From the NCBI RefSeq assembly GCF_000429645.1, contig NZ_AUCG01000020.1:62001-126000 (forward strand): a DNA stretch of 64,000 nucleotides. The letters run 5' to 3'. Under the pieces are notes generated by a model. It ran no database searches. It had not been told where the DNA came from and was given only the letters and a program-made list of their open reading frames with translations. The stretch comes from Niveispirillum irakense DSM 11586. GTDB taxonomy: Bacteria > Pseudomonadota > Alphaproteobacteria > Azospirillales > Azospirillaceae. Of this stretch, positions 1 through 64,000 are shown in pieces. Both the position numbers and the translations under genes were made by a program. Numbering within the stretch: position 1 is the stretch's first letter; each line of letters opens with the position of its first letter.

Positions 1-2
1 TC

Positions 3-2285
3 ACCTCCTTCTGCGCCTATGCCGTGGGCAATACGGTGGGCTTTGGTCCGCTGACGGCGGGTGCGATCCGCTATCGCTTCTATACCCCCCATGGGCTGGA
101 GCCGGAGGAGGTGGCGCGCATCGTCGCCTTTGTCACCGCTACGTTCGGGCTGGGGCTGGCCGCCTGCACCGGGTTGGCCTTGCTGGTCACCGGGGATGTG
201 GTGGGGCTGGGGCTGCCCGGCTTGCTGGCCCAGGCGATCGGCGCCCTGGTCCTGGCCCTGTTGGGCGGGCTGCTGCTGTTGGCCCGCCGCCGCCGGCGCT
301 TGCGGCTGGGACAATGGGCGGTGGAACTGCCGCGCCCCCGCCTACTGCTGGGCCAGATGGCCGCGGCCCTGGTGGATATCGTGGCAGCCGGCACGGCCCT
401 GTGGCTGCTGCTGCCGCCGACAGAAATCGGCCTGCCCGCCTTCATCGCCCTTTATGCCGTGGCCGTGGGATTGGGTGTCTTGAGCCATGTGCCCGCCGGG
501 CTGGGCGTGTTCGAAACCGTGATCCTCGCCGCCATCGGCAGCCGTGCGGACACAGAGCAGGTGCTGGGCGCGCTGGTGCTGTACCGCATCATCTATCATG
601 TGGTGCCGCTGGTGCTGGCCGGGCTGGCCGTGGCCTTGCTGGAGACGCGCCGCGCCGCACTGGCGCTGGCCGGGTCGCGGGCAGGACAGATCGGCGTACG
701 GCTGGCCCCACCCGTGCTGGGTGCCCTGGCCCTGGTGCTGAGCGCCATGCTGATTTTCTCCAGCGTCACGCCGGCTGCCGATGCTGATCTGGCGCTGCTG
801 TCCGACGTTCTGCCCCTGCCCCTGCTGGAAGGGGCGCATTTCCTGTCCAGCGTGATGGGGCTGCTGCTGTTCATTGTCGCGCGCGGGCTGGTTTACCGCA
901 TGGATGGCGCCTGGTGGGCCGCCATCATCATCATCCCGCTGACCATGCTGCTGGCCCTGGCCAAGGCGCTGGCCCTGACGGAAACAGTGCTGCTGGCGGT
1001 GCTGCTGGGCCTGCTGCTGCTGACACGGGCACAGTTTTCCCGCCGCGCTTCGCTGCTGCATCAGGCTTTGACCACACGCTGGGTGGTGGCCGTGGCAACC
1101 CTGCTGCTGGCGGCCATGGCCATCCTGTTCTTCGTCTATAAGGACGTCGCCTACGCCAATGGCCTGTGGTGGCAGTTCGAATTTGCCGAAGAGGCGCCGC
1201 GCAGCCTGCGTGCCCTGCTGGGCGTCACCCTGCTGGCAGGCTTCGCCGCCGCCTGGACGCTGCTGCGCCCGGTCGCCCTGCCGGCCTCCCCCGCCACGGC
1301 GGAAGAGCTGGAACAGGCGCGGGCCATCATCGCGGCACAGCCGAAGACCGGCGCCCAACTGGCGCTGCTGGGCGACAAGAGCCTGCTTTTCTCCGAAGAT
1401 GGCCGCGCCTTCATCATGTATGGACGGCTGGGCCGGTCCTGGATTGCGCTGTTCGATCCCGTCGGCGCCCCTGATGCCTGGCCACAACTGATCTGGCGGC
1501 TGGTGGAAAGTGCGCGGGCCAGCGGTGGCCGGGCCGTCTTCTATCAGGTGTCCCCCGCCAATCTCTCCCTTTATGCCGATGCGGGTCTGACCGCCTTCAA
1601 GCTGGGGGAGGAGGCACAGGTCTACCTGCCCGATTTCGACTTGAAAGGCGCCAAGCGCGCCAATCTGCGCAATGCCATGAACCGGGCGGAACGGGAAGGC
1701 TCCATCTTCGAGATCCTGTCCGTTGAGGCTGTGAAGGCGGAGATGGAGACGCTGCGAACCATATCCAACGAATGGATGGAGGCCCATAATGTCCGGGAGA
1801 AGCGCTTCTCCCTGGGCGCCTTCGACCCCGATTACATCGTCCTGCAGCCGGTAGGCGTCTTGCGGCGGGAGGGGCGGATCGTCGCCTTCGCGTCCCTGAT
1901 GCTGACCGACGCGCACGAAGAAGCCAGCGTCGATCTGATGCGCTTTTCCAGTGCTGCCTCGCCGGGGGCGATGGAGTATCTGCTGCTGCGGCTGATCCTG
2001 CATTTCAAGGAAGCCGGCTATCAGCGCTTCAACCTGGGCATGGCGCCCCTGTCCGGCCTGTCGGCCAGCAGTGCCGCCACCATCTGGCACCGGGTGGGCC
2101 GCACCGTTTATGAACATGGTGACCGGTTCTATAATTTCAGCGGCCTGCGGGCCTTCAAGGCGAAGTTCCAGCCCCATTGGGAAGCGCGTTACATGGCCGT
2201 GTCGGGGGGCATCAACCCGATGCTGGCCCTGGCTGATGTGACTGTCCTGATCAGCGGCGGTTTGCGGGGAGTGGTGGGCAAATGA
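3..2285 (+). CDS. mprF: Phosphatidylglycerol lysyltransferase MprF (5' end cut by window edge)
   Basis: The protein makes lysyl-phosphatidylglycerol from Lys-tRNA and flips it across the inner membrane, lowering surface charge and cationic-peptide sensitivity. The frame is open from base 3, and the first residues (CAYAVGNTVGFGPLTAGAIR) are internal MprF sequence, so the true start lies left of the window; the GTG at 24 is not a start. About 760 residues are visible. A long run of hydrophobic membrane segments covers roughly the first 420, followed by a soluble DUF2156/GNAT-like catalytic domain that ends in FKAKFQPHWEARYMAV. The stop overlaps the start of the next gene by 4 bp (ATGA), so the two are translationally coupled. 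The homologue in rhizobia is called lpiA. Identity is secure; the lysyl rather than alanyl specificity is inferred from the partner gene. Confidence 0.93.
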   Translation, partial: TSFCAYAVGNTVGFGPLTAGAIRYRFYTPHGLEPEEVARIVAFVTATFGLGLAACTGLALLVTGDVVGLGLPGLLAQAIGALVLALLGGLLLLARRRRRLRLGQWAVELPRPRLLLGQMAAALVDIVAAGTALWLLLPPTEIGLPAFIALYAVAVGLGVLSHVPAGLGVFETVILAAIGSRADTEQVLGALVLYRIIYHVVPLVLAGLAVALLETRRAALALAGSRAGQIGVRLAPPVLGALALVLSAMLIFSSVTPAADADLALLSDVLPLPLLEGAHFLSSVMGLLLFIVARGLVYRMDGAWWAAIIIIPLTMLLALAKALALTETVLLAVLLGLLLLTRAQFSRRASLLHQALTTRWVVAVATLLLAAMAILFFVYKDVAYANGLWWQFEFAEEAPRSLRALLGVTLLAGFAAAWTLLRPVALPASPATAEELEQARAIIAAQPKTGAQLALLGDKSLLFSEDGRAFIMYGRLGRSWIALFDPVGAPDAWPQLIWRLVESARASGGRAVFYQVSPANLSLYADAGLTAFKLGEEAQVYLPDFDLKGAKRANLRNAMNRAEREGSIFEILSVEAVKAEMETLRTISNEWMEAHNVREKRFSLGAFDPDYIVLQPVGVLRREGRIVAFASLMLTDAHEEASVDLMRFSSAASPGAMEYLLLRLILHFKEAGYQRFNLGMAPLSGLSASSAATIWHRVGRTVYEHGDRFYNFSGLRAFKAKFQPHWEARYMAVSGGINPMLALADVTVLISGGLRGVVGK

Positions 2286-3616
2286 AGTCTTTTGGTATCG
2301 GCCTGCTGGCCGGCGCCCTGGTGGCGGGCCTGCTCTGCGGCGGTAGTGCCTGGATCATGAAGCGGGCGGCAGCCGAACGGCAGGTGGATGGCGGCCCGCT
2401 GGGGCCGGTCCGGTTGATCCGTCCGCTGGATGATATTCGCGGTGCCATCGTCCTCTTCTCCGGCCAACAGGGGTGGAACGGAACCACAGACAATCTTGCC
2501 TATCGGCTGCGGGATGCCGGTGCCCTGGTAATCGGGATTGATCTGCCCACCGCGCTGGCCCGTATGGCCAAGAGCAAAGATGACTGCCTGGATCTGCAGT
2601 GGCGCCTGCAGGATATCAGCCACCATGCCCAGGCGGGCCTGCATGCCGACCGCTATTTTCTGCCCGTACTGACGGGAACGGGGGGCGGTGGTGCGCTGGC
2701 GTTGCGCATCGCTGCCCAATCCAACCCTGCCACCATGGGCGGGGCACTGGTGGCAGACCCAACAACGGGCCTGCCCGATCTGCCGCTTTGCAATGTGCCC
2801 CCTTCCCCCCCTTCTGCCCCGCCCGTGCCAGTGCGTGTTCTGCTTGGGCCTGGGGGCGATCGGGAGCAGGCTGCAAAAGAAGTGGCGCGCCTGGGTGGCA
2901 AGCCCCCGGAAACCGTATCAGACGAGGCCTGGACGGCCCTGCAGGGGGCGTTGGAAGCGCAGATGGATGCTGCCGACGGTGATGGGGACGGGTTGGCCGC
3001 CTTGCCCCTGGTGGAACTGCCCGCCCAGCCCAGCATGGATATGATGGCCATCCTCTATTCCGGCGATGGCGGCTGGCGCGATCTGGACAAGGATATCGCG
3101 GAAAACCTGCAGGCACGTGGCATCCCCACGGTAGGCATGGATATGCTCCGCTATTACTGGGCGCCGCGCACGCCGGAGGACAGCGCCCACGACCTCTCCC
3201 GCCTGATTGAGCATTATCGGACGCGGTGGGGTGTAAAGCGGGTGCTGCTTGTCGGCTACTCCTTCGGCGCCGATGTGATGCCGCTGCTCTATAATCTTTT
3301 ACCGGCGGAAGATAAGGCAGGCATCGTGCAGCTCTCGCTGCTTGGTCTTTCGGGCGTTGCTAATTTTGAGGTGTCGGTTGGTCAATGGTTGACCAATCAA
3401 AGCAGCACGACGCGCCCAACCCGCCCTGCCCTGGCCCAGATCGCTCCCGGTCTCGTGCAATGCTTTCAGGGAGAGGAAGATAAGGACGCGATCTGCCAAA
3501 GCCTCAAGGATAAAGGCATCCAGACCATTGTGACCGGGGGTGGCCATCATTTTGATGGCGATTATGACAGGCTGGCTGATCTGATCATCCAAGGTGCAAT
3601 GGGGCAGCGGCCCTGA
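2282..3616 (+). CDS. acvB: AcvB/VirJ family serine hydrolase, probable lysyl-phosphatidylglycerol hydrolase
   Basis: This 444-residue protein has an N-terminal membrane or signal segment (about residues 5-25) followed by a periplasmic two-lobed hydrolase. The C-terminal VirJ domain begins near LYSGDGGWRDLDKDIAE and has the nucleophile motif GYSFGAD with Ser327. It ends with a conserved GGGHHFDGDY block carrying the probable catalytic His. AcvB of Agrobacterium and AtvA of Rhizobium hydrolyse lysyl-phosphatidylglycerol made by the neighbouring MprF/LpiA. The 4-bp ATGA overlap with mprF here supports the same paired function. A hairpin at 3619-3657 ends the operon. The family call is solid; the substrate is inferred from homologues and context. 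Confidence 0.9.
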   Translation: MKSFGIGLLAGALVAGLLCGGSAWIMKRAAAERQVDGGPLGPVRLIRPLDDIRGAIVLFSGQQGWNGTTDNLAYRLRDAGALVIGIDLPTALARMAKSKDDCLDLQWRLQDISHHAQAGLHADRYFLPVLTGTGGGGALALRIAAQSNPATMGGALVADPTTGLPDLPLCNVPPSPPSAPPVPVRVLLGPGGDREQAAKEVARLGGKPPETVSDEAWTALQGALEAQMDAADGDGDGLAALPLVELPAQPSMDMMAILYSGDGGWRDLDKDIAENLQARGIPTVGMDMLRYYWAPRTPEDSAHDLSRLIEHYRTRWGVKRVLLVGYSFGADVMPLLYNLLPAEDKAGIVQLSLLGLSGVANFEVSVGQWLTNQSSTTRPTRPALAQIAPGLVQCFQGEEDKDAICQSLKDKGIQTIVTGGGHHFDGDYDRLADLIIQGAMGQRP

Positions 3617-3618
3617 TA

Positions 3619-3657
3619 AAAGCCGGGCAGATAAGGCCGCTTCATCTGCCCGGCTTT
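3619..3657. terminator. Bidirectional hairpin between acvB and pirin gene
   Basis: A perfect 14-bp inverted repeat (arms 3619-3632 and 3644-3657, 11-nt loop) lies between the stops of the convergent acvB and pirin genes. The stem begins with AAA and ends with TTT, so it can act in both directions. It is short of a long T run. Confidence 0.75.
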
Positions 3658-3669
3658 CCGTCTCCCAGG

Positions 3670-4575
3670 TCAGTCCGGCAGGGGGATGAATTCGGTTTCA
3701 CCCGGCACTTTGGGGAAGCGATTGGCCTTCCAATCAGCCTTTGCATCCTCGATCCGCTCCTTGGAACTGGAAACGAAATTCCACCAGATATACCGGGGAC
3801 CATCCATAGGCTCCCCGCCGAACAGCAGCACACGGGCTGCGGTTACGCCGGTGACGACAATCTCGTCCCCTTCGCGCAGAACCAGCAACACGCCGCCGCC
3901 ATCGCTGTTGACGGCATGGCGGTCGCCCGCAATTTCAATCTCCCCGCTGGAGAGATAAAGCGCGCGTTCCGCATGGGCGGCGGGAATGGCGATGCGGGCG
4001 CCGGGCACCAGCAGGATTTCCGCATACACTGTCTCTGACAATGTGCGCACGGGAGAGGCGGCACCGAATAATTCCCCGGCGATCAGACGCAGCCAGACGC
4101 CGCCATCTTCAATCACCGGCAGGCTGTCAGCGGTATAGTGCGTGAATTCCGGGGCGATTTCCTCGTACCGCTGGGGCAGGGCCACCCAGCTTTGAATACC
4201 TGACAGGGCGTTGCCATGGCTGCGCTGGCTGGCTTCTGTGCGCTCTGAATGGGCAATGCCGCTGCCGGCTGTCATCCAGTTAATCTCGCCAGGGCGGATT
4301 GGTTGCACAGAGCCCAGGCTGTCCCGGTGCAGGATTTCCCCTTCGAACAGGTAAGTAACGGTAGAAAGCCCGATATGGGGATGCGGCCGTACATCCAGCC
4401 CTGTGCCTGCAGGCAGATATCCAGGCCCCATCTGATCCCAGAAAATAAAGGGACCAACCATTCGTCGCTTAACCGTTGGTAATGCCCGGCGAACTTCAAA
4501 GCCCCCGACATCATGACTGCGTGGCACAACGATCAGACTGACCGGGCCATCTGGTTCGCTGGTGGGCAGCGTCAT
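3670..4575 (-). CDS. Pirin family protein (cupin)
   Basis: This bicupin protein of about 301 residues has the pirin metal-site signature RPHPHIGLSTVTYLFEGE, followed about 40 residues later by AHSE, which supply the usual three His and one Glu ligands. Bacterial pirins bind Fe or other metals; some are quercetin 2,3-dioxygenases, others are redox or stress-linked regulators. The C-terminal cupin (EIEIAGDRHAV to VTAARVLLFGGEPM) is normal. I place the start at the ATG at 4575 because AAGGAGAG lies about 6 bases upstream; a GTG at 4581 would sit on top of that site. The gene is convergent with acvB, and its upstream region is the iteron array. Substrate unknown. Confidence 0.9.
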   Translation of the reverse strand: MTLPTSEPDGPVSLIVVPRSHDVGGFEVRRALPTVKRRMVGPFIFWDQMGPGYLPAGTGLDVRPHPHIGLSTVTYLFEGEILHRDSLGSVQPIRPGEINWMTAGSGIAHSERTEASQRSHGNALSGIQSWVALPQRYEEIAPEFTHYTADSLPVIEDGGVWLRLIAGELFGAASPVRTLSETVYAEILLVPGARIAIPAAHAERALYLSSGEIEIAGDRHAVNSDGGGVLLVLREGDEIVVTGVTAARVLLFGGEPMDGPRYIWWNFVSSSKERIEDAKADWKANRFPKVPGETEFIPLPD

Positions 4576-5396
4576 TGTCACTCTCCTTGATGTCCGGCGG
4601 AAGCCAGCGTGCAGGGGATCAAGGATGTGGGAAGGCTGATCGAGCCGTCAATCTCAACAGGGCAGATCATGTCGGTTTTGTTCAAAAATGCCAGTCTTTC
4701 CGTATGCTGGTTTTGTCCTTTCCCGCTTTTTTCATCCTCTGCCTGTTGTCTCAAATATCCTCAAACCCGTTTATCCGTTCGTTAGATTCCATAGATTCAG
4801 GATTCATAGTTCAGGGCCGCAATTTCGCTTTGATATCATCAACTTGGGTGGGCTTCCTGTGTCATATCTCCCGTCTCTGTGTGCCACAGCTTACGAGTCC
4901 TTGTGACACATCTCCCGGTTCCTTGTGCCGTGCTGTACGGCTATCTGTAACGGCGCTCACGGGGGGAGTTGCCTTGCTGTGCCATATATCCCGGCCTGTT
5001 TTTACGCATCTGGTCCATGTGCCGGGGCAGGGCGCTTTCCCATTCTTTGTGCCAAATCGCACGGTTTGTCGGTGTTGGGCAGGCTTATTGTGCCGGATCT
5101 CCAGGGGGGCAACCCGGATTCTGTGCCGGATCTCACGGTTTTTAGGGTCTGAAGCCGGAGTCTTGAGGGTCAATTGCGACTCTGTGCCGAATCTTACGTT
5201 ACCAAATGAAGTCAGAAGCTGACCTTGTGCCGAATCTCACGGTGCGGAATCGGGGTTGAGGGTGCTTATTGTGCCATGTTGCACGGGTTTGATGATTCCC
5301 ACTTGATCCTGTGCCTATGATCAGGCTGCCTGTCACAGTGACAAAGCGCACGGTCAAAGCCACAGGCTTGCGCTTTTGAAATTGAGGGGGGAGGGC
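4576..5396. other. Probable replication origin (oriV) of a chromid or megaplasmid
   Basis: This 820-base stretch has no credible gene. The left part (about 4720-4850) is AT-richer than its surroundings and has three close GATTC words (4787-4812), as expected of an unwinding region. The rest is filled with degenerate 16-bp iterons and abuts the rep gene. A 215-codon open frame crossing it is rejected because it only reads through the repeats. Assignment as oriV rests on iterons next to a Rep_3 initiator; I found no strong DnaA box. Confidence 0.7.
4858..5352 (+). repeat. Iteron array, consensus TGTGCCNNATCTCACG
   Basis: Twelve or so direct copies of a degenerate 16-bp word start at 4858, 4880, 4902, 4924, 4946, 4978, 5048, 5089, 5122, 5183, 5226, 5270 and weakly 5337. 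The first five are spaced exactly 22 bp apart, two helical turns. The later ones are spaced 32 to 70 bp. The best copies are TGTGCCGGATCTCACG (5122) and TGTGCCGAATCTCACG (5226). All face the same way, towards rep. Such arrays bind the Rep initiator to start and limit replication, and the copies nearest rep could also mediate autorepression. Confidence 0.85.
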
Positions 5397-6731
5397 ATGG
5401 CGGCAAGTGCGATGGCGACAAAGCCAGAAATGGTGCGGCCCCGGATCAGCGGCAATGTGCTGGACCTGTCCACCGATCCCACCTTGCCCAAACCCCGCAC
5501 CCAGATTGAGGTGGTGGAAACCGGGAACGGCCTGACCCTGGCCGATCGCAAGCTGTTCAATGTGTTGCTGGCCTATAGCTGGGACAAGCTGGCCGATGCG
5601 GATGCGCCGCTGCCGCCTTTCCGTGCCTCCACCGCCGATCTGCGCCGCGCCATCGGCGATGATACGGAAAGCAATAATGTCCGCCTGCGTCAGTCTTTCG
5701 ATCGGCTGATGCAGACCCTTGTCCGCTTCCCTTATTGGAGCGAGGCGGACCAGCAATTAAAGGAAGGTGGCTCTCCCCTGCTGGCCTTCCGCGCCTTGCC
5801 GCGTGGTGCCGGCTATGCGGAGTGGGAGTTTCCGCCCAAATTGCGCCCCCTGCTGGCAAAGCCGGGCGCCTGGGCGCGCATCCATCTGGCGATCTGTGCC
5901 CAGTTTTCCTCAAAATACTCCCTGGCGCTGTATGAGCTGTTGAGCCTTAGGGTCAATTTGAGGGAACCGCGCTGGGAAGTGACCATTGATGATGTGCGGG
6001 AAAGCCTGGGCTGTGGTGACAAGATGCCCAATTACGCGCATTTCCAGCGCCGGGTTCTGGATCCGGCTGTCAGTGAAATCAATGAGTTGAGCGGTCTGAC
6101 CATTGGCTATACCGAAATCCGTTCCCATGGGCGCGGCCGCAAGGTGGAAAAGCTGATCTTCGATGTGAAGAAGAAATCCAACAGCGATCTGGTGGCCACC
6201 GCGCGGATTACGGAGTTCGCCAAGGCCCCGGTTGGCCGGGGCCATCATGCCAATGACCGGGATCAGGACACGCCGGACCTGGAAGATGGCCGCACCGACC
6301 GCGAGCGGGGGCCGGCGGGCGTGCTGGGCTTGATCCAGCGCGTTTCCCTGGCCGTGGTGGATGAGCTGGTGGCGCAATATCCTGACGTGGATATGCAGAC
6401 GGCCATTTTCAGTTGGGCGGAATGGGCGATGCGGCAGAAGGAGCCGTGCCGTAACCCGTCTGCCGCCTTCCGTGCGTGGCTGGAAAAACTGCACCCCACC
6501 GCTTCCGGCCCGGTCCAGATCGCCCCGCCAGGGGCGGAGCCGGCACCCCTGTCCGCCAATGCCCAACGGGCGGCCCATTGGCTTTCGGGCGAGCCTTATG
6601 GCGTGCGGGCCAAATGGTATCGCCGCGCCAAGGAACTGGGGGCAGTGGAGATGCGGGCAGCAACGGCCCCGGCCAACCTGCCGCGCTGGATCGCCCTTGT
6701 AGCGGACGAGGTTTGCGCAGGTATGCGGTAA
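5397..6731 (+). CDS. Replication initiator protein, Rep_3 family (RepA/RepE type)
   Basis: The 444-residue initiator has two winged-helix domains. WH1 covers roughly residues 40-150 (LTLADRKLFNVLLAYSWD and the following helices) and WH2 roughly 160-265 (SSKYSLALYELLSLRVNLREPRWEVTIDDVRESLG to VEKLIFDVKKK). A long, less conserved C-terminal extension follows. It should bind the iterons just upstream. I use the ATG at 5397, which has GGGGGGAGGG immediately upstream; a TTG 21 bases earlier is possible but lacks a site. The gene is convergent with parB across a strong hairpin. A Rep_3 initiator rather than RepABC is typical of many Rhodospirillales replicons. Confidence 0.88.
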   Translation: MAASAMATKPEMVRPRISGNVLDLSTDPTLPKPRTQIEVVETGNGLTLADRKLFNVLLAYSWDKLADADAPLPPFRASTADLRRAIGDDTESNNVRLRQSFDRLMQTLVRFPYWSEADQQLKEGGSPLLAFRALPRGAGYAEWEFPPKLRPLLAKPGAWARIHLAICAQFSSKYSLALYELLSLRVNLREPRWEVTIDDVRESLGCGDKMPNYAHFQRRVLDPAVSEINELSGLTIGYTEIRSHGRGRKVEKLIFDVKKKSNSDLVATARITEFAKAPVGRGHHANDRDQDTPDLEDGRTDRERGPAGVLGLIQRVSLAVVDELVAQYPDVDMQTAIFSWAEWAMRQKEPCRNPSAAFRAWLEKLHPTASGPVQIAPPGAEPAPLSANAQRAAHWLSGEPYGVRAKWYRRAKELGAVEMRAATAPANLPRWIALVADEVCAGMR

Positions 6732-6781
6732 GTTATTCAAACTTATACTAGATTTTGTCCGGTGGAGGTTGGTTCAACTTA

Positions 6782-6869
6782 TACCATCACCCCGGCGCAG
6801 GCCGGGGTCCAGGGTCACAAGCGCGTTGCTCTACGAAACTGGACCCCGGCCTGCGCCGGGGTGATGGTA
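6782..6869. repeat. REP-like long palindrome with 31-bp perfect arms
   Basis: The arms 6782-6812 and 6839-6869 are perfect reverse complements separated by a 26-nt spacer. The core is CACCCCGGCGCAGGCCGGGG, a dispersed palindromic word seen in many alphaproteobacterial genomes that often yields spurious TPACAGV-type peptides. A 64-codon frame through it is such an artefact. It lies between the rep stop and the rep/parB terminator, and transcripts would fold into a very stable stem. Confidence 0.8.
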
Positions 6870-6964
6870 GTGAGAATAATTTCAGATTCCAACATAACCC
6901 TGACGAACTCTAAGTCGCCGAAGGCCAAGCCGCCGGATGGCGGCGCCCGACGTTGAGGAATTGG

Positions 6965-7024
6965 CATACAGATAATAAAAATGGCGGCTCCGATATCCGG
7001 GCCGCCATTTTTATTATCTGTATG
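6965..7024. terminator. Bidirectional terminator between rep and parB, 24-bp perfect stem
   Basis: The arms 6965-6988 and 7001-7024 are perfect reverse complements with a 12-nt loop. Each arm is AT-rich at the outside (ATAATAAAAA / TTTTTATTAT) and GC-rich at the loop (GGCGGC / GCCGCC), so both strands give a GC stem followed by U-rich sequence. It separates the convergent rep and parAB transcripts. Confidence 0.85.
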
Positions 7025-7032
7025 TATCCTGG

Positions 7033-7953
7033 TTAGCCGATGGCGCTGTCAATGCGCTGGGCATAATCCAGCAGGCGGTCACGGAAATCAGCCAAGCGCT
7101 GGCGCTCCTTGCTGCTGAGCTGGTCGCGACTCTGTGCCAAAAGTTCCGCCCCTTGCGCCAGGTTTTGCTCCATCCGGCCGATTTGGGAGAGAAACTGTTT
7201 TGTCGTCAGATCCTTGGCCGGTTTCGGGGCGGGCGTGCCCCCGCCTTCCTGCCGGGCACGGGCATCGCGGGCTTCCCGGACAGTCAGGCCCTGGCGCTTG
7301 GCCTTCTCCCACAACGGTAATTGCTGGGCCGGTTCCATTCGTGCCAGTTCCAGCAGCACCGCCTTCGGCATCTCACTGTGTGACGTCACACAGTCGCGCT
7401 GGATATCGGGATGCAGCTTCAGCAGGGTCAGGGTGGTATTCACCTCCGTGCGTGAGCGGCCCAGAAGCTCGCCCACTTCCTCCTGATGATAGTCGTGGGT
7501 TTCAATCAGGCGGCGGATGCCTTCCGCCTCTTCCACCGGGCTGAGATCGACACGCTGCAGGTTTTCGATCAGCGCGATCTGCTCGGTATTGGTTTCGGCC
7601 GGCAGGATATGGGCCATGATCCGGCCCAACCCCGCCATTTCCGCCGCCCGCCAGCGCCGCTCCCCAGCCACCAGCATGAAATGCTTGGGCTCTGTCGGGT
7701 GGGGCGTGACCAGGATGGGGGAAAGCTGGCCCACCTCCCGCAGCGAATGGGACAGTGCCTGCAGCTCCGTCGCATCAAAATGCCGACGCGGCTGGTACGG
7801 GTTGGGCACCACATCGGTCAACCGTAGCATGACCGTGTCGCGCAGCCCTTCCGTATTGCCGAACAGAAGATCGGCGCCGGGACGTTCCAGGCTTTCACCG
7901 ATGCTTTTCACCACGGGCTGCTGGGCCCCCGCCTTGCGCCAATTCTTAACCAT
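7033..7953 (-). CDS. parB: ParB partition protein (CTPase clamp, centromere binding)
   Basis: The 306-residue protein has an N-terminal ParB/Srx domain with the segment VPNPYQPRRHFD (about residues 49-60), the CTP-binding motif GERRWRA (97-103) and ENLQR (130-134). An HTH follows at roughly 156-178 (EEVGELLGRSRTEVNTTLTLL), then a linker and a C-terminal dimerisation region. ParB loads on parS and spreads, with ParA segregating the replicon. Its start overlaps the end of parA by 8 bp, so the two are coupled. An unusual feature is the 20-bp palindrome at 7375-7394 inside the reading frame (codons 187-193). Confidence 0.93.
   Translation of the reverse strand: MVKNWRKAGAQQPVVKSIGESLERPGADLLFGNTEGLRDTVMLRLTDVVPNPYQPRRHFDATELQALSHSLREVGQLSPILVTPHPTEPKHFMLVAGERRWRAAEMAGLGRIMAHILPAETNTEQIALIENLQRVDLSPVEEAEGIRRLIETHDYHQEEVGELLGRSRTEVNTTLTLLKLHPDIQRDCVTSHSEMPKAVLLELARMEPAQQLPLWEKAKRQGLTVREARDARARQEGGGTPAPKPAKDLTTKQFLSQIGRMEQNLAQGAELLAQSRDQLSSKERQRLADFRDRLLDYAQRIDSAIG
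7375..7394. promoter_or_regulatory. parS: Candidate parS centromere site inside parB
   Basis: This is a perfect 20-bp palindrome, ACTGTGTGACGTCACACAGT, within the parB coding sequence. An 18-bp core identical to it recurs at 9064-9081 next to the iterons. Two perfect copies, both inside the partition module, make a ParB-binding site the simplest reading. The sequence differs from the widespread chromosomal parS (TGTTTCACGTGAAACA), as expected for a secondary replicon. Confidence 0.6.
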
Positions 7954-8896
7954 TGGCGATCTCCTGCGCGATGGTGCGGTAAATATTGATGGGATGGGAC
8001 TTGGCCAGGGCCTTCAGCGGCAATTCGCCGGCATAGGTCGCCTGATCAATTTCGGTGGAGCGGGGGACGGGGGGGAAGATGCGTGCCTTCTCTCCCAGCG
8101 TCTCCTGAAGGTCGGACAGAACCTGCTGTTCCACCGCATAATTCCGATTGAACATGGTAGGCAGGATGCCCAGCACGGTCAGGCTGGGATTCTGGCGGCG
8201 CTGGATCTTCTGTACCGTATCGAAAATCAGCGGGATGCCGCGCACATCATAGCGGCTGGCCTTGGTCGGGATCAGCAGTGCATCGGCGGCGATCAAGGCG
8301 CTGACGGTGATCAGCGCCAGTTCCGGCGGGCAGTCGATCAGGATGAAATCATAATCGCGCTGCACTTCCGACAGCCGTTCCCGCAACACATAGCGCCCGT
8401 CATCGGGGTCCAGCAGGATTTTGATCTGGGCTTCCGCCAGCGCGATGGTACAGGGCAGCATGTCAAACCCGTCCAGGCTGACAATCGCATCGCGGATGCT
8501 GGTTTCGCCAAACAGCACATCTTCCAGGCCGCGATGCTCATCCTGCACCGTCAGCGGGTCCAGGCCGGCCCCTTCCGTGGCTGTGGCCTGCTGGTCGGCA
8601 TCGACGATCAGCACCTTCTTGCCCAATTCCCCCAGCGCATAACCGAGATTGAGCGTCGTCGTCGTCTTGCCGACGCCGCCCTTCTGGTTGGCGACCGCAA
8701 TGATGCGGGCCACGCGCTGGCTGGCGGCGATCAGGAATTCCACGACCCGCACCGGCAACCGTTCCGCCCCGGATTCCCAGCGGCTGATCGTGGCGTTATC
8801 GTATTTGCGACCGAGCTTGGCATTGACCCAGGCGGCAAAGGCCGCCTGGCTTTCACCACGGCGTTCGCGGAACTGGCGCAGTTCATCAGGGGTCAT
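7946..8896 (-). CDS. parA: ParA partition ATPase with N-terminal HTH
   Basis: The 316-residue protein has an Xre-like N-terminal helix-turn-helix (about residues 5-60, FRERRGESQAAFAAWVNAKL to NATISRWESGAERLP), then the ParA/MinD ATPase. The Walker A box KGGVGKTT covers 72-79, VDADQQA follows, and the Walker B region is FILIDCPPELALITV. The N-terminal HTH is typical of larger plasmid ParA proteins that also repress their own promoter. It forms an operon with parB. The upstream region carries three iterons and a palindrome at 9064-9081, either of which could be its operator. Confidence 0.93.
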   Translation of the reverse strand: MTPDELRQFRERRGESQAAFAAWVNAKLGRKYDNATISRWESGAERLPVRVVEFLIAASQRVARIIAVANQKGGVGKTTTTLNLGYALGELGKKVLIVDADQQATATEGAGLDPLTVQDEHRGLEDVLFGETSIRDAIVSLDGFDMLPCTIALAEAQIKILLDPDDGRYVLRERLSEVQRDYDFILIDCPPELALITVSALIAADALLIPTKASRYDVRGIPLIFDTVQKIQRRQNPSLTVLGILPTMFNRNYAVEQQVLSDLQETLGEKARIFPPVPRSTEIDQATYAGELPLKALAKSHPINIYRTIAQEIANG

Positions 8897-8992
8897 GGGA
8901 TCGACGCTGGAAATGGGTTGGGGTTTGAGTCTTGTCTCAAACCCCTCAACAAGTCAATGAATGCTTGGCTTTCGGCCCTTTTTGCCTGTTCA

Positions 8993-9129
8993 TGTGCCGG
9001 ATTGCACGGGTTTGCGAGAATGGGAAACGGTCTTTATGTGCCGGATATCACGGGTGCTGGTGCCTGTGTGACGTCACACAGCAGGGGTTTGCGTTCCCAT
9101 TCACCCCTGTCTATGTGCCAGATTTCATG
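8993..9129 (+). repeat. Second iteron cluster upstream of parA (three copies)
   Basis: Copies at 8993-9008 (TGTGCCGGATTGCACG), 9037-9052 (TGTGCCGGATATCACG) and 9114-9129 (TGTGCCAGATTTCATG) match the word of the main array. They lie in the 385-base gap between parA and the aminotransferase gene and have the same orientation as the main array. They could titrate Rep, handcuff to the oriV array, or let Rep influence parAB transcription. Apart from these and the palindrome at 9064-9081 I see nothing else in this gap. Confidence 0.8.
9064..9081. promoter_or_regulatory. parS: Candidate parS site / parAB operator
   Basis: This is a perfect 18-bp palindrome (CTGTGTGACGTCACACAG), identical to the core of the palindrome inside parB. 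It sits between the second and third iterons of the parA-upstream cluster, about 170 bases from the parA start. It may be a centromere site, a ParA-HTH operator, or both. Confidence 0.6.
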
Positions 9130-9281
9130 GGTCCACCGCATCGGCTGATGCGGGGGTGCAAGACTGCCTGTTCCTGTCGCATCCCCTATTAAGATCAGCC
9201 GTTTCGGCTGCAGGTCCCCGCCATCCTTGAGAGAGGCAAGCCGCCCCAAAGCGCGGTGGAAATCTTAGGGAGACGCACGTT

Positions 9282-10505
9282 ATGGACATGCAGATGAACC
9301 TTTCCGCCGAAGCCATTTCCGTTGAACAGCGCTGGTGCGCCCATAATTACAAGCCGCTGCCGGTCGTGATCGACCGTGCCGAGGGCGTCTGGATGTGGGA
9401 CGTGGAGGGCACGCGCTATCTGGATATGATGAGCGCCTATTCCGCCGTCAATCTGGGGCACGGCCATCCCCGCATCCTGCGCGCCATGATCGAGCAGGCG
9501 AGCCGGGTGGCTGTCATCTCCCGCGCCTTTCATAGCGAGAAGCTGGGGCCGTTCCTGCGGCGCCTGTGCGCCTTGTCCGGCCTGGATGGCGCCTGCCCGA
9601 TGAATACGGGTGCCGAGGCGGTGGAAACCGCCATCAAGGCCGCCCGCCGCTGGGGTTACAAGGTGAAGGGCATCCCGGCCGATCAGGCGGAAATCCTGGT
9701 CGCGGAGGGCAATTTCCATGGCCGCACCTCCACGATTGTCGGCTTCTCCAGCGAGGCGGCCTATCGCGACGGGTTTGGCCCCTTTGCTCCCGGCTTCCGC
9801 ATCATCCCCTATGGTGACGCCGATGCAATGGAGGCGGCCATTGGCCCCAACACGGCGGCCATCCTGGTGGAACCGATCCAGGGTGAGGCCGGTATCGTTG
9901 TGCCGCCGGAGGGCTATCTGCGCCGCCTGCGCGAGATTTGCGACCGGCGCAACGTGCTGCTGATCCTGGATGAGATCCAGTCCGGTCTGGGCCGCACCGG
10001 TAAATGGTTTGCCTTCCAGCATGAAGGGATCGTCCCGGACGGGCTGTGCCTGGGCAAGGCCCTGGGTGGCGGTGTGATGCCGGTATCAGCCTTTGTGGCG
10101 CGGCAGGATTTGATCGACATGTTCGTGCCCGGCAATCATGGCAGCACATTTGGCGGCAATCCGCTGGCCGCCGCCGTGGGGCTGGAGGCGCTGGAAACGC
10201 TGGACGAGGAAGGTCTGGTGGCCCGATCGGCGGAACTGGGCGACCATATGATGCGTCGCCTGTCCGCCATCGACAGCCCCGCCATCCGGGCTGTGCGCGG
10301 TCGTGGCCTGTGGGTGGGGGTGGAGATTGATCCCGCTTTCGCCACGGCGCGTGCCGTCTGCGAGGCGCTGATGCAGCGCGGCGTGCTGTCCAAAGAGACG
10401 CATGACACGGTAATCCGCTTCGCCCCGCCGCTGGTGATCAGCCGGGAAGAACTGGACTGGGCCATCGACCGGTTCGCCGAAACCCTGGCCGCCATGCGCG
10501 CCTGA
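9282..10505 (+). CDS. rocD: Ornithine aminotransferase (class III, PLP-dependent)
   Basis: It converts ornithine and 2-oxoglutarate to glutamate-semialdehyde and glutamate. The 407-residue length and the segments AHNYKPLPVVIDRAEGVWMWD, MNTGAEAVETAIK, GNFHGRT, EPIQGEAGI and ILDEIQSGLGRTGK are those of ornithine aminotransferase rather than acetylornithine aminotransferase. The Schiff-base lysine is Lys259 in CLGKALGGG. AGGGAGA about 10 bases before the ATG is the ribosome site. The gene is followed 38 bases later by arginase and then an Lrp-type regulator, giving an arginine-to-glutamate catabolic unit. Confidence 0.93.
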   Translation: MDMQMNLSAEAISVEQRWCAHNYKPLPVVIDRAEGVWMWDVEGTRYLDMMSAYSAVNLGHGHPRILRAMIEQASRVAVISRAFHSEKLGPFLRRLCALSGLDGACPMNTGAEAVETAIKAARRWGYKVKGIPADQAEILVAEGNFHGRTSTIVGFSSEAAYRDGFGPFAPGFRIIPYGDADAMEAAIGPNTAAILVEPIQGEAGIVVPPEGYLRRLREICDRRNVLLILDEIQSGLGRTGKWFAFQHEGIVPDGLCLGKALGGGVMPVSAFVARQDLIDMFVPGNHGSTFGGNPLAAAVGLEALETLDEEGLVARSAELGDHMMRRLSAIDSPAIRAVRGRGLWVGVEIDPAFATARAVCEALMQRGVLSKETHDTVIRFAPPLVISREELDWAIDRFAETLAAMRA

Positions 10506-10543
10506 TCCATTCCGCTGGCTGACAAGGCGAGGGGAGGGTGACG

Positions 10544-11503
10544 ATGATGCGTAAAGGTGCCAACTGGTACGGGGTTGTGGGTGCGCCCACGGATGTGGGC
10601 CATGTCGGCTGCGGCGCGGCAGCCGGCCCTGCCGGGCTGCGGGCCGCTGGCCTGATGCGGCGGCTGGGTCAGGTGGGGCTGGTGGCCGACATGGGCGATG
10701 TTGCCGGCCCCGCCTATGATGGGGCGGTGGACGTTTCCGGCTGTCGCAGTGTGGCGGAGACGGCTTCCTGGTGCGGCGCCGTCCGCGACCGGGTGGGGCG
10801 CGTGCTGGCCGCTGGGGGCTTTCCCATCATGATGGGGGGTGATCACAGTCTGGCGCTCGGTTCCATCGCTGCCGCCTCGGCCCATGCCAGGGCGCAGGGC
10901 AGGGCCTTTCATGTCCTGTGGTTTGATGCGCATCCGGATTTCAACACGCCGGAAACATCGCCATCGGGCAATACGCATGGGCTGCCTGCGGCGACGGCCT
11001 GCGGCCTTGGCCATCCTTTGATGCTGTCGGTCGGGGCCTTCACCCCCCTGCTGCTGCCAGCACATCTGGAACAGTTCGGCATCCGCGATGTCGATCCGGG
11101 GGAGCGGGCGAACCTGCGGGCCGCCAGTGTCCGCTTTCACGAGATGCCGGCGGTTCGCGCCCAGGGGCTGCCGGCACTGGTGGGGGCCGCCTTGGCCCGG
11201 ATCGCGGCGGCCGGGGGTGGGCATGTCCATGTCAGTTTTGACCTGGATGTGCTGGACCCGGCCGTGGCGCCAGGGGTGGGCACACCGGTGCCGGGCGGGC
11301 TTGATCTGCCTTCTGCGGAAATAGCGATGCGCATGCTGGGGGCGTCCGGCCTGATCGGCTCCCTTGATCTGGTGGAGTTCGCCGCCGGGCATGACCGGGA
11401 AGGGCGTACGGCCAGCGCGGCGGAGCGGCTGCTCACCGGGTTCATCGCCGCCCGCAACGGCAGGCGTGATCCGGCGATGGCGCCCCTGGACCGGGTGGCG
11501 TGA
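10544..11503 (+). CDS. rocF: Arginase (ureohydrolase)
   Basis: It hydrolyses arginine to ornithine and urea, feeding the ornithine aminotransferase just upstream. The Mn-binding motifs are all present: GGDHS (98-102), FDAHPDFNTP (Asp128, His130, Asp132) and SFDLDVLDP (Asp233, Asp235). The length (319 residues) fits bacterial arginase. I start at the ATG at 10544, spaced from AGGGGAGGG at 10530-10537; the GTG at 10538 touches that site. An agmatinase or formiminoglutamase assignment is less likely because of the rocD neighbour and the N-terminal GAPTDVGHVGCG loop. Confidence 0.9.
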   Translation: MMRKGANWYGVVGAPTDVGHVGCGAAAGPAGLRAAGLMRRLGQVGLVADMGDVAGPAYDGAVDVSGCRSVAETASWCGAVRDRVGRVLAAGGFPIMMGGDHSLALGSIAAASAHARAQGRAFHVLWFDAHPDFNTPETSPSGNTHGLPAATACGLGHPLMLSVGAFTPLLLPAHLEQFGIRDVDPGERANLRAASVRFHEMPAVRAQGLPALVGAALARIAAAGGGHVHVSFDLDVLDPAVAPGVGTPVPGGLDLPSAEIAMRMLGASGLIGSLDLVEFAAGHDREGRTASAAERLLTGFIAARNGRRDPAMAPLDRVA

Positions 11504-11576
11504 GGACCGTGACAAGCGGTCGGCGGGGCTGCTATTTTCGGCAGCCTTGCTCCCGCCCTTCCGGAAGGCACCCCGC

Positions 11577-12068
11577 ATGAGTACCGCCCGACGACGGCTC
11601 GACCAGATCGATCTGCGTATCCTGGACGTGCTGCAGCAGGATGGGCGCATCACCAACCAGGCTCTCTCGGAACGGGTGGGCCTGTCGCCGCGCCCCTGCC
11701 TGGACCGGGTGCGGCGGCTGGAGCGGGAAGGGATGATCCGGCGCTATCAGGCGATCCTGGACCTTCGCCGCCTGCAATCCTGCATCACCGTGCTAACCCA
11801 GATCGCCATGGAACGGCATGCGCGGGAAAGCCGCCACCTGTTTGAGCGGCGACTGGCAGCCACGCCGGAAGTGGTGGAATGCTTTGAGGTCAGCGGGGAG
11901 TTCGATTACATCGCCAAACTGATCTGCCCCGATGTCGACGCCTATCAGGCGCTGACCCAGGGCTGGATGGATGATACTGAACTGGGGGTGGTGCGGGTAA
12001 CCAGCAATATCGTGCTGCGTCCGGTGCGCGATATGGCACCGCCGCCCTTATTCGGATTGCCGGACTGA
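11577..12068 (+). CDS. Lrp/AsnC family transcriptional regulator
   Basis: The 163-residue protein has an N-terminal winged HTH (LDQIDLRILDVLQQDGRITN to VGLSPRPCLDRVRRLEREGMI) and a C-terminal RAM/ligand-binding domain (TPEVVECFEVSGEFDYIAKL). It lies 73 bases after arginase in the same direction. The likely role is arginine- or ornithine-responsive control of the upstream catabolic genes. The reading frame is open further upstream, but the ATG at 11577 begins the Lrp homology. The gene is convergent with the large kinase gene. Confidence 0.88.
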   Translation: MSTARRRLDQIDLRILDVLQQDGRITNQALSERVGLSPRPCLDRVRRLEREGMIRRYQAILDLRRLQSCITVLTQIAMERHARESRHLFERRLAATPEVVECFEVSGEFDYIAKLICPDVDAYQALTQGWMDDTELGVVRVTSNIVLRPVRDMAPPPLFGLPD

Positions 12069-12090
12069 AAGCAGGTGACGGGTTCTGGCG

Positions 12091-15918
<3,828 letters not shown>

Positions 15919-16120
15919 CGGCGGCGGCTTTCATCAGAGATGTGACATGCCGACCTGCATACCGCCGGCTGTTCGCATCGAAGCTATTTCATATCATGTT
16001 GCGGGCGAGGACAATCTAATCGCCACCGTATCCTTTTGGATATGAATGGTTTCACAGAACGGACATGATGAACGAAGAGCGGATTATCTGTTGCTGTGTC
16101 TGGGAAACCTGAGCGCCGAG

Positions 16121-17824
16121 TTAGGAGATGCCGGGCGTTTTTTGCGGACCCCTGCGACCAGGGGAATTTGCAAGATCGGAAGGCACCGGGAAGGCGGTGC
16201 CGCGCAGGCTTTGCACAAAGCCCAACCGCCGCCGTTTGGCCAGATACATAGCCGTATCCGCCAATCCCAGCGCCGTTTCAAAATCCTCTGCCTCTTCTGG
16301 CCAGAGGGTGACACCGATGCTGCAATTTATATGGATGACATGTCCATCGATCACCATCGGTTCCGCAATGGCGGCATTGACCCGACGGGCCATTTCCACC
16401 GCGCGCTGCCGCAGGTCCGTGTCACCGATCACCAGGATCATGAATTCGTCCCCGCCGATACGGGCAGGGAAATCGGTTCCTGGCAGACAGGAGAGTATCC
16501 TGTGACCGATGATCCCCAGTAATTTGTCCCCGACCTGATGACCGTAAAGGTCGTTGACCTGTTTAAACCCATCCATATCGATGGCAAGGATGGCAAAGGG
16601 TGAGCCATTTTCGGCCAGTACCGTCAGGGTTCGGTCCAGATGCAGCCGGTTGGGCAGGCCGCTGACCGTGTCGTGATAGGCCAGCCCCTCAAGCCGCGCC
16701 AAGGCACGGTCCTTACGGGTCAACGTATCGGTAAGGGCCCGTAGGGATTGGCTGAGAGCGCGGACTTCAGCAATCGCGGAGCGTTCGGGAAAGCGCATGC
16801 CGATCCGCCCGATACGGATCTGTTCGGCAGTATGCGCGATCTCGGCCAGCGGCGCGGTGATCTGTCGGGCCAGCAGCCAGCCAGCGACGCTGAACAAAGC
16901 GGCCATGGACACGCCCAGCATCAATAGGTGTTGCATCAGGTCGGTCGCGGGCGCCCGTGCCACGGCCAGCGGCTGGCGCGTCAGAATGGTCCAGCCCAAA
17001 CCGGCGAATGGCCCTTGCTCTTTAGAGCGGGCATAACCTGTCAAATAGTGTTTTCCATCTGGCCAGCTTTCCACCAGCCAACCACTGGCCGCTTGGCGGG
17101 GTTGGTTGAGCACATCCAGTGACAGCCTCTTGCCTAGCATTTCCGGTCCCAGCAGCACCTCCCCGTTCTGGGACAAGATGAAGGTGTCAACCTGATTGCG
17201 GTGATGCGCTGGTTCCATGACCGAGCGCTCCACCTGCCGTGCCCAGGCCCAACTGAAATGGGCTGCCAGCACCCCCCGGAATTCGCCGGCCACATCGTGC
17301 AGTGGCACCGCGACATCAACGAATCGCAACGGCTCGACAGGAGAGGGGGGGAGCAAACTGGCAAGCAGGATCGCCTCATGCACATCCCCGACAAACAGGC
17401 CCTTGGATCCGTTCCGGAAAACGGGGCGGGCAGAGATGTCCATACCCACCAGAAGGCCATTGCTGGCGGATATCACGACCCCGGCCGGGTCGATTACCCC
17501 GATCCATGCCGTGTTGGGAAAAGCGGCGGTGAAGCTGTTGACCGCATTGTCCAGCTTGTGGGCTTGGGTGCTGTCGCGGGCGGCTTGATCAGGTAATGGG
17601 ATCAGGTGGGACAGAACCTGGACCTCGCTGACCCGCATCGCCATGTCGCGGGCCAGCTTGTCGGCAAGCTGGAAGGACAGTTCCCCCAGGGCCTGCCCCG
17701 CCTCTTCCTCCAGGGTAAGGCTGGCGCGCCACCAGACGGTCCCGCCCAGCAAAACCGAGAGGGAGATAACCAGCGTCGCACACAGAAGCGCCACGCGTGA
17801 CCGCAGGTTGTTGCTGATAGGCAT
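16121..17824 (-). CDS. Membrane diguanylate cyclase (Cache-HAMP-GGDEF)
   Basis: The 567-residue protein has a first membrane helix (about 11-33), a periplasmic dCache-like sensor domain (34-295), a second helix (299-319), a HAMP domain (319-371) and a GGDEF domain. The active-site motif is intact (GGDEF, 457-461; IDMDGFKQVND upstream), so it should make c-di-GMP. The usual inhibitory RxxD site five residues before the motif is PGTD here, so product inhibition is probably absent. There is no EAL domain. I start at the ATG at 17824, just before the first helix; an in-frame ATG at 17917 would add 31 residues without an obvious role. Confidence 0.88.
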   Translation of the reverse strand: MPISNNLRSRVALLCATLVISLSVLLGGTVWWRASLTLEEEAGQALGELSFQLADKLARDMAMRVSEVQVLSHLIPLPDQAARDSTQAHKLDNAVNSFTAAFPNTAWIGVIDPAGVVISASNGLLVGMDISARPVFRNGSKGLFVGDVHEAILLASLLPPSPVEPLRFVDVAVPLHDVAGEFRGVLAAHFSWAWARQVERSVMEPAHHRNQVDTFILSQNGEVLLGPEMLGKRLSLDVLNQPRQAASGWLVESWPDGKHYLTGYARSKEQGPFAGLGWTILTRQPLAVARAPATDLMQHLLMLGVSMAALFSVAGWLLARQITAPLAEIAHTAEQIRIGRIGMRFPERSAIAEVRALSQSLRALTDTLTRKDRALARLEGLAYHDTVSGLPNRLHLDRTLTVLAENGSPFAILAIDMDGFKQVNDLYGHQVGDKLLGIIGHRILSCLPGTDFPARIGGDEFMILVIGDTDLRQRAVEMARRVNAAIAEPMVIDGHVIHINCSIGVTLWPEEAEDFETALGLADTAMYLAKRRRLGFVQSLRGTAFPVPSDLANSPGRRGPQKTPGIS

Positions 17825-17957
17825 CCGGTTTCTGGAGGCAGGGAACTGACCTGCCAAGCTTACGGAGATCGCCGTTCCAATGAATGGCAAACATGCTGAC
17901 CTGAAGGCCAGGATCATACCTGCGTAGGACGCAGGCGACAGGCCCTATGTTTTATAT

Positions 17958-17972
17958 TGAGAGTCACTCTCA
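17958..17972. promoter_or_regulatory. Candidate Fur box, 7-1-7
   Basis: TGAGAGT-C-ACTCTCA is a perfect 7-1-7 inverted repeat immediately before the PepSY gene, matching the architecture of Fur-type operators though GC-richer than the classic site. It implies iron repression of the cluster that follows. A second, closer Fur-type palindrome lies at 22677-22695. Confidence 0.6.
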
Positions 17973-17975
17973 TTC

Positions 17976-18668
17976 ATGCTCTTTTCCCGCAAGAGATTGA
18001 TAGGCGGTCGCAAAAGAATGCATAAACCGGTGGCGATGAAAGGGGCCCTTGACCAGACGCGCCGGGCGTTCTGGCTGAAGCAGTTGCACCAGTGGCATTG
18101 GGTCAGTTCCGCCCTGTGCCTGATTGGCATGCTGCTGTTTGCGGTCACGGGCATCACCTTGAACCATGCCGCCCAGATCGAATCCAAACCCCAGGTAACC
18201 GAACGCCGGGAGAACCTCCCGGCCCCCCTGCAGGCAGCCCTGGCCGGGATTGATCCTGACGCCCGTCCGGCCCCACCGGTGCCCGATGCCCTGGCCGACT
18301 GGCTGAAGGGCGAAATGGGGATCACCGCTGCCGGCCGGGTGCCGGAATGGTCGGGCGATGAGCTTTACATCTCCCTGCCCCGACCGGGCGGGGATGGCTG
18401 GGTCAGCATCGATCGCAGCACCGGCGAGGTGCTGCATGAGGTGACCGACCGTGGCTGGGTTTCCTATTTCAACGACCTGCACAAGGGTCGCAATACCGGG
18501 ACGGCCTGGTCCTGGTTCATCGATATTTTCGCCGTCGCCTGTCTGGTCTTCTGCCTGACCGGGCTTTTCCTGCTGCAGATGCACGCGCGCAACCGCCCCA
18601 CCACTTGGCCGATGGTCGGGCTGGGGCTGGTCGCGCCCTTGCTGCTGATGATCCTGCTGATCCACTGA
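17976..18668 (+). CDS. PepSY-associated membrane protein
   Basis: This small PepSY-TM-like protein (230 residues from the first ATG) has a first helix (WVSSALCLIGMLLFAVTGIT), a periplasmic PepSY domain with DGWVSIDRSTGEVLHEVTDRGW, then helices IFAVACLVFCLTGLFLLQM and a final one near VGLGLVAPLLLMILL. The pattern HQWHWVSSALCLIGMLLFAVTGITLNH is the haem- or electron-transfer-type core of PepSY proteins used in siderophore-iron reduction. ATG codons at 18018 and 18036 are alternative starts; the first one lies almost against the Fur-type box, so a later start is plausible. It is first in a run of same-strand genes reaching 22658. Confidence 0.85.
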   Translation: MLFSRKRLIGGRKRMHKPVAMKGALDQTRRAFWLKQLHQWHWVSSALCLIGMLLFAVTGITLNHAAQIESKPQVTERRENLPAPLQAALAGIDPDARPAPPVPDALADWLKGEMGITAAGRVPEWSGDELYISLPRPGGDGWVSIDRSTGEVLHEVTDRGWVSYFNDLHKGRNTGTAWSWFIDIFAVACLVFCLTGLFLLQMHARNRPTTWPMVGLGLVAPLLLMILLIH

Positions 18669-18696
18669 CACCATGAATGAAGGGCAAGGGATAGAG

Positions 18697-19209
18697 ATGC
18701 GCACGCTGCTTTCCGTTACGCTGACGGGTCTTGCCGCCACCCCCGCCTTGGCGGGCGAAATGGCGGTGACGGTGGAAATCCCCCGTCTGGACGTGGCCGA
18801 ATACCACCGCCCCTATGTCGCCGTGTGGGTGGAGGGGGCCGATCAGAGCGTCGCTGCCAACCTGACCGTCCGCTACGACGTGAAGATGCGCGACAATGAA
18901 GGGACGAAATGGCTGAAGGACATGCGCCAATGGTGGCGCCGGTCCGGTCGCGACCAGACCTTCCCCATGGATGGCGTGTCCGGCCCCACCCTGCCGGTGG
19001 GCGAGCATAGCCTGAGCTTCGATACGGCCAAGGGGCCGCTGGCCAGCCTGAAGCCCGGTTCCTATGCGCTGGTGGTGGAAGCCGCCCGCGAGGTGGGTGG
19101 GCGCGAATTGCTGAAAATCCCCTTCGAATGGCCGGTGAAGCAATCCTTCGACCAGTCGGTCAAGGGGGAGAACGAGCTGGGCAAGATCGCCCTTGCCATC
19201 AAGCCCTGA
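18697..19209 (+). CDS. DUF2271 periplasmic protein with a flavinylation-like motif
   Basis: The protein of about 170 residues has a signal peptide (MRTLLSVTLTGLAATPALAG) and a DUF2271 domain (VEIPRLDVAEYHRPYVAVWVE onwards). It contains MDGVSGPTLP: the segment DGVSGPT (about residues 92-98 from this start) closely resembles the D-x-x-S/T-G-A-T motif whose Thr receives FMN from ApbE in NqrB/NqrC/RnfG-type proteins. An ApbE gene lies 900 bases downstream. I therefore infer a covalently flavinylated periplasmic electron carrier. The start used is the ATG at 18697 behind AAGGGA; an ATG at 18673 is in frame but lacks a site and would precede the signal peptide by eight residues. Confidence 0.82.
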   Translation: MRTLLSVTLTGLAATPALAGEMAVTVEIPRLDVAEYHRPYVAVWVEGADQSVAANLTVRYDVKMRDNEGTKWLKDMRQWWRRSGRDQTFPMDGVSGPTLPVGEHSLSFDTAKGPLASLKPGSYALVVEAAREVGGRELLKIPFEWPVKQSFDQSVKGENELGKIALAIKP

Positions 19210-19267
19210 AGCTTTTGCCGCTGCCCTGACCCCACCTGTTCATCTCGCCCGACAGAAGAGGCATGAC

Positions 19268-20083
19268 ATGAAATCGCTGCTCGCCCGCACCACTGTTGCC
19301 CTGGCGCTTGCTGCCGGCCTGACCCTGCCCGCCGCCGCCCACCGCACCTGGATGCTGCCATCCGCCACCGTGCTGTCTGGCCAGGACCCCTGGATCACGG
19401 TCGATGCGGCCGTCTCCAACGACCTGTTCTATTTCGAGCATGTGCCCCTGCGCCTGGACGGGCTGCAGGTCTTCACGCCCACAGGCGCTGAAGGCAAGGC
19501 AGAGAATCAGGCCACGGGCAAGTACCGCTCTACCTTCGATGTGCATCTGGACCAGCCGGGTACCTACAAGATCGCCATGGCCGGCGGCGGCATCATGGCG
19601 TTCTGGGAAGAGAACGGGCAGCGCAAGCGCTGGCGCGGCACGGCGGAGAATTTCGCCAAGGAAGTGCCGGCCAATGCGGAAAAGCTGCAGGTGACGGAAA
19701 ATTCCCGCCGGATGGAGATTTTCGCCACCGCCGGCAAGCCGACCGACACGGTGCTGAAGCCGACGGGCAAGGGGCTGGAACTGGTGCCGGTGACCCACCC
19801 CAACGACCTGTTCGCGGGTGAGGCTGCCACCTTCCAGTTTGTGCTGGATGGCAAGCCCGCCGCCAATCTGGACGTGTCCGTCATCCCCGGCGGTATCCGC
19901 TACCGCAATGATCTGGGGGAGATGAAGCTGAAGACCGACAAGGACGGCAAGCTGTCAGTCACCTGGCCGCAGCCGGGCATGTACTGGATGGAAGCTGAGG
20001 TGGAAGACACCAACACCTCCATCAAGCAGGCCGCCAAGCGCCGCGCCAGCTATAACACCACGCTGGAAGTGCTGGCCCAGTAA
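19268..20083 (+). CDS. DUF4198 domain periplasmic protein
   Basis: The 271-residue protein has a clear signal peptide (MKSLLARTTVALALAAGLTLPAAA, then HRTWMLPSATVL) and a DUF4198 fold, a beta-sandwich family found beside metal-uptake and TonB systems. Its second half (PNDLFAGEAATFQFVLDGKPAANLDVSVIPGGIRY) is the Ig-like part of that family. The start is the ATG at 19268, preceded by AGAAGAGG. It sits between the DUF2271 and ApbE genes; a partner for iron-chelate handling is a reasonable inference, but its molecular activity is unknown. A second DUF4198 gene follows at 22751. Confidence 0.85.
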   Translation: MKSLLARTTVALALAAGLTLPAAAHRTWMLPSATVLSGQDPWITVDAAVSNDLFYFEHVPLRLDGLQVFTPTGAEGKAENQATGKYRSTFDVHLDQPGTYKIAMAGGGIMAFWEENGQRKRWRGTAENFAKEVPANAEKLQVTENSRRMEIFATAGKPTDTVLKPTGKGLELVPVTHPNDLFAGEAATFQFVLDGKPAANLDVSVIPGGIRYRNDLGEMKLKTDKDGKLSVTWPQPGMYWMEAEVEDTNTSIKQAAKRRASYNTTLEVLAQ

Positions 20084-20103
20084 AGCCCCTGACGTAACCG
20101 CCC

Positions 20104-21129
20104 ATGTTGCGCCTTCTGATCCCCGTGGACCCGCCAGAGGCGGCGTTGCCGCCCGTCGGCACGCCGACCCTGGCGCTGCGCGGGGAGACGATGGGCACCT
20201 ATTGGGCGGTGAAACTGGTGAGTGCCGCAGGACCAGACCCCTTGGTCCTGCGGCGGGAACTGGTGGCGCTGCTGGATGGCATCATCGCGGAGATGAGCAA
20301 TTGGGCGCCTGATTCCGTGTTGAGCCAGTTCAATGCCGCCCCGGCAGGCACCTGGCATCCCTTGCCTGATGACCTGTTCACGGTGATCGCGGCGGCCCTG
20401 GATGTGGCAGCGGCCAGTGACGGTGCCTATGACCCCACCATCGGCCCGCTGGTTGATCTGTGGGGCTTTGGCCCCGCCGGCCCGCGGGGGGCGTCCGGCC
20501 TGCCGACGGCGGCGGAAATCGCCGCCGTTAAAGCGCGCTGTGGCTGGCAGCTTCTGGACCTGAACCGCGAAGCCCGGCTTTTGTACCAGCCGGGGGGCCT
20601 GCATATCGACCTGTCCGCCATCGCCAAGGGTTTTGCCGTCGATAAGCTGTCCCGCCATCTGACGGCGCGCGGCATCACCAGCCATCTGGTGGATATTGGC
20701 GGGGAGTTGCGCGGCTGGGGCATCCGGCCGGATGCCACGCCCTGGTGGGTGGGGCTGGAAAGGGCGGTGGGCCGCGCCGGTCTTGCCGGGGGCCTGGAGA
20801 CGCGGGTGGCCCTGCATGGGCTGTCCATCGCGACCAGTGGCGACAGTCGCCGCTTTTTGACCGGTACCGATGGTGCCCGCCTGTCCCACACGATTGACCC
20901 GCGCACGGGCTGGCCGGTGCCGGACCGGCTGGCCGCTGTCACGGTGCTGGATGCGGATTGCATGATGGCCGATGTCTGGGCCACGGCCCTGGGCGTGCTG
21001 GGGCCGGAAGCAGGGTTTGAAAAGGCCGCCGCTGAGGGGCTGGCCGCCCTGTTCCTGCTGCGCGATGGCGATGGGATTGCCGAGCGCATGACGCCGGCCC
21101 TGGCCGCGATGCTGGATGAAGAAGCATGA
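20104..21129 (+). CDS. apbE: FAD:protein FMN transferase ApbE
   Basis: It transfers FMN from FAD to a Thr of target proteins in the envelope. The 341-residue protein has MGTYWAVKLV near the N terminus, the FAD/Mg region HIDLSAIAKGFAVDKL, DIGGELRGWG (Asp197) and the signature ATSGDSRRF with LSHTIDPRTG (260-269). There is no strong signal peptide; the N terminus MLRLLIPVDPPEAALP may be a poor one, so the compartment is unclear. The gene ends with ATGA overlapping the reductase gene. The nearest candidate substrate is the DUF2271 protein. Confidence 0.93.
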   Translation: MLRLLIPVDPPEAALPPVGTPTLALRGETMGTYWAVKLVSAAGPDPLVLRRELVALLDGIIAEMSNWAPDSVLSQFNAAPAGTWHPLPDDLFTVIAAALDVAAASDGAYDPTIGPLVDLWGFGPAGPRGASGLPTAAEIAAVKARCGWQLLDLNREARLLYQPGGLHIDLSAIAKGFAVDKLSRHLTARGITSHLVDIGGELRGWGIRPDATPWWVGLERAVGRAGLAGGLETRVALHGLSIATSGDSRRFLTGTDGARLSHTIDPRTGWPVPDRLAAVTVLDADCMMADVWATALGVLGPEAGFEKAAAEGLAALFLLRDGDGIAERMTPALAAMLDEEA

Positions 21130-22658
21130 GTTGGGAATTGCTGCTGACGAGCCTGCCGGCGGGCCTGACCCGACCGGTGGCCGTCGGGCTGGTGCTGCTG
21201 GCCTATGGAGGCCTGTGCGGCTGGACATGGTGGCGCCATCGCCGCCGCCGCGCGCTTGTGCCGGCCGCCGCCACGGGCACCCTGGTCGCCTATGCCAGCC
21301 AGACCGGCTTTGCCGAGATGCTGGCCGAACGGACAGCCGATGCCCTGCGCGCCGCCGGCCAGCCCGCCTGGGTGGCACCGCTGGGCCGGCTGGAGGGGGC
21401 GATGCTTGCCGATGCAGGGCGCGTCCTGTTCATCCTGTCCACGACGGGGGAAGGGGATGCGCCGGACATGGCGGCGCCTTTCGTCTCCCGCACCATGGCG
21501 GGCACGGCTCCGCTTGCCGGGCTTGAATATGGCATCCTGGCCCTGGGTGACCGGGAATATCGCCAGTTCTGTGCCTTTGGCCATGCCGTGGATACATGGT
21601 TGCGCCATCAGGGCGCGCGACCTTTGTTTGATCTGGTGCAAGTGGATAATGGTGATGCCGGTGCCCTGCGCCATTGGCAGCACCATCTGTCCCATCTGAC
21701 CGGTGACAGCGCCATGGCGGATTGGGCGAAGCCCGATTACGTCCCCTGGATGTTGCGCCATCGGCATTTACTGAATGAGGGCAGCCCCGGCGCGCCCGTC
21801 TATCATCTGGCGCTCGATCCGCCGGACGGCAATGCGGTGTGGCAGGCCGGCGATGTGGCGGAAATTGGCCCCGGCAACGATCCGGCGCATGTGGCCGCCT
21901 TGCTGGCGGTGCTGGGGCTGGACGGGGCCTTCCATGTGACGGTGGGCGACCGGACCCAGCCTCTGGCTGACTGGCTGCGCACCGCGCACTTACCGGCTGA
22001 TCCGGCCTTATGGCAAGGGCTTGCCCCCGCCGATCTTTGCGCCGGGCTGGAGCCGTTGCCGCACCGGGAATATTCCATCGCCTCCATTCCCGCCGATGGG
22101 CGGCTGGAACTGGTGGTCCGGCAGATGCGCGGTCCCGACGGGCGGCTGGGCCTGGGCTCTGGCTGGCTGACCCGGCATGCAGCACTTGATGGCCCGGTGC
22201 TGCTGCGTCTACGCCGTAATGCCGGCTTCCATCCGCCTGACACCGACCGGCCGATGATCCTGATCGGCAATGGCACCGGCATTGCCGGCCTGCGGGCGCA
22301 GTTGAAGGCGCGCGCGATGGCGGGTCATGGCCGCAACTGGTTGCTGTTCGGGGAACGGACCCGCCAGTATGACAGCCTGTTCGCCGATGAACTGGCGGCA
22401 TGGCAAGCCGCAAACCATCTGACCCGGCTGGACCTTGCCTTCTCCCGCGATCAGGCACAGCAGGTCTATGTGCAGGATCTGCTGGCCGTTGCCGCGCAGG
22501 CGGTGCGGGATTGGGTGGCGGACGGGGCCGCCATTTATGTCTGCGGCAGCCTGGAAGGGATGGCCGGCGGCGTGGATGCCGTACTGCGTGTGATCCTGGG
22601 GGATGCGACGCTGGAGCAGATGGCCGCAGAGCGGCTTTACTGCCGGGATGTCTACTGA
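21126..22658 (+). CDS. Membrane-anchored flavodoxin/NADPH reductase (CysJ-like)
   Basis: The 510-residue protein begins with one membrane helix (about 18-37, VAVGLVLLAYGGLCGWTWW). A flavodoxin domain follows (about 50-195; ASQTGFAEMLAERTADAL, STTGEGDAPD, ALGDREYRQFCAFG) and then a ferredoxin-NADP reductase module with the FAD motif REYSIAS (314-320), the NADP motif GNGTGIAGLRAQLKAR and a C-terminal CGSLEGMAGGV. It would pass electrons from cytosolic NADPH to the membrane, probably to the PepSY protein and onward to the flavinylated periplasmic protein. It is coupled to apbE by a 4-bp overlap. Confidence 0.9.
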   Translation: MSWELLLTSLPAGLTRPVAVGLVLLAYGGLCGWTWWRHRRRRALVPAAATGTLVAYASQTGFAEMLAERTADALRAAGQPAWVAPLGRLEGAMLADAGRVLFILSTTGEGDAPDMAAPFVSRTMAGTAPLAGLEYGILALGDREYRQFCAFGHAVDTWLRHQGARPLFDLVQVDNGDAGALRHWQHHLSHLTGDSAMADWAKPDYVPWMLRHRHLLNEGSPGAPVYHLALDPPDGNAVWQAGDVAEIGPGNDPAHVAALLAVLGLDGAFHVTVGDRTQPLADWLRTAHLPADPALWQGLAPADLCAGLEPLPHREYSIASIPADGRLELVVRQMRGPDGRLGLGSGWLTRHAALDGPVLLRLRRNAGFHPPDTDRPMILIGNGTGIAGLRAQLKARAMAGHGRNWLLFGERTRQYDSLFADELAAWQAANHLTRLDLAFSRDQAQQVYVQDLLAVAAQAVRDWVADGAAIYVCGSLEGMAGGVDAVLRVILGDATLEQMAAERLYCRDVY

Positions 22659-22676
22659 GCAGATAAAGCGCTTGCA

Positions 22677-22695
22677 ATTAATAATGATTATTAAT
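22677..22695. promoter_or_regulatory. Fur box, 19-bp palindrome
   Basis: ATTAATAATGATTATTAAT is a perfect 19-bp palindrome with a 7-1-7 core (TAATAAT-G-ATTATTA), very close to the Fur consensus GATAATGATAATCATTATC. It stands out as a run of A/T in GC-rich surroundings, 19 bases after the reductase stop and 56 bases before the second DUF4198 gene. It indicates iron repression of that gene. Confidence 0.82.
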
Positions 22696-22750
22696 ATCTA
22701 GCCCTGCAGGAGGAGGCGGTGTCCGTCTCCCGGGATGGGGAAGAAAAAAC

Positions 22751-23560
22751 ATGACCAGGATGAAGCGCACCGCCCTGATGATGGCGGGCAGCCTGTTGCT
22801 GTCCCTGCCGGTGGCGGCCCATACGCAATATCTGAAGCCCAATGTCTTCGCCACGCCGCAGCGCGACCATGTGACGATTGAGGGTTCCTTCACCGAGGAA
22901 CTGTTTACCCCCGATATCGCCATGAAATCTGATGATTATCATGTCGTCACCCCGGCGGGCGTGAAGCAGAAGATCGAGAATATCGTCTATCTGAAGGATC
23001 TGGCGATCTTCGAGGCGGCCTTGCCGGACAATGGCACCTACCGCTTCTCCACCGGAGAACGGCCGGGCGGTACGCGCAAGATGGCGCTGGTGAATGGCAA
23101 ATGGGAAGCGCTGCGCGACCCGAAGGAAGCCCCCGCCGGCGCCCGCGTGGCCGACACGCAGAGCTTCACCCGCGCCGATGTCTATGTCAGCAAGGGCCCT
23201 GCCAGCGATGCGGCGCTGAAACCCAGTGGCAGCGGCCTGGAATTCCTGCCTTTGGCCCATCCATCCAAACTGGACGAGGGGGCGAATTTCCCCGTCCAAC
23301 TGCTTTACCAGGGCAAGCCGCTGGCCGGCGTGGAAATCTCCCTGCAGGGCAGCGGCGGGGAGCATGAGCATGACGAGCAGGGCAATGACCATCATGACGA
23401 TCTGGCCAAGGCCGTGACCGACAAGGACGGCAAGGCCAGCTTTGCCCTGAAGGAGCATGGCACGTACCTGCTGCTGGCCCGCTACCGCACCGAAGCGGCT
23501 GAAGGCCCGGTGGCGGTCAAGAGCTACAGCGTCACCCTGACCTTCCAGGTTCAGGACTGA
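22751..23560 (+). CDS. DUF4198 domain protein with His/Asp-rich loop, Fur-controlled
   Basis: The 269-residue periplasmic protein has a signal peptide (RTALMMAGSLLLSLPVAAHTQYLKPN) and a DUF4198 domain. A loop at about 203-217 reads GEHEHDEQGNDHHDD, a plausible metal-binding insertion absent from the paralogue at 19268. The C-terminal part (AVTDKDGKASFALKEHGTYLLLARY) is the usual beta-sandwich. Its own Fur-type promoter site (22677-22695) implies expression under iron limitation. A hairpin at 23570-23603 follows. Confidence 0.88.
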   Translation: MTRMKRTALMMAGSLLLSLPVAAHTQYLKPNVFATPQRDHVTIEGSFTEELFTPDIAMKSDDYHVVTPAGVKQKIENIVYLKDLAIFEAALPDNGTYRFSTGERPGGTRKMALVNGKWEALRDPKEAPAGARVADTQSFTRADVYVSKGPASDAALKPSGSGLEFLPLAHPSKLDEGANFPVQLLYQGKPLAGVEISLQGSGGEHEHDEQGNDHHDDLAKAVTDKDGKASFALKEHGTYLLLARYRTEAAEGPVAVKSYSVTLTFQVQD

Positions 23561-23569
23561 TGGCGTTAC

Positions 23570-23603
23570 CCCCGGCATCGGCTTGATCCCGCCGATGCCG
23601 GGG
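23570..23603. terminator. Hairpin between convergent DUF4198 and DUF1398 genes
   Basis: The arms 23570-23582 (CCCCGGCATCGGC) and 23591-23603 form a perfect 13-bp stem with an 8-nt loop. It lies between two convergent stops. There is no T run, so termination may be weak. Confidence 0.55.
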
Positions 23604-23612
23604 ATAGCCGGG

Positions 23613-24014
23613 TCAGCCGGGCATATGTTCGATATGGGTTTCCCCCGTCCGGCCAAAATAGACCACACGCCGGCCGGCGAAGGAAACGAGGTAGAAGGCG
23701 CAGCCCGCCGCCGCAGCCTGATCGCTGAACCGGTCATAGCTGTAATCCGGCCCACCCGCCTGCGCCCACCGGACCAGAGCGGTGATCCTGTCAGCATCGA
23801 AAGCCGGGGCGACGGGTCCCGGCGCGTGGGGCAGATCCAAGGTGATGCTGTCCCCATAGGGCAGATAATAGGTCTGGCACCTGCGGCGGTAATCAACCAG
23901 ATAGCTGTCAAAACCGGCGGCAATCAGTTTGCCGACAATCAGCGGGAAATCCAGGCTGCCATCATGGGCCGCGTTCAGGCAGGCCCGGGCAATAGCGATG
24001 CGTTCCGCGTCCAT
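23613..24014 (-). CDS. DUF1398 (YbcV-like) family protein
   Basis: The 133-residue protein fits the small DUF1398 family across its length (AGFDSYLVDYRRRCQTYYLPYGDSITL and CAFYLVSFAGRRVVYFGRTGETHIEHMPG). Its function is not known. The gene starts 46 bases after the MarR gene on the same strand and is probably co-transcribed with it. Confidence 0.82.
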   Translation of the reverse strand: MDAERIAIARACLNAAHDGSLDFPLIVGKLIAAGFDSYLVDYRRRCQTYYLPYGDSITLDLPHAPGPVAPAFDADRITALVRWAQAGGPDYSYDRFSDQAAAAGCAFYLVSFAGRRVVYFGRTGETHIEHMPG

Positions 24015-24059
24015 GGCGGTGATGTCCTTGATCGTTAAAAGGGCGGAACAGGCAGGGCG

Positions 24060-24533
24060 TCAGTCGATCGGGATGATCGACAGGCCCCGTTTGTCAGCCA
24101 GCGTCCGCAGCGTCTGGCGCAGGGCCTCGCGCTCTGCTGTGGGCAGGGTGCTGAAATAATCCGCGTCGTTACGGTCCGCGATCTGGGCCAGGACGGGCAC
24201 CTTTTCCCGCCCGGCGGGGGACAAAGACAGGCTGTGCGCCCGCTTGTCGTCCGGATTGTCGGTGCGCAGCACAAGCAGTTTTTCCAACAGCCGGTCGGCC
24301 AGCTTGCTGATGGCCCCCTTGGTCATCCCCATCCTGTCAGCCAGGGCAGAGGGGGCGATGCTCTCCACATCGTAAAGGGCGCGCAGGAAGGCCCATTCCG
24401 CCACCGTCACCCCTTCAGCCGCGACCTTCTGGGCGAAGTCATGCGAGATGGCGTTGGACACCATCCGCAACCAATAGCCGATATGATCGCCCAGGTCCGA
24501 CACGGCCGACATCAGCGCATCCTTCATGCCCAC
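24060..24533 (-). CDS. MarR family transcriptional regulator
   Basis: The 157-residue protein has the MarR winged-helix fold: an N-terminal dimer helix (LGDHIGYWLRMVSNAISHDFAQ), the recognition region ALADRMGMTKGAISKLADRLLEK, and the wing VLRTDNPDDKRAHSLSLSPAGRE. A 50-bp inverted repeat directly upstream (24538-24587) is its probable operator. A terminator at 24599-24639 separates it from the RND pump genes upstream, so it has its own promoter. It may still regulate the pump as well as itself and the DUF1398 gene. Confidence 0.92.
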   Translation of the reverse strand: MGMKDALMSAVSDLGDHIGYWLRMVSNAISHDFAQKVAAEGVTVAEWAFLRALYDVESIAPSALADRMGMTKGAISKLADRLLEKLLVLRTDNPDDKRAHSLSLSPAGREKVPVLAQIADRNDADYFSTLPTAEREALRQTLRTLADKRGLSIIPID

Positions 24534-24537
24534 TCAC

Positions 24538-24587
24538 AACAAGTTGACAAGGAAACTATGTCGATAAAGTTTCCTTGTCAACTTGTT
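24538..24587. promoter_or_regulatory. MarR operator: 20-bp perfect inverted repeat
   Basis: The arms 24538-24557 (AACAAGTTGACAAGGAAACT) and 24568-24587 are perfect reverse complements, with a 10-nt spacer. Each arm contains TTGACA, so the minus-strand -35 element lies inside one arm; the hexamer 17 bases on is TAGTTT. The repeat ends 5 bases before the MarR start. Repressor binding would block its own promoter. Confidence 0.75.
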
Positions 24588-24598
24588 TGCGCATCCAT

Positions 24599-24639
24599 AA
24601 AAAAAGCCCTGGCGCACGGTATGAGCCGCGCGCCAGGGC
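24599..24639 (-). terminator. Rho-independent terminator of the RND pump operon
   Basis: The stem arms GCCCTGGCGC (24606-24615) and GCGCCAGGGC (24630-24639) are perfect. On the minus strand they are followed by seven T residues (24605 down to 24599). It lies 28 bases after the RND stop. Confidence 0.88.
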
Positions 24640-24666
24640 CTGTTTATCAGGGGGTGAAGGGGAAGA

Positions 24667-27600
24667 TCAGTCGCCCGTCGCCGCGGCCATGTGGCCCGGC
24701 ATGGCGGCTTGCCGTTCCTGCCGCCGCGCCCCCGCCAGATAGCGCAGCAGCACATAGAAGACCGGGGTCAGCAGCAGGCCGAACACGGTCACGCCCAGCA
24801 TGCCGGCGAACACGGCGACACCCATGGCCTGGCGCATTTCAGCACCGGCACCGCTGCTGGTGATCAGCGGCACCACGCCCATGATGAAGGCGATGGAGGT
24901 CATCAGGATCGGGCGCAGGCGCAGGCGGCTGGCCTCAATCGCCGCCTGTACGACGGTGCGGCCATGCTGTTCCAGTTCCCGGGCGAATTCCACGATCAGG
25001 ATCGCGTTTTTCGCCGATAGGCCCACAAGCACCATGAAGCCGATCTGGGTGAAGATATTATTGTCACCCCCCGTCAGCCAGACGCCAGCCAGGGCGGACA
25101 TCAGGCTCATCGGCACGATCATCAGGATGGCCAGCGGCAGGGTCAGGCTTTCATACTGGGCGGCCAGCACCAGGAAGACCAGCAGCACGGAGATGGGGAA
25201 GACCCACAGCGCCGCATTGCCAACCAGGATCTGCTGATAGGTCAGGTCCGTCCACTCGAACTTGATGCCGCGCGGCAGCACTTCCGCCGCGATACGTTCC
25301 ACCGCTGCCTGGGCCTGACCGGAGGAATAACCCGGTGCCGGGCCGCCATTAATGTCGGCAGCGGTATAGCCATTATAGCGCACCACCATTTCGGGCCCGT
25401 AGCTCTGCACCACAGTGACCAGCGATGACAGCGGCACCATCAGGCCCTGGTCGTTGCGGGTTTTCAGCAGGCCGATATCGTCGGCATGGGCGCGGAACGG
25501 CGCATCCGCCTGGACATGGACCTGATAGACACGACCGAACAGGTTGAAATCATTGACATAGAGCGAGCCGAGATAGGCCTGCATCGTCTCGAACACATCC
25601 GTGACCGGCACGCCAAGCTGGCGGGCCTTCACCCGGTCCAGATTGACATCAAGCTGCGGCACATTGATTTCGTAGGAGGAGAATGTCGGCCCCAACTCCG
25701 GCGTCTGCGCTGCCTTGGCCACAAAATCCTGGGCCGCCTTGGCCAGAGCCTCGTATCCCAGGGCGCCGCGATCCTCAAGCTGCAGCTTGAAGCCGCCAAG
25801 CGTGCCCAGACCCATCACCGGCGGCGGCGGGAAGACGGCGACGAACGCTTCCTTGATGCCAGCATATTTCATCTGAAGCTGCTGGGTGATTGCAAAGGCG
25901 GAAAGCCCGTCCTTGGCCCGCTCCTCATAAGGTTCCAGCGTGGCGAACACGATACCGGCGCTGGAGGAATTGGTGAAACCATTGACCGACAGGCCGGGGA
26001 AGGCGATGGCGGCTTTCACGCCGGGCTGCTTCAAGGTGATGTCGGTCATGGCGCGGATCACATCCTCCGTCCGGTCCAGGGAGGAGCCGGTGGGAAGCTG
26101 CGCGAAGCCGATCAGATATTCCTTGTCCTGGGCCGGCACGAAACCGCCCGGAACCGCATTGCCCAGCACCACGGTCAGGCCCAGCAGGCCGCCATAGACG
26201 GCCATCATCAGGCCCTTGCGGCGGATGACGCCGGACACGCCCTTGCCATAGCCTTCCGAGCCGCGCTGGAACACATGGTTGAAGCCGTTGAAGAAGCGGC
26301 CCAGCACCTTGTTCATGCCGCGCGTCAGCCAGTCCGGCTTGTCGTGATGGCTTTTCAGCAGCAGGGCAGACAAAGCCGGCGACAGGGTCAGCGAGTTGAA
26401 GGCGGAAATGACGGTGGAGATCGCGATGGTCATCGCGAACTGCTTGTAGAATTCACCGGTCAGGCCGGACATGGCGGCCAGCGGCACGAACACGGCCACC
26501 AGCGTCAGAGCGATGGCGATGATGGGGCCGCTCACCTCCTGCATGGCCTTGTACGTCGCCTCCTTGGGCGACAGGCCTTCGGAGATGTTGCGCTCCACAT
26601 TCTCCACCACCACGATGGCGTCATCGACCACGATGCCGATGGCCAGCACCATGCCGAACAGCGACAGGGCATTGATGGAGAAGCCGAAGCCCAGCATCAG
26701 CGCAAAGGTACCGACGATGGAGACGGGCACCGCCAGCAGCGGGATGATGGAGGCGCGCCAGGTCTGCAGGAAGATGATCACCACCAGCACCACCAGCGCG
26801 ATGGCTTCCAGCAATGTGTGGATCACGGCATCGATGCTGGCCTGGACGAAGCGGGTCGGGTCATATTCGATGGCGTAATCAACGCCATCGGGCATGTCCT
26901 GCTTCAATTCCGCCATCACGGCGCGCACGCTCTCGGAAATGGCCAATGCATTGGCGCCCGGCGCCTGATTGATGGCCATGGCGATGGCGGGCTTGTTGTT
27001 CAACAGCGACCGCAGGCCATATTGTGCAGCGGCCAGTTCCACCCGCGCCACATCGCGCAGATAGGTCACCGCCCCTTCATCGGTCTTCAGGACGATGTCC
27101 TGGAACTCTTCCACACTCTTCAGGCGGCCCTGGGCATTGACGGAAAGCTGCAGCGGCGCATCCGGTACGGATGGGCTGGCGCCAATGACGCCGGCAGCGA
27201 CCTGCACATTCTGGTCGCGGATGGCGGCCACGATGTCGCTGGCCGTCAGGCCACGCTCTGCCACCTTGTTCGGGTCCAGCCAGACGCGCATGGCGTAATC
27301 GCCCGAGCCCCAGAGCAGCACCTCACCCACGCCCTGGATACGGGCCAGCCGGTCGCGGACATTCAGCACCGCGTAGTTGCGCAGATAGGTGATGTCATAC
27401 CGGTCATCGGGGGAGTGCAGATGCACGACCATGGTCAGCGTCGGGGACGATTTGACCGTGGTGACGCCCAGCCGCTGCACATCCTGCGGCAGACGCGGCA
27501 GCGCCTGGGACACGCGGTTCTGCACAAGCTGGGTCGCCTTGTCCGGGTCGGTGCCCAGCTTGAAGGTGACGGTCAGCGCCATGTTGCCGTCGCTGTTGGC

Positions 27601-27849
27601 CTGGGACTGCATATACAGCATGTCCTCAACGCCATTGATCTGCTCCTCCAGCGGAGAGGCGACGGTTTCAGCGATGACCTTGGGATTGGCACCCGGATAT
27701 TGCGCACGCACGACGACAGACGGCGGCACCACCTCGGGATATTCGGAGACGGGCAACTGGAACAGGGCGATGAACCCGGCCAGGAAGACCACCACCGACA
27801 ACACACCCGCAAAAATCGGGCGGTCGATGAAGAAACGAGAGATATTCAT
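24667..27849 (-). CDS. RND efflux pump inner-membrane transporter (HAE1 family)
   Basis: The 1060-residue protein is a drug/proton antiporter of the AcrB/MexB type. It begins MNISRFFIDRPIFAGVLSVVV and shows the duplicated twelve-helix layout. The proton-relay residues are present: the Asp pair in GIVVDDAIVVVENVERN (helix 4) and Lys in GLSAKNAILIVEFARE (helix 10). A longer frame starts at 27891, but the ATG at 27849 begins the family homology. The membrane-fusion protein gene lies upstream on the same strand. No outer-membrane channel gene is present in this window, so the pump must use a TolC-type protein encoded elsewhere. Substrates unknown. Confidence 0.95.
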   Translation of the reverse strand: MNISRFFIDRPIFAGVLSVVVFLAGFIALFQLPVSEYPEVVPPSVVVRAQYPGANPKVIAETVASPLEEQINGVEDMLYMQSQANSDGNMALTVTFKLGTDPDKATQLVQNRVSQALPRLPQDVQRLGVTTVKSSPTLTMVVHLHSPDDRYDITYLRNYAVLNVRDRLARIQGVGEVLLWGSGDYAMRVWLDPNKVAERGLTASDIVAAIRDQNVQVAAGVIGASPSVPDAPLQLSVNAQGRLKSVEEFQDIVLKTDEGAVTYLRDVARVELAAAQYGLRSLLNNKPAIAMAINQAPGANALAISESVRAVMAELKQDMPDGVDYAIEYDPTRFVQASIDAVIHTLLEAIALVVLVVIIFLQTWRASIIPLLAVPVSIVGTFALMLGFGFSINALSLFGMVLAIGIVVDDAIVVVENVERNISEGLSPKEATYKAMQEVSGPIIAIALTLVAVFVPLAAMSGLTGEFYKQFAMTIAISTVISAFNSLTLSPALSALLLKSHHDKPDWLTRGMNKVLGRFFNGFNHVFQRGSEGYGKGVSGVIRRKGLMMAVYGGLLGLTVVLGNAVPGGFVPAQDKEYLIGFAQLPTGSSLDRTEDVIRAMTDITLKQPGVKAAIAFPGLSVNGFTNSSSAGIVFATLEPYEERAKDGLSAFAITQQLQMKYAGIKEAFVAVFPPPPVMGLGTLGGFKLQLEDRGALGYEALAKAAQDFVAKAAQTPELGPTFSSYEINVPQLDVNLDRVKARQLGVPVTDVFETMQAYLGSLYVNDFNLFGRVYQVHVQADAPFRAHADDIGLLKTRNDQGLMVPLSSLVTVVQSYGPEMVVRYNGYTAADINGGPAPGYSSGQAQAAVERIAAEVLPRGIKFEWTDLTYQQILVGNAALWVFPISVLLVFLVLAAQYESLTLPLAILMIVPMSLMSALAGVWLTGGDNNIFTQIGFMVLVGLSAKNAILIVEFARELEQHGRTVVQAAIEASRLRLRPILMTSIAFIMGVVPLITSSGAGAEMRQAMGVAVFAGMLGVTVFGLLLTPVFYVLLRYLAGARRQERQAAMPGHMAAATGD

Positions 27850-28010
27850 GGCAAACAGCCTTGGCAGTGCCGGCAGATAGCAGGGCGCCATTCCCGCAGC
27901 GCCAGGCGCACGCGGGTGGCAGGATCAGAAGGGAACCTGATCACCCCCTTCCGCCCGGTGGAGAACGGAAGGAAGGGGGCGAGGAGGGGCTAAGGCAGGG
28001 GAAGTGGGGC

Positions 28011-29219
28011 TTAGAGATCCCCAGCCTTGGCCACGTCACCACCACGCAGGCCCGCCTGGGCCGATTGGGTGGCGACGCTTTCCATGGCGATGGTGCGCGG
28101 CTGGACCTGATCGCCGGGCCGGGCGCGCTGCAGACCGTTGACAACGATCCGCTCACCCGCCTTCAGGCCGGATGTGACGATGCGCAGCCCTTCCTGACGG
28201 CTGCCCAACTCCACCCGGCGATAGGCGACCTTGTTGTCATCGCCCACGACCAGGACGAATTTCTTGTCCTGGTCGGTGCCGATGGCGCGTTCATCCACCA
28301 TCACGGCGGGTTGCGGGTCGGACCCGCCCACCTTGATCCGGGCGAAAAGGCCGGGGACCAGCACACCATCTTCATTGTTGAAGCTGGCCCGGACCCGGAT
28401 GGTGCCGGAAACGGCGTCCAGCCGGTTATCGACATGTTCCACCGTACCGCGGCGGGAATAGTCGCTCTCATTGGTGAGGCCGAGCTGGACAGGCACCCCG
28501 CTCTCGTCCTTCACCGATGCGATATGGCGCAGATAGGTCTGCTCATCGACATCGAAGGCAGCATAGATGGGGGAGACGGAGACGATGGTGGTCAAAGGCT
28601 GCGCCGTGGCGCCGGCCGCCACCATATTGCCCACGGTGATTTCCGCACGGGAAACACGACCGGAAATGGGCGCGGTGACGTTGGTATAGCCCAGATCCAG
28701 GCGCGCCACCTTCAGCGCCGCTTCTGCCGCCCGCACATTGGCGGCGGCATCGCGGGCATTATGTTCGCGCTCATCCAGGGTGCGGCGGGTGATGGTGCTG
28801 TCGGCCACCAGCTTGGAGGCACGCGCCATTTCCGCATCCGCATAGCGGGCGCGGGCCTGGGCGGCGGCAAGCTGCGCCTCGGCACGGGCTACTTCCGCCT
28901 TGTAGGGCTCGGGATCGATGGTGAAAAGCGGGTCACCCTTCTTCACCAGCGCGCCATTGCGGAAATGGATTTCGGTGATGGGACCGGAGACGCGGGGGCG
29001 GATATCCACCCGCTCCACCGCCTCCAGACGGCCGGAATAGCTCTGCCAGTCCACGACGGGACGGGCGACCACCGGGGCCACATCCACTTCAACCGCTGCC
29101 GGCGCTGCAATAGCCGCCGGCGTATCGGCCTGGCCCTGGAAGGTGGTGACAGTGGCAATAGCGGCGACGGAGGCGCCAGCCGCCAGGAGATAGGCCAGCT
29201 TGTTGCGCATTGTCGGCAT
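28011..29219 (-). CDS. RND efflux periplasmic adaptor (membrane fusion protein)
   Basis: The 402-residue partner of the RND transporter begins with a membrane or signal helix (NKLAYLLAAGASVAAIATVTTF). The lipoyl/hairpin region follows (SGRLEAVERVDIRPRVSGPI, a coiled coil in AEAQLAAAQARARYADAEMARASKL, GYTNVTAPISGRVSRAEITVGN), then beta-barrel and membrane-proximal domains. CAGGAGCTGAG just before the ATG at 29219 fixes the start; the frame remains open to 29309 but without homology. It is first in the pump operon, 162 bases before the transporter gene. Confidence 0.93.
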   Translation of the reverse strand: MPTMRNKLAYLLAAGASVAAIATVTTFQGQADTPAAIAAPAAVEVDVAPVVARPVVDWQSYSGRLEAVERVDIRPRVSGPITEIHFRNGALVKKGDPLFTIDPEPYKAEVARAEAQLAAAQARARYADAEMARASKLVADSTITRRTLDEREHNARDAAANVRAAEAALKVARLDLGYTNVTAPISGRVSRAEITVGNMVAAGATAQPLTTIVSVSPIYAAFDVDEQTYLRHIASVKDESGVPVQLGLTNESDYSRRGTVEHVDNRLDAVSGTIRVRASFNNEDGVLVPGLFARIKVGGSDPQPAVMVDERAIGTDQDKKFVLVVGDDNKVAYRRVELGSRQEGLRIVTSGLKAGERIVVNGLQRARPGDQVQPRTIAMESVATQSAQAGLRGGDVAKAGDL

Positions 29220-29613
29220 GCTCAGCTCCTGCAAAAAAGCACAGATCAGGGTTTTCCGCCGCCAGCCCGGCGGTGGAATCGAAAAGGAAACGCGTCTTTC
29301 AGGCAGCACCAGGGGACGACGGAACCGCCCCTGGGGAGGAGCCCTACCGCCTGATGCCTTCTGTTTCAGGGAATGCGGCCCACCCGGTCAGGTGGAACCA
29401 GCCTCAATTATCGCTTTTATCTGCATTGCAGCGACGGTGCTGTGATGGCCGTCGCAGGGATGAAATTTTTTTCATCTTTCAGAAGGGGGAGATGGGAAAG
29501 GCTTGGAAATCCTTCTCTGCTGCACGGCGATAACGGCCAAAGCCCCACCTGGAGACAGGTCGGGAGCTTTGTGCAGGTGCAGCATCCGCAAGAAAGACGG
29601 ATGAATAAAGCTG
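29220..29613. other. Intergenic region upstream of the RND operon
   Basis: These 394 bases have no credible gene. They hold the promoter of the efflux operon. A 7-bp inverted repeat GATGAAA-TTTT-TTTCATC (29459-29476) lies about 240 bases before the adaptor start, and a second, CCAGGGG-N12-CCCCTGG, at 29309-29334. Either could be an operator; neither matches the MarR repeat at 24538. Confidence 0.4.
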
Positions 29614-30633
29614 TTAATTCTGAGCAGACAATTCATCCAGCGCGAACAATCCCGCCAGATCGACCTGCAGCGTCTGGCGGGGGGCGGTGGCCTCGGCGCA
29701 ATAGGCGGTCAGGATATCTTCCTTGCCCTGCAGGATCGGGCAGCCTTCAAACAGGCTCAGCACCCAGTCAATGAACAGCCGCACCTTCGGCGAGGGCTGG
29801 CGGTTCTGCGGATAGACGGCAGAGATTGCCATGGGCTGCGGCCGGTATTGCGGCAGCACCTCCACCAGTTCCCCCGTCTCCAACTGGGGCAGCACCATGA
29901 ACAGGGCCGGCTGTGCCAGCCCATAGCCGGCCAGCGCACAGCCGACATAGGCTTCGCTGTCATTGACGGAGACGGCACCTTTCAACGGCACTTCCACCGC
30001 CTTGTCGGCCACCTGGAAATCGAACGGGTAATGCCGCCCGCCAATATTGGGGGAGAAATAGCGCACACCGGCATGGTGGCGCAGATCCTCCAGCGTATGG
30101 GGGATGCCGTGTCGTTCCAGATAGGCCGGGCTGGCGCAGGTCAGGCGGGACAGGCTGCCCAGGCGCCGCGCCACCAGCGAACTGCCATTCAGATCGCCGA
30201 TCCGCAGGACGCAATCCACGCCTTCCTGCACCAGATCGATCTGCCGGTCATTCATGCTGAGCTTCAGTTCGATATCCGGATAAAGGGCGTGAAACTTGGG
30301 CAGGGCTGGTACGACCACCTGCCGCCCGATGGATGTCGGCATATCGACATGCAGCAGCCCGCGCGGCCGGCGGGCGGCATCCATGAAAGAGGATTCCAGT
30401 TCCTTCACATCGGCCAGGATGCGCTGGGCATGGTCATAAAAGGCGGCGCCATCGGCGGTCAGGTTCAGCCGGCGGGTGGTGCGCAGCAACAGCCTTGTGC
30501 CCAGATGCGCTTCCAAATTCTGGATGATGGTGGTGACGGTGGCGCGTGGCAGGGCCATGGCATCGGCGGCGCGGGCAAAGCCGTTCAGATCCACCACCCG
30601 CGTGAAAACCTGCATCGCCTGAAGCTTGTCCAT
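29614..30633 (-). CDS. LysR family transcriptional regulator
   Basis: The 339-residue protein has an N-terminal HTH (MDKLQAMQVFTRVVDLNGFARAADAM, then RATVTTIIQNLEAHLGTRLLLRTTRRLNLT) and a periplasmic-binding-like effector domain with the PALPKFHALYPDIELKLSMNDR start typical of the CrgA/PA-type LysR group. The reading frame is open well upstream, but the homology starts at the ATG at 30633. It is divergent from the TonB receptor gene across a 536-base intergenic region. Targets are unknown; the adjacent receptor and the RND pump are both candidates. Confidence 0.92.
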   Translation of the reverse strand: MDKLQAMQVFTRVVDLNGFARAADAMALPRATVTTIIQNLEAHLGTRLLLRTTRRLNLTADGAAFYDHAQRILADVKELESSFMDAARRPRGLLHVDMPTSIGRQVVVPALPKFHALYPDIELKLSMNDRQIDLVQEGVDCVLRIGDLNGSSLVARRLGSLSRLTCASPAYLERHGIPHTLEDLRHHAGVRYFSPNIGGRHYPFDFQVADKAVEVPLKGAVSVNDSEAYVGCALAGYGLAQPALFMVLPQLETGELVEVLPQYRPQPMAISAVYPQNRQPSPKVRLFIDWVLSLFEGCPILQGKEDILTAYCAEATAPRQTLQVDLAGLFALDELSAQN

Positions 30634-30676
30634 CACCAAACGCCCTTTCCGGCAGCCCGTAAATCCCGTGGCGGGC

Positions 30677-30690
30677 CTGTCATTTGACAG
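30677..30690. promoter_or_regulatory. Small inverted repeat upstream of lysR
   Basis: CTGTCA-TT-TGACAG lies 44 bases before the LysR start. LysR proteins often bind imperfect palindromes in their own promoters, so this is a possible autoregulatory site. The evidence is the repeat alone. Confidence 0.35.
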
Positions 30691-30746
30691 ATGCGACAAG
30701 GGGATGGGCATTGCAAGCGGTCTGTCCTGTAACCGGCTGGTAACTG

Positions 30747-30789
30747 AATACGTATGCGTCGCATCGCAAAAACCGGCTGCATACGTATT
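30747..30789. promoter_or_regulatory. Paired ATACGTAT palindromes in an 11-bp inverted repeat
   Basis: The arms AATACGTATGC (30747-30757) and GCATACGTATT (30779-30789) are perfect reverse complements. Each contains an 8-bp palindrome ATACGTAT, and their centres are 33 bp apart, about three helical turns. Palindromes with a central CG are typical of LacI-family operators. The site is in the 536-base region between lysR and the TonB receptor. The rest of that region holds no gene I can support. Confidence 0.55.
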
Positions 30790-31169
30790 TTCCCGCTCCG
30801 TCTCAGCGGGCTTTATCACTAAATTGGGGACGGAACAAACCGGCGGGTCAAGCACGCTTGATGAAAAGCACCTTGACCACGCGGATTTAAGAAAAGGTGG
30901 CCGGGGCTGGATTCCAAAGAATACCACCCTGCCGGATCGCCTTCGTTACTTGGGGAGTGATTGTGGATGCATCCGTCATTATTTTAAAAGGCACCTGACC
31001 TTCCGGATAGGTGTGACGGGCTCCAGAATTGAAATTTTGTAAAGTACCGCAGGTGCCATCCATGATGGCGCCAAAGGACCGGCTTTGCGTCGGCTGCGGA
31101 AAGGACTGCATCAGGCCAACAAAAATGGACGGCATCCGAACATGCCGGTCCCCTGGGGAGTGTCGAGGA

Positions 31170-33950
31170 ATGTCCAAGTTCACCAATCCGCGCGCAGCCT
31201 TGCTGGCGACGGTCGCCACCATCGCCTTCAGCCCTGTTGCACTGGCCGATGCGCCGGCCATCGTCGCTGAACGGGCCCCGGCCCCAACCCAGGTCGCCCA
31301 GGCGGCGACGGGACAGGCTGACGGGATGCTGGAGGAGATCGTCGTTTCCGGCTACCGCCAGTCGCTGGAAAACGCGCTGGCGATGAAGCGCGCGTCGAAC
31401 CAGATCGTGGAAGCGGTGTCGGCGGAAGATATCGGCAAGCTGCCGGACAATTCCATCGCCGAGGCCATTGCCCGCCTGCCGGGTCTGGCGGCCCAGCGCG
31501 TGGATGGCCGCGCCCAGTCGATCAGCCTGCGCGGCCTGGGGCCGGACTTCACCGCCACCTTGTTGAACGGGCGTGAACAGGTCAGCACCGGCAATAACCG
31601 CTCCGTCGAGTTCGACCAGTACCCGTCGGAAGTGATGAGCAGCGTCGTCGTCTACAAGTCACCGGAAGCCGGTGTTGTGGGGCAGGGGCTGGCCGGCACG
31701 GTTGACCTGCGCACCATGCGGCCGCTGGACCATGGCAAGCGGGTCGTTGCCGTTTCGGCGCGTGGGGAGCTGGCTGGCAATGGCAAGCTGAACCCTGACA
31801 GCGACGAATTGGGCTATCGCATCACCGGCGCCTATGTCGACCAGTTCGCCAATGACACGCTGGGCGTGGCGATCAGCGTCGCCCATATCGATCAGCCGAC
31901 CCAGACCAAATATTCCCGCGCCTGGGGTTACCCGATGAGCGGTCCCGGCGATACGCCGCCACGTGTCATCGGTGGCATCGAAAACCGCGTCAATTCCGAA
32001 ACGCTGAAGCGGACCGGCGTCACCGCTACTGTGCAGTATGAGCCGACAGACAATTTCGCCACGACGCTGGACCTTTATTATTCCCATTTCGATGACAAGC
32101 AGGTCCAGCGCGGCGTGGAAATGCCCTTCTTCTGGGGCAATCCCGGCGCACCCACCACAATCGGCGGGGTTGAGGATGGGCTGATCACCTCTGGCACCTA
32201 TTCCAACGTCAAGGGCGTGATCCGCAATGATATGCGGACCACCAAGTCCGACCTGTTCTCTGCCGGGTGGAACGGCAAATATACCGTGGACACCTGGACC
32301 CTGGCGCTGGATGCCAGCTACAGCAAGGTCAAGCGCGACAGCGAACGTCTGGAATCCTATGCCGGCACCGGGCGCGGTGTGGGCCAGGGCGCAACCGATA
32401 TTGTTGATTTCACCACCGGGTCCAAGGGCAACAGGCTGGTCAGCCGCCTGAATTATGCCGACCGGACCCAGATCCTGCTGACCAGCCCGCAGGGTTGGGG
32501 GAGTGATGTGGTGCCGGGCGGGCAGGATGGCTATGTGAACGAGCCTCATGTCGATGACGAGCTGTGGGCCGTGCGCGGTGATGTGCGCAAGGAATTTGAC
32601 GGCGCCATCAATGCCGTACAGGTCGGTGCCAATTATTCCTCTCGCGACAAGAGCTATCGCCAGGATGAATTCTATTTGGCCCTGACCGCCAATGTGAATG
32701 ACCCGACCCACAGCACGTCGGTGGCCATTCCCGATGCCGCCCTGGTGAAGGGGGCTGCCGATCTGGGCTTTGCCGGGGTGGGCGATGTCATCGCCTATAA
32801 TACCCGCTACCTGCTGGAAAATGGCTATTACACCCGGATCGCCTGCCCGCGCGTGGATTGCGCCGTCAGCCCCTGGGATTTGCAGGAAGATGTGGTCACC
32901 GGCTTCATCAAGGCGGACCTGGAAAAGGATCTGGGTGATGTGGCGGTGACCGGTAATATCGGCGTGCAGGTCGTCCATACCGACCAGAGCAGCTTTGGCG
33001 CTGCCGTGACGGGGCCGGGCGTCTTTGTCATGCGTACGGACGGTGCCAAATATACCGAGGTGCTGCCGGCGCTGAACCTGGTCTTTGCCCTGCCGAACCC
33101 GGATCACAAAATCCGCTTCGGCGCATCGCGTCAGATGGCGCGCGCCCGTCCGGACGAGCTGCGCGCCTCCACCAAGGTCACCTATGATGAAACCCGCGCC
33201 GGCAATACTGACCCCGATCAGTCCGCCTGGAAGGCGGAAGGCGGCAACGCGAAGCTGAAGCCCTGGATCGCCAACGCCCTGGATGTGACCTACGAATATT
33301 ATTTCAGCAAGGCCGGCTATGTCGCGATCAACGGCTTCTACAAGGATCTGAAGACCTATATCTACAAACAGGCGACGCTGTTTGACTTTACCGGCTTTGC
33401 CTATACGGGCACCCAGGTGCCGGCCACGTATCTGGGCGTCAATACCCAGCCCGTGAATGGCGATGGCGGTACGCTGAAGGGCGTGGAACTGGCCCTGTCC
33501 CTGCCGTTTGATGATGTCCATCCCGTGCTGGAAGGCTTCGGCCTCACCGCCAATGTCGGCTATACCAAGACCAGCATTTCCCCCGAAGGCCCCGGTTCCA
33601 GCCAGCCGATCCCCGGCTTCTCCAAATGGACGCCGCAGGGCACCTTCTATTACGACCTGAACGGCATCTCGGCCCGCGTGTCGGTGGCACACCGGTCCAA
33701 ATACCGGGCCGAGGTCAATGGCTTCGGTGAGGGGCGGACGCTGCGCAGCGGCAAGGCCGAGACCCTGGTCGATGCCCAGATCGGGTACGAGTTCCAGGAA
33801 GGCGACCTGCAGGGCCTGAGCCTTGTGTTGCAAGGCTATAACCTGACCAACGAAGCCTTCGTCACCTATGAGAATGACGATCCGCGCAACACCGTCAATT
33901 ACGAGAAATATGGCGCACGCTATCTGCTGGGCGCCTCCTACAAGTTCTAA
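31170..33950 (+). CDS. TonB-dependent receptor (Caulobacter/Xanthomonas carbohydrate type)
   Basis: This outer-membrane transporter of 926 residues has a signal peptide (MSKFTNPRAALLATVATIAFSPVALA), then EIVVSGYRQSLENALAMKRA and a plug domain (IVEAVSAEDIGKLPDNSIAEAIARLPGL). The 22-strand barrel ends in YLLGASYKF, with the expected C-terminal aromatic. The ENALAMKRAS/NSIAEAIARLPG signature belongs to the subfamily associated with maltodextrin and other glycans. An amylase and a GPH-type transporter follow on the same strand. The frame is open to 31029, but the signal peptide fixes the start at 31170. A strong terminator follows the gene. Confidence 0.93.
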   Translation: MSKFTNPRAALLATVATIAFSPVALADAPAIVAERAPAPTQVAQAATGQADGMLEEIVVSGYRQSLENALAMKRASNQIVEAVSAEDIGKLPDNSIAEAIARLPGLAAQRVDGRAQSISLRGLGPDFTATLLNGREQVSTGNNRSVEFDQYPSEVMSSVVVYKSPEAGVVGQGLAGTVDLRTMRPLDHGKRVVAVSARGELAGNGKLNPDSDELGYRITGAYVDQFANDTLGVAISVAHIDQPTQTKYSRAWGYPMSGPGDTPPRVIGGIENRVNSETLKRTGVTATVQYEPTDNFATTLDLYYSHFDDKQVQRGVEMPFFWGNPGAPTTIGGVEDGLITSGTYSNVKGVIRNDMRTTKSDLFSAGWNGKYTVDTWTLALDASYSKVKRDSERLESYAGTGRGVGQGATDIVDFTTGSKGNRLVSRLNYADRTQILLTSPQGWGSDVVPGGQDGYVNEPHVDDELWAVRGDVRKEFDGAINAVQVGANYSSRDKSYRQDEFYLALTANVNDPTHSTSVAIPDAALVKGAADLGFAGVGDVIAYNTRYLLENGYYTRIACPRVDCAVSPWDLQEDVVTGFIKADLEKDLGDVAVTGNIGVQVVHTDQSSFGAAVTGPGVFVMRTDGAKYTEVLPALNLVFALPNPDHKIRFGASRQMARARPDELRASTKVTYDETRAGNTDPDQSAWKAEGGNAKLKPWIANALDVTYEYYFSKAGYVAINGFYKDLKTYIYKQATLFDFTGFAYTGTQVPATYLGVNTQPVNGDGGTLKGVELALSLPFDDVHPVLEGFGLTANVGYTKTSISPEGPGSSQPIPGFSKWTPQGTFYYDLNGISARVSVAHRSKYRAEVNGFGEGRTLRSGKAETLVDAQIGYEFQEGDLQGLSLVLQGYNLTNEAFVTYENDDPRNTVNYEKYGARYLLGASYKF

Positions 33951-33966
33951 CTCTCCCTCCCTGCCT

Positions 33967-34000
33967 ACCCCCGCCGGCCTGCCGGCGGGGGTTTTTCTTT
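33967..34000 (+). terminator. Rho-independent terminator after the TonB receptor
   Basis: ACCCCCGCCGGC and GCCGGCGGGGGT (33967-33978 / 33981-33992) form a 12-bp GC stem followed by TTTTCTTT. The innermost pairs must open to make a loop. It implies that the amylase gene has its own promoter or depends on read-through. Confidence 0.88.
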
Positions 34001-34043
34001 CGGGCTGTTCGCAGCAGCCCTGTGCCGAGAGGAGTTGTTGCCC

Positions 34044-35747
34044 ATGCGTCGCCTGATGACCCGCCTTTTGCCGCTGCTGACGGCTTTGACGATGGCGGCC
34101 CCGACCGCCCTGGCCAATCCCCAGCGGCCTTTTACGGAAGAAACGGTCTATTTCGTCGTCACGGACCGGTTCGCCAATGGCGATATGGGTAATGACACGG
34201 GCGGCATCCGGGGCGGCCCGTCGGACCATGGGTTTGATCCCGCCGATATCGGCATGTTCCAGGGTGGGGACTTCAAGGGCCTGACCGCGCGGCTGGATTA
34301 TATCCAGGGGCTGGGGGCCACGGCGATATGGGTGACGCCCGCCGTCACCAACAAACCGGTCCAGGCCCATAGCGGCGGCCGGTCAGCGGGCTATCACGGC
34401 TATTGGGCGACCGATTTCCTGAAGGTCGATCCCCATCTGGGTGGCAATGGCGATTTCAAAGCCTTTGTTGAGGCCGCCCATGCGCGCGGGATGAAGGTGA
34501 TCCTGGATATTGTCGTCAACCATACTGCCGATGTGATCCAGTACCGGGAATGCCCCGTGCCAGGGGAATGCCCTTACCGGTCAAAGGGCGACTATCCGGC
34601 GGCAGGTTATGTGCCGCAGGTGCCGGCAGCGGAACGGGCGGTGAAGAACCCGGCCTGGCTGAACGACCCGACCCATTACCATAATCGCGGCGACAGCCTG
34701 TTCCATGGCGAGAGCAGCCTGCTGGGGGATTTTTTCGGCCTGGATGATCTGAATACCGAACAGCCAGCCGTTATTGAGGGCCTGATCGACATTTATAAGC
34801 ACTGGATCAGCACCTACCGGGTTGATGGCTTCCGCCTGGATACGGCCCGCCATGTCGGCCCGGCCTTCTGGCACCGTTTCATCCCCGCCATCACTGCGCA
34901 TGCCAAGGCTGAAGGCATCCCCGACTTCTTCATTTTCGGGGAGGTGGCGGATATCAATATCGCCGCCCTGGCCGGCGCGACGCATGAATCGCGGTTGCCA
35001 TCGGTGCTGGATTTCGCCTTTTTCCAGGCCTCCATCGACATGCTGGCCCTGGGCAAGGGCACCGTGGGGTGGGAGGCCTTGCTGCGCGGAGATGCGCTTT
35101 ATGCCGAAGGGGCGGCTGCCACGCTGACCACCTTCATTTCCAACCATGATCATGGGCGGATGGCCTATCTGATCCGCAAGCATAACCCGGATATGCCGGC
35201 GGATCAGGTGCAGGCGCGGGTGGCGCTGGGCTATGCGCTGATGTTCTTGGGCCGCGGCGTGCCCGTGATCTATTACGGGGACGAGCAGGGCTTCATGGGG
35301 CTGGGCGATGACAAGCAGGCCCGCCAGCCGATGTTCGCCAGCCCCACGCGCCAGTATCGGGAGGAGGAACGGTTGAGCCCGACCGTTGCCCGGGGCGGTG
35401 ACAGCTATGACAGAGCCCATCCGCTCTACCGCGCCATCACGGAACTGGCGACCCTGCGCCGCGACCATCCCACCCTGCGCCAGGGTCGCACCCAGATACG
35501 CTATGTGGAAGAGAAGGGCGGCCTTCTCGTGTTCTCCCGCATCGCGGAGGACCAAGAATATCTGATCGCCATCAATGCCGGGGACACGGTGCGCAGCTTG
35601 GGCGCAGTCGTGGAAGAAGCAACCACGCCTTGGCAGGCGGTGCGGGGGAGCGGGTGCAGCGCGCCCGCGACGGCCCCCACTGCCCAGCCCCTGTCCGTTC
35701 CGGCACTGGATTATGTGGTTTGCCGCCGTTCCCTGGCGGCAGGGTGA
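34044..35747 (+). CDS. Alpha-amylase family glycoside hydrolase (GH13)
   Basis: This 567-residue exported enzyme has a signal peptide (RLLPLLTALTMAAPTALA) and a GH13 barrel. The conserved regions are visible: ILDIVVNHTAD, GFRLDTARHVG with nucleophile Asp266, FIFGEVAD with acid/base Glu300, and ISNHDHGRM with Asp369. A C-terminal beta domain ends the protein. It would cut alpha-1,4-glucans outside the cytoplasm; cyclomaltodextrinase or neopullulanase activity is also possible. GAGAGGAG precedes the ATG at 34044. Context: TonB receptor upstream, sugar symporter downstream. Confidence 0.92.
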   Translation: MRRLMTRLLPLLTALTMAAPTALANPQRPFTEETVYFVVTDRFANGDMGNDTGGIRGGPSDHGFDPADIGMFQGGDFKGLTARLDYIQGLGATAIWVTPAVTNKPVQAHSGGRSAGYHGYWATDFLKVDPHLGGNGDFKAFVEAAHARGMKVILDIVVNHTADVIQYRECPVPGECPYRSKGDYPAAGYVPQVPAAERAVKNPAWLNDPTHYHNRGDSLFHGESSLLGDFFGLDDLNTEQPAVIEGLIDIYKHWISTYRVDGFRLDTARHVGPAFWHRFIPAITAHAKAEGIPDFFIFGEVADINIAALAGATHESRLPSVLDFAFFQASIDMLALGKGTVGWEALLRGDALYAEGAAATLTTFISNHDHGRMAYLIRKHNPDMPADQVQARVALGYALMFLGRGVPVIYYGDEQGFMGLGDDKQARQPMFASPTRQYREEERLSPTVARGGDSYDRAHPLYRAITELATLRRDHPTLRQGRTQIRYVEEKGGLLVFSRIAEDQEYLIAINAGDTVRSLGAVVEEATTPWQAVRGSGCSAPATAPTAQPLSVPALDYVVCRRSLAAG

Positions 35748-36016
35748 GGAAGGAGACGGGCCGATTCCCCGCCCTCTCCCCTCCGCTGGCGCCCTGTGCG
35801 TAAGGGGAGACGAGGGGGAGGGGGTGAAGCCGTTGTTTTGGTATGGAAAAAGCGATCCGGCTAACATGTTGTAAGTGAAACGATATTTCCGCCGGGTGAT
35901 CATGCCGCCCGCTTCCGCAGCGCGGTTTCTGGTTAACGCAGGCTCGACGCCGCCTGGGTGCAAAGCGTAACGTCCCCCGCATCGGCGACCCCCGGGGCAG
36001 TGGTTTGGCAGGCGCG

Positions 36017-37381
36017 ATGCGGGCATTGGGACTTGGCGGCAAGATCGGCTATGGCATCGGCGATTTCGGCCTGAACCTTTATTGGCAGTCGATCCTGCTT
36101 TTCATCGTCTTTTTCCATGTCGACATGCTGGGCCTGTCGGCATGGGAGGCGGGGATCTGCTTCTTCATCGTCGGGGTCTGGGACGCGATCATGGACCCGC
36201 TGGTCGGCATGCTGTCCGACCGGGCGCGGGGGCGGCTGTTCGACCGCATGGGGCGTTACCGCCCTTTTATCCTGCTGGGGGCGGTGCCGCTGGGGCTGGC
36301 CTTCACCTTCTGTTTTTACCCGCCATCCTGGCTGTCACCCGGTACCAGCGGCATGCTGGCCTTCGCGCTGATCTCGCACATGCTGTTGCGCAGCGCGTAT
36401 AGCGTGGTGGGCATCCCCTATTCCTCCCTGACGGCGGCGATCACCCGCGATGCCGATGAACGGGCCAGCCTGACCGGCTGGCGCATGTTGTTCGCCTTTT
36501 CCGGTGCCATGACCGTATCCGCCATGCTGCCCCTGCTGGCGGAATATTTCGCGGCGGGCGGCGGTGGCAATGGCTATGGCCCGGCGGCCGCCATCACGGC
36601 GGCGACCGCCACCCTGGCGCTGCTGGCCTGCGGGGCGGCGGTGCGGGAACGGGGCCGGGGGCTGGCCGGGGGGGATAGTGCCCCACCGCCGCTGGCGGGC
36701 TTTTTCCCTGCGGTGATGCGCAACGGGCCGTTGCTGCGCGTCATGGCGGCGACGGTCCTGGTTCATGTCAGCCTGGGCCTTTTGATGCGCAACCTGCCCT
36801 ATCTGTTCAAATATGATCTGGGGAATGCCAGCCTGTCGGGCATCGCCTTGCCCTGGCTGACGGCGGCGGGCGTGGTCAGCGTGCCGGCATGGGTGGCGCT
36901 GGCGAAATGGCGCAGCAAAAGGGATTGCTGGCTGATCGGCAGCGCCATGACAGCAGTGGGGTGCCTGGGCCTGCCCCTGCTGCACGGGCTTTGGCCGACA
37001 CTGGTCTGCCTGACCATCATCTTCATCGGCCATACCGCCCATGCGGTGGCTGGATGGTCCATGCTGCCGGATGCGGTGGATTTCGGGGAATGGCGCTGCC
37101 GCCGCCGGGACGAGGCCAAGATCTATGGCGGCGCATCCTGCATGACGAAGCTCGCGGTCGGCGCGTCTGGCATTGTCAGCGGCTGGGCGCTGGCCCTGGT
37201 CGGCTTCATGCCCAATGTGGAACAGGCGGCTGAAACGGTGGAAGGATTCCGCCTGCTGGCGGGGTTGCTGCCCAGCCTGGGCATGCTGGCATCCATGGTG
37301 GTGATCTGGGGTTATCCGCTGGATGCCGCCCGCCACCGCCGCATCCGGACCTTTCTGGGCCGCCGTCAGCCGGCCTTATAA
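36017..37381 (+). CDS. MFS sugar transporter, GPH cation-symporter type
   Basis: The 454-residue, twelve-helix permease has the GPH family features GYGIGDFGLNLYWQSILLFIVFFHVD and GVWDAIMDPLVGMLSDRARGRLFDRMGRYRPFILLGAVPLG near the N terminus. Such proteins import disaccharides, oligosaccharides or uronides with H+ or Na+. It follows the amylase gene after 269 bases, so it probably takes up the products across the inner membrane. I chose the ATG at 36017 over a TTG at 36005. Its last 6 bases overlap the convergent cNMP-binding gene. Confidence 0.9.
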   Translation: MRALGLGGKIGYGIGDFGLNLYWQSILLFIVFFHVDMLGLSAWEAGICFFIVGVWDAIMDPLVGMLSDRARGRLFDRMGRYRPFILLGAVPLGLAFTFCFYPPSWLSPGTSGMLAFALISHMLLRSAYSVVGIPYSSLTAAITRDADERASLTGWRMLFAFSGAMTVSAMLPLLAEYFAAGGGGNGYGPAAAITAATATLALLACGAAVRERGRGLAGGDSAPPPLAGFFPAVMRNGPLLRVMAATVLVHVSLGLLMRNLPYLFKYDLGNASLSGIALPWLTAAGVVSVPAWVALAKWRSKRDCWLIGSAMTAVGCLGLPLLHGLWPTLVCLTIIFIGHTAHAVAGWSMLPDAVDFGEWRCRRRDEAKIYGGASCMTKLAVGASGIVSGWALALVGFMPNVEQAAETVEGFRLLAGLLPSLGMLASMVVIWGYPLDAARHRRIRTFLGRRQPAL

Positions 37382-38122
37382 TCCCCGCTCGATCCGGTTG
37401 ATATAGCAGGTGACAAGCTGGCGGATGATGGTAGGGGCGGCGCGCAGCAATTCCTCAAACCGGGTGCGGGGGATCATCTCGCAGACGGTGGCCTCAATGG
37501 CGGTGACGCTGGCGGCGCGGGTGGTGTTGCGCAGCAAAGCCATCTCCCCGAACACCCCGCCCGGTCCCACCTCTGCCAGGGGCAACGCATCCTGGCTTCG
37601 GTCATCATCGCCCGGCAAATCCCGCCAGACCTGCACCCGACCGCTCTGCACCAGATAGGCGCCATGCGCCTCGTCCCCCCGGCGGAAAATGGTGCGACCT
37701 TCGGCGAAGATATCCCGGCGCAGCAGCTTGAAGGTCCGTTCCGACACGATGGGCTCGCCAGCGAAGATCGGGTCGCCCGCCACTGCCGGAATGCCATGGA
37801 GGGACCGCAAGGTGCGGATCAGGGAATGCAGCACATAGCGCACCAGCGGCGGGCTGGCCCGCAATTGCCGCACCAGCAGGTCACGCGACACGATGATCAG
37901 GCGCGTCGGCTCCATCGTCGCGATGCAGGCGGCGCGCGGCGCATTGTCGATCAACCCCATCTCACCGGCGAAATCCCCCGGCCCCAGCACGGCCAGCCGG
38001 TGCTTGGTCCCGTCGATGGCGCGGAACACCTCCACCCGACCGGCCACCACCAGAAAGGCATCGCCGCAGCGATCCCCCTCCTTCAGCAGCAATTTGCCGG
38101 CTTCAACCGCGATCTCTTCCAC
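37376..38122 (-). CDS. Protein with two tandem cyclic-nucleotide-binding domains, no HTH
   Basis: The 248-residue protein consists of two cNMP-binding (Crp-type) domains and little else. The first has GDFAGEMGLIDNAPRAACIATM, the second VFGEMALLRNTTRAASVTAIE; both keep the Gly-Glu and Arg of a phosphate-binding cassette. There is no DNA-binding domain or enzyme domain, so it is likely a cyclic-nucleotide-responsive partner protein. The start is a GTG at 38122. It is divergent from the TpsB gene across an AT-rich 225-base region, and a single-domain relative lies at the far end of that locus (50530). Confidence 0.88.
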   Translation of the reverse strand: MEEIAVEAGKLLLKEGDRCGDAFLVVAGRVEVFRAIDGTKHRLAVLGPGDFAGEMGLIDNAPRAACIATMEPTRLIIVSRDLLVRQLRASPPLVRYVLHSLIRTLRSLHGIPAVAGDPIFAGEPIVSERTFKLLRRDIFAEGRTIFRRGDEAHGAYLVQSGRVQVWRDLPGDDDRSQDALPLAEVGPGGVFGEMALLRNTTRAASVTAIEATVCEMIPRTRFEELLRAAPTIIRQLVTCYINRIERGL

Positions 38123-38347
38123 CTTCCGCTCTCCAGACCTGTCATCAATGACTGCATGAGGTACAGTTGTTACTCTGACATTCTAATGCGTGGCAATTTT
38201 TAGATGTGTTTGTTTATCAACTTATGGGTGTTTTACGCATTTGCATCCGCTCGTTTCTTACGATACGGTCCCGATAATAGATAAAATACTAGCTTGTTGC
38301 CCCTCCTCCGGCGTACACCTTTTGGTGTCTCCCTGGAAAATCTTTTA

Positions 38348-40036
38348 ATGATGCGCTCTGCCTTTCCCGCCCTGTTGTCCATATCGGTGCTGGCAGCGAC
38401 CGGGGCTACGGCGCAGACAGCGCCATCGGTACAGCTTCCGGGTTCGGTGGAGCCGGGGCGCCCCACGGTGCCGGCCCCGCTGGAAGAACAACGCCGCGCA
38501 CCCAAGGCGCAACTGCAATTTTCCATCCCCACCCAGCGCAAAGGGGCGGCCCCTGCCGCCGGTGCCGATCTGCGCTTCCCCCTGAAGCGCATCGCGGTGG
38601 AGGGGGCGAGTGTGTTTGACCCCGCTACCCTGTTTGCCGACAAGATTGCGGAACTGACCAGCCGGCCGGTGACCCTGGCGGAAGTGGCGGCCTTGGCCGA
38701 TGCCATTCAGGCCCGTTACCTGGCGCTGGGGCTGGGCCTGACCCGCGCCTTTGTCCCGGCGCAGGAGATCAAGGATGGCAGCATCACCATCCGGGTGATC
38801 GAAGGCCATCTGGCGCGGGTGCGGGTGGAAGGCGGCGGTGCGGGGGATCGCGAACGGGTGGAAGGCCGGCTGGCCGATGCGCTGGCGGCCCGCCCGGCCC
38901 AGGTGGGGTTGATCGAACGTGGCCTGCTGCTGGTCGATGATCTGCCTGGCGTTACCGTGACCGGCCTGATCCGGCCGGGGGATGAATTTGGTGCTGCCGA
39001 ATTGCTGGTGGGTCTGGACAGGGCGCCCTATGCAATGGTGGCGGGTGTGGGCAATCGCGGATCGGATTTCGCCGGCCCCTGGTCCGGCTTTGTCGATCTG
39101 GCAGCCAATGGCTTTCTCGGCTGGGGGGAGCAGATTGGTGTTACCCTGTCTGCCACGCCGGAGGTGGATGAGCAACGCTCCGCCAATCTGCGCTGGCAGC
39201 AGCCTTTGGCCGCGTCCGGCCTGTCGCTGACCAGTACCGGCAATTACAGCCGGGGCCGGCCGGGGGCGGCGTTGAAACCCTTTGCCGTGGCGACGGAAAG
39301 CGTCGGCGTCGGCCAGCGCCTGTCCTGGCCCGTTATCCGCAGCCGCGCCCGCAACCTGACGCTGGAGGCGGGCTGGAACCTGCAGCATGCCACGGTGGAA
39401 ATCCTCAACGCGCCCTTCAGCCGGGATGACTGGCGCACCCTGGATGTGCGGGCGACCTATAGCGGTCAGCACATAGCCGGCGGCGACCTGTTCGCCACGG
39501 CCGGCATCACGCGCGGGCTGGGCATCCTGGGGGCGACGGGCAAGGGATCGCTGGAAGGGTCGCGGCCGGGCACCGATGCCGATTTTACCAAGCTCAGCGG
39601 CGAGATCGGGTATGGCCTGCGCCTGCCGGCAGGGCTGGGCGCGACGCTGACGCTTGCCGGCCAATACAGCCCGGATGTGCTGCCGGCGGGGGAGGAATTC
39701 GCGCTGGGCGGTACCCGGTTTGGCCGGGGCTATAATGGCGGTGACCTGTCCGGCCCCAAGGCTATTGGCGGCGGGCTGGAACTGCGGCGCGGTTTTGACC
39801 CCGGCCTGCCCTTCGTTGATGCCATGGTGCCTTATGCTTTCCTGGATAGCGGGCGGGTATGGGACAGTATCGCCGCTGATACGCATCTACTCTCCGCGGG
39901 CGGCGGCTTGCGGATGGGAATTGCCAGCAAGGCCAGCCTGACGATGGAAGTGGCGCGCACCCTGCGTGCCCTGCCCATCCCCGGCGCCGACCGGCGGCGT
40001 ACCCGTCTTTTCGTTGATTTGACGGTGCAGCTATGA
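38348..40036 (+). CDS. Two-partner secretion transporter TpsB (ShlB/FhaC family)
   Basis: This outer-membrane Omp85-type barrel of 562 residues exports the TpsA protein encoded next. It has a signal peptide (FPALLSISVLAATGATAQ), a proline-rich linker, a POTRA domain (FPLKRIAVEGASVFDPATL to SITIRVIEGHLARV), a second POTRA-like region and a 16-strand barrel. Barrel landmarks are the conserved LGGTRFGRGYNGGDLSG and the final VDLTVQL. The ATG at 38348 precedes the signal peptide; the frame is open to 38294. Its stop overlaps the TpsA start by 4 bp (40033-40036). Confidence 0.92.
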   Translation: MMRSAFPALLSISVLAATGATAQTAPSVQLPGSVEPGRPTVPAPLEEQRRAPKAQLQFSIPTQRKGAAPAAGADLRFPLKRIAVEGASVFDPATLFADKIAELTSRPVTLAEVAALADAIQARYLALGLGLTRAFVPAQEIKDGSITIRVIEGHLARVRVEGGGAGDRERVEGRLADALAARPAQVGLIERGLLLVDDLPGVTVTGLIRPGDEFGAAELLVGLDRAPYAMVAGVGNRGSDFAGPWSGFVDLAANGFLGWGEQIGVTLSATPEVDEQRSANLRWQQPLAASGLSLTSTGNYSRGRPGAALKPFAVATESVGVGQRLSWPVIRSRARNLTLEAGWNLQHATVEILNAPFSRDDWRTLDVRATYSGQHIAGGDLFATAGITRGLGILGATGKGSLEGSRPGTDADFTKLSGEIGYGLRLPAGLGATLTLAGQYSPDVLPAGEEFALGGTRFGRGYNGGDLSGPKAIGGGLELRRGFDPGLPFVDAMVPYAFLDSGRVWDSIAADTHLLSAGGGLRMGIASKASLTMEVARTLRALPIPGADRRRTRLFVDLTVQL

Positions 40037-43000
40037 CGGCACGGCGTCGGCATCGGTGGGTGCGGGCGGCCGCGCTGGCCAGTGTCTTCTGCTTGCCCGT
40101 CCTGCCCGCCCTGGCGGGTCCGGAGGGGGGCAGCGTCACCAGTGGTCAGGCCGCCATCAGCCAGACCGCCCCCGGCCAGACCCTGATCCGGCAGGGCAGC
40201 GACCGGGCGCTGATCGACTGGCGGTCTTTTTCCATCGGGGCCGGCGAAAGCGTGACGGTGCAGCAGCCGGGCAGCCAGTCGCTGCTGGTTAACCGGGTTG
40301 GCCCCGGCGGCACAGGCACCCGCATTGATGGATCGCTGACCGCCAATGGACAGGTGGTGGTGATCGACCGTGCCGGCATCGTGATCGGCCAGGGCGCGCG
40401 GATTGATGCCGGTTCCTTCCTGGCGACCACGGCGACCTTGTCCGATGCGGATTTTGCGGCCGGGCGGCTGGTTTTCTCCGGCGCGGCGGCGGGGGCCGCC
40501 ATTCTGAATGAAGGCCATATCAGCGTGGCCGATGGTGGCTATGTCGCGCTGGCGGCGGCCTCCGTGGAAAATCGCGGTCTGGTGGAGGCGCGGCTGGGCC
40601 GGGTGGTACTGGCCGGCACCGACAGCTTCACCTTGGACCTGCATGGTGACGGGCTGCTGCGCTTCGAACTGCCGGCGGAACTGGCGGCCAGCGTGGCCAA
40701 TAGCGGCACGATCCGCGCCCAGGGCGGGTCCGTGCTGGTCACGGCCCGGGCGGCGGCAGGGGCAGTCGCCAGCATCAATATGGGCGGTCTGGTGGAAGCG
40801 CGCGGGGTGGAACAGCGCGACGGTCGTATCTTCATCGGCGGGGAAGGGGCGGCTGTGGCCGTGACCGGCACCCTGGATGCCGGCGCGGATGCGGGTCGGG
40901 GTGGCACCATCGCCCTTTCCGGTGACAGCGTCACCCTGACCGGGGCGACTGTGGCGGCCAGTGGCGCGACCGGTGGCGGCAGCGTCCAGGTCGGCGGGGT
41001 TGCGGGCACGGCGGATGAGCTGGCCCCCACCCGGACGGTCCAGATCGACGCACAAAGCCAGATCCGCGCCGATGCCACGGCCAGCGGCAGCGGCGGCACT
41101 GTCAGCATCCGTTCCGATGGCCAGACCAGCGTTGCCGGCGTCGTTTCCGCCAAGGGGGGCGCTGGTGGCTTTGGCGGAACGGCGACGATTATCGGCAAAG
41201 GCGGGCTGGATATTGCCGGCATGATCGACCTGTCGGCCCCGTCCGGGCTTGCGGGCACCCTGCTGCTGGAAGCGCCGTCCATCGTGATTGGTAATGGCGG
41301 TGGCAGCCTTGCTGCCGCCAGTCTGCAGGCGCTGCTGAACAGCGGCACCAGCGTCGTGATGACGGCGACGCAGGATATCAGCCTTGCTGCTGATATCACC
41401 AAATCGACCGGCGGCGCTGCCAGCCTGATCCTGCGGGCCGGGCGCGATATCACCCTGGCGCAAGGGGTGGATATTACCAGCACCAGCAATGCGTTGACCA
41501 TCGACCTGCGCGCCGGCTTTCCCATCGGGGGCAGCCTGTACGGGGCCGGCGGTCGGGTTGTTCTGGCGGGGGCCAACCGGCTATGGACCCAAGGCGGGGC
41601 TGTGCGCCTGACTGGCAGCGCGACTGCCGGGGCCAATGCCATCAGTGCCGAGGCCGCCGATATCCGCACGGGGGGTGGTGCCATTGACCTGCTGGCGACA
41701 ACACCCAATCCCGCAACATGGATCGGGTCCATCAATCTGACCGGGGCCGGCACCTATCAGGCCGGGGGTGGGAACATCACCATCACCGCCGATTATATTG
41801 ACCTGGCGAGCAACCAGTTTTCCACCACCGGGCGGGTCTGGCTCAGCCAGGGATCATCCAACCGCACCTTGCGGGTCGATGCTTCCGGCACCGATGACAA
41901 TGCCGCCCTGTCGCTGGCGGTTGCCGATTTTGGCAATATCAGTGCCGGCACCTTGCGGCTGGGGGCTGCGACGGGGGGCAACCTGCTGATTGCCGCCACC
42001 CTGGCACCTGCCAATGCTGGGCTGTTGGAGTTGATGGCCGGCAATGGCGGGCAGGTGACACAGGCTGCCGGTGCCAGCGCGATCACAGCCTCTAAACTGG
42101 CTTTGCTGGGGGCTGGCGGCACCTTTACGCTGAACAATAGCGGCAATCAGATCGGCACGCTGGCCGCCGATACAGGGGCTATCTCGCTCACCAATCAAGG
42201 GGTGTTGACCATCGGTACGGTCGGCACCGTCAGTGGTGTGCGCTTCAGTGATGCCGCGTCCTTCACCACAGGCGTTGCGGAAGGGGGACTGGGGGTCGAT
42301 ATCCAGTCCACAATCGCCTATACCGGCGGCGGCTGGGGCAATGCCTGGCTGACGATATCGACGGCGGGTGATATCCGCCTGGCCTCGGGCGGCCATATCA
42401 GCGGCCCCAATGTGGCGCTGAATGGCGGCACGGTCACGCTTGCCGCCGGTTCCACCATCAGCGGCGGCAGTTCCCTTATTGTGAATACGGGTACGCTGAC
42501 CCTGGCCGGCACGATCAGCACCAGCAGCCTGGAAATCGCTGACCGGGAGGGGCGCGGCCTGACCTTGGGGGCCAAGGTTGGCGACCGGTTGAGCCTGGAT
42601 GCGGCGGAGATCGGGCGCATCAGCGCCTTTTCCACCTATTTCCGGACATCGGGCGCTCTGCGGCTGGAAGGCGGCCTGGACCTGTCGCGCTTCTATACCA
42701 CGACCATGCGCGGCGGATCGGTGACGGTGGCACCGGCTGCCGCGATCAAGGCACCGCTCTGGCTGACCCTGCAGACCGATATTCTGGACCTGTCAGGCAC
42801 AGTGGAAACCCAGTCCTCGGGGCGGATCACCCTTTCCACCCTGGGCAATGGTCGTGGTATCACGCTGGGCGGCGCGGATGACGGCCAATTGCATCTGGGC
42901 ACGGCGGAACTGGCCAATATCCTGGGCGCCGGCGTGCTTTACTTTGAGGCCAGCGGCGCCATCACCGTCAAGGAGGGTTTGAACCTCGCCACCAAAGGCG

Positions 43001-46000
43001 CGGTTTACCTCAATAGCGGCGGGAATATCGCCATATCAGGCCCGATCATGGCGGGGAACGAACTGGGGCTGGCTGCCGCCGGTACGATCAGCATCGACGC
43101 TGCCGGCGCCCTGACCGCCGCGCAGACTATCAGCCTGACCGCTGATCAGATGCAGATTGACGGCGCCATCCGGACCACCGGTAGCGTTACGCTTTCCACC
43201 CGCACCGCGGGCCGCGCGGTGGAACTGGCGGGGCCGGGGGTGGATAGCGGGCGGCTTAACCTCTCTGCGGCGGAACTCTGCCGGATCGAGACACCCACCC
43301 TTGCCATCTATGGCGGCGGCGCGATTGCCATCGCCGGTACCCTGGTCCGGGAAGGGGCCTTGGCCCTGACGGCTGGCGGGGCTGTCACCCAGACCGGCGC
43401 GCTCCAGACGGGCAGCCTCACCATTAACAGTGGCGGCAGCATCACCCTGGACCATGCCGGCAACCGGGTTGGTACCATCTCCCTGGCGACCGGATCGCTG
43501 GGGGACATCATCTGGCGGGACGAGGGTGGGATCCATATCGGGTCCGGCGGCATTTCCGCCGGACGTTCTGTGACTTTGCAGGCCGGACAAGCTGGTATCA
43601 CCCAGACGGGTGCCATCTATGCCAGCAATCTGGTCCTGGCCGGCGGTTCCATCACCCTGACCCATCAGGGCAACATGATCGGCACTTTGACGGCTGTGGC
43701 CGGCGCCAATCTGGATATCCATAGCAACCGCGCCCTGACCGTTACGGGGACAGGCATCAGCGCTGCCGGTAAGGTGAAGGTCACCGCCAACGGTAATATC
43801 ATTCTCAACGCTGGCGTCGCCGCAGGGGGCCAGGGCGATGCGCTAGTGCTGGCCGCGAATGGCACCTTCAGCAATCTGGCCGGCAGCAATGCCTTGTCGG
43901 TGGGGGAGGGGGCGCGGTTCCTGGTTTTCGCCTCCAGCCCGGTTGGTGGCAATACGGGCGGCGTCGCGGCCAAGCCGCTCTATAACCGCGCCTTCAATTT
44001 CGCCACGCATGATGGCGGGACGATCAACAATCAGGGCAGCCGCTTCGTCTATGCCTATGCCCCGGTCCTGACCATCACGCCGGAAGGCGGGATCCGGACC
44101 TATGATGGCACGGTTCCCAGCCTTGGCTATCAGGTGAGCGGTCTGCTGGCCGGTGACCTGCTGGCCGATGCTGTGACCGGAGCGGCGACGGTTAGTGGTG
44201 CCGGGCGCAATGTCGGTGGCTATGTCCTGTCTGCGGATATTGCCAGCCTGTCCTCCGACCTTGGTTATCGGTTCAGTGCGGGCAGCGGCTTTCTCACCAT
44301 CAATCCCAAGGCGCTGACCTATGCCATCGGGGCCGGCACCGGTACCTATGGCGCTGTCACACCCGGTTCCGTCCAGTTGGACGGCGTGGTGGAAGGCGAC
44401 AGGGTGGGGGGCGAGGTGGGCGTGCGGATTGGCGGCGTTGTTTCCAGCCTGTCGCCAAGCACCAATGTGGGCACCTATGGCCAGGCCCTTATCCGCCTGA
44501 CCGGCGAAGGGGCTGGCAATTACACAATTGCGGCCAGCGGCAACAGTGCCGGCCAACTGATCATTACGCCCAAGACGCTGACCTACAGCATCGCTAGTGC
44601 CACCGGCACCTATGGCACCGCTGCGCGGCTGGGACAGGTGACCTTGTCCGGTCTGGTGAATGGGGATGATGTTCAGGCGACCGCGGGGGTGGTCGGGGCG
44701 ACAGTAAACGACCGTCTGGCGGCGGGCACCTATAGCCAGTCCGTTTCCGGCCTGACGGGCAGCCGTGCGAGCAATTACACCCTTGCGGCCACGGGCAATA
44801 GTGCTGGTTCCCTGGTGATTGCGCCCAAGACCCTGACCTACAGCATCGGCCATGCCGGCAGCGTCTATGGCACGCTCGCCACATTGGGGGATATCCGGCT
44901 CAATGGCGTGCTGGAAGGGGATGCCGTGGCGGGTATGGCGGCCCTGTCCAACGGTGCATTGCTGACGGAGCGCCTTGCGGCAGGCACTTATGGCGTGAGC
45001 GTCTCGGGCCTGACAGGGGCTGCTGCGGGCAATTACACCATCGCCGTTGCGGGCAACAGTGCCGGCAGCCTGACCGTTGCGCCCAAACCCATCACCTATG
45101 CCATTGCCGGTGCCAGTGCCACCTATGGCCAGACGCCTGTGCTGGGGGCGGCGACATTCAACGGCGTACTGGCCGGTGATCAGGTCGGCGGGATGGTTGC
45201 TCTGGCGCCCGGCACTTCCTCCGGGCGGCTGAATGTAGGCACCTACGGCCAGACCCTGGCCGGGCTCAGCGGGGCCGATGCCAACAATTACGTTCTGGCT
45301 TCAAGCGGCCATCAGGCCGGCACCCTGACCATCACGCCCGCCGCGCTGACCATCACCGCCAATGGCCAGACCCGTCTGTATGGCGATGCCGATCCCGCCC
45401 TCTCCTATCGGGTGGATGGCCTGGTTGCAGGCGATAGCGTGACCGGCGCGCTTACCCGCACGGCGGGGGAGAATGCAGGTACCTATGCCATCACCCAGGG
45501 CAGCTTGGCGGCCAGCAGCAATTACACGATCCGCTTCACGGGTGCCGATCTGGTGATCACGCCGGCCATGCTGTCGGTGACGGCGGTAGGCGGCACCAAG
45601 GTCTATGGCGATGCTGACCCATCGCTGGGCTATAGCGTCAGCGGTCTGCGGCGGGGTGATGCGGCGGGGGATGTACTGTCCGGCGGGTTGGGGCGTCAGG
45701 CGGGAGAGAATGTGGGCCGCTATGGAATCACCCAGGGCAGCCTTGTCGCGAATGGCAATTACACTGTCAGCTTTACCGGCGCCGATCTGGTGATCACGCC
45801 GGCGGTGCTGTCGGTAACGGTGGCGGGTGCCAGCAAGGTCTATGGCGATGCTGACCCGTCGCTGGGCTATAGCGTCAGCGGTCTGCGCCGGGGTGATGCG
45901 GCGGGGGATGTGCTGTCTGGCGGGTTGAGCCGTCTGGCTGGAGAGAATGCCGGCACCTATGCGATCGGCCAAGGCAGTCTTGCCGCAAATGGCAATTACA

Positions 46001-47388
46001 CTGTCAGCTTCACGGGCGCCGATCTGGTGATCACGCCGGCGATGTTGTCAGTGACGGTGGCGGGTGGCAGCAAGGTCTATGGCGATGCCGACCCGTCGCT
46101 GGGCTATAGCGTCAGCGGCTTGCGCCGGGGCGATGCGGCGGGGGATGTACTGTCTGGTGGGCTGGGCCGTGAGGCAGGTGAGAATGTGGGCCGCTACGCC
46201 ATCACCCAGGGCAGCCTTGCGGCGAATGGCAATTACACGGTCAGCTTCACCGGCGCTGATCTGGTGATTACCCCGGCGATGCTGTCGGTAACGGTGGCGG
46301 GTGCCAGCAAGGTCTATGGCGATGCCGACCCGTCGCTGGGTTACAGCGTCAGCGGCTTGCGCCGGGGCGATGTGGCGGGTGATGTGCTTTCCGGCGGGCT
46401 GGAGCGTCAGGCGGGAGAGAATGCCGGCACCTATGCGATCGGCCAAGGCAGCCTTGCGGCGAATGGCAATTATACGGTCAGCTTCACCGGCGCTGATCTG
46501 GTGATTACGCCGGCCATGCTGTCTGTGACGGCGACAGGTGTGACCAGAACCTATGGCGGCGTGGACCCGGCTCTTGCCTATGGCGTATCGGGTTTGAAGC
46601 GGGGCGATGGGGCAGCAAACGTCCTGACCGGTGCGCTGGCGCGGGCGGGTGGCGATAATGCCGGCACTTATGTGATCGTCCAGGGTAGTCTGGCGTTGAC
46701 CAGCGCCAATTATTCCCTGCAATTCCAGGAAGCGTCCTTCACCATCACGCCCGCGGCATTGACCGTGACGGTGGAGAATGCCACCCGCGCCAGCGGTGCC
46801 GCCAATCCGCCTTTCAGCGCCCGGTTTGACGGGCTGGTGAATGGCGATGATGCGACCAGCCTTTCCGGCCTGTCCTTCAGCACGACGGCGACGGCCAGCA
46901 GCCCCGCCGGCAGCTATGCCGTCCAGGCCGGCGGCATCAGCAATGGCAATTACCGCATCACCTATATTGACGGCACCCTGCTTGTCACCGGCGGTGCCGT
47001 CCTGCCCGGCGGTCTGGCGGAACTGGTGCCGGTAACGCAGTTGACGACGCCGCCCGCGACCAGCGCGCCGGTGATCGCCCCCAGCCTGTCATCGGGCGGA
47101 ATGGGCGTCGCCTCCCCTGCCGCTGCGACAGGGGGCGCCTCTGTAACGAGCCCGGCACCCACGGGGGGCGGGCTGGCTGGTTCCTCCGGCACCATCAGTT
47201 CCGACAATGCCGTGGCGGCAGCGGCGCAGGTGGTGCAATCCGCCTCCGGTGGGGCGGCTGATGATGACAGCCAGACGGAGGAGATGATCCCCGGCCTTCT
47301 GGGCCAGCAGCGCCGCCTGCCGGGCGAGGGGCCGGAAGGTACGCCGGGGCTGGAACAGCAATTCCCCAATCTGGGCAGGGTCTGGTGA
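40033..47388 (+). CDS. Filamentous haemagglutinin-type exoprotein TpsA with MBG/YDG repeats
   Basis: The 2451-residue exoprotein has a signal peptide (ALASVFCLPVLPALA) and an N-terminal TPS secretion domain (GQAAISQTAPGQTLIRQGS, SLLVNRVGPGGTGTRIDG, VVVIDRAGIVIGQGA). A long stretch of beta-helix repeats (about 250-1340) follows. Residues about 1426-1770 are four MBG-like repeats of 85-88 residues (LTYSI..TYG pattern). Residues 1846-2161 are four nearly identical 79-residue repeats with YGDADPSLGYSVSGLRRGD, followed by diverged copies. The C terminus is a low-complexity linker with an acidic patch (DDDSQTEE) and no toxin domain or anchor. A large surface adhesin or matrix protein is the best reading. 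It is coupled to the upstream TpsB gene and the downstream CHAT gene. Confidence 0.92.
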   Translation: MTARRRHRWVRAAALASVFCLPVLPALAGPEGGSVTSGQAAISQTAPGQTLIRQGSDRALIDWRSFSIGAGESVTVQQPGSQSLLVNRVGPGGTGTRIDGSLTANGQVVVIDRAGIVIGQGARIDAGSFLATTATLSDADFAAGRLVFSGAAAGAAILNEGHISVADGGYVALAAASVENRGLVEARLGRVVLAGTDSFTLDLHGDGLLRFELPAELAASVANSGTIRAQGGSVLVTARAAAGAVASINMGGLVEARGVEQRDGRIFIGGEGAAVAVTGTLDAGADAGRGGTIALSGDSVTLTGATVAASGATGGGSVQVGGVAGTADELAPTRTVQIDAQSQIRADATASGSGGTVSIRSDGQTSVAGVVSAKGGAGGFGGTATIIGKGGLDIAGMIDLSAPSGLAGTLLLEAPSIVIGNGGGSLAAASLQALLNSGTSVVMTATQDISLAADITKSTGGAASLILRAGRDITLAQGVDITSTSNALTIDLRAGFPIGGSLYGAGGRVVLAGANRLWTQGGAVRLTGSATAGANAISAEAADIRTGGGAIDLLATTPNPATWIGSINLTGAGTYQAGGGNITITADYIDLASNQFSTTGRVWLSQGSSNRTLRVDASGTDDNAALSLAVADFGNISAGTLRLGAATGGNLLIAATLAPANAGLLELMAGNGGQVTQAAGASAITASKLALLGAGGTFTLNNSGNQIGTLAADTGAISLTNQGVLTIGTVGTVSGVRFSDAASFTTGVAEGGLGVDIQSTIAYTGGGWGNAWLTISTAGDIRLASGGHISGPNVALNGGTVTLAAGSTISGGSSLIVNTGTLTLAGTISTSSLEIADREGRGLTLGAKVGDRLSLDAAEIGRISAFSTYFRTSGALRLEGGLDLSRFYTTTMRGGSVTVAPAAAIKAPLWLTLQTDILDLSGTVETQSSGRITLSTLGNGRGITLGGADDGQLHLGTAELANILGAGVLYFEASGAITVKEGLNLATKGAVYLNSGGNIAISGPIMAGNELGLAAAGTISIDAAGALTAAQTISLTADQMQIDGAIRTTGSVTLSTRTAGRAVELAGPGVDSGRLNLSAAELCRIETPTLAIYGGGAIAIAGTLVREGALALTAGGAVTQTGALQTGSLTINSGGSITLDHAGNRVGTISLATGSLGDIIWRDEGGIHIGSGGISAGRSVTLQAGQAGITQTGAIYASNLVLAGGSITLTHQGNMIGTLTAVAGANLDIHSNRALTVTGTGISAAGKVKVTANGNIILNAGVAAGGQGDALVLAANGTFSNLAGSNALSVGEGARFLVFASSPVGGNTGGVAAKPLYNRAFNFATHDGGTINNQGSRFVYAYAPVLTITPEGGIRTYDGTVPSLGYQVSGLLAGDLLADAVTGAATVSGAGRNVGGYVLSADIASLSSDLGYRFSAGSGFLTINPKALTYAIGAGTGTYGAVTPGSVQLDGVVEGDRVGGEVGVRIGGVVSSLSPSTNVGTYGQALIRLTGEGAGNYTIAASGNSAGQLIITPKTLTYSIASATGTYGTAARLGQVTLSGLVNGDDVQATAGVVGATVNDRLAAGTYSQSVSGLTGSRASNYTLAATGNSAGSLVIAPKTLTYSIGHAGSVYGTLATLGDIRLNGVLEGDAVAGMAALSNGALLTERLAAGTYGVSVSGLTGAAAGNYTIAVAGNSAGSLTVAPKPITYAIAGASATYGQTPVLGAATFNGVLAGDQVGGMVALAPGTSSGRLNVGTYGQTLAGLSGADANNYVLASSGHQAGTLTITPAALTITANGQTRLYGDADPALSYRVDGLVAGDSVTGALTRTAGENAGTYAITQGSLAASSNYTIRFTGADLVITPAMLSVTAVGGTKVYGDADPSLGYSVSGLRRGDAAGDVLSGGLGRQAGENVGRYGITQGSLVANGNYTVSFTGADLVITPAVLSVTVAGASKVYGDADPSLGYSVSGLRRGDAAGDVLSGGLSRLAGENAGTYAIGQGSLAANGNYTVSFTGADLVITPAMLSVTVAGGSKVYGDADPSLGYSVSGLRRGDAAGDVLSGGLGREAGENVGRYAITQGSLAANGNYTVSFTGADLVITPAMLSVTVAGASKVYGDADPSLGYSVSGLRRGDVAGDVLSGGLERQAGENAGTYAIGQGSLAANGNYTVSFTGADLVITPAMLSVTATGVTRTYGGVDPALAYGVSGLKRGDGAANVLTGALARAGGDNAGTYVIVQGSLALTSANYSLQFQEASFTITPAALTVTVENATRASGAANPPFSARFDGLVNGDDATSLSGLSFSTTATASSPAGSYAVQAGGISNGNYRITYIDGTLLVTGGAVLPGGLAELVPVTQLTTPPATSAPVIAPSLSSGGMGVASPAAATGGASVTSPAPTGGGLAGSSGTISSDNAVAAAAQVVQSASGGAADDDSQTEEMIPGLLGQQRRLPGEGPEGTPGLEQQFPNLGRVW
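45568..46515 (+). repeat. Four 237-bp tandem repeats in TpsA, arranged ABAB
   Basis: Units start at 45568, 45805, 46042 and 46279; every step is exactly 237 bp (79 codons). A fifth, diverged unit starts at 46516. Units 1 and 3 share GENVGRY and ITQGS; units 2 and 4 share AGASK, GENAGTY and AIGQGS. The pattern points to duplication of a two-unit, 474-bp block. The near identity makes copy number prone to change by recombination. Confidence 0.9.
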
Positions 47389-50300
47389 TGCGCATGGGCC
47401 GTCTGATCCCCCTGGCATGCTTTGCCCTGCTGGCGCTGGCGGGCTGCACCACGGGTACCGGTCCCACCGGTGGGGGCAAGACGGGTCCGGTTCCCTTCGG
47501 CACTAATGCGATTGGGGAGGAATGCCGCGCCATCCCCGCCACCCCGGCAGAGGGGGAGCAAGGGGCCTATGGCCTGTTCTGCGCCGGGTGGGAACAGGCG
47601 AGCGGCAGCATCGCCGTGACCCGCCTTTACGACCCGCTGCCGGCGGACCCGGCGGAACATGGCCGGCAATTGATGGTGGAGGCATCCCGGACGCGCTGGG
47701 CCGGCAGCCTGGCCCTGCGCGCCAATTGCCAGCCGGGCCGGATGATCGATCTGGGGGGCGAGGCCCGTGCCCTGCTGCTGAATTGCCAGTTGCGGGAGGG
47801 GGGATGGCCCTGGGTCGGCGTGTCCCTGGCCCATGGGCGGGTGCTGTACCAGGGCGATGGTATCCCGGCTGTGGCCGACCTGCTGACCGGCATGGCCGCC
47901 CGGCTGGAAGCGGGGGCCCCCGCCACCGCCCCCGATATTGCCGCCACGCTGCGCGCCGCCCTGGGCGATGCCGCGCTGCGCTTTGGCCGCGGCGACTTGA
48001 ATGATTTTGAGCGGTTGAGCGAGCTGGGCCGCCTGTCCAACAGTGTGGAGGATTATGGCGCGGCGGAGGAAGCCTATCGCCGCGCTTTGGCGATCCAGAC
48101 CGCCAGCCTGGGCGATGACAGCCCCGGTGCCGGTGACACGCTGATGGCGCTGGCGCTGGAAGTGTCCAACCAGGGCCGGGGGGAGGAGGCGGACGCCCTG
48201 TTCCGCCGCGCCGACCGGCTGCTGCAGCAATCCTTTGACAAGGCGGCGCGGGCGCGGCTTTCCAGCTACATGGCCTTCCATGCCGCCAATAGCGGGGAGG
48301 AGAAGCGCGCCCTGTCCCTGGCGCGCGAGGCCAGCGCCGTGCGCCGCGCCATCGTGAATGATCTGGATGATGCCGCCAGTGGCGGGGCCAGCCGCACCGT
48401 GCTGGGCAGCCTTGCCGCCGCGCGGGGTGACCTGATCCATTCCCTGCTGCTGGAAGCCACCGTTTCCCTGCGCCTGAAGCAATATGGGCTGGCCGATGCC
48501 GCAGCATTGGAGGCCAGCCGGCTGTATGACCGCACGCGTGGCCTGCCGCCCTGGTGGCATGCCCGCATCCTGGGCATGCAGGGTATGGCAGCGGCAGGCC
48601 GGGGCGATGTGGCCGGTGGGGCAGCGTTGCTGTCACGGGCGGTTGGGTCGAACCGGCAATTATTCGGCACTGGCTGGCCGGTGGCATCGGTGATGCTGGA
48701 ACTAGGCCGGGTATATGCCGAAGGGCGGCAGGATGCGGCGGCAGCGGCAATCTATCGCGAAGGGCTTTCCATGGTGCGGGGCCTGGATAGCGAGGCGGCC
48801 CCCCTGCCGCTGGACCGGATCATGCCCTATCTGGCGGTGCTGTCCCGGATGGCCGACGCCGACCCCAGCCAGCGCGACGCCCTGCATCGGGAAATGTTCC
48901 TGGCGGTGCAGCAGGTGCGTGAAGGGGTGGTGGGGCAGACCATCACCCGCGCCGCCAGTCGGTTCGCCAGCACCGATCCCGCCGTGTCTGACCTGATCCG
49001 CCAGCAGCAGGATGCGGTGCGGGAACGGGATCGCCTGCGGATTGAACTGGCGGCGGAAACCGCCAAACCCGATATCCAGCGCGATAAGGCGCGGGAGGCG
49101 GAACTGGCCCGCTCTCAGGAAGAGGCCGCCGGTCGCGCGCAATCCCTGGAACGCCAGCTTCAAGCCGCTTTCCCCGACTATGCGCGGTTGAGCCGGCCTG
49201 CCCCCGTGCCGGCAGAGGCGCTGCAGGCCGTGCTGGCACCAGATGAAGCGCTGGTTGCCTATGCCATCGGTACCGATGGCGGCTTCGGCTTCATCGTGCG
49301 TGCCGGTGGGGTCACCGCCTTTCCCGTGGCACTGACCCGCCAGACCCTGGCGGATCAGGTGCGTGACCTGCGCCGGGGGTTGGAGCTGCGCGGCGGGGTG
49401 CTGCCGCCTTTCGATCTGGGCTTGTCCTACGCGCTTTATCAGGCGTTGCTGGGGCCTGCTGAGACGGCGCTGGCCGGTGCTGACCGGCTGGTGATTGTGC
49501 CGTCGGGCGCCCTTTCCAGCCTGCCGCCATCGCTGCTGGTGACGGCCCCGCCGGGCAAGACGGATGATTATGCCGGTGCCGCGTGGCTGATGCGGCAGCG
49601 GGCGCTGGCCATCGTCCCCTCAATCCCGGCCTTCATGGCGCTGGCCCGTCCGGTGGCGCGGCCCGTGGCATCCAAGCCCTTCATCGGGTTTGCCGCCCCG
49701 CCCTTCCAGGGTAAGGGGGCGGGGGCTGCCAGCGGCATGGATGCGCTGGCGCAGAATTGCCGCACCGATGCGCCGCTTGACCCCGCCTTGCTGCGGGCCC
49801 TTGCCCCCTTGCCGGAGACGGCGGATGAGGTGCGGGAGGTTGGTGCCCTGCTGGGGGCCGGGCCGGGCGATGTGGTGACGGGGGCAGCGGTGACCAAGGC
49901 TGCGGTGCGGGACCGGGGGCTGGACCAGTATCGCGTCCTCTATTTCGCCACCCATGGCCTGCTGCCGGGGGAATTGCGCTGCCAGACCCAGCCGGGGCTG
50001 GCGCTGGCCCCGCCGTCGTCGCCCCCGGCCAGTGCCGCCGATGATGGGTTGCTGACGGCGGCTGATATCGCCCTGCTGCGCCTGAATGCTGATCTGGTCG
50101 TCCTGTCGGCCTGCAACACGGCCGGTGGTGGCCGGCTGGGGGGCGAGGCCTTGTCCGGTCTGGCCGAATCCTTCTTCTTTGCCGGTGCCAGGGCCATGCT
50201 GGTTACCCACTGGCAGGTGCCATCCCTGCCCACGGTGGAACTGATGACGGGCCTGTTCCGCCGCACGGCGGCGGGTGCCGGGCCGGCGGTGGCGCTGGCG

Positions 50301-50408
50301 GCATCGCAACAGATTTTGGCATCGCAGAAGGCGACAGCCCATCCCTTCAACTGGGCGGCCTTTACCCTGGTGGGGGCCGTCACCGAGGGGACATCGACCG
50401 GCAACTAA
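47388..50408 (+). CDS. CHAT-domain protease lipoprotein with TPR-like repeats
   Basis: The protein has about 1006 residues. The N terminus is a lipoprotein signal (CFALLALAGC). A middle helical region with TPR-like pairs (AAEEAYRRALAIQTASLGD, IYREGLSMVRGL) runs to about 480, then a charged coiled coil (QQQDAVRERDRLRIELAAE, REAELARSQEEAAGRAQ). The C-terminal CHAT domain is a caspase-like peptidase with the dyad His856 (YFATHGLL) and Cys909 (VLSACNTAGG), both intact. The start is the ATG at 47388, overlapping the TpsA stop as TGATG, with GGGCAGGG upstream. The coupling suggests a function on TpsA, such as processing, or on its secretion; this is inference. Confidence 0.9.
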   Translation: MRMGRLIPLACFALLALAGCTTGTGPTGGGKTGPVPFGTNAIGEECRAIPATPAEGEQGAYGLFCAGWEQASGSIAVTRLYDPLPADPAEHGRQLMVEASRTRWAGSLALRANCQPGRMIDLGGEARALLLNCQLREGGWPWVGVSLAHGRVLYQGDGIPAVADLLTGMAARLEAGAPATAPDIAATLRAALGDAALRFGRGDLNDFERLSELGRLSNSVEDYGAAEEAYRRALAIQTASLGDDSPGAGDTLMALALEVSNQGRGEEADALFRRADRLLQQSFDKAARARLSSYMAFHAANSGEEKRALSLAREASAVRRAIVNDLDDAASGGASRTVLGSLAAARGDLIHSLLLEATVSLRLKQYGLADAAALEASRLYDRTRGLPPWWHARILGMQGMAAAGRGDVAGGAALLSRAVGSNRQLFGTGWPVASVMLELGRVYAEGRQDAAAAAIYREGLSMVRGLDSEAAPLPLDRIMPYLAVLSRMADADPSQRDALHREMFLAVQQVREGVVGQTITRAASRFASTDPAVSDLIRQQQDAVRERDRLRIELAAETAKPDIQRDKAREAELARSQEEAAGRAQSLERQLQAAFPDYARLSRPAPVPAEALQAVLAPDEALVAYAIGTDGGFGFIVRAGGVTAFPVALTRQTLADQVRDLRRGLELRGGVLPPFDLGLSYALYQALLGPAETALAGADRLVIVPSGALSSLPPSLLVTAPPGKTDDYAGAAWLMRQRALAIVPSIPAFMALARPVARPVASKPFIGFAAPPFQGKGAGAASGMDALAQNCRTDAPLDPALLRALAPLPETADEVREVGALLGAGPGDVVTGAAVTKAAVRDRGLDQYRVLYFATHGLLPGELRCQTQPGLALAPPSSPPASAADDGLLTAADIALLRLNADLVVLSACNTAGGGRLGGEALSGLAESFFFAGARAMLVTHWQVPSLPTVELMTGLFRRTAAGAGPAVALAASQQILASQKATAHPFNWAAFTLVGAVTEGTSTGN

Positions 50409-50529
50409 AAGGGGAGTTTGTGCCGGCAGGGCGGGGTTTCCGCCACGGCATTGACAAGGGACTTGCAAAGCCTGCCCGCCGGGGGGCACACATCAAGGGT
50501 TGATATGACGTGGAAGGGGCCTTGCGCCG

Positions 50530-50991
50530 ATGGTTGGGATTCTGAACCGGAAATTCGTCGCCGCAGGCAAGCAGGTTTTCGCCACCGGTGACCGGGGCGA
50601 CCAGATGTATCTGGTCCAGTCCGGCTGCATCCGCCTGTGGCGAGGGGATGCCGAACATCCGGTCGTGCTGGCCGAAATCGGCCCCAACTGCCTGTTCGGG
50701 GAAATGGCCCTGATTGATGAGGGCACACGCTCAGCCTCGGCCACGGCGATGGAGGATACGATCCTCATCATCATTTCCGGAGAGAAGGTACGCCAGCGGC
50801 TGGCAGAGGCCGATCCCTTCGTTGCTTCGATCGTGCGCATCCTGGCCCGCAACCTGCGCGCCTCCAACGGGCAGATGGAAGATATGATGGATCAGATGCT
50901 GGCCCTGGGCGCGGTGAAAACCCGTGAGATTGCGGCCAACGCGGATGTGGCCGTGCTTGCCGCCGAAGAGGATATGGCCGGCGACCGGTGA
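50530..50991 (+). CDS. Single cyclic-nucleotide-binding domain protein, no HTH
   Basis: The 153-residue protein is one cNMP-binding domain (QVFATGDRGDQMYLVQSGCIRLW, CLFGEMALIDEGTRSASATAME, with Glu and Arg of the cassette) followed by a helical tail (VASIVRILARNLRASNGQMEDMMDQMLALG). There is no DNA-binding domain. It resembles each half of the two-domain protein at 37376. It lies 121 bases after the CHAT gene on the same strand and may be the last gene of the secretion operon. It could sense cAMP, cGMP or be a degenerate scaffold. Confidence 0.88.
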   Translation: MVGILNRKFVAAGKQVFATGDRGDQMYLVQSGCIRLWRGDAEHPVVLAEIGPNCLFGEMALIDEGTRSASATAMEDTILIIISGEKVRQRLAEADPFVASIVRILARNLRASNGQMEDMMDQMLALGAVKTREIAANADVAVLAAEEDMAGDR

Positions 50992-51028
50992 GGCCGGGAT
51001 TTCATACCCTCTCCGGCGCGGCGACTGC

Positions 51029-52054
51029 CTATCGGCAGGAATTGCGCACGATCAGCCGCGTTGGAATGATGGTCTGGCTGATCGGCTTGTCCTGCATCAG
51101 CCGCAACAGGTTTTCCACCAGCAGTTCGCCCGCCGCCTGGGTGTCCTGGCGCACCGTCGTCAAGGGTGGGTTGGTGTAGAGGGAGGCCTGGATATCGTCG
51201 AATCCGACGATGGATATATCCCCCGGTACTGACAGGCCCCGGTCGCGCGCCGCATGCAGCGCGCCGATGGCGACCAGATCGCAGGCGGCGAAAATGGCAT
51301 CCACCGCCACCCCGCTTTCCAGCAGCAGCAAGGTGGCGGCATGGCCATCGGTCTCCGCCGTCTGGGCGTCCAGATGCAGGGCGGGGTCCGCCGGCAGGCC
51401 GGCTGCTGCCAGCGCCTTCAGATAGCCCTGATGCCGGTCGCGGAATTCCGGGCAATTCTCCGATATGTCGCCGATAAAGGCGATGCGGCGGCGGCCCGCG
51501 GCGATCAGGTGTGACACCGCCTCCACCGCGCCCTGCACATTGTCGGACCCGATGAAATGGCCGGGCTGGCCGGGGATCACCGGTCCCCAGGTGATGTGCT
51601 GGATGCCGGCCTCGTCCAGCCGGCGGATCTTGTCGATATAAAGCGGATAGTCGCCATAACCCAGGAAGATGATCCCGTCGGCCCGTTTGGATGCGGCGTA
51701 ATCACCCTGCCAGTCATTGCTGCTCTGCTGGAAGGAAACCAGCAGGTCATAACCGCGCCGGGCCGAGGCGCGGGTGATGGAAGACAGCATGGACAGGAAG
51801 AACGGGTTGATCAGGCTGTCCGATGTGCCGGGATCTTCATAAAGCAGCAGGGCCAGGGTGTTGGTTTTCTGTGAGCGCAGGTTGCGCGCATTCACATCCA
51901 CCTTGTAATTCAGCAGCCGCGCCGCCTCTTCCACCTTCAGCCGCGTATCCTCGCTGACCATGCTGTCATGGCGCAGGGCGCGGGATACGGTGGATTGCGA
52001 CACGCCTGCCAGTTCAGCGATATCGAAGGAAGTTGGCCGTTTTGCCCGCATCAT
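51029..52054 (-). CDS. LacI family transcriptional regulator
   Basis: The 341-residue protein has the LacI HTH and hinge at the N terminus (TSFDIAELAGVSQSTVSRALRHDSMVSEDTRLKVEEAARLLNY) and a periplasmic-binding-like sugar domain (GDISIVGFDDIQASLYTNPPLTTVRQD). The frame is open to 52186, but the ATG at 52054 is just before the HTH. It lies 134 bases downstream of the symporter gene on the same strand and should control it in response to a sugar. The paired ATACGTAT palindromes at 30747-30789 are operator-like for this family. Confidence 0.92.
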   Translation of the reverse strand: MMRAKRPTSFDIAELAGVSQSTVSRALRHDSMVSEDTRLKVEEAARLLNYKVDVNARNLRSQKTNTLALLLYEDPGTSDSLINPFFLSMLSSITRASARRGYDLLVSFQQSSNDWQGDYAASKRADGIIFLGYGDYPLYIDKIRRLDEAGIQHITWGPVIPGQPGHFIGSDNVQGAVEAVSHLIAAGRRRIAFIGDISENCPEFRDRHQGYLKALAAAGLPADPALHLDAQTAETDGHAATLLLLESGVAVDAIFAACDLVAIGALHAARDRGLSVPGDISIVGFDDIQASLYTNPPLTTVRQDTQAAGELLVENLLRLMQDKPISQTIIPTRLIVRNSCR

Positions 52055-52187
52055 CGCCCTGTCGCCGCCTGTATACTGGTCCGCGGGCGACAGGATAGCG
52101 GCAGGGCGGCCGGCGGCGCAATGCGGCCCGACTTCCACGATGGAGAGGTGTGGGCGCTGTGGCATTCCGGTCGCCATCACCGCCACC

Positions 52188-53774
52188 TTACCGGAAGGTG
52201 AAGACGATGGCGGCGGTCAGCGCCAGCAGCCCCACGGCCAGCACCCGGTAATTGCGCCAGAAGGGTTCAGCCGCCAGACGGGCCGTTTCTTCCCGGTAGA
52301 AGGCGGGGGTCCAGATGATCCCTTCCGTTTTCGTGGCGGCATCGGGGGCGGTGGCTGCACTGACGATCACCAGCACCAAGGCGCAGACAAGGAACAGCAG
52401 CGGCGCGATATAGAGGAAATGCAGGCTGAACAGGTCCAGCACCTGCACCGCCATGAACAGGGCGATACCGGCAACCACACCCGTGGCGATGCAGGCAGTG
52501 GCACCGGCGGCATTGGCGCGGCGCCAGAACAGGCCGACCAGATAGAGCGCCATCACCGGCGGCACGCCATAGGCGATGATCACCTGCAGATATTGCCAGA
52601 GGGAACCAAACCGCTCGATCTGCGGAGCCCACAGGACCGAGGCGATGGCCATCACCAGCGTCACCACCCGCCCCACCCGCACCAGGGCGGCATTGGACAG
52701 GCCGGGCCAGCGGCGCTGCACGAAATCCATCGTGAACAGGGTGGAGGCGGAATTATAGGTAGACGCGATGGAGGACATCAGCGCCGCCATGAAGCCCGCC
52801 ACCGCAATGCCGGCCAGACCGGCGGGCAGCAGGTTCAGCAGCAAAGTCGGGTACACCATGTCCGGGCTGTCCAATCCTGGATAAAGCAGGATAGCCGCCG
52901 TGCCCGGCAGCACCATCAGGAACAGCACCGGCAGTTTCAGCAGGCCGGCGAACAGGCTGCCCCAGCGGCCATGATTCTCATCCTTCGCGGTCAGCACGCG
53001 CTGGACCATGAACTGGTTGGTACACCAGAAATAAAAGCCCAGCAGCGGCACGCCCGTCAGCAGGCCCAGCCAGGGCAGGGTGGGATCGTCCAGCGGGCGG
53101 ATCAGGGACAGCTTGTCCGGGTCCACCGCTGCCATCACCCGGTCCCAGCCCCCAGCCGCATCGAACGTGTTGATGGCGATGATCAGGGCTGCCCCCAGCA
53201 ACAGCAGGGCCTGGATCACTTCCGTGTAGATCACGGCGCGCAGGCCGCCGGCGATGGTGTAGATGCCGGCTGATACGGCCAGCCCGATCACGATCTGCCA
53301 CAGCGGTACATCCGGCAGCAGCAGCTTGAACAGCAGGGCCCCGCCATAAAGTGCGCTGGACGTATCCACCACGATGTTGAGGAACAGGGTCAGGCCGGAA
53401 AAATACAGCCGCGCCGTGCCGCTATAGCGCCGTTCCAGATATTCCGGCAGCGTATAGACACGGGCGCGCAGCAGGAAGGGCAGGAAGAAGATGCAGAAGA
53501 AAACCAGGATAACCGCCGCCATCCATTCATAATTATAAACAGAGATGCCGGTGCCATAGGCGGCCCCCGCCAGCCCGACCAGGGTGGTGGAGGAGATGTT
53601 GGAAGCCAGCAGCGCCAGCCCGATGACGGGCCAGGTGCAGCCGCGCGACGCCAGGAAGAAATCCTCCGTCGTGGCCCGCCGCCGGGTCAGATACAGGCCC
53701 AGCCCGATGATGCCGGCCAGATAGGCTGCGATGATGGCATAGTCGATGGTCGCAAGGCCGTTGATCGGCGGCAT
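52188..53774 (-). CDS. Sodium/solute symporter (SSS family, SGLT-like)
   Basis: The 528-residue permease has about thirteen to fourteen helices. Family features are YLTRRRATTEDFFLASRGCTWPVIGLALLASNISSTTLVG and ILTVLTA-like core helices, with YEWMAAVILVFFCIFFLPF and VYTLPEYLERRY as in sugar transporters such as vSGLT. The final helix is VLAVGLLALTAAIVFTF. A Na+-coupled sugar importer is likely, given the LacI gene downstream. Upstream, AATTCGTATGC at 53866-53876 differs by one base from the operator-like arm at 30747. Confidence 0.92.
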   Translation of the reverse strand: MPPINGLATIDYAIIAAYLAGIIGLGLYLTRRRATTEDFFLASRGCTWPVIGLALLASNISSTTLVGLAGAAYGTGISVYNYEWMAAVILVFFCIFFLPFLLRARVYTLPEYLERRYSGTARLYFSGLTLFLNIVVDTSSALYGGALLFKLLLPDVPLWQIVIGLAVSAGIYTIAGGLRAVIYTEVIQALLLLGAALIIAINTFDAAGGWDRVMAAVDPDKLSLIRPLDDPTLPWLGLLTGVPLLGFYFWCTNQFMVQRVLTAKDENHGRWGSLFAGLLKLPVLFLMVLPGTAAILLYPGLDSPDMVYPTLLLNLLPAGLAGIAVAGFMAALMSSIASTYNSASTLFTMDFVQRRWPGLSNAALVRVGRVVTLVMAIASVLWAPQIERFGSLWQYLQVIIAYGVPPVMALYLVGLFWRRANAAGATACIATGVVAGIALFMAVQVLDLFSLHFLYIAPLLFLVCALVLVIVSAATAPDAATKTEGIIWTPAFYREETARLAAEPFWRNYRVLAVGLLALTAAIVFTFR

Positions 53775-54000
53775 GCCCTCTTCCCCCCAATGGCTGTTCG
53801 GCCCTTGTTTTCACGGCCGCTTTCATTCCCGCCATGAGACAAGGTCCAGCGCCATGAACAAGAAGAATTCGTATGCGGTGATAAACCGGTGCCCGGCCCG
53901 GCGCATAGAACGGGTGCGGCTGGTCATAGAGGGTGGATTTTGCCCCTGGTTCCTCCCACGGGCATAAAGCCTTGTCCACAGCCGGAACAGGATAAGCCCG

Positions 54001-54321
54001 ATGTCGATTTCATCCGCCCCCGCCCTTGCCACCCTGCGGACTGCCATTCTCTCCGACGGTCCCATGATGGCGACCTTGGCTGGACTGAAGGATCGGGAGG
54101 CGATGGTGGTGGCGATTGCGGATTTCGCGGCGGCCCGTTCCCTGACCGTCAGTCGGGATGAACTGGCCGCTGCTGTGGCGGCTGAGACCCCTGTGACCGA
54201 CGGGGAGTTGACGGATGACGATCTGGAACTGGTGGCTGCCGGGGCGTCCAGCAAAGTATCTGCACCATCCGATACCGGCTTTGGGGGTGTGAACCTGCGC
54301 GAAGGCAAACGTAACCCTTAA
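54001..54321 (+). CDS. Nif11-like leader peptide protein, candidate RiPP precursor
   Basis: The 106-residue protein reads as a Nif11-type leader: an N-terminal helical domain (LATLRTAILSDGPMMATLAGLKDREAMVVAIADFAAARSLTVSRDELAAAV), then the leader signature ELTDDDLELVAAG (about 69-81), close to the LsdeeLeaVaGG consensus. A short tail follows (ASSKVSAPSDTGFGGVNLREGKRNP) as the possible core. The tail has Ser and Thr but no Cys, so lanthionine chemistry is excluded. No modification enzyme, peptidase-transporter or radical-SAM gene is within the window. The ribosome site is weak (AGGATAAG). The alternative is that it is a Nif11-fold protein that is not a natural-product precursor. Confidence 0.75.
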   Translation: MSISSAPALATLRTAILSDGPMMATLAGLKDREAMVVAIADFAAARSLTVSRDELAAAVAAETPVTDGELTDDDLELVAAGASSKVSAPSDTGFGGVNLREGKRNP

Positions 54322-54330
54322 TACGGTCCG

Positions 54331-55572
54331 TTATTGAAGGGACGGGGCATCTGCCTGCCGGATCGTATCCCTGCCGCTCTGCTTGGCAACATACAGGGCG
54401 CGGTCGGTCCGCTGCATAAGCTGGCTTGCTGTTTCATCGGCACCCCAGCAGGCGATCCCGAAGCTGCCGGTAATCGTCAGGGCAATCCCCTCCTCTGTCT
54501 GGATATCCATGTCTGCCATGGCCTGACGGATTAGATTGGCAAGGCGTTCGGCTGCCACCTCGTCCGTTTCCGGCAACAGCAGGGCGAATTCCTCCCCACC
54601 GATACGGGCCGCCAGGTCAGCGGCGCGCAGCCGCCCTTTCAAAAGCTGACCGAACGCGGCCAGCACCATATCCCCGACAGGATGACCGAACTGGTCATTG
54701 ATCTGTTTGAAATGGTCCAGGTCGATCAATATCAGGCTGATGGAGCCGCCCCCATGCCGTTGCCGTAACGCTTCCTGCTCTTTCAGCCGGGCCTGGAAGG
54801 TGCGCCGGTTGGCCAGTTCGGTCAGAACATCCTGCCCGGCCAGCAGTTGCAGCCGCCGGTTGGCTGCCAGTAATTCCCGCTGGGTCGCGGCCAGGGCGGC
54901 GGCCTGGCTGCTGCTGCGGTGGGCGATGCCACGATTGATGCGCGCCAGCCGCCATTCCGACAGCAGTGACCGGTTCACCATCAGCGCGCCGATAGTCATG
55001 ACAGGGATGTAGAGCAACGCGCTGAAAGCCAGGGCGAAACTGCCAAACCCTTCAAACAGGCGCATCGCCGTCAGCGCATGATTGATGCCGATGGGATAGA
55101 CCATGGCGAACATGCCCAACGGCATGGCACCCAGATTATGGGAGGCAGCGGCGGCGATACCGGTTGGCACCAGCAGGACCGCCGTTATGACGAGCAGGGA
55201 CATCTCCGTCTGGGGCAGCCATGCCAGGCTGGCCCAGATGATGCCGATCAGCAGAAAATTCAACAGATTGCCCCGCTGCCAGCGGCCGACAGCGACCTTG
55301 TCTCCGGCATGGCGCAACAGCCAGCGGGCAGAGACGATGCGATAGGCGGATGTGATCCAGATTGCCAGCACCCAGAGCGCCAAAGGCACCGGATCGAAGG
55401 ATTGCAAAACCGATGCGGCGGTGAGGCTGGAGACAAGTATCTGGGTTACGGCGCCGGAGATTTGTGATCGGGCACAGTTCGCCTGGGCTTGAGGTGATTT
55501 GACCCTGATATCCAGCCGACCCAGGCGCCATGCCCAACGGCCCCCGTTCTGTCTCCGCTTCTTGTCTGGCAC
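54331..55572 (-). CDS. Membrane diguanylate cyclase (GGEEF)
   Basis: The 413-residue protein has about six membrane helices between residues 40 and 200, a short coiled coil (SQAAALAATQRELLAANRRLQLL) and a GGDEF domain. The active-site motif is GGEEF (325-329), preceded by the metal-binding LIDLDHFKQINDQFGH. The inhibitory RxxD site is intact as RAAD at 316-319, five residues before GGEEF, so product inhibition is expected, unlike the cyclase at 16121. It starts with a GTG at 55572. It is convergent with the Nif11-like gene (9 bases apart). Confidence 0.93.
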   Translation of the reverse strand: MPDKKRRQNGGRWAWRLGRLDIRVKSPQAQANCARSQISGAVTQILVSSLTAASVLQSFDPVPLALWVLAIWITSAYRIVSARWLLRHAGDKVAVGRWQRGNLLNFLLIGIIWASLAWLPQTEMSLLVITAVLLVPTGIAAAASHNLGAMPLGMFAMVYPIGINHALTAMRLFEGFGSFALAFSALLYIPVMTIGALMVNRSLLSEWRLARINRGIAHRSSSQAAALAATQRELLAANRRLQLLAGQDVLTELANRRTFQARLKEQEALRQRHGGGSISLILIDLDHFKQINDQFGHPVGDMVLAAFGQLLKGRLRAADLAARIGGEEFALLLPETDEVAAERLANLIRQAMADMDIQTEEGIALTITGSFGIACWGADETASQLMQRTDRALYVAKQSGRDTIRQADAPSLQ

Positions 55573-55676
55573 AGTGATACCCGCTTAGATTGCGCTCGCA
55601 GAATGGCGCGATCGCCCGGTCTTTGCAGCTATCTTTTCGGTCAGTCGGGCCCCGTTTGCAATTTTGCGTGCGTTAG

Positions 55677-55690
55677 CGAACGATCGTTCG
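55677..55690. promoter_or_regulatory. 14-bp palindrome upstream of the alpha/beta hydrolase gene
   Basis: CGAACGATCGTTCG is a perfect 14-bp palindrome 51 bases before the hydrolase start. Its form (AACGATCGTT centre) is like TetR-family operators. No TetR gene is in the window, so any regulator is encoded elsewhere. Confidence 0.5.
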
Positions 55691-55741
55691 TAATCTGCCC
55701 GAACAAGAACGCATAAAAGACAAAGACAGGGGAGGAATGCG

Positions 55742-56641
55742 ATGGCAGAGACCGCGACGGAGGCGGTGTCCTTGACGCCTGCCGTGCCGGTGCTGGACAG
55801 GCCGGTACCGGTGACCTGCGAGGATGGGGTGACATTGGCCGGCCGGCTGTTTGTACCGGCTGAAGGGGAGGTGCAGGTTGCCATCGTGTTGCATGGCGCC
55901 ACCGCCGTGCCCCGCGATTATTATGCCCGCTTCGCAAGCTGGCTGTCCGGATGGCGACGGGCGGCGGTATTGATTTATGATTATCGGGATTGCGGCCATT
56001 CCGCCCAGGGCAAGGCGCGGCGGGCGCGGGCCAGCATGGCGGATTGGATGATCCGCGACCAGGGCGCAGCGCTTGAATTCATCTCCCGCCTGTTCCCTGA
56101 TCTGCCGCTGGAAGCGGTCGGCCATTCCCTGGGGGGGCTTGGTGCCCCATTTCATCCGGCCGCCGCGCGGCTCTCCCGTCTGACGGCTGTGGCGTCAGGT
56201 CCTGCCCATTGGTCCCGCCACCCGCCGGGCTTTATGCCAAAGGCCCTGGCCTTCTGGTTCCTGGCCGGGCCGGCCATGACGGGCATCTTGGGGTATCTGC
56301 CGGGCTGGGTGCTGGGACAGGCAGCGGATTTGCCGGCGCCGGCCTATTGGCAATGGCGCCGCTGGTGCATCACCCCGGGCTTCTATCGCCGCGACTGGGG
56401 TCGCCACCTGCCGCATCCCCAGCCGGAGCGGATGCGCGGTGACCTGCGGCTTGTCGCCATTGCGGACGACCCGATGATCCCGCCGCCTGTGGCCCATGAT
56501 CTGGCCCAGTTCTATCCCGCGGCGCGTGTGGAACGGCTGACCATCGGGCAGGGCCGTTCCATCGGCCATCTGCGCATCTTTTCCGAACGGTGCCGCGACC
56601 TCTGGCCCCTGTTGGCAGGGGAGGGGCAGGCGGCAGCGTGA
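55742..56641 (+). CDS. Alpha/beta hydrolase
   Basis: The 299-residue protein has the hydrolase fold with VAIVLHGATAVPRDYYARFASWL (oxyanion region), DYRDCGHSAQG, the nucleophile elbow GHSLGG (Ser129), an acid in the VAIADDPMIPP loop and a C-terminal His in IGHLRIF. A hydrophobic cap segment (MPKALAFWFLAGPAMTGILGYLPGW) suggests a lipid-like substrate. There is no signal peptide. AGGGGAGGAATG lies upstream of the ATG. A palindrome at 55677-55690 may control it. Substrate unknown. Confidence 0.88.
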   Translation: MAETATEAVSLTPAVPVLDRPVPVTCEDGVTLAGRLFVPAEGEVQVAIVLHGATAVPRDYYARFASWLSGWRRAAVLIYDYRDCGHSAQGKARRARASMADWMIRDQGAALEFISRLFPDLPLEAVGHSLGGLGAPFHPAAARLSRLTAVASGPAHWSRHPPGFMPKALAFWFLAGPAMTGILGYLPGWVLGQAADLPAPAYWQWRRWCITPGFYRRDWGRHLPHPQPERMRGDLRLVAIADDPMIPPPVAHDLAQFYPAARVERLTIGQGRSIGHLRIFSERCRDLWPLLAGEGQAAA

Positions 56642-56665
56642 GTGCCGCCTGCCCGCTATTTTCCG

Positions 56666-57439
56666 TCAGGCGAGTACGGGCACGCCATCGGCCAGGGTGG
56701 CCAGCTTGTCGCCCGTCATCTGCAACAGCCGGATGGGGCGACCGGGGCCGCTCAGGCTGGCGGCAGCAATCAGGTGATCATCGACCTGCCATTGCGACAG
56801 GCGCCACTGTCCGCATTCGCGCAGCCATGCCTCATGGCAGACCAGACCGGCATCTTCCGTGCCGGGGGCGGGCGGCGTGACGGTGAAGCCGGTCAGTTCC
56901 TGCGACAGGCCGCGACCGGTCGCCTTGATCACGGCTTCCTTCAGGTTCCAGATCCGCATGAAACGTTCACGCTTATCCGCGTCTTCCACCTCGGCGGCGA
57001 TCTGCGCCACCTCATCCGGGGAGAACCAGCGGTCGGCAATGTCCAGTTCCGGGTCACGGCTGGCGCCGGACTGTTCCACATCCACGCCCACATCGCCCTG
57101 GGGGGAAATGGCAACGGCCACCATGCCCCGCGTATGGGACAGGTTGAACGCGGCCCCACCCCGCACCAGACCCGGCTTGCCATAAGGACCGGCATTGAAG
57201 GCAAGCTGGGCGGCTGGGCGCCCTGTCCAGGCCCCGATCAGCAGCCGCAGCAGCCCGTGCGCGGCGATATAGGAATGGCGGTCCGCGTCGAAATGGAAAC
57301 GGGCGGCATGTTCCTGTTCCGCATCATCCAAAATCTGCAGCAGCGAGGCGAAGTCGCGCGATCCCAGCCCGTCCATCGCCAGATGGACCACGATGACATC
57401 GTTGCGCCAGTCGCCTTCAATGGCAAACCCGTCCCGCAT
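56666..57439 (-). CDS. 4'-phosphopantetheinyl transferase (Sfp type)
   Basis: It attaches phosphopantetheine to carrier proteins. The 257-residue length and motifs are Sfp-like: GPYGKPGL and FNLSHTRGMVAVAI, then GVDVEQ (118-123, metal-binding Asp120 and Glu122) and WNLKEAVIKATGRGL (164-178). The start is the ATG at 57439 with GGGGGACGG upstream; the frame is open to 57592 without homology. No polyketide or nonribosomal synthetase is in the window, so the carrier-protein target is elsewhere. Confidence 0.92.
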   Translation of the reverse strand: MRDGFAIEGDWRNDVIVVHLAMDGLGSRDFASLLQILDDAEQEHAARFHFDADRHSYIAAHGLLRLLIGAWTGRPAAQLAFNAGPYGKPGLVRGGAAFNLSHTRGMVAVAISPQGDVGVDVEQSGASRDPELDIADRWFSPDEVAQIAAEVEDADKRERFMRIWNLKEAVIKATGRGLSQELTGFTVTPPAPGTEDAGLVCHEAWLRECGQWRLSQWQVDDHLIAAASLSGPGRPIRLLQMTGDKLATLADGVPVLA

Positions 57440-57674
57440 ACCGTCCCCCGGAATTTCATGAGTGGCGGGATGATAGGAGGGAAAAGCCGGTTTGGTAAGA
57501 AAAACAGCCCCGACCTGGACAGGATGCCGCCACGCGATTCCTACAGGGCATTGGTGCCATCCTTTACAATCATGAGGAATCAAAAGCCGCAATAGCTGTC
57601 ATTTTTGATTGACCATTTGGCAATCCCTCGCATTATCAAAGACTTCGCTGCCTTCTGTCGGACAGGGAGGTGGC

Positions 57675-60164
57675 ATGGGGAAGAAGAGAATAAATATGAC
57701 GGGGTTCACGCGACGGGGGATAGGCGCGCTGCTGGCCGCCTGTCTGATGCTGGTGCCGGGGTTGGCCCTGGCCGATGCCATTCAACAGACCAAGGGGGAT
57801 TGGCAGGATAAGTTCCGCCAGTTGGACGTGGACCTGCCCACACCCAACAGCTATCGCACCGCATCGGGTGCGCCGGGCCACCAATATTGGCAGCAGCAGG
57901 CCGATTACCGGATCAATCTGACGCTGGATGCCACGGCCAAGCGGCTGACCGCCGACCAGAGCGTGCGCTACACCAACAATTCCCCCGATACGCTGCGCTA
58001 TCTCTGGCTCCAGCTTGACCAGAATATTTATCGCCAGGATTCCATCGCGGAACTGACCCGCACCACGTCCAAGGACCAGCTTTCCTACAGCAATCTGGCC
58101 CGCGCGCAGGTGATGAAAGACATCCCCTATGGAATGGAAATCCAGCAGGTGACGGATGAGCGGGGCAACCCGCTGCCTTATACCGTGGTCGATACGATGA
58201 TGCGCATCGACCTGCCGCAGCCGCTGGCCAGTGGCGCCAGCACCGGTTTCAAGATTTCCTGGGCCCATAACATCATCAATCAGAACCGGGTTGGTGGCCG
58301 GTCCGGTTATGAGCATTTTGAGGAAACGAACACCGATCTGTTCTTCATCGCCCAGTTCTTCCCCCGGATGGCGGCCTATACCGATTATGCGGGCTGGCAG
58401 CACAAGGCCTTTCTGGGGCGGGGGGAATTCACGCTCGAATTTGGCGATTACGATGTCGCCATCACCGTGCCGGCCAACCACATCGTCTCGGCCAGCGGGG
58501 AACTGCAAAATCCCGGTGATGTGCTGACTTCCGTGCAGCGCGACCGGCTGGCCAAGGCGCGCACAGCCAAGACGCCCGTCTTCATCGTCACCCCGGAAGA
58601 GGCGCTGGCGAATGAAAAGCAGGCGGCGCAGGGCACGCGCACCTGGCGCTTCCGCGCCAGGAATGTGCGCGACTTTGCCTTTGCCAGTTCCGCCAAGTTC
58701 ATCTGGGATGCGATGGGGTTCCGCCAGAATGACCGGGAACAGCCGGAAGTCCTGGCCATGTCTTTCTACCCCAATGAGGCCGAGCCGCTCTGGTCGAAAT
58801 ATTCAACCCGGTCTGTCATCCACACGATGGAGACCTATTCCAAATTCTCCTTCCCCTATCCGTACCCGACCGCACAGTCGGTGAATACATGGGAAAGCGG
58901 GGGTATGGAATATCCGATGATCACCTTCAACGGATACCGGCCCAATATCGACAAGAAGACGGGACGGCGTACCTACTCCGCTCAGGCCAAGTACGGCCTG
59001 ATCGGGGTCATCATCCATGAGATCGGGCACATTTACTTTCCAATGGTGGTCAATTCCGATGAACGTCAGTGGAGCTGGATGGATGAGGGGCTGAACACCT
59101 TCCTGCAGAACGTCGCGCATCTGGAATGGGAGGAAGGGTTTGGCGGCCATACCCGTAATCCCAACCTGCCCTCTGCCATCACCGCCTATATGGTTGGTGA
59201 TGGACAGGTGCCGATCATGACTCAGTCGGACAGCATCGTGCAGTTCGGCCCCAATGCCTATACCAAGCCGGCCACCGCGCTGACCATCCTGCGGGAAACG
59301 GTGATGGGTCGCGACCTGTTCGATCATGCCTTCCGTGAATATGCCCGGCGCTGGAAGTTCAAGCGCCCGACGCCGGCTGATTTCTTCCGCACCATGGAAG
59401 ATGCGTCCGGTGTGGATCTGGACTGGTTCTGGCGCGGCTGGTTCTACACGACCGACCATGTCGATATTGACCTTGCCGGGGTGCGGGAATATCGCGTCGG
59501 CACCGGTAACCCGGAAACCGAACAGAAATTCGCGCGTGAACAGGCCCTGCGCGACCAGCGCGAACCGCTGGCCCAGATCCATAACCGGGAACAGGGGTTG
59601 AAAACGGCGGTTGAGCGTGATCCCACGCTGCGCGATTTCTACAATGAGAATGACAAATTCGCGGTCACGAACAAGGATCGCAACAAATATAAGGAGATGA
59701 TCGAAAAGCTGGAGCCGTGGGAGCGGGCTGCCCTGGAACGGGCGGAAAAAGATGGCGACTGGGTCTATTTCCTGGATTTCGTCAATAAGGGCGGGCTGGT
59801 CATGCCGCTGCCCCTGCAACTTACCTTCGCTGATGGCGGCACCGAGCTTGTGATGATCCCGGCGGAGATCTGGCGCTTTGATGCCAAGCAGGTCAGCAAG
59901 ATGCTGATCCGGCCAAAGCAGATTGTCGCCGTTGATCTGGACCCGCGCCAGGAAATTGCCGATGCCGATCCATCGAACAATTCCTTCCCCCGCCGGATCA
60001 GCGCTTCGCGCCTGGAACTCTATAAGGAGAGCCGGGACCAGAAGGATCTGATGGCGGATATGCTGGTGGAGCTGAAAGGCGAGAAGGCGGAGGAGGGCGA
60101 CAAGGGCGATGTGCCGGCCACCCCATCCCCGGCGGTGCCCCTGGCCCCGGCGGGCGGGCGATGA
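57675..60164 (+). CDS. M1 family zinc metallopeptidase (exported)
   Basis: The 829-residue protein has a signal peptide (TRRGIGALLAACLMLVPGLALA; the RR pair could be Tat) followed by an N-terminal beta domain (YRINLTLDATAKRLTADQSVRYTN). The catalytic domain has HEIGH (His448, Glu449, His452) and a third ligand Glu471, spacing HExxH-18-E as in M1 enzymes. The usual GAMEN motif is replaced by GGMEYP, so it belongs to the divergent gluzincin group and may not act as a classical aminopeptidase. AGGGAGG precedes the ATG at 57675. The stop overlaps the next gene by 4 bp. Confidence 0.9.
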   Translation: MGKKRINMTGFTRRGIGALLAACLMLVPGLALADAIQQTKGDWQDKFRQLDVDLPTPNSYRTASGAPGHQYWQQQADYRINLTLDATAKRLTADQSVRYTNNSPDTLRYLWLQLDQNIYRQDSIAELTRTTSKDQLSYSNLARAQVMKDIPYGMEIQQVTDERGNPLPYTVVDTMMRIDLPQPLASGASTGFKISWAHNIINQNRVGGRSGYEHFEETNTDLFFIAQFFPRMAAYTDYAGWQHKAFLGRGEFTLEFGDYDVAITVPANHIVSASGELQNPGDVLTSVQRDRLAKARTAKTPVFIVTPEEALANEKQAAQGTRTWRFRARNVRDFAFASSAKFIWDAMGFRQNDREQPEVLAMSFYPNEAEPLWSKYSTRSVIHTMETYSKFSFPYPYPTAQSVNTWESGGMEYPMITFNGYRPNIDKKTGRRTYSAQAKYGLIGVIIHEIGHIYFPMVVNSDERQWSWMDEGLNTFLQNVAHLEWEEGFGGHTRNPNLPSAITAYMVGDGQVPIMTQSDSIVQFGPNAYTKPATALTILRETVMGRDLFDHAFREYARRWKFKRPTPADFFRTMEDASGVDLDWFWRGWFYTTDHVDIDLAGVREYRVGTGNPETEQKFAREQALRDQREPLAQIHNREQGLKTAVERDPTLRDFYNENDKFAVTNKDRNKYKEMIEKLEPWERAALERAEKDGDWVYFLDFVNKGGLVMPLPLQLTFADGGTELVMIPAEIWRFDAKQVSKMLIRPKQIVAVDLDPRQEIADADPSNNSFPRRISASRLELYKESRDQKDLMADMLVELKGEKAEEGDKGDVPATPSPAVPLAPAGGR

Positions 60165-60688
60165 TCACGCGCCGGCATATCCTGGCCGGTGCGGCCTTTA
60201 CCGGTGCGGTGACCCTGGTTGCCCCGCTGGCCTGGGCCCACCGTGCCAAGGCAGCCCTGACGCTGGTGCGCTGGAATGCCCGTACCGGCAGCCTGGAGGT
60301 GGAGCATCGCCTGCACGCCCATGATGCGGAACTGGCGCTGAACCAGAAGGCGGGCGTTGCGACGCCCGACCTGTCGCAGACGAAGGACCGGGCGCGGCTG
60401 GCCCTTTATGTCGAGCCGCGTTTCGCCCTGTCCGATCTGGAAGGCCAGCCCGTGCCCTTGACCCTGATCGGGGCCGAACTGGAGGCCGATTACGTCCATA
60501 TCTATCAGGAGGCGGCGCTGCCGGTGGCGCCCGCCGGTTTCGGCGTGCGCAACGACATCCTGCGTGATGTTTTCCGCACCCAGCTTAATCAGGTGAATTT
60601 TGACATGCGGGGCGGTGACCCCGCCTTTATCCGCACCGTCACCTTCACCGGTGAAGACCGGGAGGAGACGGTGCGGTTCGACAGGTGA
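60161..60688 (+). CDS. DUF6702 family exported protein
   Basis: The 175-residue protein has a signal peptide (ITRRHILAGAAFTGAVTLVAPLAWA) and a beta-rich domain with LEVEHRLHAHDAELALNQK and the closing VNFDMRGGDPAFIRTVTFTGEDREETVRF. DUF6702 proteins are often encoded next to M1-type metallopeptidases, and the ATGA overlap with the peptidase gene here fits a shared function. Activity unknown. Confidence 0.85.
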   Translation: MITRRHILAGAAFTGAVTLVAPLAWAHRAKAALTLVRWNARTGSLEVEHRLHAHDAELALNQKAGVATPDLSQTKDRARLALYVEPRFALSDLEGQPVPLTLIGAELEADYVHIYQEAALPVAPAGFGVRNDILRDVFRTQLNQVNFDMRGGDPAFIRTVTFTGEDREETVRFDR

Positions 60689-60704
60689 AAACCGCCCGGC
60701 CGGG

Positions 60705-61544
60705 CTATTGCGACAGCAGGATCGGCAGTTCCGCCTTTGCCAGGATATGATGGGTGGCGCCGCCGAAGATAAATTCGCTGATCCGCGACCGGCCGACCGC
60801 GCCCATGACCAGCAGATCGGCATCCACGGCGCGGCAGCGATGCAGCAGGACCTCACCCGCATCTTCGCCCTGGCACTGGTCCAGCGAGACTTTCACGCCA
60901 TGCCGGGCCAGATGCGCGGTGATGTCGGCGCCGGGATTGGGCCCCAGCAGGCCGCGCAGCAACACATCAGGCACCACAACCAGATGAACGGCATCTGCCG
61001 TGCGCAACAGGGGCATGGCGGCGCTCAGGGCGCGGGTTGCTTCGCGGCTGCCGTTCCAGCCCATCACAATCCGGCGGGGCTGACGCTCCGCCGGCCAATG
61101 GTCCGGCAGGCACAGGGTGGGGCGGCCGGACGCAAAGATCAGGTGTGTGGCCAGATTCAACCGGCTGACGGTGCCCAGGTCCGGTCGCACGGGCCGCCCG
61201 ACAATGGCCAGCGCGGCATGTCGGGCGTGGAGCATCAGCGCCTCCCCCTCAAACTCGTCTGAAACCCGCCATTCCGCGGTGAAGCTGCGATGGTGGGTCA
61301 GTGCCTCGAAATGCTGGCGGGCTCTGGCCACCGCCTCTTCGGTGCGCTGATGATATTGCTCCAGCATATGCGTAATGCCGGTGCCGATGGCGAAGCCGGC
61401 ATGCGGGTCGATCCCGAGCGGCGGCACGACGAAGGTGGCGATCAGATGGGCCTGCCATTGCTTGGCCAGCAGCAACGCATAATCCAGCCGCCGGTCGCTC
61501 TGCGCCGTCGGTTCCAGGAAGATGACGATATCTTTCGGGTCCAT
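60705..61544 (-). CDS. Universal stress protein (UspA family)
   Basis: The 279-residue protein carries two Usp folds. The first starts DIVIFLEPTAQSDRRLDYALLLAKQWQAHL. The second (RIVMGWNGSREATRALSAAMPLL) ends in the nucleotide-binding pattern VMGAVGRSRISEFIFGGATHHIL. It is a cytoplasmic stress-tolerance protein, probably ATP-binding. AAGGAGGG eight bases before the ATG at 61544 fixes the start. Confidence 0.92.
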   Translation of the reverse strand: MDPKDIVIFLEPTAQSDRRLDYALLLAKQWQAHLIATFVVPPLGIDPHAGFAIGTGITHMLEQYHQRTEEAVARARQHFEALTHHRSFTAEWRVSDEFEGEALMLHARHAALAIVGRPVRPDLGTVSRLNLATHLIFASGRPTLCLPDHWPAERQPRRIVMGWNGSREATRALSAAMPLLRTADAVHLVVVPDVLLRGLLGPNPGADITAHLARHGVKVSLDQCQGEDAGEVLLHRCRAVDADLLVMGAVGRSRISEFIFGGATHHILAKAELPILLSQ

Positions 61545-61659
61545 GGGAGCATCCCTCCTTGGCAATGGTGGTGCCGGTACAGGCACCAAATCCGTCAGCC
61601 CGGAGAATACTTACCCTTCCCCACCATTGCCTTGATCCTGCTCAATCCCAGGGCAGAGA

Positions 61660-62385
61660 TCAGACCGCATCTTCCGCCGCCGTGCCATTGGCCGCGGCTT
61701 CGATCAGGGTCATGGCTTCCATCATCAGTGCATGCATGCTCTGGCGCGCGCCTTCGATATCACCGCCAAAGATGGCGTCTGCCACCTTCTGGTGATCGGC
61801 AACGGATGCCAGCCGCACGCCCTTGCGCCGGTTGGTCAACTGGATGGAGGTGCGCAGCGCCGCCTCGATAATATCGCGAAGCTGGGCATAGAAGCGGTTG
61901 CCGCTGGCTTCCAGGATGGCAACATGGAAGGCGATATCGGAGGTGAGCGGATCATCCTCCCCCTTGTCGGCGGCCTTCATCCGCTCCATCGCCTGCCGGA
62001 TTTTGGCTTTGGCGGCGACATCGGCATGGCGGGCGGCCAGGGCCGCTGCCATCGGTTCCATCGCCAGCCGGATCTGGGTGAATTCCAGCAGCAACTGGGC
62101 GGAGAATTTCCGCTCCATCAGCCAGCGCAGAACGTCCGGGTCCAGCAGGTTCCAGTTCTCTTCCGGCTCCACCCAGGTGCCCTGGCGGGGGCGGGCGCGC
62201 AGCAGCCCCTTGGCGGTCAACATTTTGACGGCTTCGCGCAATACGGACCGGCTGGCGCCTAAGCGCTTGCACAGTTCGGCTTCCGTGGGGAAAGGATTGC
62301 TCCGGCCATAGGCACCAGTGACAATCTCCTGCCCCAGTTGCTGGAGGATGCCGAAGGTAAAATTCCTGCCGAGACTATTGCGCAT
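61660..62385 (-). CDS. GntR family regulator, FadR/FCD subfamily
   Basis: The 241-residue protein has an N-terminal winged HTH (PFPTEAELCKRLGASRSVLREAVKMLTAKGLLRARPRQGTWV) and an all-helical FCD ligand domain (FTQIRLAMEPMAAALAARHAD, SDIAFHVAILEASGNRFYAQL, VADHQKVADAIFGGD). It is the last visible gene of the lactonase/KDPGal aldolase operon and resembles DgoR, the galactonate-responsive repressor. A GCCGGA-N5-TCCGGC repeat at 62405-62421 sits in its 48-base upstream gap and could be a weak site. Confidence 0.9.
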   Translation of the reverse strand: MRNSLGRNFTFGILQQLGQEIVTGAYGRSNPFPTEAELCKRLGASRSVLREAVKMLTAKGLLRARPRQGTWVEPEENWNLLDPDVLRWLMERKFSAQLLLEFTQIRLAMEPMAAALAARHADVAAKAKIRQAMERMKAADKGEDDPLTSDIAFHVAILEASGNRFYAQLRDIIEAALRTSIQLTNRRKGVRLASVADHQKVADAIFGGDIEGARQSMHALMMEAMTLIEAAANGTAAEDAV

Positions 62386-62433
62386 GGATAACCCGCCGAT
62401 ATTGGCCGGATACAGTCCGGCACCGGATGACGT

Positions 62434-63327
62434 TTAGTACATCTGATAGGGTATCTCGGCCAAGCCTTGCACATCCATCTTGAACAGGAAGGTGTGCCCG
62501 GCTTCTTTTTGTGTCTCCAGCGCGGCCTCGGAAAGCCCGTCGCGGGCTGAGGTGACGCACAGAATATCCATGTCCGGCCCGCCGAAGGCGACGCAGGTCG
62601 GCTGTTCCACCGGCAGCGTCAATTCATAGGCCAGCGTGCCATCGGGGCGGTAGCGCAGCACCCGGCTGCCGCCCCATTGCGCCGTCCACATATGGCCCTC
62701 AGCATCAATGATGGCGCCATCGGGGTAATTGCCGGGCGCCATTTCCGCGAAAAGCCTGGGGTTGGCCAGGGTGCCGGCGGCGGCATTGAAATCGAAGACA
62801 CGGATTTTCTGGGTCGGGCTGTCGGCAAAATAGAGCAGGCTGGAATCCGGGCTCCAGCACAGGCCGTTGGAGATGGCGACATCCTCCACCATCCGTTCCA
62901 GGCTGCCATCCCGGTCCAGCCGATAGAGGGCGGCTGTGCTGCCCCCGCCGGCCTTGGCCGCGTCCTCCACCAGGGTGCCGACCCAGAACCGGCCCTGCCG
63001 GTCGGTGCGCCCATCATTGAAACGGCGGCCCGTATCGCCCGACTCCGGCCGGTGTCGCCAGTCCAGCGCACCGGTTTCGGGGTCATACAGGGCAAAGCCC
63101 GTCTCAAACGCCGCCATCATCCCGTCCCGCCCGTCGATGAAGGCGAAGGCGCAGAGCCGTTCCGGCGTCTCGAAAACCCGGGTCTCCCCGCTGGCCAGAT
63201 GGTGGCGGTACAGCCGGCGGGACTGGATATCCGTCCACCAGAAAGCCCCGTCGCGCGGGTTCCACTGCACGCCCTCGCCCAGGATATTGGCGACGGGAAG
63301 GGTGGCGATCAGGTGGGCGTGGGTCAT
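62434..63327 (-). CDS. SMP-30/gluconolactonase family sugar lactonase
   Basis: The 297-residue beta-propeller enzyme has the family start ILGEGVQWNPRDGAFWWTDIQSRRLYR (metal-ligand Glu), NDGRTDRQGRFWVGT, ISNGLCWSPDSSLLYFADS and NYPDGAIIDAEGHMWTAQWGG, which supply the Asn and Asp metal ligands. It would open galactono- or a related sugar lactone. It lies 5 bases after the KDPGal aldolase gene in the same operon. Confidence 0.92.
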   Translation of the reverse strand: MTHAHLIATLPVANILGEGVQWNPRDGAFWWTDIQSRRLYRHHLASGETRVFETPERLCAFAFIDGRDGMMAAFETGFALYDPETGALDWRHRPESGDTGRRFNDGRTDRQGRFWVGTLVEDAAKAGGGSTAALYRLDRDGSLERMVEDVAISNGLCWSPDSSLLYFADSPTQKIRVFDFNAAAGTLANPRLFAEMAPGNYPDGAIIDAEGHMWTAQWGGSRVLRYRPDGTLAYELTLPVEQPTCVAFGGPDMDILCVTSARDGLSEAALETQKEAGHTFLFKMDVQGLAEIPYQMY

Positions 63328-63332
63328 GGGCG

Positions 63333-63971
63333 TCAGGCCTTCTTGCTGCTGGCGTTCCAGGCTTCCACCAGGGCGGTGGCGCGCTCAGCCACTTGTGCCG
63401 CATTGAAGCCGGGCTTGTACAGTTCCCCGCCAATGCCGAAACCGGCGGCGCCCGCCGCCCGCCAGGTGGACATTTCCGCCGGGCCCACACCGCCGACGGC
63501 ATAGAGCTTCACGTCCGGCGGGATGACGGCTGACAGGGCCTTCAGGTGATGGGCGCCATAGGTGCCGGCCGGGAACAGCTTCAGGTGCCGTGCGCCGGCA
63601 CCGATGGCTTTGAAAGCCTCCGTCGCGGTGGCGAAACCGGTGAAGGGCAGCATGTCCAGTTCCACCGCACGGGTGATCACTGTCTCTTCCACATTGGGGG
63701 TCACCACCAGGCGCCCCCCGACGGAGGCTACGCGATCCACATCGCCGGCTTTCAGTACCGTACCGGCGCCGATCAGGCATTCACCGCCAAAATGGGCGGC
63801 CAGCCGGCCGATACTGTCTAGCGGGTCGGGGGAGTTGAGCGGCACCTCGATGGCGCGGAAGCCGGCATCAAACAGGGCCTGCCCGATTGGAAGTACCTCG
63901 TCGGGCTTCACCCCCCGCAGGATGGCCACCAGCGGCATCGCCGTCAGGTAGGTGTCGAACGGCTTGGTCAT
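63333..63971 (-). CDS. dgoA: 2-dehydro-3-deoxy-6-phosphogalactonate aldolase
   Basis: It cleaves KDPGal to pyruvate and glyceraldehyde-3-phosphate in the De Ley-Doudoroff galactose pathway. The 212-residue protein has PLVAILRGVKPDEVL, FRAIEVPLNSPDPLDSI, CLIGAGTVL and the Schiff-base lysine in HLKLFPAG. The PLNSPDPLDSI segment favours the galactonate over the gluconate enzyme. The operon probably continues beyond the right edge, where a KDGal kinase gene would be expected. Confidence 0.92.
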   Translation of the reverse strand: MTKPFDTYLTAMPLVAILRGVKPDEVLPIGQALFDAGFRAIEVPLNSPDPLDSIGRLAAHFGGECLIGAGTVLKAGDVDRVASVGGRLVVTPNVEETVITRAVELDMLPFTGFATATEAFKAIGAGARHLKLFPAGTYGAHHLKALSAVIPPDVKLYAVGGVGPAEMSTWRAAGAAGFGIGGELYKPGFNAAQVAERATALVEAWNASSKKA

Positions 63972-64000
63972 GATCTGTCATCTCCGGCGAATAAAGGGGC

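What the first reader, a model, noticed from the sequence alone, without database searches (positions are those of the whole stretch)
38348..50991. Secretion locus TpsB-TpsA-CHAT lipoprotein-cNMP protein
A two-partner secretion pair is translationally coupled to a lipoprotein CHAT protease with intact His856/Cys909, followed by a cyclic-nucleotide-binding protein. The first three genes overlap by 1 to 4 bp. An exported caspase-like protease devoted to one giant exoprotein, possibly gated by a nucleotide-binding partner, would be a regulated surface-processing system that I do not recognise as described.
Basis: partly seen in the sequence, partly recalled or inferred. Interest (0 to 1): 0.72.

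Follow-up and report, generated by a model that had tools for sequence, protein, structure and literature searches.

The report
Exported protease dedicated to a giant exoprotein
A bacterium encodes a caspase-like protease that carries an export signal and is genetically tied to one giant surface protein; relatives keep the same pair, and many of these giant proteins share a special tail end that the protease may hold or cut, which would be an unrecognised way of controlling adhesion or release.

Summary
In detail: TpsB, TpsA, an exported TPR-CHAT lipoprotein with intact His856/Cys909 and a cNMP-binding protein lie in a row, the first three overlapping. The genome belongs with Niveispirillum; its only other CHAT match also follows TpsA sequence. 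On a quick tree, 54 TPS-linked and 27 unlinked CHATs need one change. The linked subfamily has an N-terminal four-cysteine domain; a search for it in 397 Pseudomonadota genomes hit CHAT genes in 8, and all six loci then fetched carry TPS genes. Linked TpsAs often end in a GNExLW-like or G..W tail: 31 of 50, against 0 of 34 unlinked; in loci fetched after the pattern was fixed, 6 of 9 against 0 of 20. Many relatives add a small secreted protein and a CHASE2-cyclase; the window lacks both. Best reading: a third partner of two-partner secretion, an envelope protease that binds and probably cuts the TpsA tail, working like LapG on LapA. The cNMP protein has no signal peptide and looks like an intracellular output, not a gate. 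No activity, binding or cleavage has been shown.

The parts
38348..40036 (+). tpsB: outer-membrane TpsB translocator (POTRA + ShlB barrel); frame open from 38294
   Evidence: Pfam POTRA_2 and ShlB; overlaps tpsA by 4 bp
40033..47388 (+). tpsA: 2451-aa exoprotein, TPS secretion domain and eight MBG_2 stretches
   Evidence: Pfam TPS 30-276, MBG_2 x8; NCBIfam adhes_NPXG
47281..47385 (+). TpsA C-terminal tail (last 35 aa, ending NLGRVW), proposed CHAT recognition site
   Evidence: G..W at the very end in 12 of 13 CHAT-linked Niveispirillum tails (the 13th, L107, has GNEDLW further in); W-type pattern 31 of 50 linked, 0 of 34 unlinked
47385..50408 (+). chat: exported TPR-CHAT lipoprotein (GTG 47385 or ATG 47388)
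   Evidence: Pfam CHAT E 1e-55; model mean pLDDT 85.4, Csx29 and separase matches
47436..47447 (+). lipobox LAGC of CHAT
   Evidence: sequence; pattern test
47490..47900 (+). N-terminal domain of CHAT with four conserved Cys (46, 65, 114, 133), typical of TPS-linked CHATs
   Evidence: 49-50 of 54 linked, 2-3 of 27 unlinked; invariant in 32 of 32 chosen rows
49953..49955 (+). catalytic His856 codon
   Evidence: His in 108 of 108
50112..50114 (+). catalytic Cys909 codon
   Evidence: Cys in 107 of 108
50530..50991 (+). 153-aa single-domain cNMP-binding protein without signal peptide, probable cytoplasmic effector
   Evidence: Pfam cNMP_binding; a like gene ends the full cluster in relatives

Best explanation
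The locus encodes a two-partner secretion system with a dedicated third partner. TpsB exports TpsA. The CHAT protein goes to the envelope as a lipoprotein, with a cysteine-rich N-terminal domain, a TPR solenoid and a caspase/separase-type protease domain. The C-terminus of TpsA probably stays on the periplasmic side (as suggested for HMW1), where CHAT captures its short tail (NLGRVW here; GNExLW-like in many relatives) and cuts nearby. Cutting would decide whether the exoprotein stays tethered or is released. In the full version a CHASE2-cyclase and a small secreted protein sense the envelope state and signal by a cyclic nucleotide, probably cAMP, to the cNMP-binding protein. In this genome the only CHASE2 match lies in a second TPS cluster. 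Shown: gene order, subfamily, export signal, intact dyad, predicted fold, tail signature, co-occurrence. Inferred: periplasmic tail, binding, cleavage, release, cyclic-nucleotide signalling.
Against: No cleavage or binding has been measured. The W pattern was drawn up after seeing the first 50 tails, many of them close kin; 19 of 50 lack it, and 3 of the 9 later loci lack it. A looser pattern of the same kind was far less specific (31 of 50 against 10 of 34). A plain Cys pair in the last 45 residues was found in 5 of 34 unlinked and 0 of 50 linked tails, so a Cys pair as such is no mark of CHAT; only the narrower N-x-C pair in the last 150 separates the sets, and it was written after several linked tails had been seen. 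The window's own TpsA lacks that pair; L034 lacks both. Another CHAT clade (L139, L140, L142) also sits by TpsAs without the W tail. The kinesin match may only reflect a common TPR type. On which face of the outer membrane the lipoprotein sits is unknown.
Confidence: 0.45

Rival explanations
1. CHAT is a dedicated envelope partner but works as an anchor or chaperone: its TPR holds the TpsA tail and its protease domain acts only on itself or on damaged chains.
For: The N-terminal domain is as typical of the linked set as the dyad; tail signature.
Against: His and Cys of the dyad kept in 54 of 54 TPS-linked CHATs, more than an anchor needs.
Confidence: 0.2
2. CHAT works like PorU of type IX secretion (recalled): a clan-CD enzyme that removes a C-terminal signal and joins the exoprotein to a surface carrier.
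Against: Many linked CHATs show a signal-like stretch without a lipobox (pattern test); no carrier known.
Confidence: 0.1
3. The system is a surface-sensing or defence device: TpsA is an antenna, the CHAT protease an executioner, the CHASE2 cyclase the alarm.
For: TPR-CHAT serves in Craspase (search listing); CHASE2 cyclase and cNMP effector in full clusters; a TpsA-type gene and, in a strain with two mutations, a CHAT gene are among mutated genes of Nostoc strains selected with phages (PMC10811720, passages).
Against: No PADLOC match for CHAT or TpsA (the cNMP protein matches Pycsar-type models only through its cNMP domain); CHAT carries an export signal.
Confidence: 0.12
4. Mere operon neighbourhood: CHAT has another envelope substrate and is only co-expressed with TpsA.
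For: No direct contact shown; 19 of 50 linked tails lack the W pattern.
Against: The W tail was not found in unlinked TpsAs (0 of 34, 0 of 20) and holds in one locus with changed gene order.
Confidence: 0.13

Closest known systems
Two-partner secretion with a third partner (HMW1A/HMW1B/HMW1C)
   Same: TpsA and TpsB plus a dedicated helper gene; C-terminal end of TpsA holds it to the cell (PMC3983070, passages)
   Different: The helper here is an exported TPR-CHAT protease, not a glycosyltransferase; the window's TpsA ends in a W tail without the N-x-C Cys pair
TPR-CHAT / Csx29 of Craspase (type III-E CRISPR)
   Same: TPR solenoid followed by CHAT protease with His-Cys dyad; best structural match
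   Different: Export signal and four-Cys N-terminal domain; paired with a secreted exoprotein rather than an RNA-guided complex
LapG-LapA-LapD adhesin release
   Same: Proposed logic: periplasmic cysteine protease cutting the retained end of a giant adhesin, with a second-messenger protein in the pathway (PMC3032545, abstract)
   Different: No LapG domain in CHAT; two-partner secretion; C-terminal rather than N-terminal target; a CHASE2-cyclase rather than a c-di-GMP receptor
Kinesin light chain TPR with W-acidic or Y-acidic peptides
   Same: Closest TPR by sequence in the PDB; linked tails often have an acidic residue near a Trp
   Different: Eukaryotic cargo binding; binding here is inferred only
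DdvA transmembrane anti-sigma factor
   Different: Membrane anti-sigma factor; not examined further

Membership tests
Two-partner secretion (type Vb) | TpsB with POTRA and ShlB/FhaC barrel | tested here: met
   POTRA_2 E 8e-15, ShlB E 3e-22
Two-partner secretion (type Vb) | TpsA with N-terminal TPS domain | tested here: met
   TPS E 4e-26, adhes_NPXG E 1e-15
Two-partner secretion (type Vb) | TpsA is exported by this TpsB | not testable with these tools
   needs experiment
CHAT / TPR-CHAT protease | CHAT domain with His-Cys dyad | tested here: met
   PF12770 E 1e-55; His 108 of 108, Cys 107 of 108
CHAT / TPR-CHAT protease | TPR solenoid before CHAT | tested here: met
CHAT / TPR-CHAT protease | proteolytic activity | not testable with these tools
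   needs experiment
Craspase (Csx29) | gRAMP/Cas7-11 partner | not tested
   no search was made
LapG (bacterial transglutaminase-like cysteine protease) | LapG family domain | tested here: not met
   only CHAT and TPR families at E<=0.001 in Pfam
HMW1-type C-terminal tether | Cys pair near the TpsA C-terminus | tested here: not met
   window TpsA has no N-x-C pair in its last 150 residues and no Cys in the last 45; 30 of 50 linked relatives have the N-x-C pair
Known anti-phage defence system | match to a PADLOC model | tested here: not met
   no match for CHAT or TpsA at E<=0.01

The most novel reading that the evidence does not exclude
A widespread, unnamed envelope system in which a periplasmic TPR-CHAT protease reads a W-acidic C-terminal signal on its own TpsA exoprotein and cuts it, while a CHASE2-cyclase and a small secreted protein report the state of the surface filament to the cell by a cyclic nucleotide: two-partner secretion with built-in proteolytic release and outside-in signalling.
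Probability: 0.3. Interest if true: 0.85.

Novelty: new variant of a known kind. Interest (0 to 1): 0.7.

Why it matters
It would add a dedicated caspase-like protease, often with a cyclase and with a recognition tail on the substrate, to two-partner secretion, a pathway usually described as two components. It makes testable how giant TpsA proteins are retained or released in Proteobacteria that carry it, and proposes a natural substrate, with its recognition signal, for a CHAT subfamily outside CRISPR and heterocyst biology.

Tried and rejected
Direct gating of CHAT by the cNMP protein: set aside because the cNMP protein has no signal peptide while CHAT has one. Defence island: no PADLOC match for CHAT or TpsA. 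Phage origin: no match of the CHAT protein in the phage collection. Cyanobacterial plasmid CHATs as members: four fetched loci show no TPS gene in their annotation, which has many hypothetical proteins. Small secreted protein: three members have no Pfam match; the model of L022's has only weak structural matches.

Papers: ten searches were made. No held paper has both 'CHAT domain' and 'two-partner secretion', nor 'CHASE2' and 'CHAT domain'. One has CHAT, TPR, caspase and filamentous hemagglutinin, in separate places. One search gave seven papers, judged from the listing. Subscription journals are largely not held, so 'not in print' is claimed only for these searches.

Rows dropped and limits: 16 CHAT hits were left out of the tree for short length or coverage and 2 as duplicates; of the 16, L139, L140 and L142 lie by TPS genes and L117 is a decayed remnant. 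On the tree, 'one change' is for linked against unlinked only; with 'unknown' and 'giant' rows counted as other, the linked label needs 15 changes (shuffled mean 36.4). In the tail comparison 6 of 40 unlinked family loci were left out as open, masked or apparently out of frame (L173, L174, L176, L183, L188, L193). Of 20 unlinked class loci, 16 were judged complete (L237 and L240 open; L225 and L235 apparently out of frame); all 20 lack both patterns. Seven of the 50 linked tails are giant frames without a detected TPS domain. The Cys pattern was written after the ends of L202-L206 and the whole of L213 had been seen, so '9 of 9 with either pattern' is not a clean held-out count; for the W pattern it is. 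The N-domain search scores at most 10 candidates a genome, so its 8 genomes are a lower bound. Two marginal hits (G247, G326, E about 8e-4, each with a stop) were not followed.

Full report
Observation. The window carries tpsB, tpsA, chat and a cNMP-binding gene in one direction. Families: POTRA_2 and ShlB; TPS domain and eight MBG_2 stretches; CHAT with weak TPRs; cNMP_binding. The window is C4:62001-126000 of a 5.45-Mb genome. Its best match in the plasmid collection is Niveispirillum cyanobacteriorum (CHAT 68% identical over 95%).

Second copy in the same genome. The genome has two CHAT matches and five TPS domains. The other CHAT (C14) starts 4 bp inside the stop of a frame cut by the contig end, which matches known TpsAs. 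At the end of contig C7 a TpsA runs off the contig; TpsB, a small secreted protein and the genome's only CHASE2 match lie divergent from it.

Cluster anatomy in relatives. In the genus, read by eye, 14 of 17 CHAT matches (10 of 11 genomes have CHAT) have TpsA sequence beside them, one of these being a decayed remnant (L117); one more is cut by a contig end (L149), and two have none (L110, L113). The full order is TpsB, TpsA, CHAT, small secreted protein, CHASE2-cyclase, cNMP protein (L013, of which L154 is a second copy, L100, L152, L155). L146 and L147 lack the cyclase beside CHAT; the window lacks the cyclase and the small protein. Of ten other Niveispirillum genomes, the nine with CHAT have one or two CHASE2 matches and the one without CHAT has none, in some on another contig than CHAT. 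Domains of L013's cyclase, CHASE2 and Guanylate_cyc, are; that it makes cAMP is inference.

Linkage across bacteria. With plasmid and family loci there were 126 CHAT hits; 108 remained after dropping 16 partial and 2 duplicate rows. Labels: 54 TPS-linked (TPS or TpsB within 10 kb, or an upstream frame matching TpsAs), 27 unlinked (at least 4.5 kb upstream and 2 kb downstream in hand), 7 with a giant upstream frame, 20 unknown. Linked against unlinked need one change on a quick maximum-likelihood tree, which has some long branches; the sample was chosen largely by similarity to the window protein. Other surveys: in 59 genomes of the family 33 have CHAT and 44 have TPS; in 114 genomes of the class 27 have CHAT and 26 have TPS, with 5 same-strand pairs within 12 kb, one of them the window, against 0.09 expected. 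Of 20 CHAT loci fetched from that survey, five have TPS or TpsB genes, two have a giant upstream frame, and 13 have neither, so the tie is a property of the subfamily, not of CHAT.

The subfamily has its own architecture. Cys46, 65, 114 and 133 are present in 49 to 50 of 54 linked, 7 of 7 giant-linked and 2 to 3 of 27 unlinked CHATs. Cys791 and Cys865 are present in 46 and 52 of 54 linked; the call lists states for 23 and 25 of the 27 unlinked, none of them Cys. Six conserved non-catalytic cysteines fit disulfides in an oxidising compartment (inference). A profile of the N-terminal domain (32 rows) searched in 397 Pseudomonadota genomes gave 9 hits at E<=1e-5 in 8 genomes and 2 marginal ones. 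The two hits in G000 and the one in G092 were already known loci. The other six were fetched: all six carry CHAT with TpsB and a TpsA or giant frame; L242 repeats L077 by its contig length, so five are new.

Tail of TpsA. Fifty CHAT-linked tails were compared with 34 unlinked ones from the family. Trp in the last 30 residues: 28 of 50 against 3 of 34. Terminal residue aromatic: 33 of 50 against 3 of 34. A first, loose pattern: 31 of 50 against 10 of 34. A plain Cys pair in the last 45: 0 of 50 against 5 of 34 (all). A strict GNExLW-like pattern: 15 of 50 against 0 of 34; the broader W-type pattern, drawn up after seeing the tails: 31 of 50 against 0 of 34. The N-x-C Cys pair in the last 150: 30 of 50 against 0 of 34; either it or the W pattern: 49 of 50. 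Nine linked loci fetched after the W pattern was fixed (L200, L202-L206, L213, L244, L247; L206 and L213 are giant frames without a TPS hit): W 6 of 9, N-x-C pair 7 of 9, either 9 of 9; 20 unlinked class tails, 16 judged complete, have neither. The Cys pattern was written after some of these tails had been seen, so only the W count is a clean held-out test. Internal positions of linked TpsAs match either pattern in 16 of 1760 draws. L200 has the tail although its tpsA lies downstream of CHAT and the cyclase. Relatedness among the tails makes simple p-values too small.

Structure. The model of the window CHAT from 28 aligned sequences has mean pLDDT 85.4: beta-rich part 35-160, helical solenoid to about 600, CHAT domain to 1000. 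Best matches are Csx29/TPR-CHAT and separase, and for the protease domain also gingipain RgpB. By sequence the TPRs are nearest to kinesin light chain, whose TPRs bind W-acidic peptides such as that of SKIP and C-terminal Y-acidic peptides such as that of JIP1 (PMC6214655, passages). The resemblance of the GNEDLWD-like tails to these is suggestive only; most tails with the W pattern are less acidic.

Mechanism. HMW1 is tethered through its last 20 residues, with a Cys pair, and its end is inaccessible from outside (PMC3983070, passages). If the TpsA C-terminus likewise stays inside, an exported TPR-CHAT protease could hold and cut it. LapG-LapA is the nearest working analogy (PMC3032545, abstract and outline). 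The cNMP protein keeps a phosphate-binding cassette like that of CRP (compared by eye; the CRP motif is recalled) and has no signal peptide, so it most likely acts inside the cell.

Verdict. The dedication itself I hold at about 0.85; cutting of the tail at about 0.45.

Noticed in passing
window 37376-38122 (-): A 248-aa protein with two cNMP_binding stretches lies upstream of tpsB and points away from it; a divergent cNMP gene also lies beyond tpsB in L153.
   Followed up: partly
L117 8446-10433: Decayed remnant of a TpsB-TpsA-CHAT cluster: short pieces of all three genes in order, in a Niveispirillum genome that also has a full cluster (L100).
   Followed up: partly
L013 14872-15552 and relatives: Small secreted protein family (about 230 aa, two invariant Cys in 14 aligned) without Pfam match, next to CHASE2 cyclases and TPS-linked CHATs.
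   Followed up: partly
G451 C4:1100426-1102191 and C1:1256723-1258290: Two further CHAT matches lie within about 120 bp of a TPS domain in one genome, without an N-terminal domain hit: another CHAT-TPS arrangement.
   Followed up: no
L139, L140, L142: CHATs left out of the tree for partial coverage also lie by TPS genes; the TpsA ends shown lack the W tail.
   Followed up: partly
L025, L030: Contigs titled Klebsiella pneumoniae and Akkermansia muciniphila MAGs carry this cluster; the labels may be wrong.
   Followed up: no
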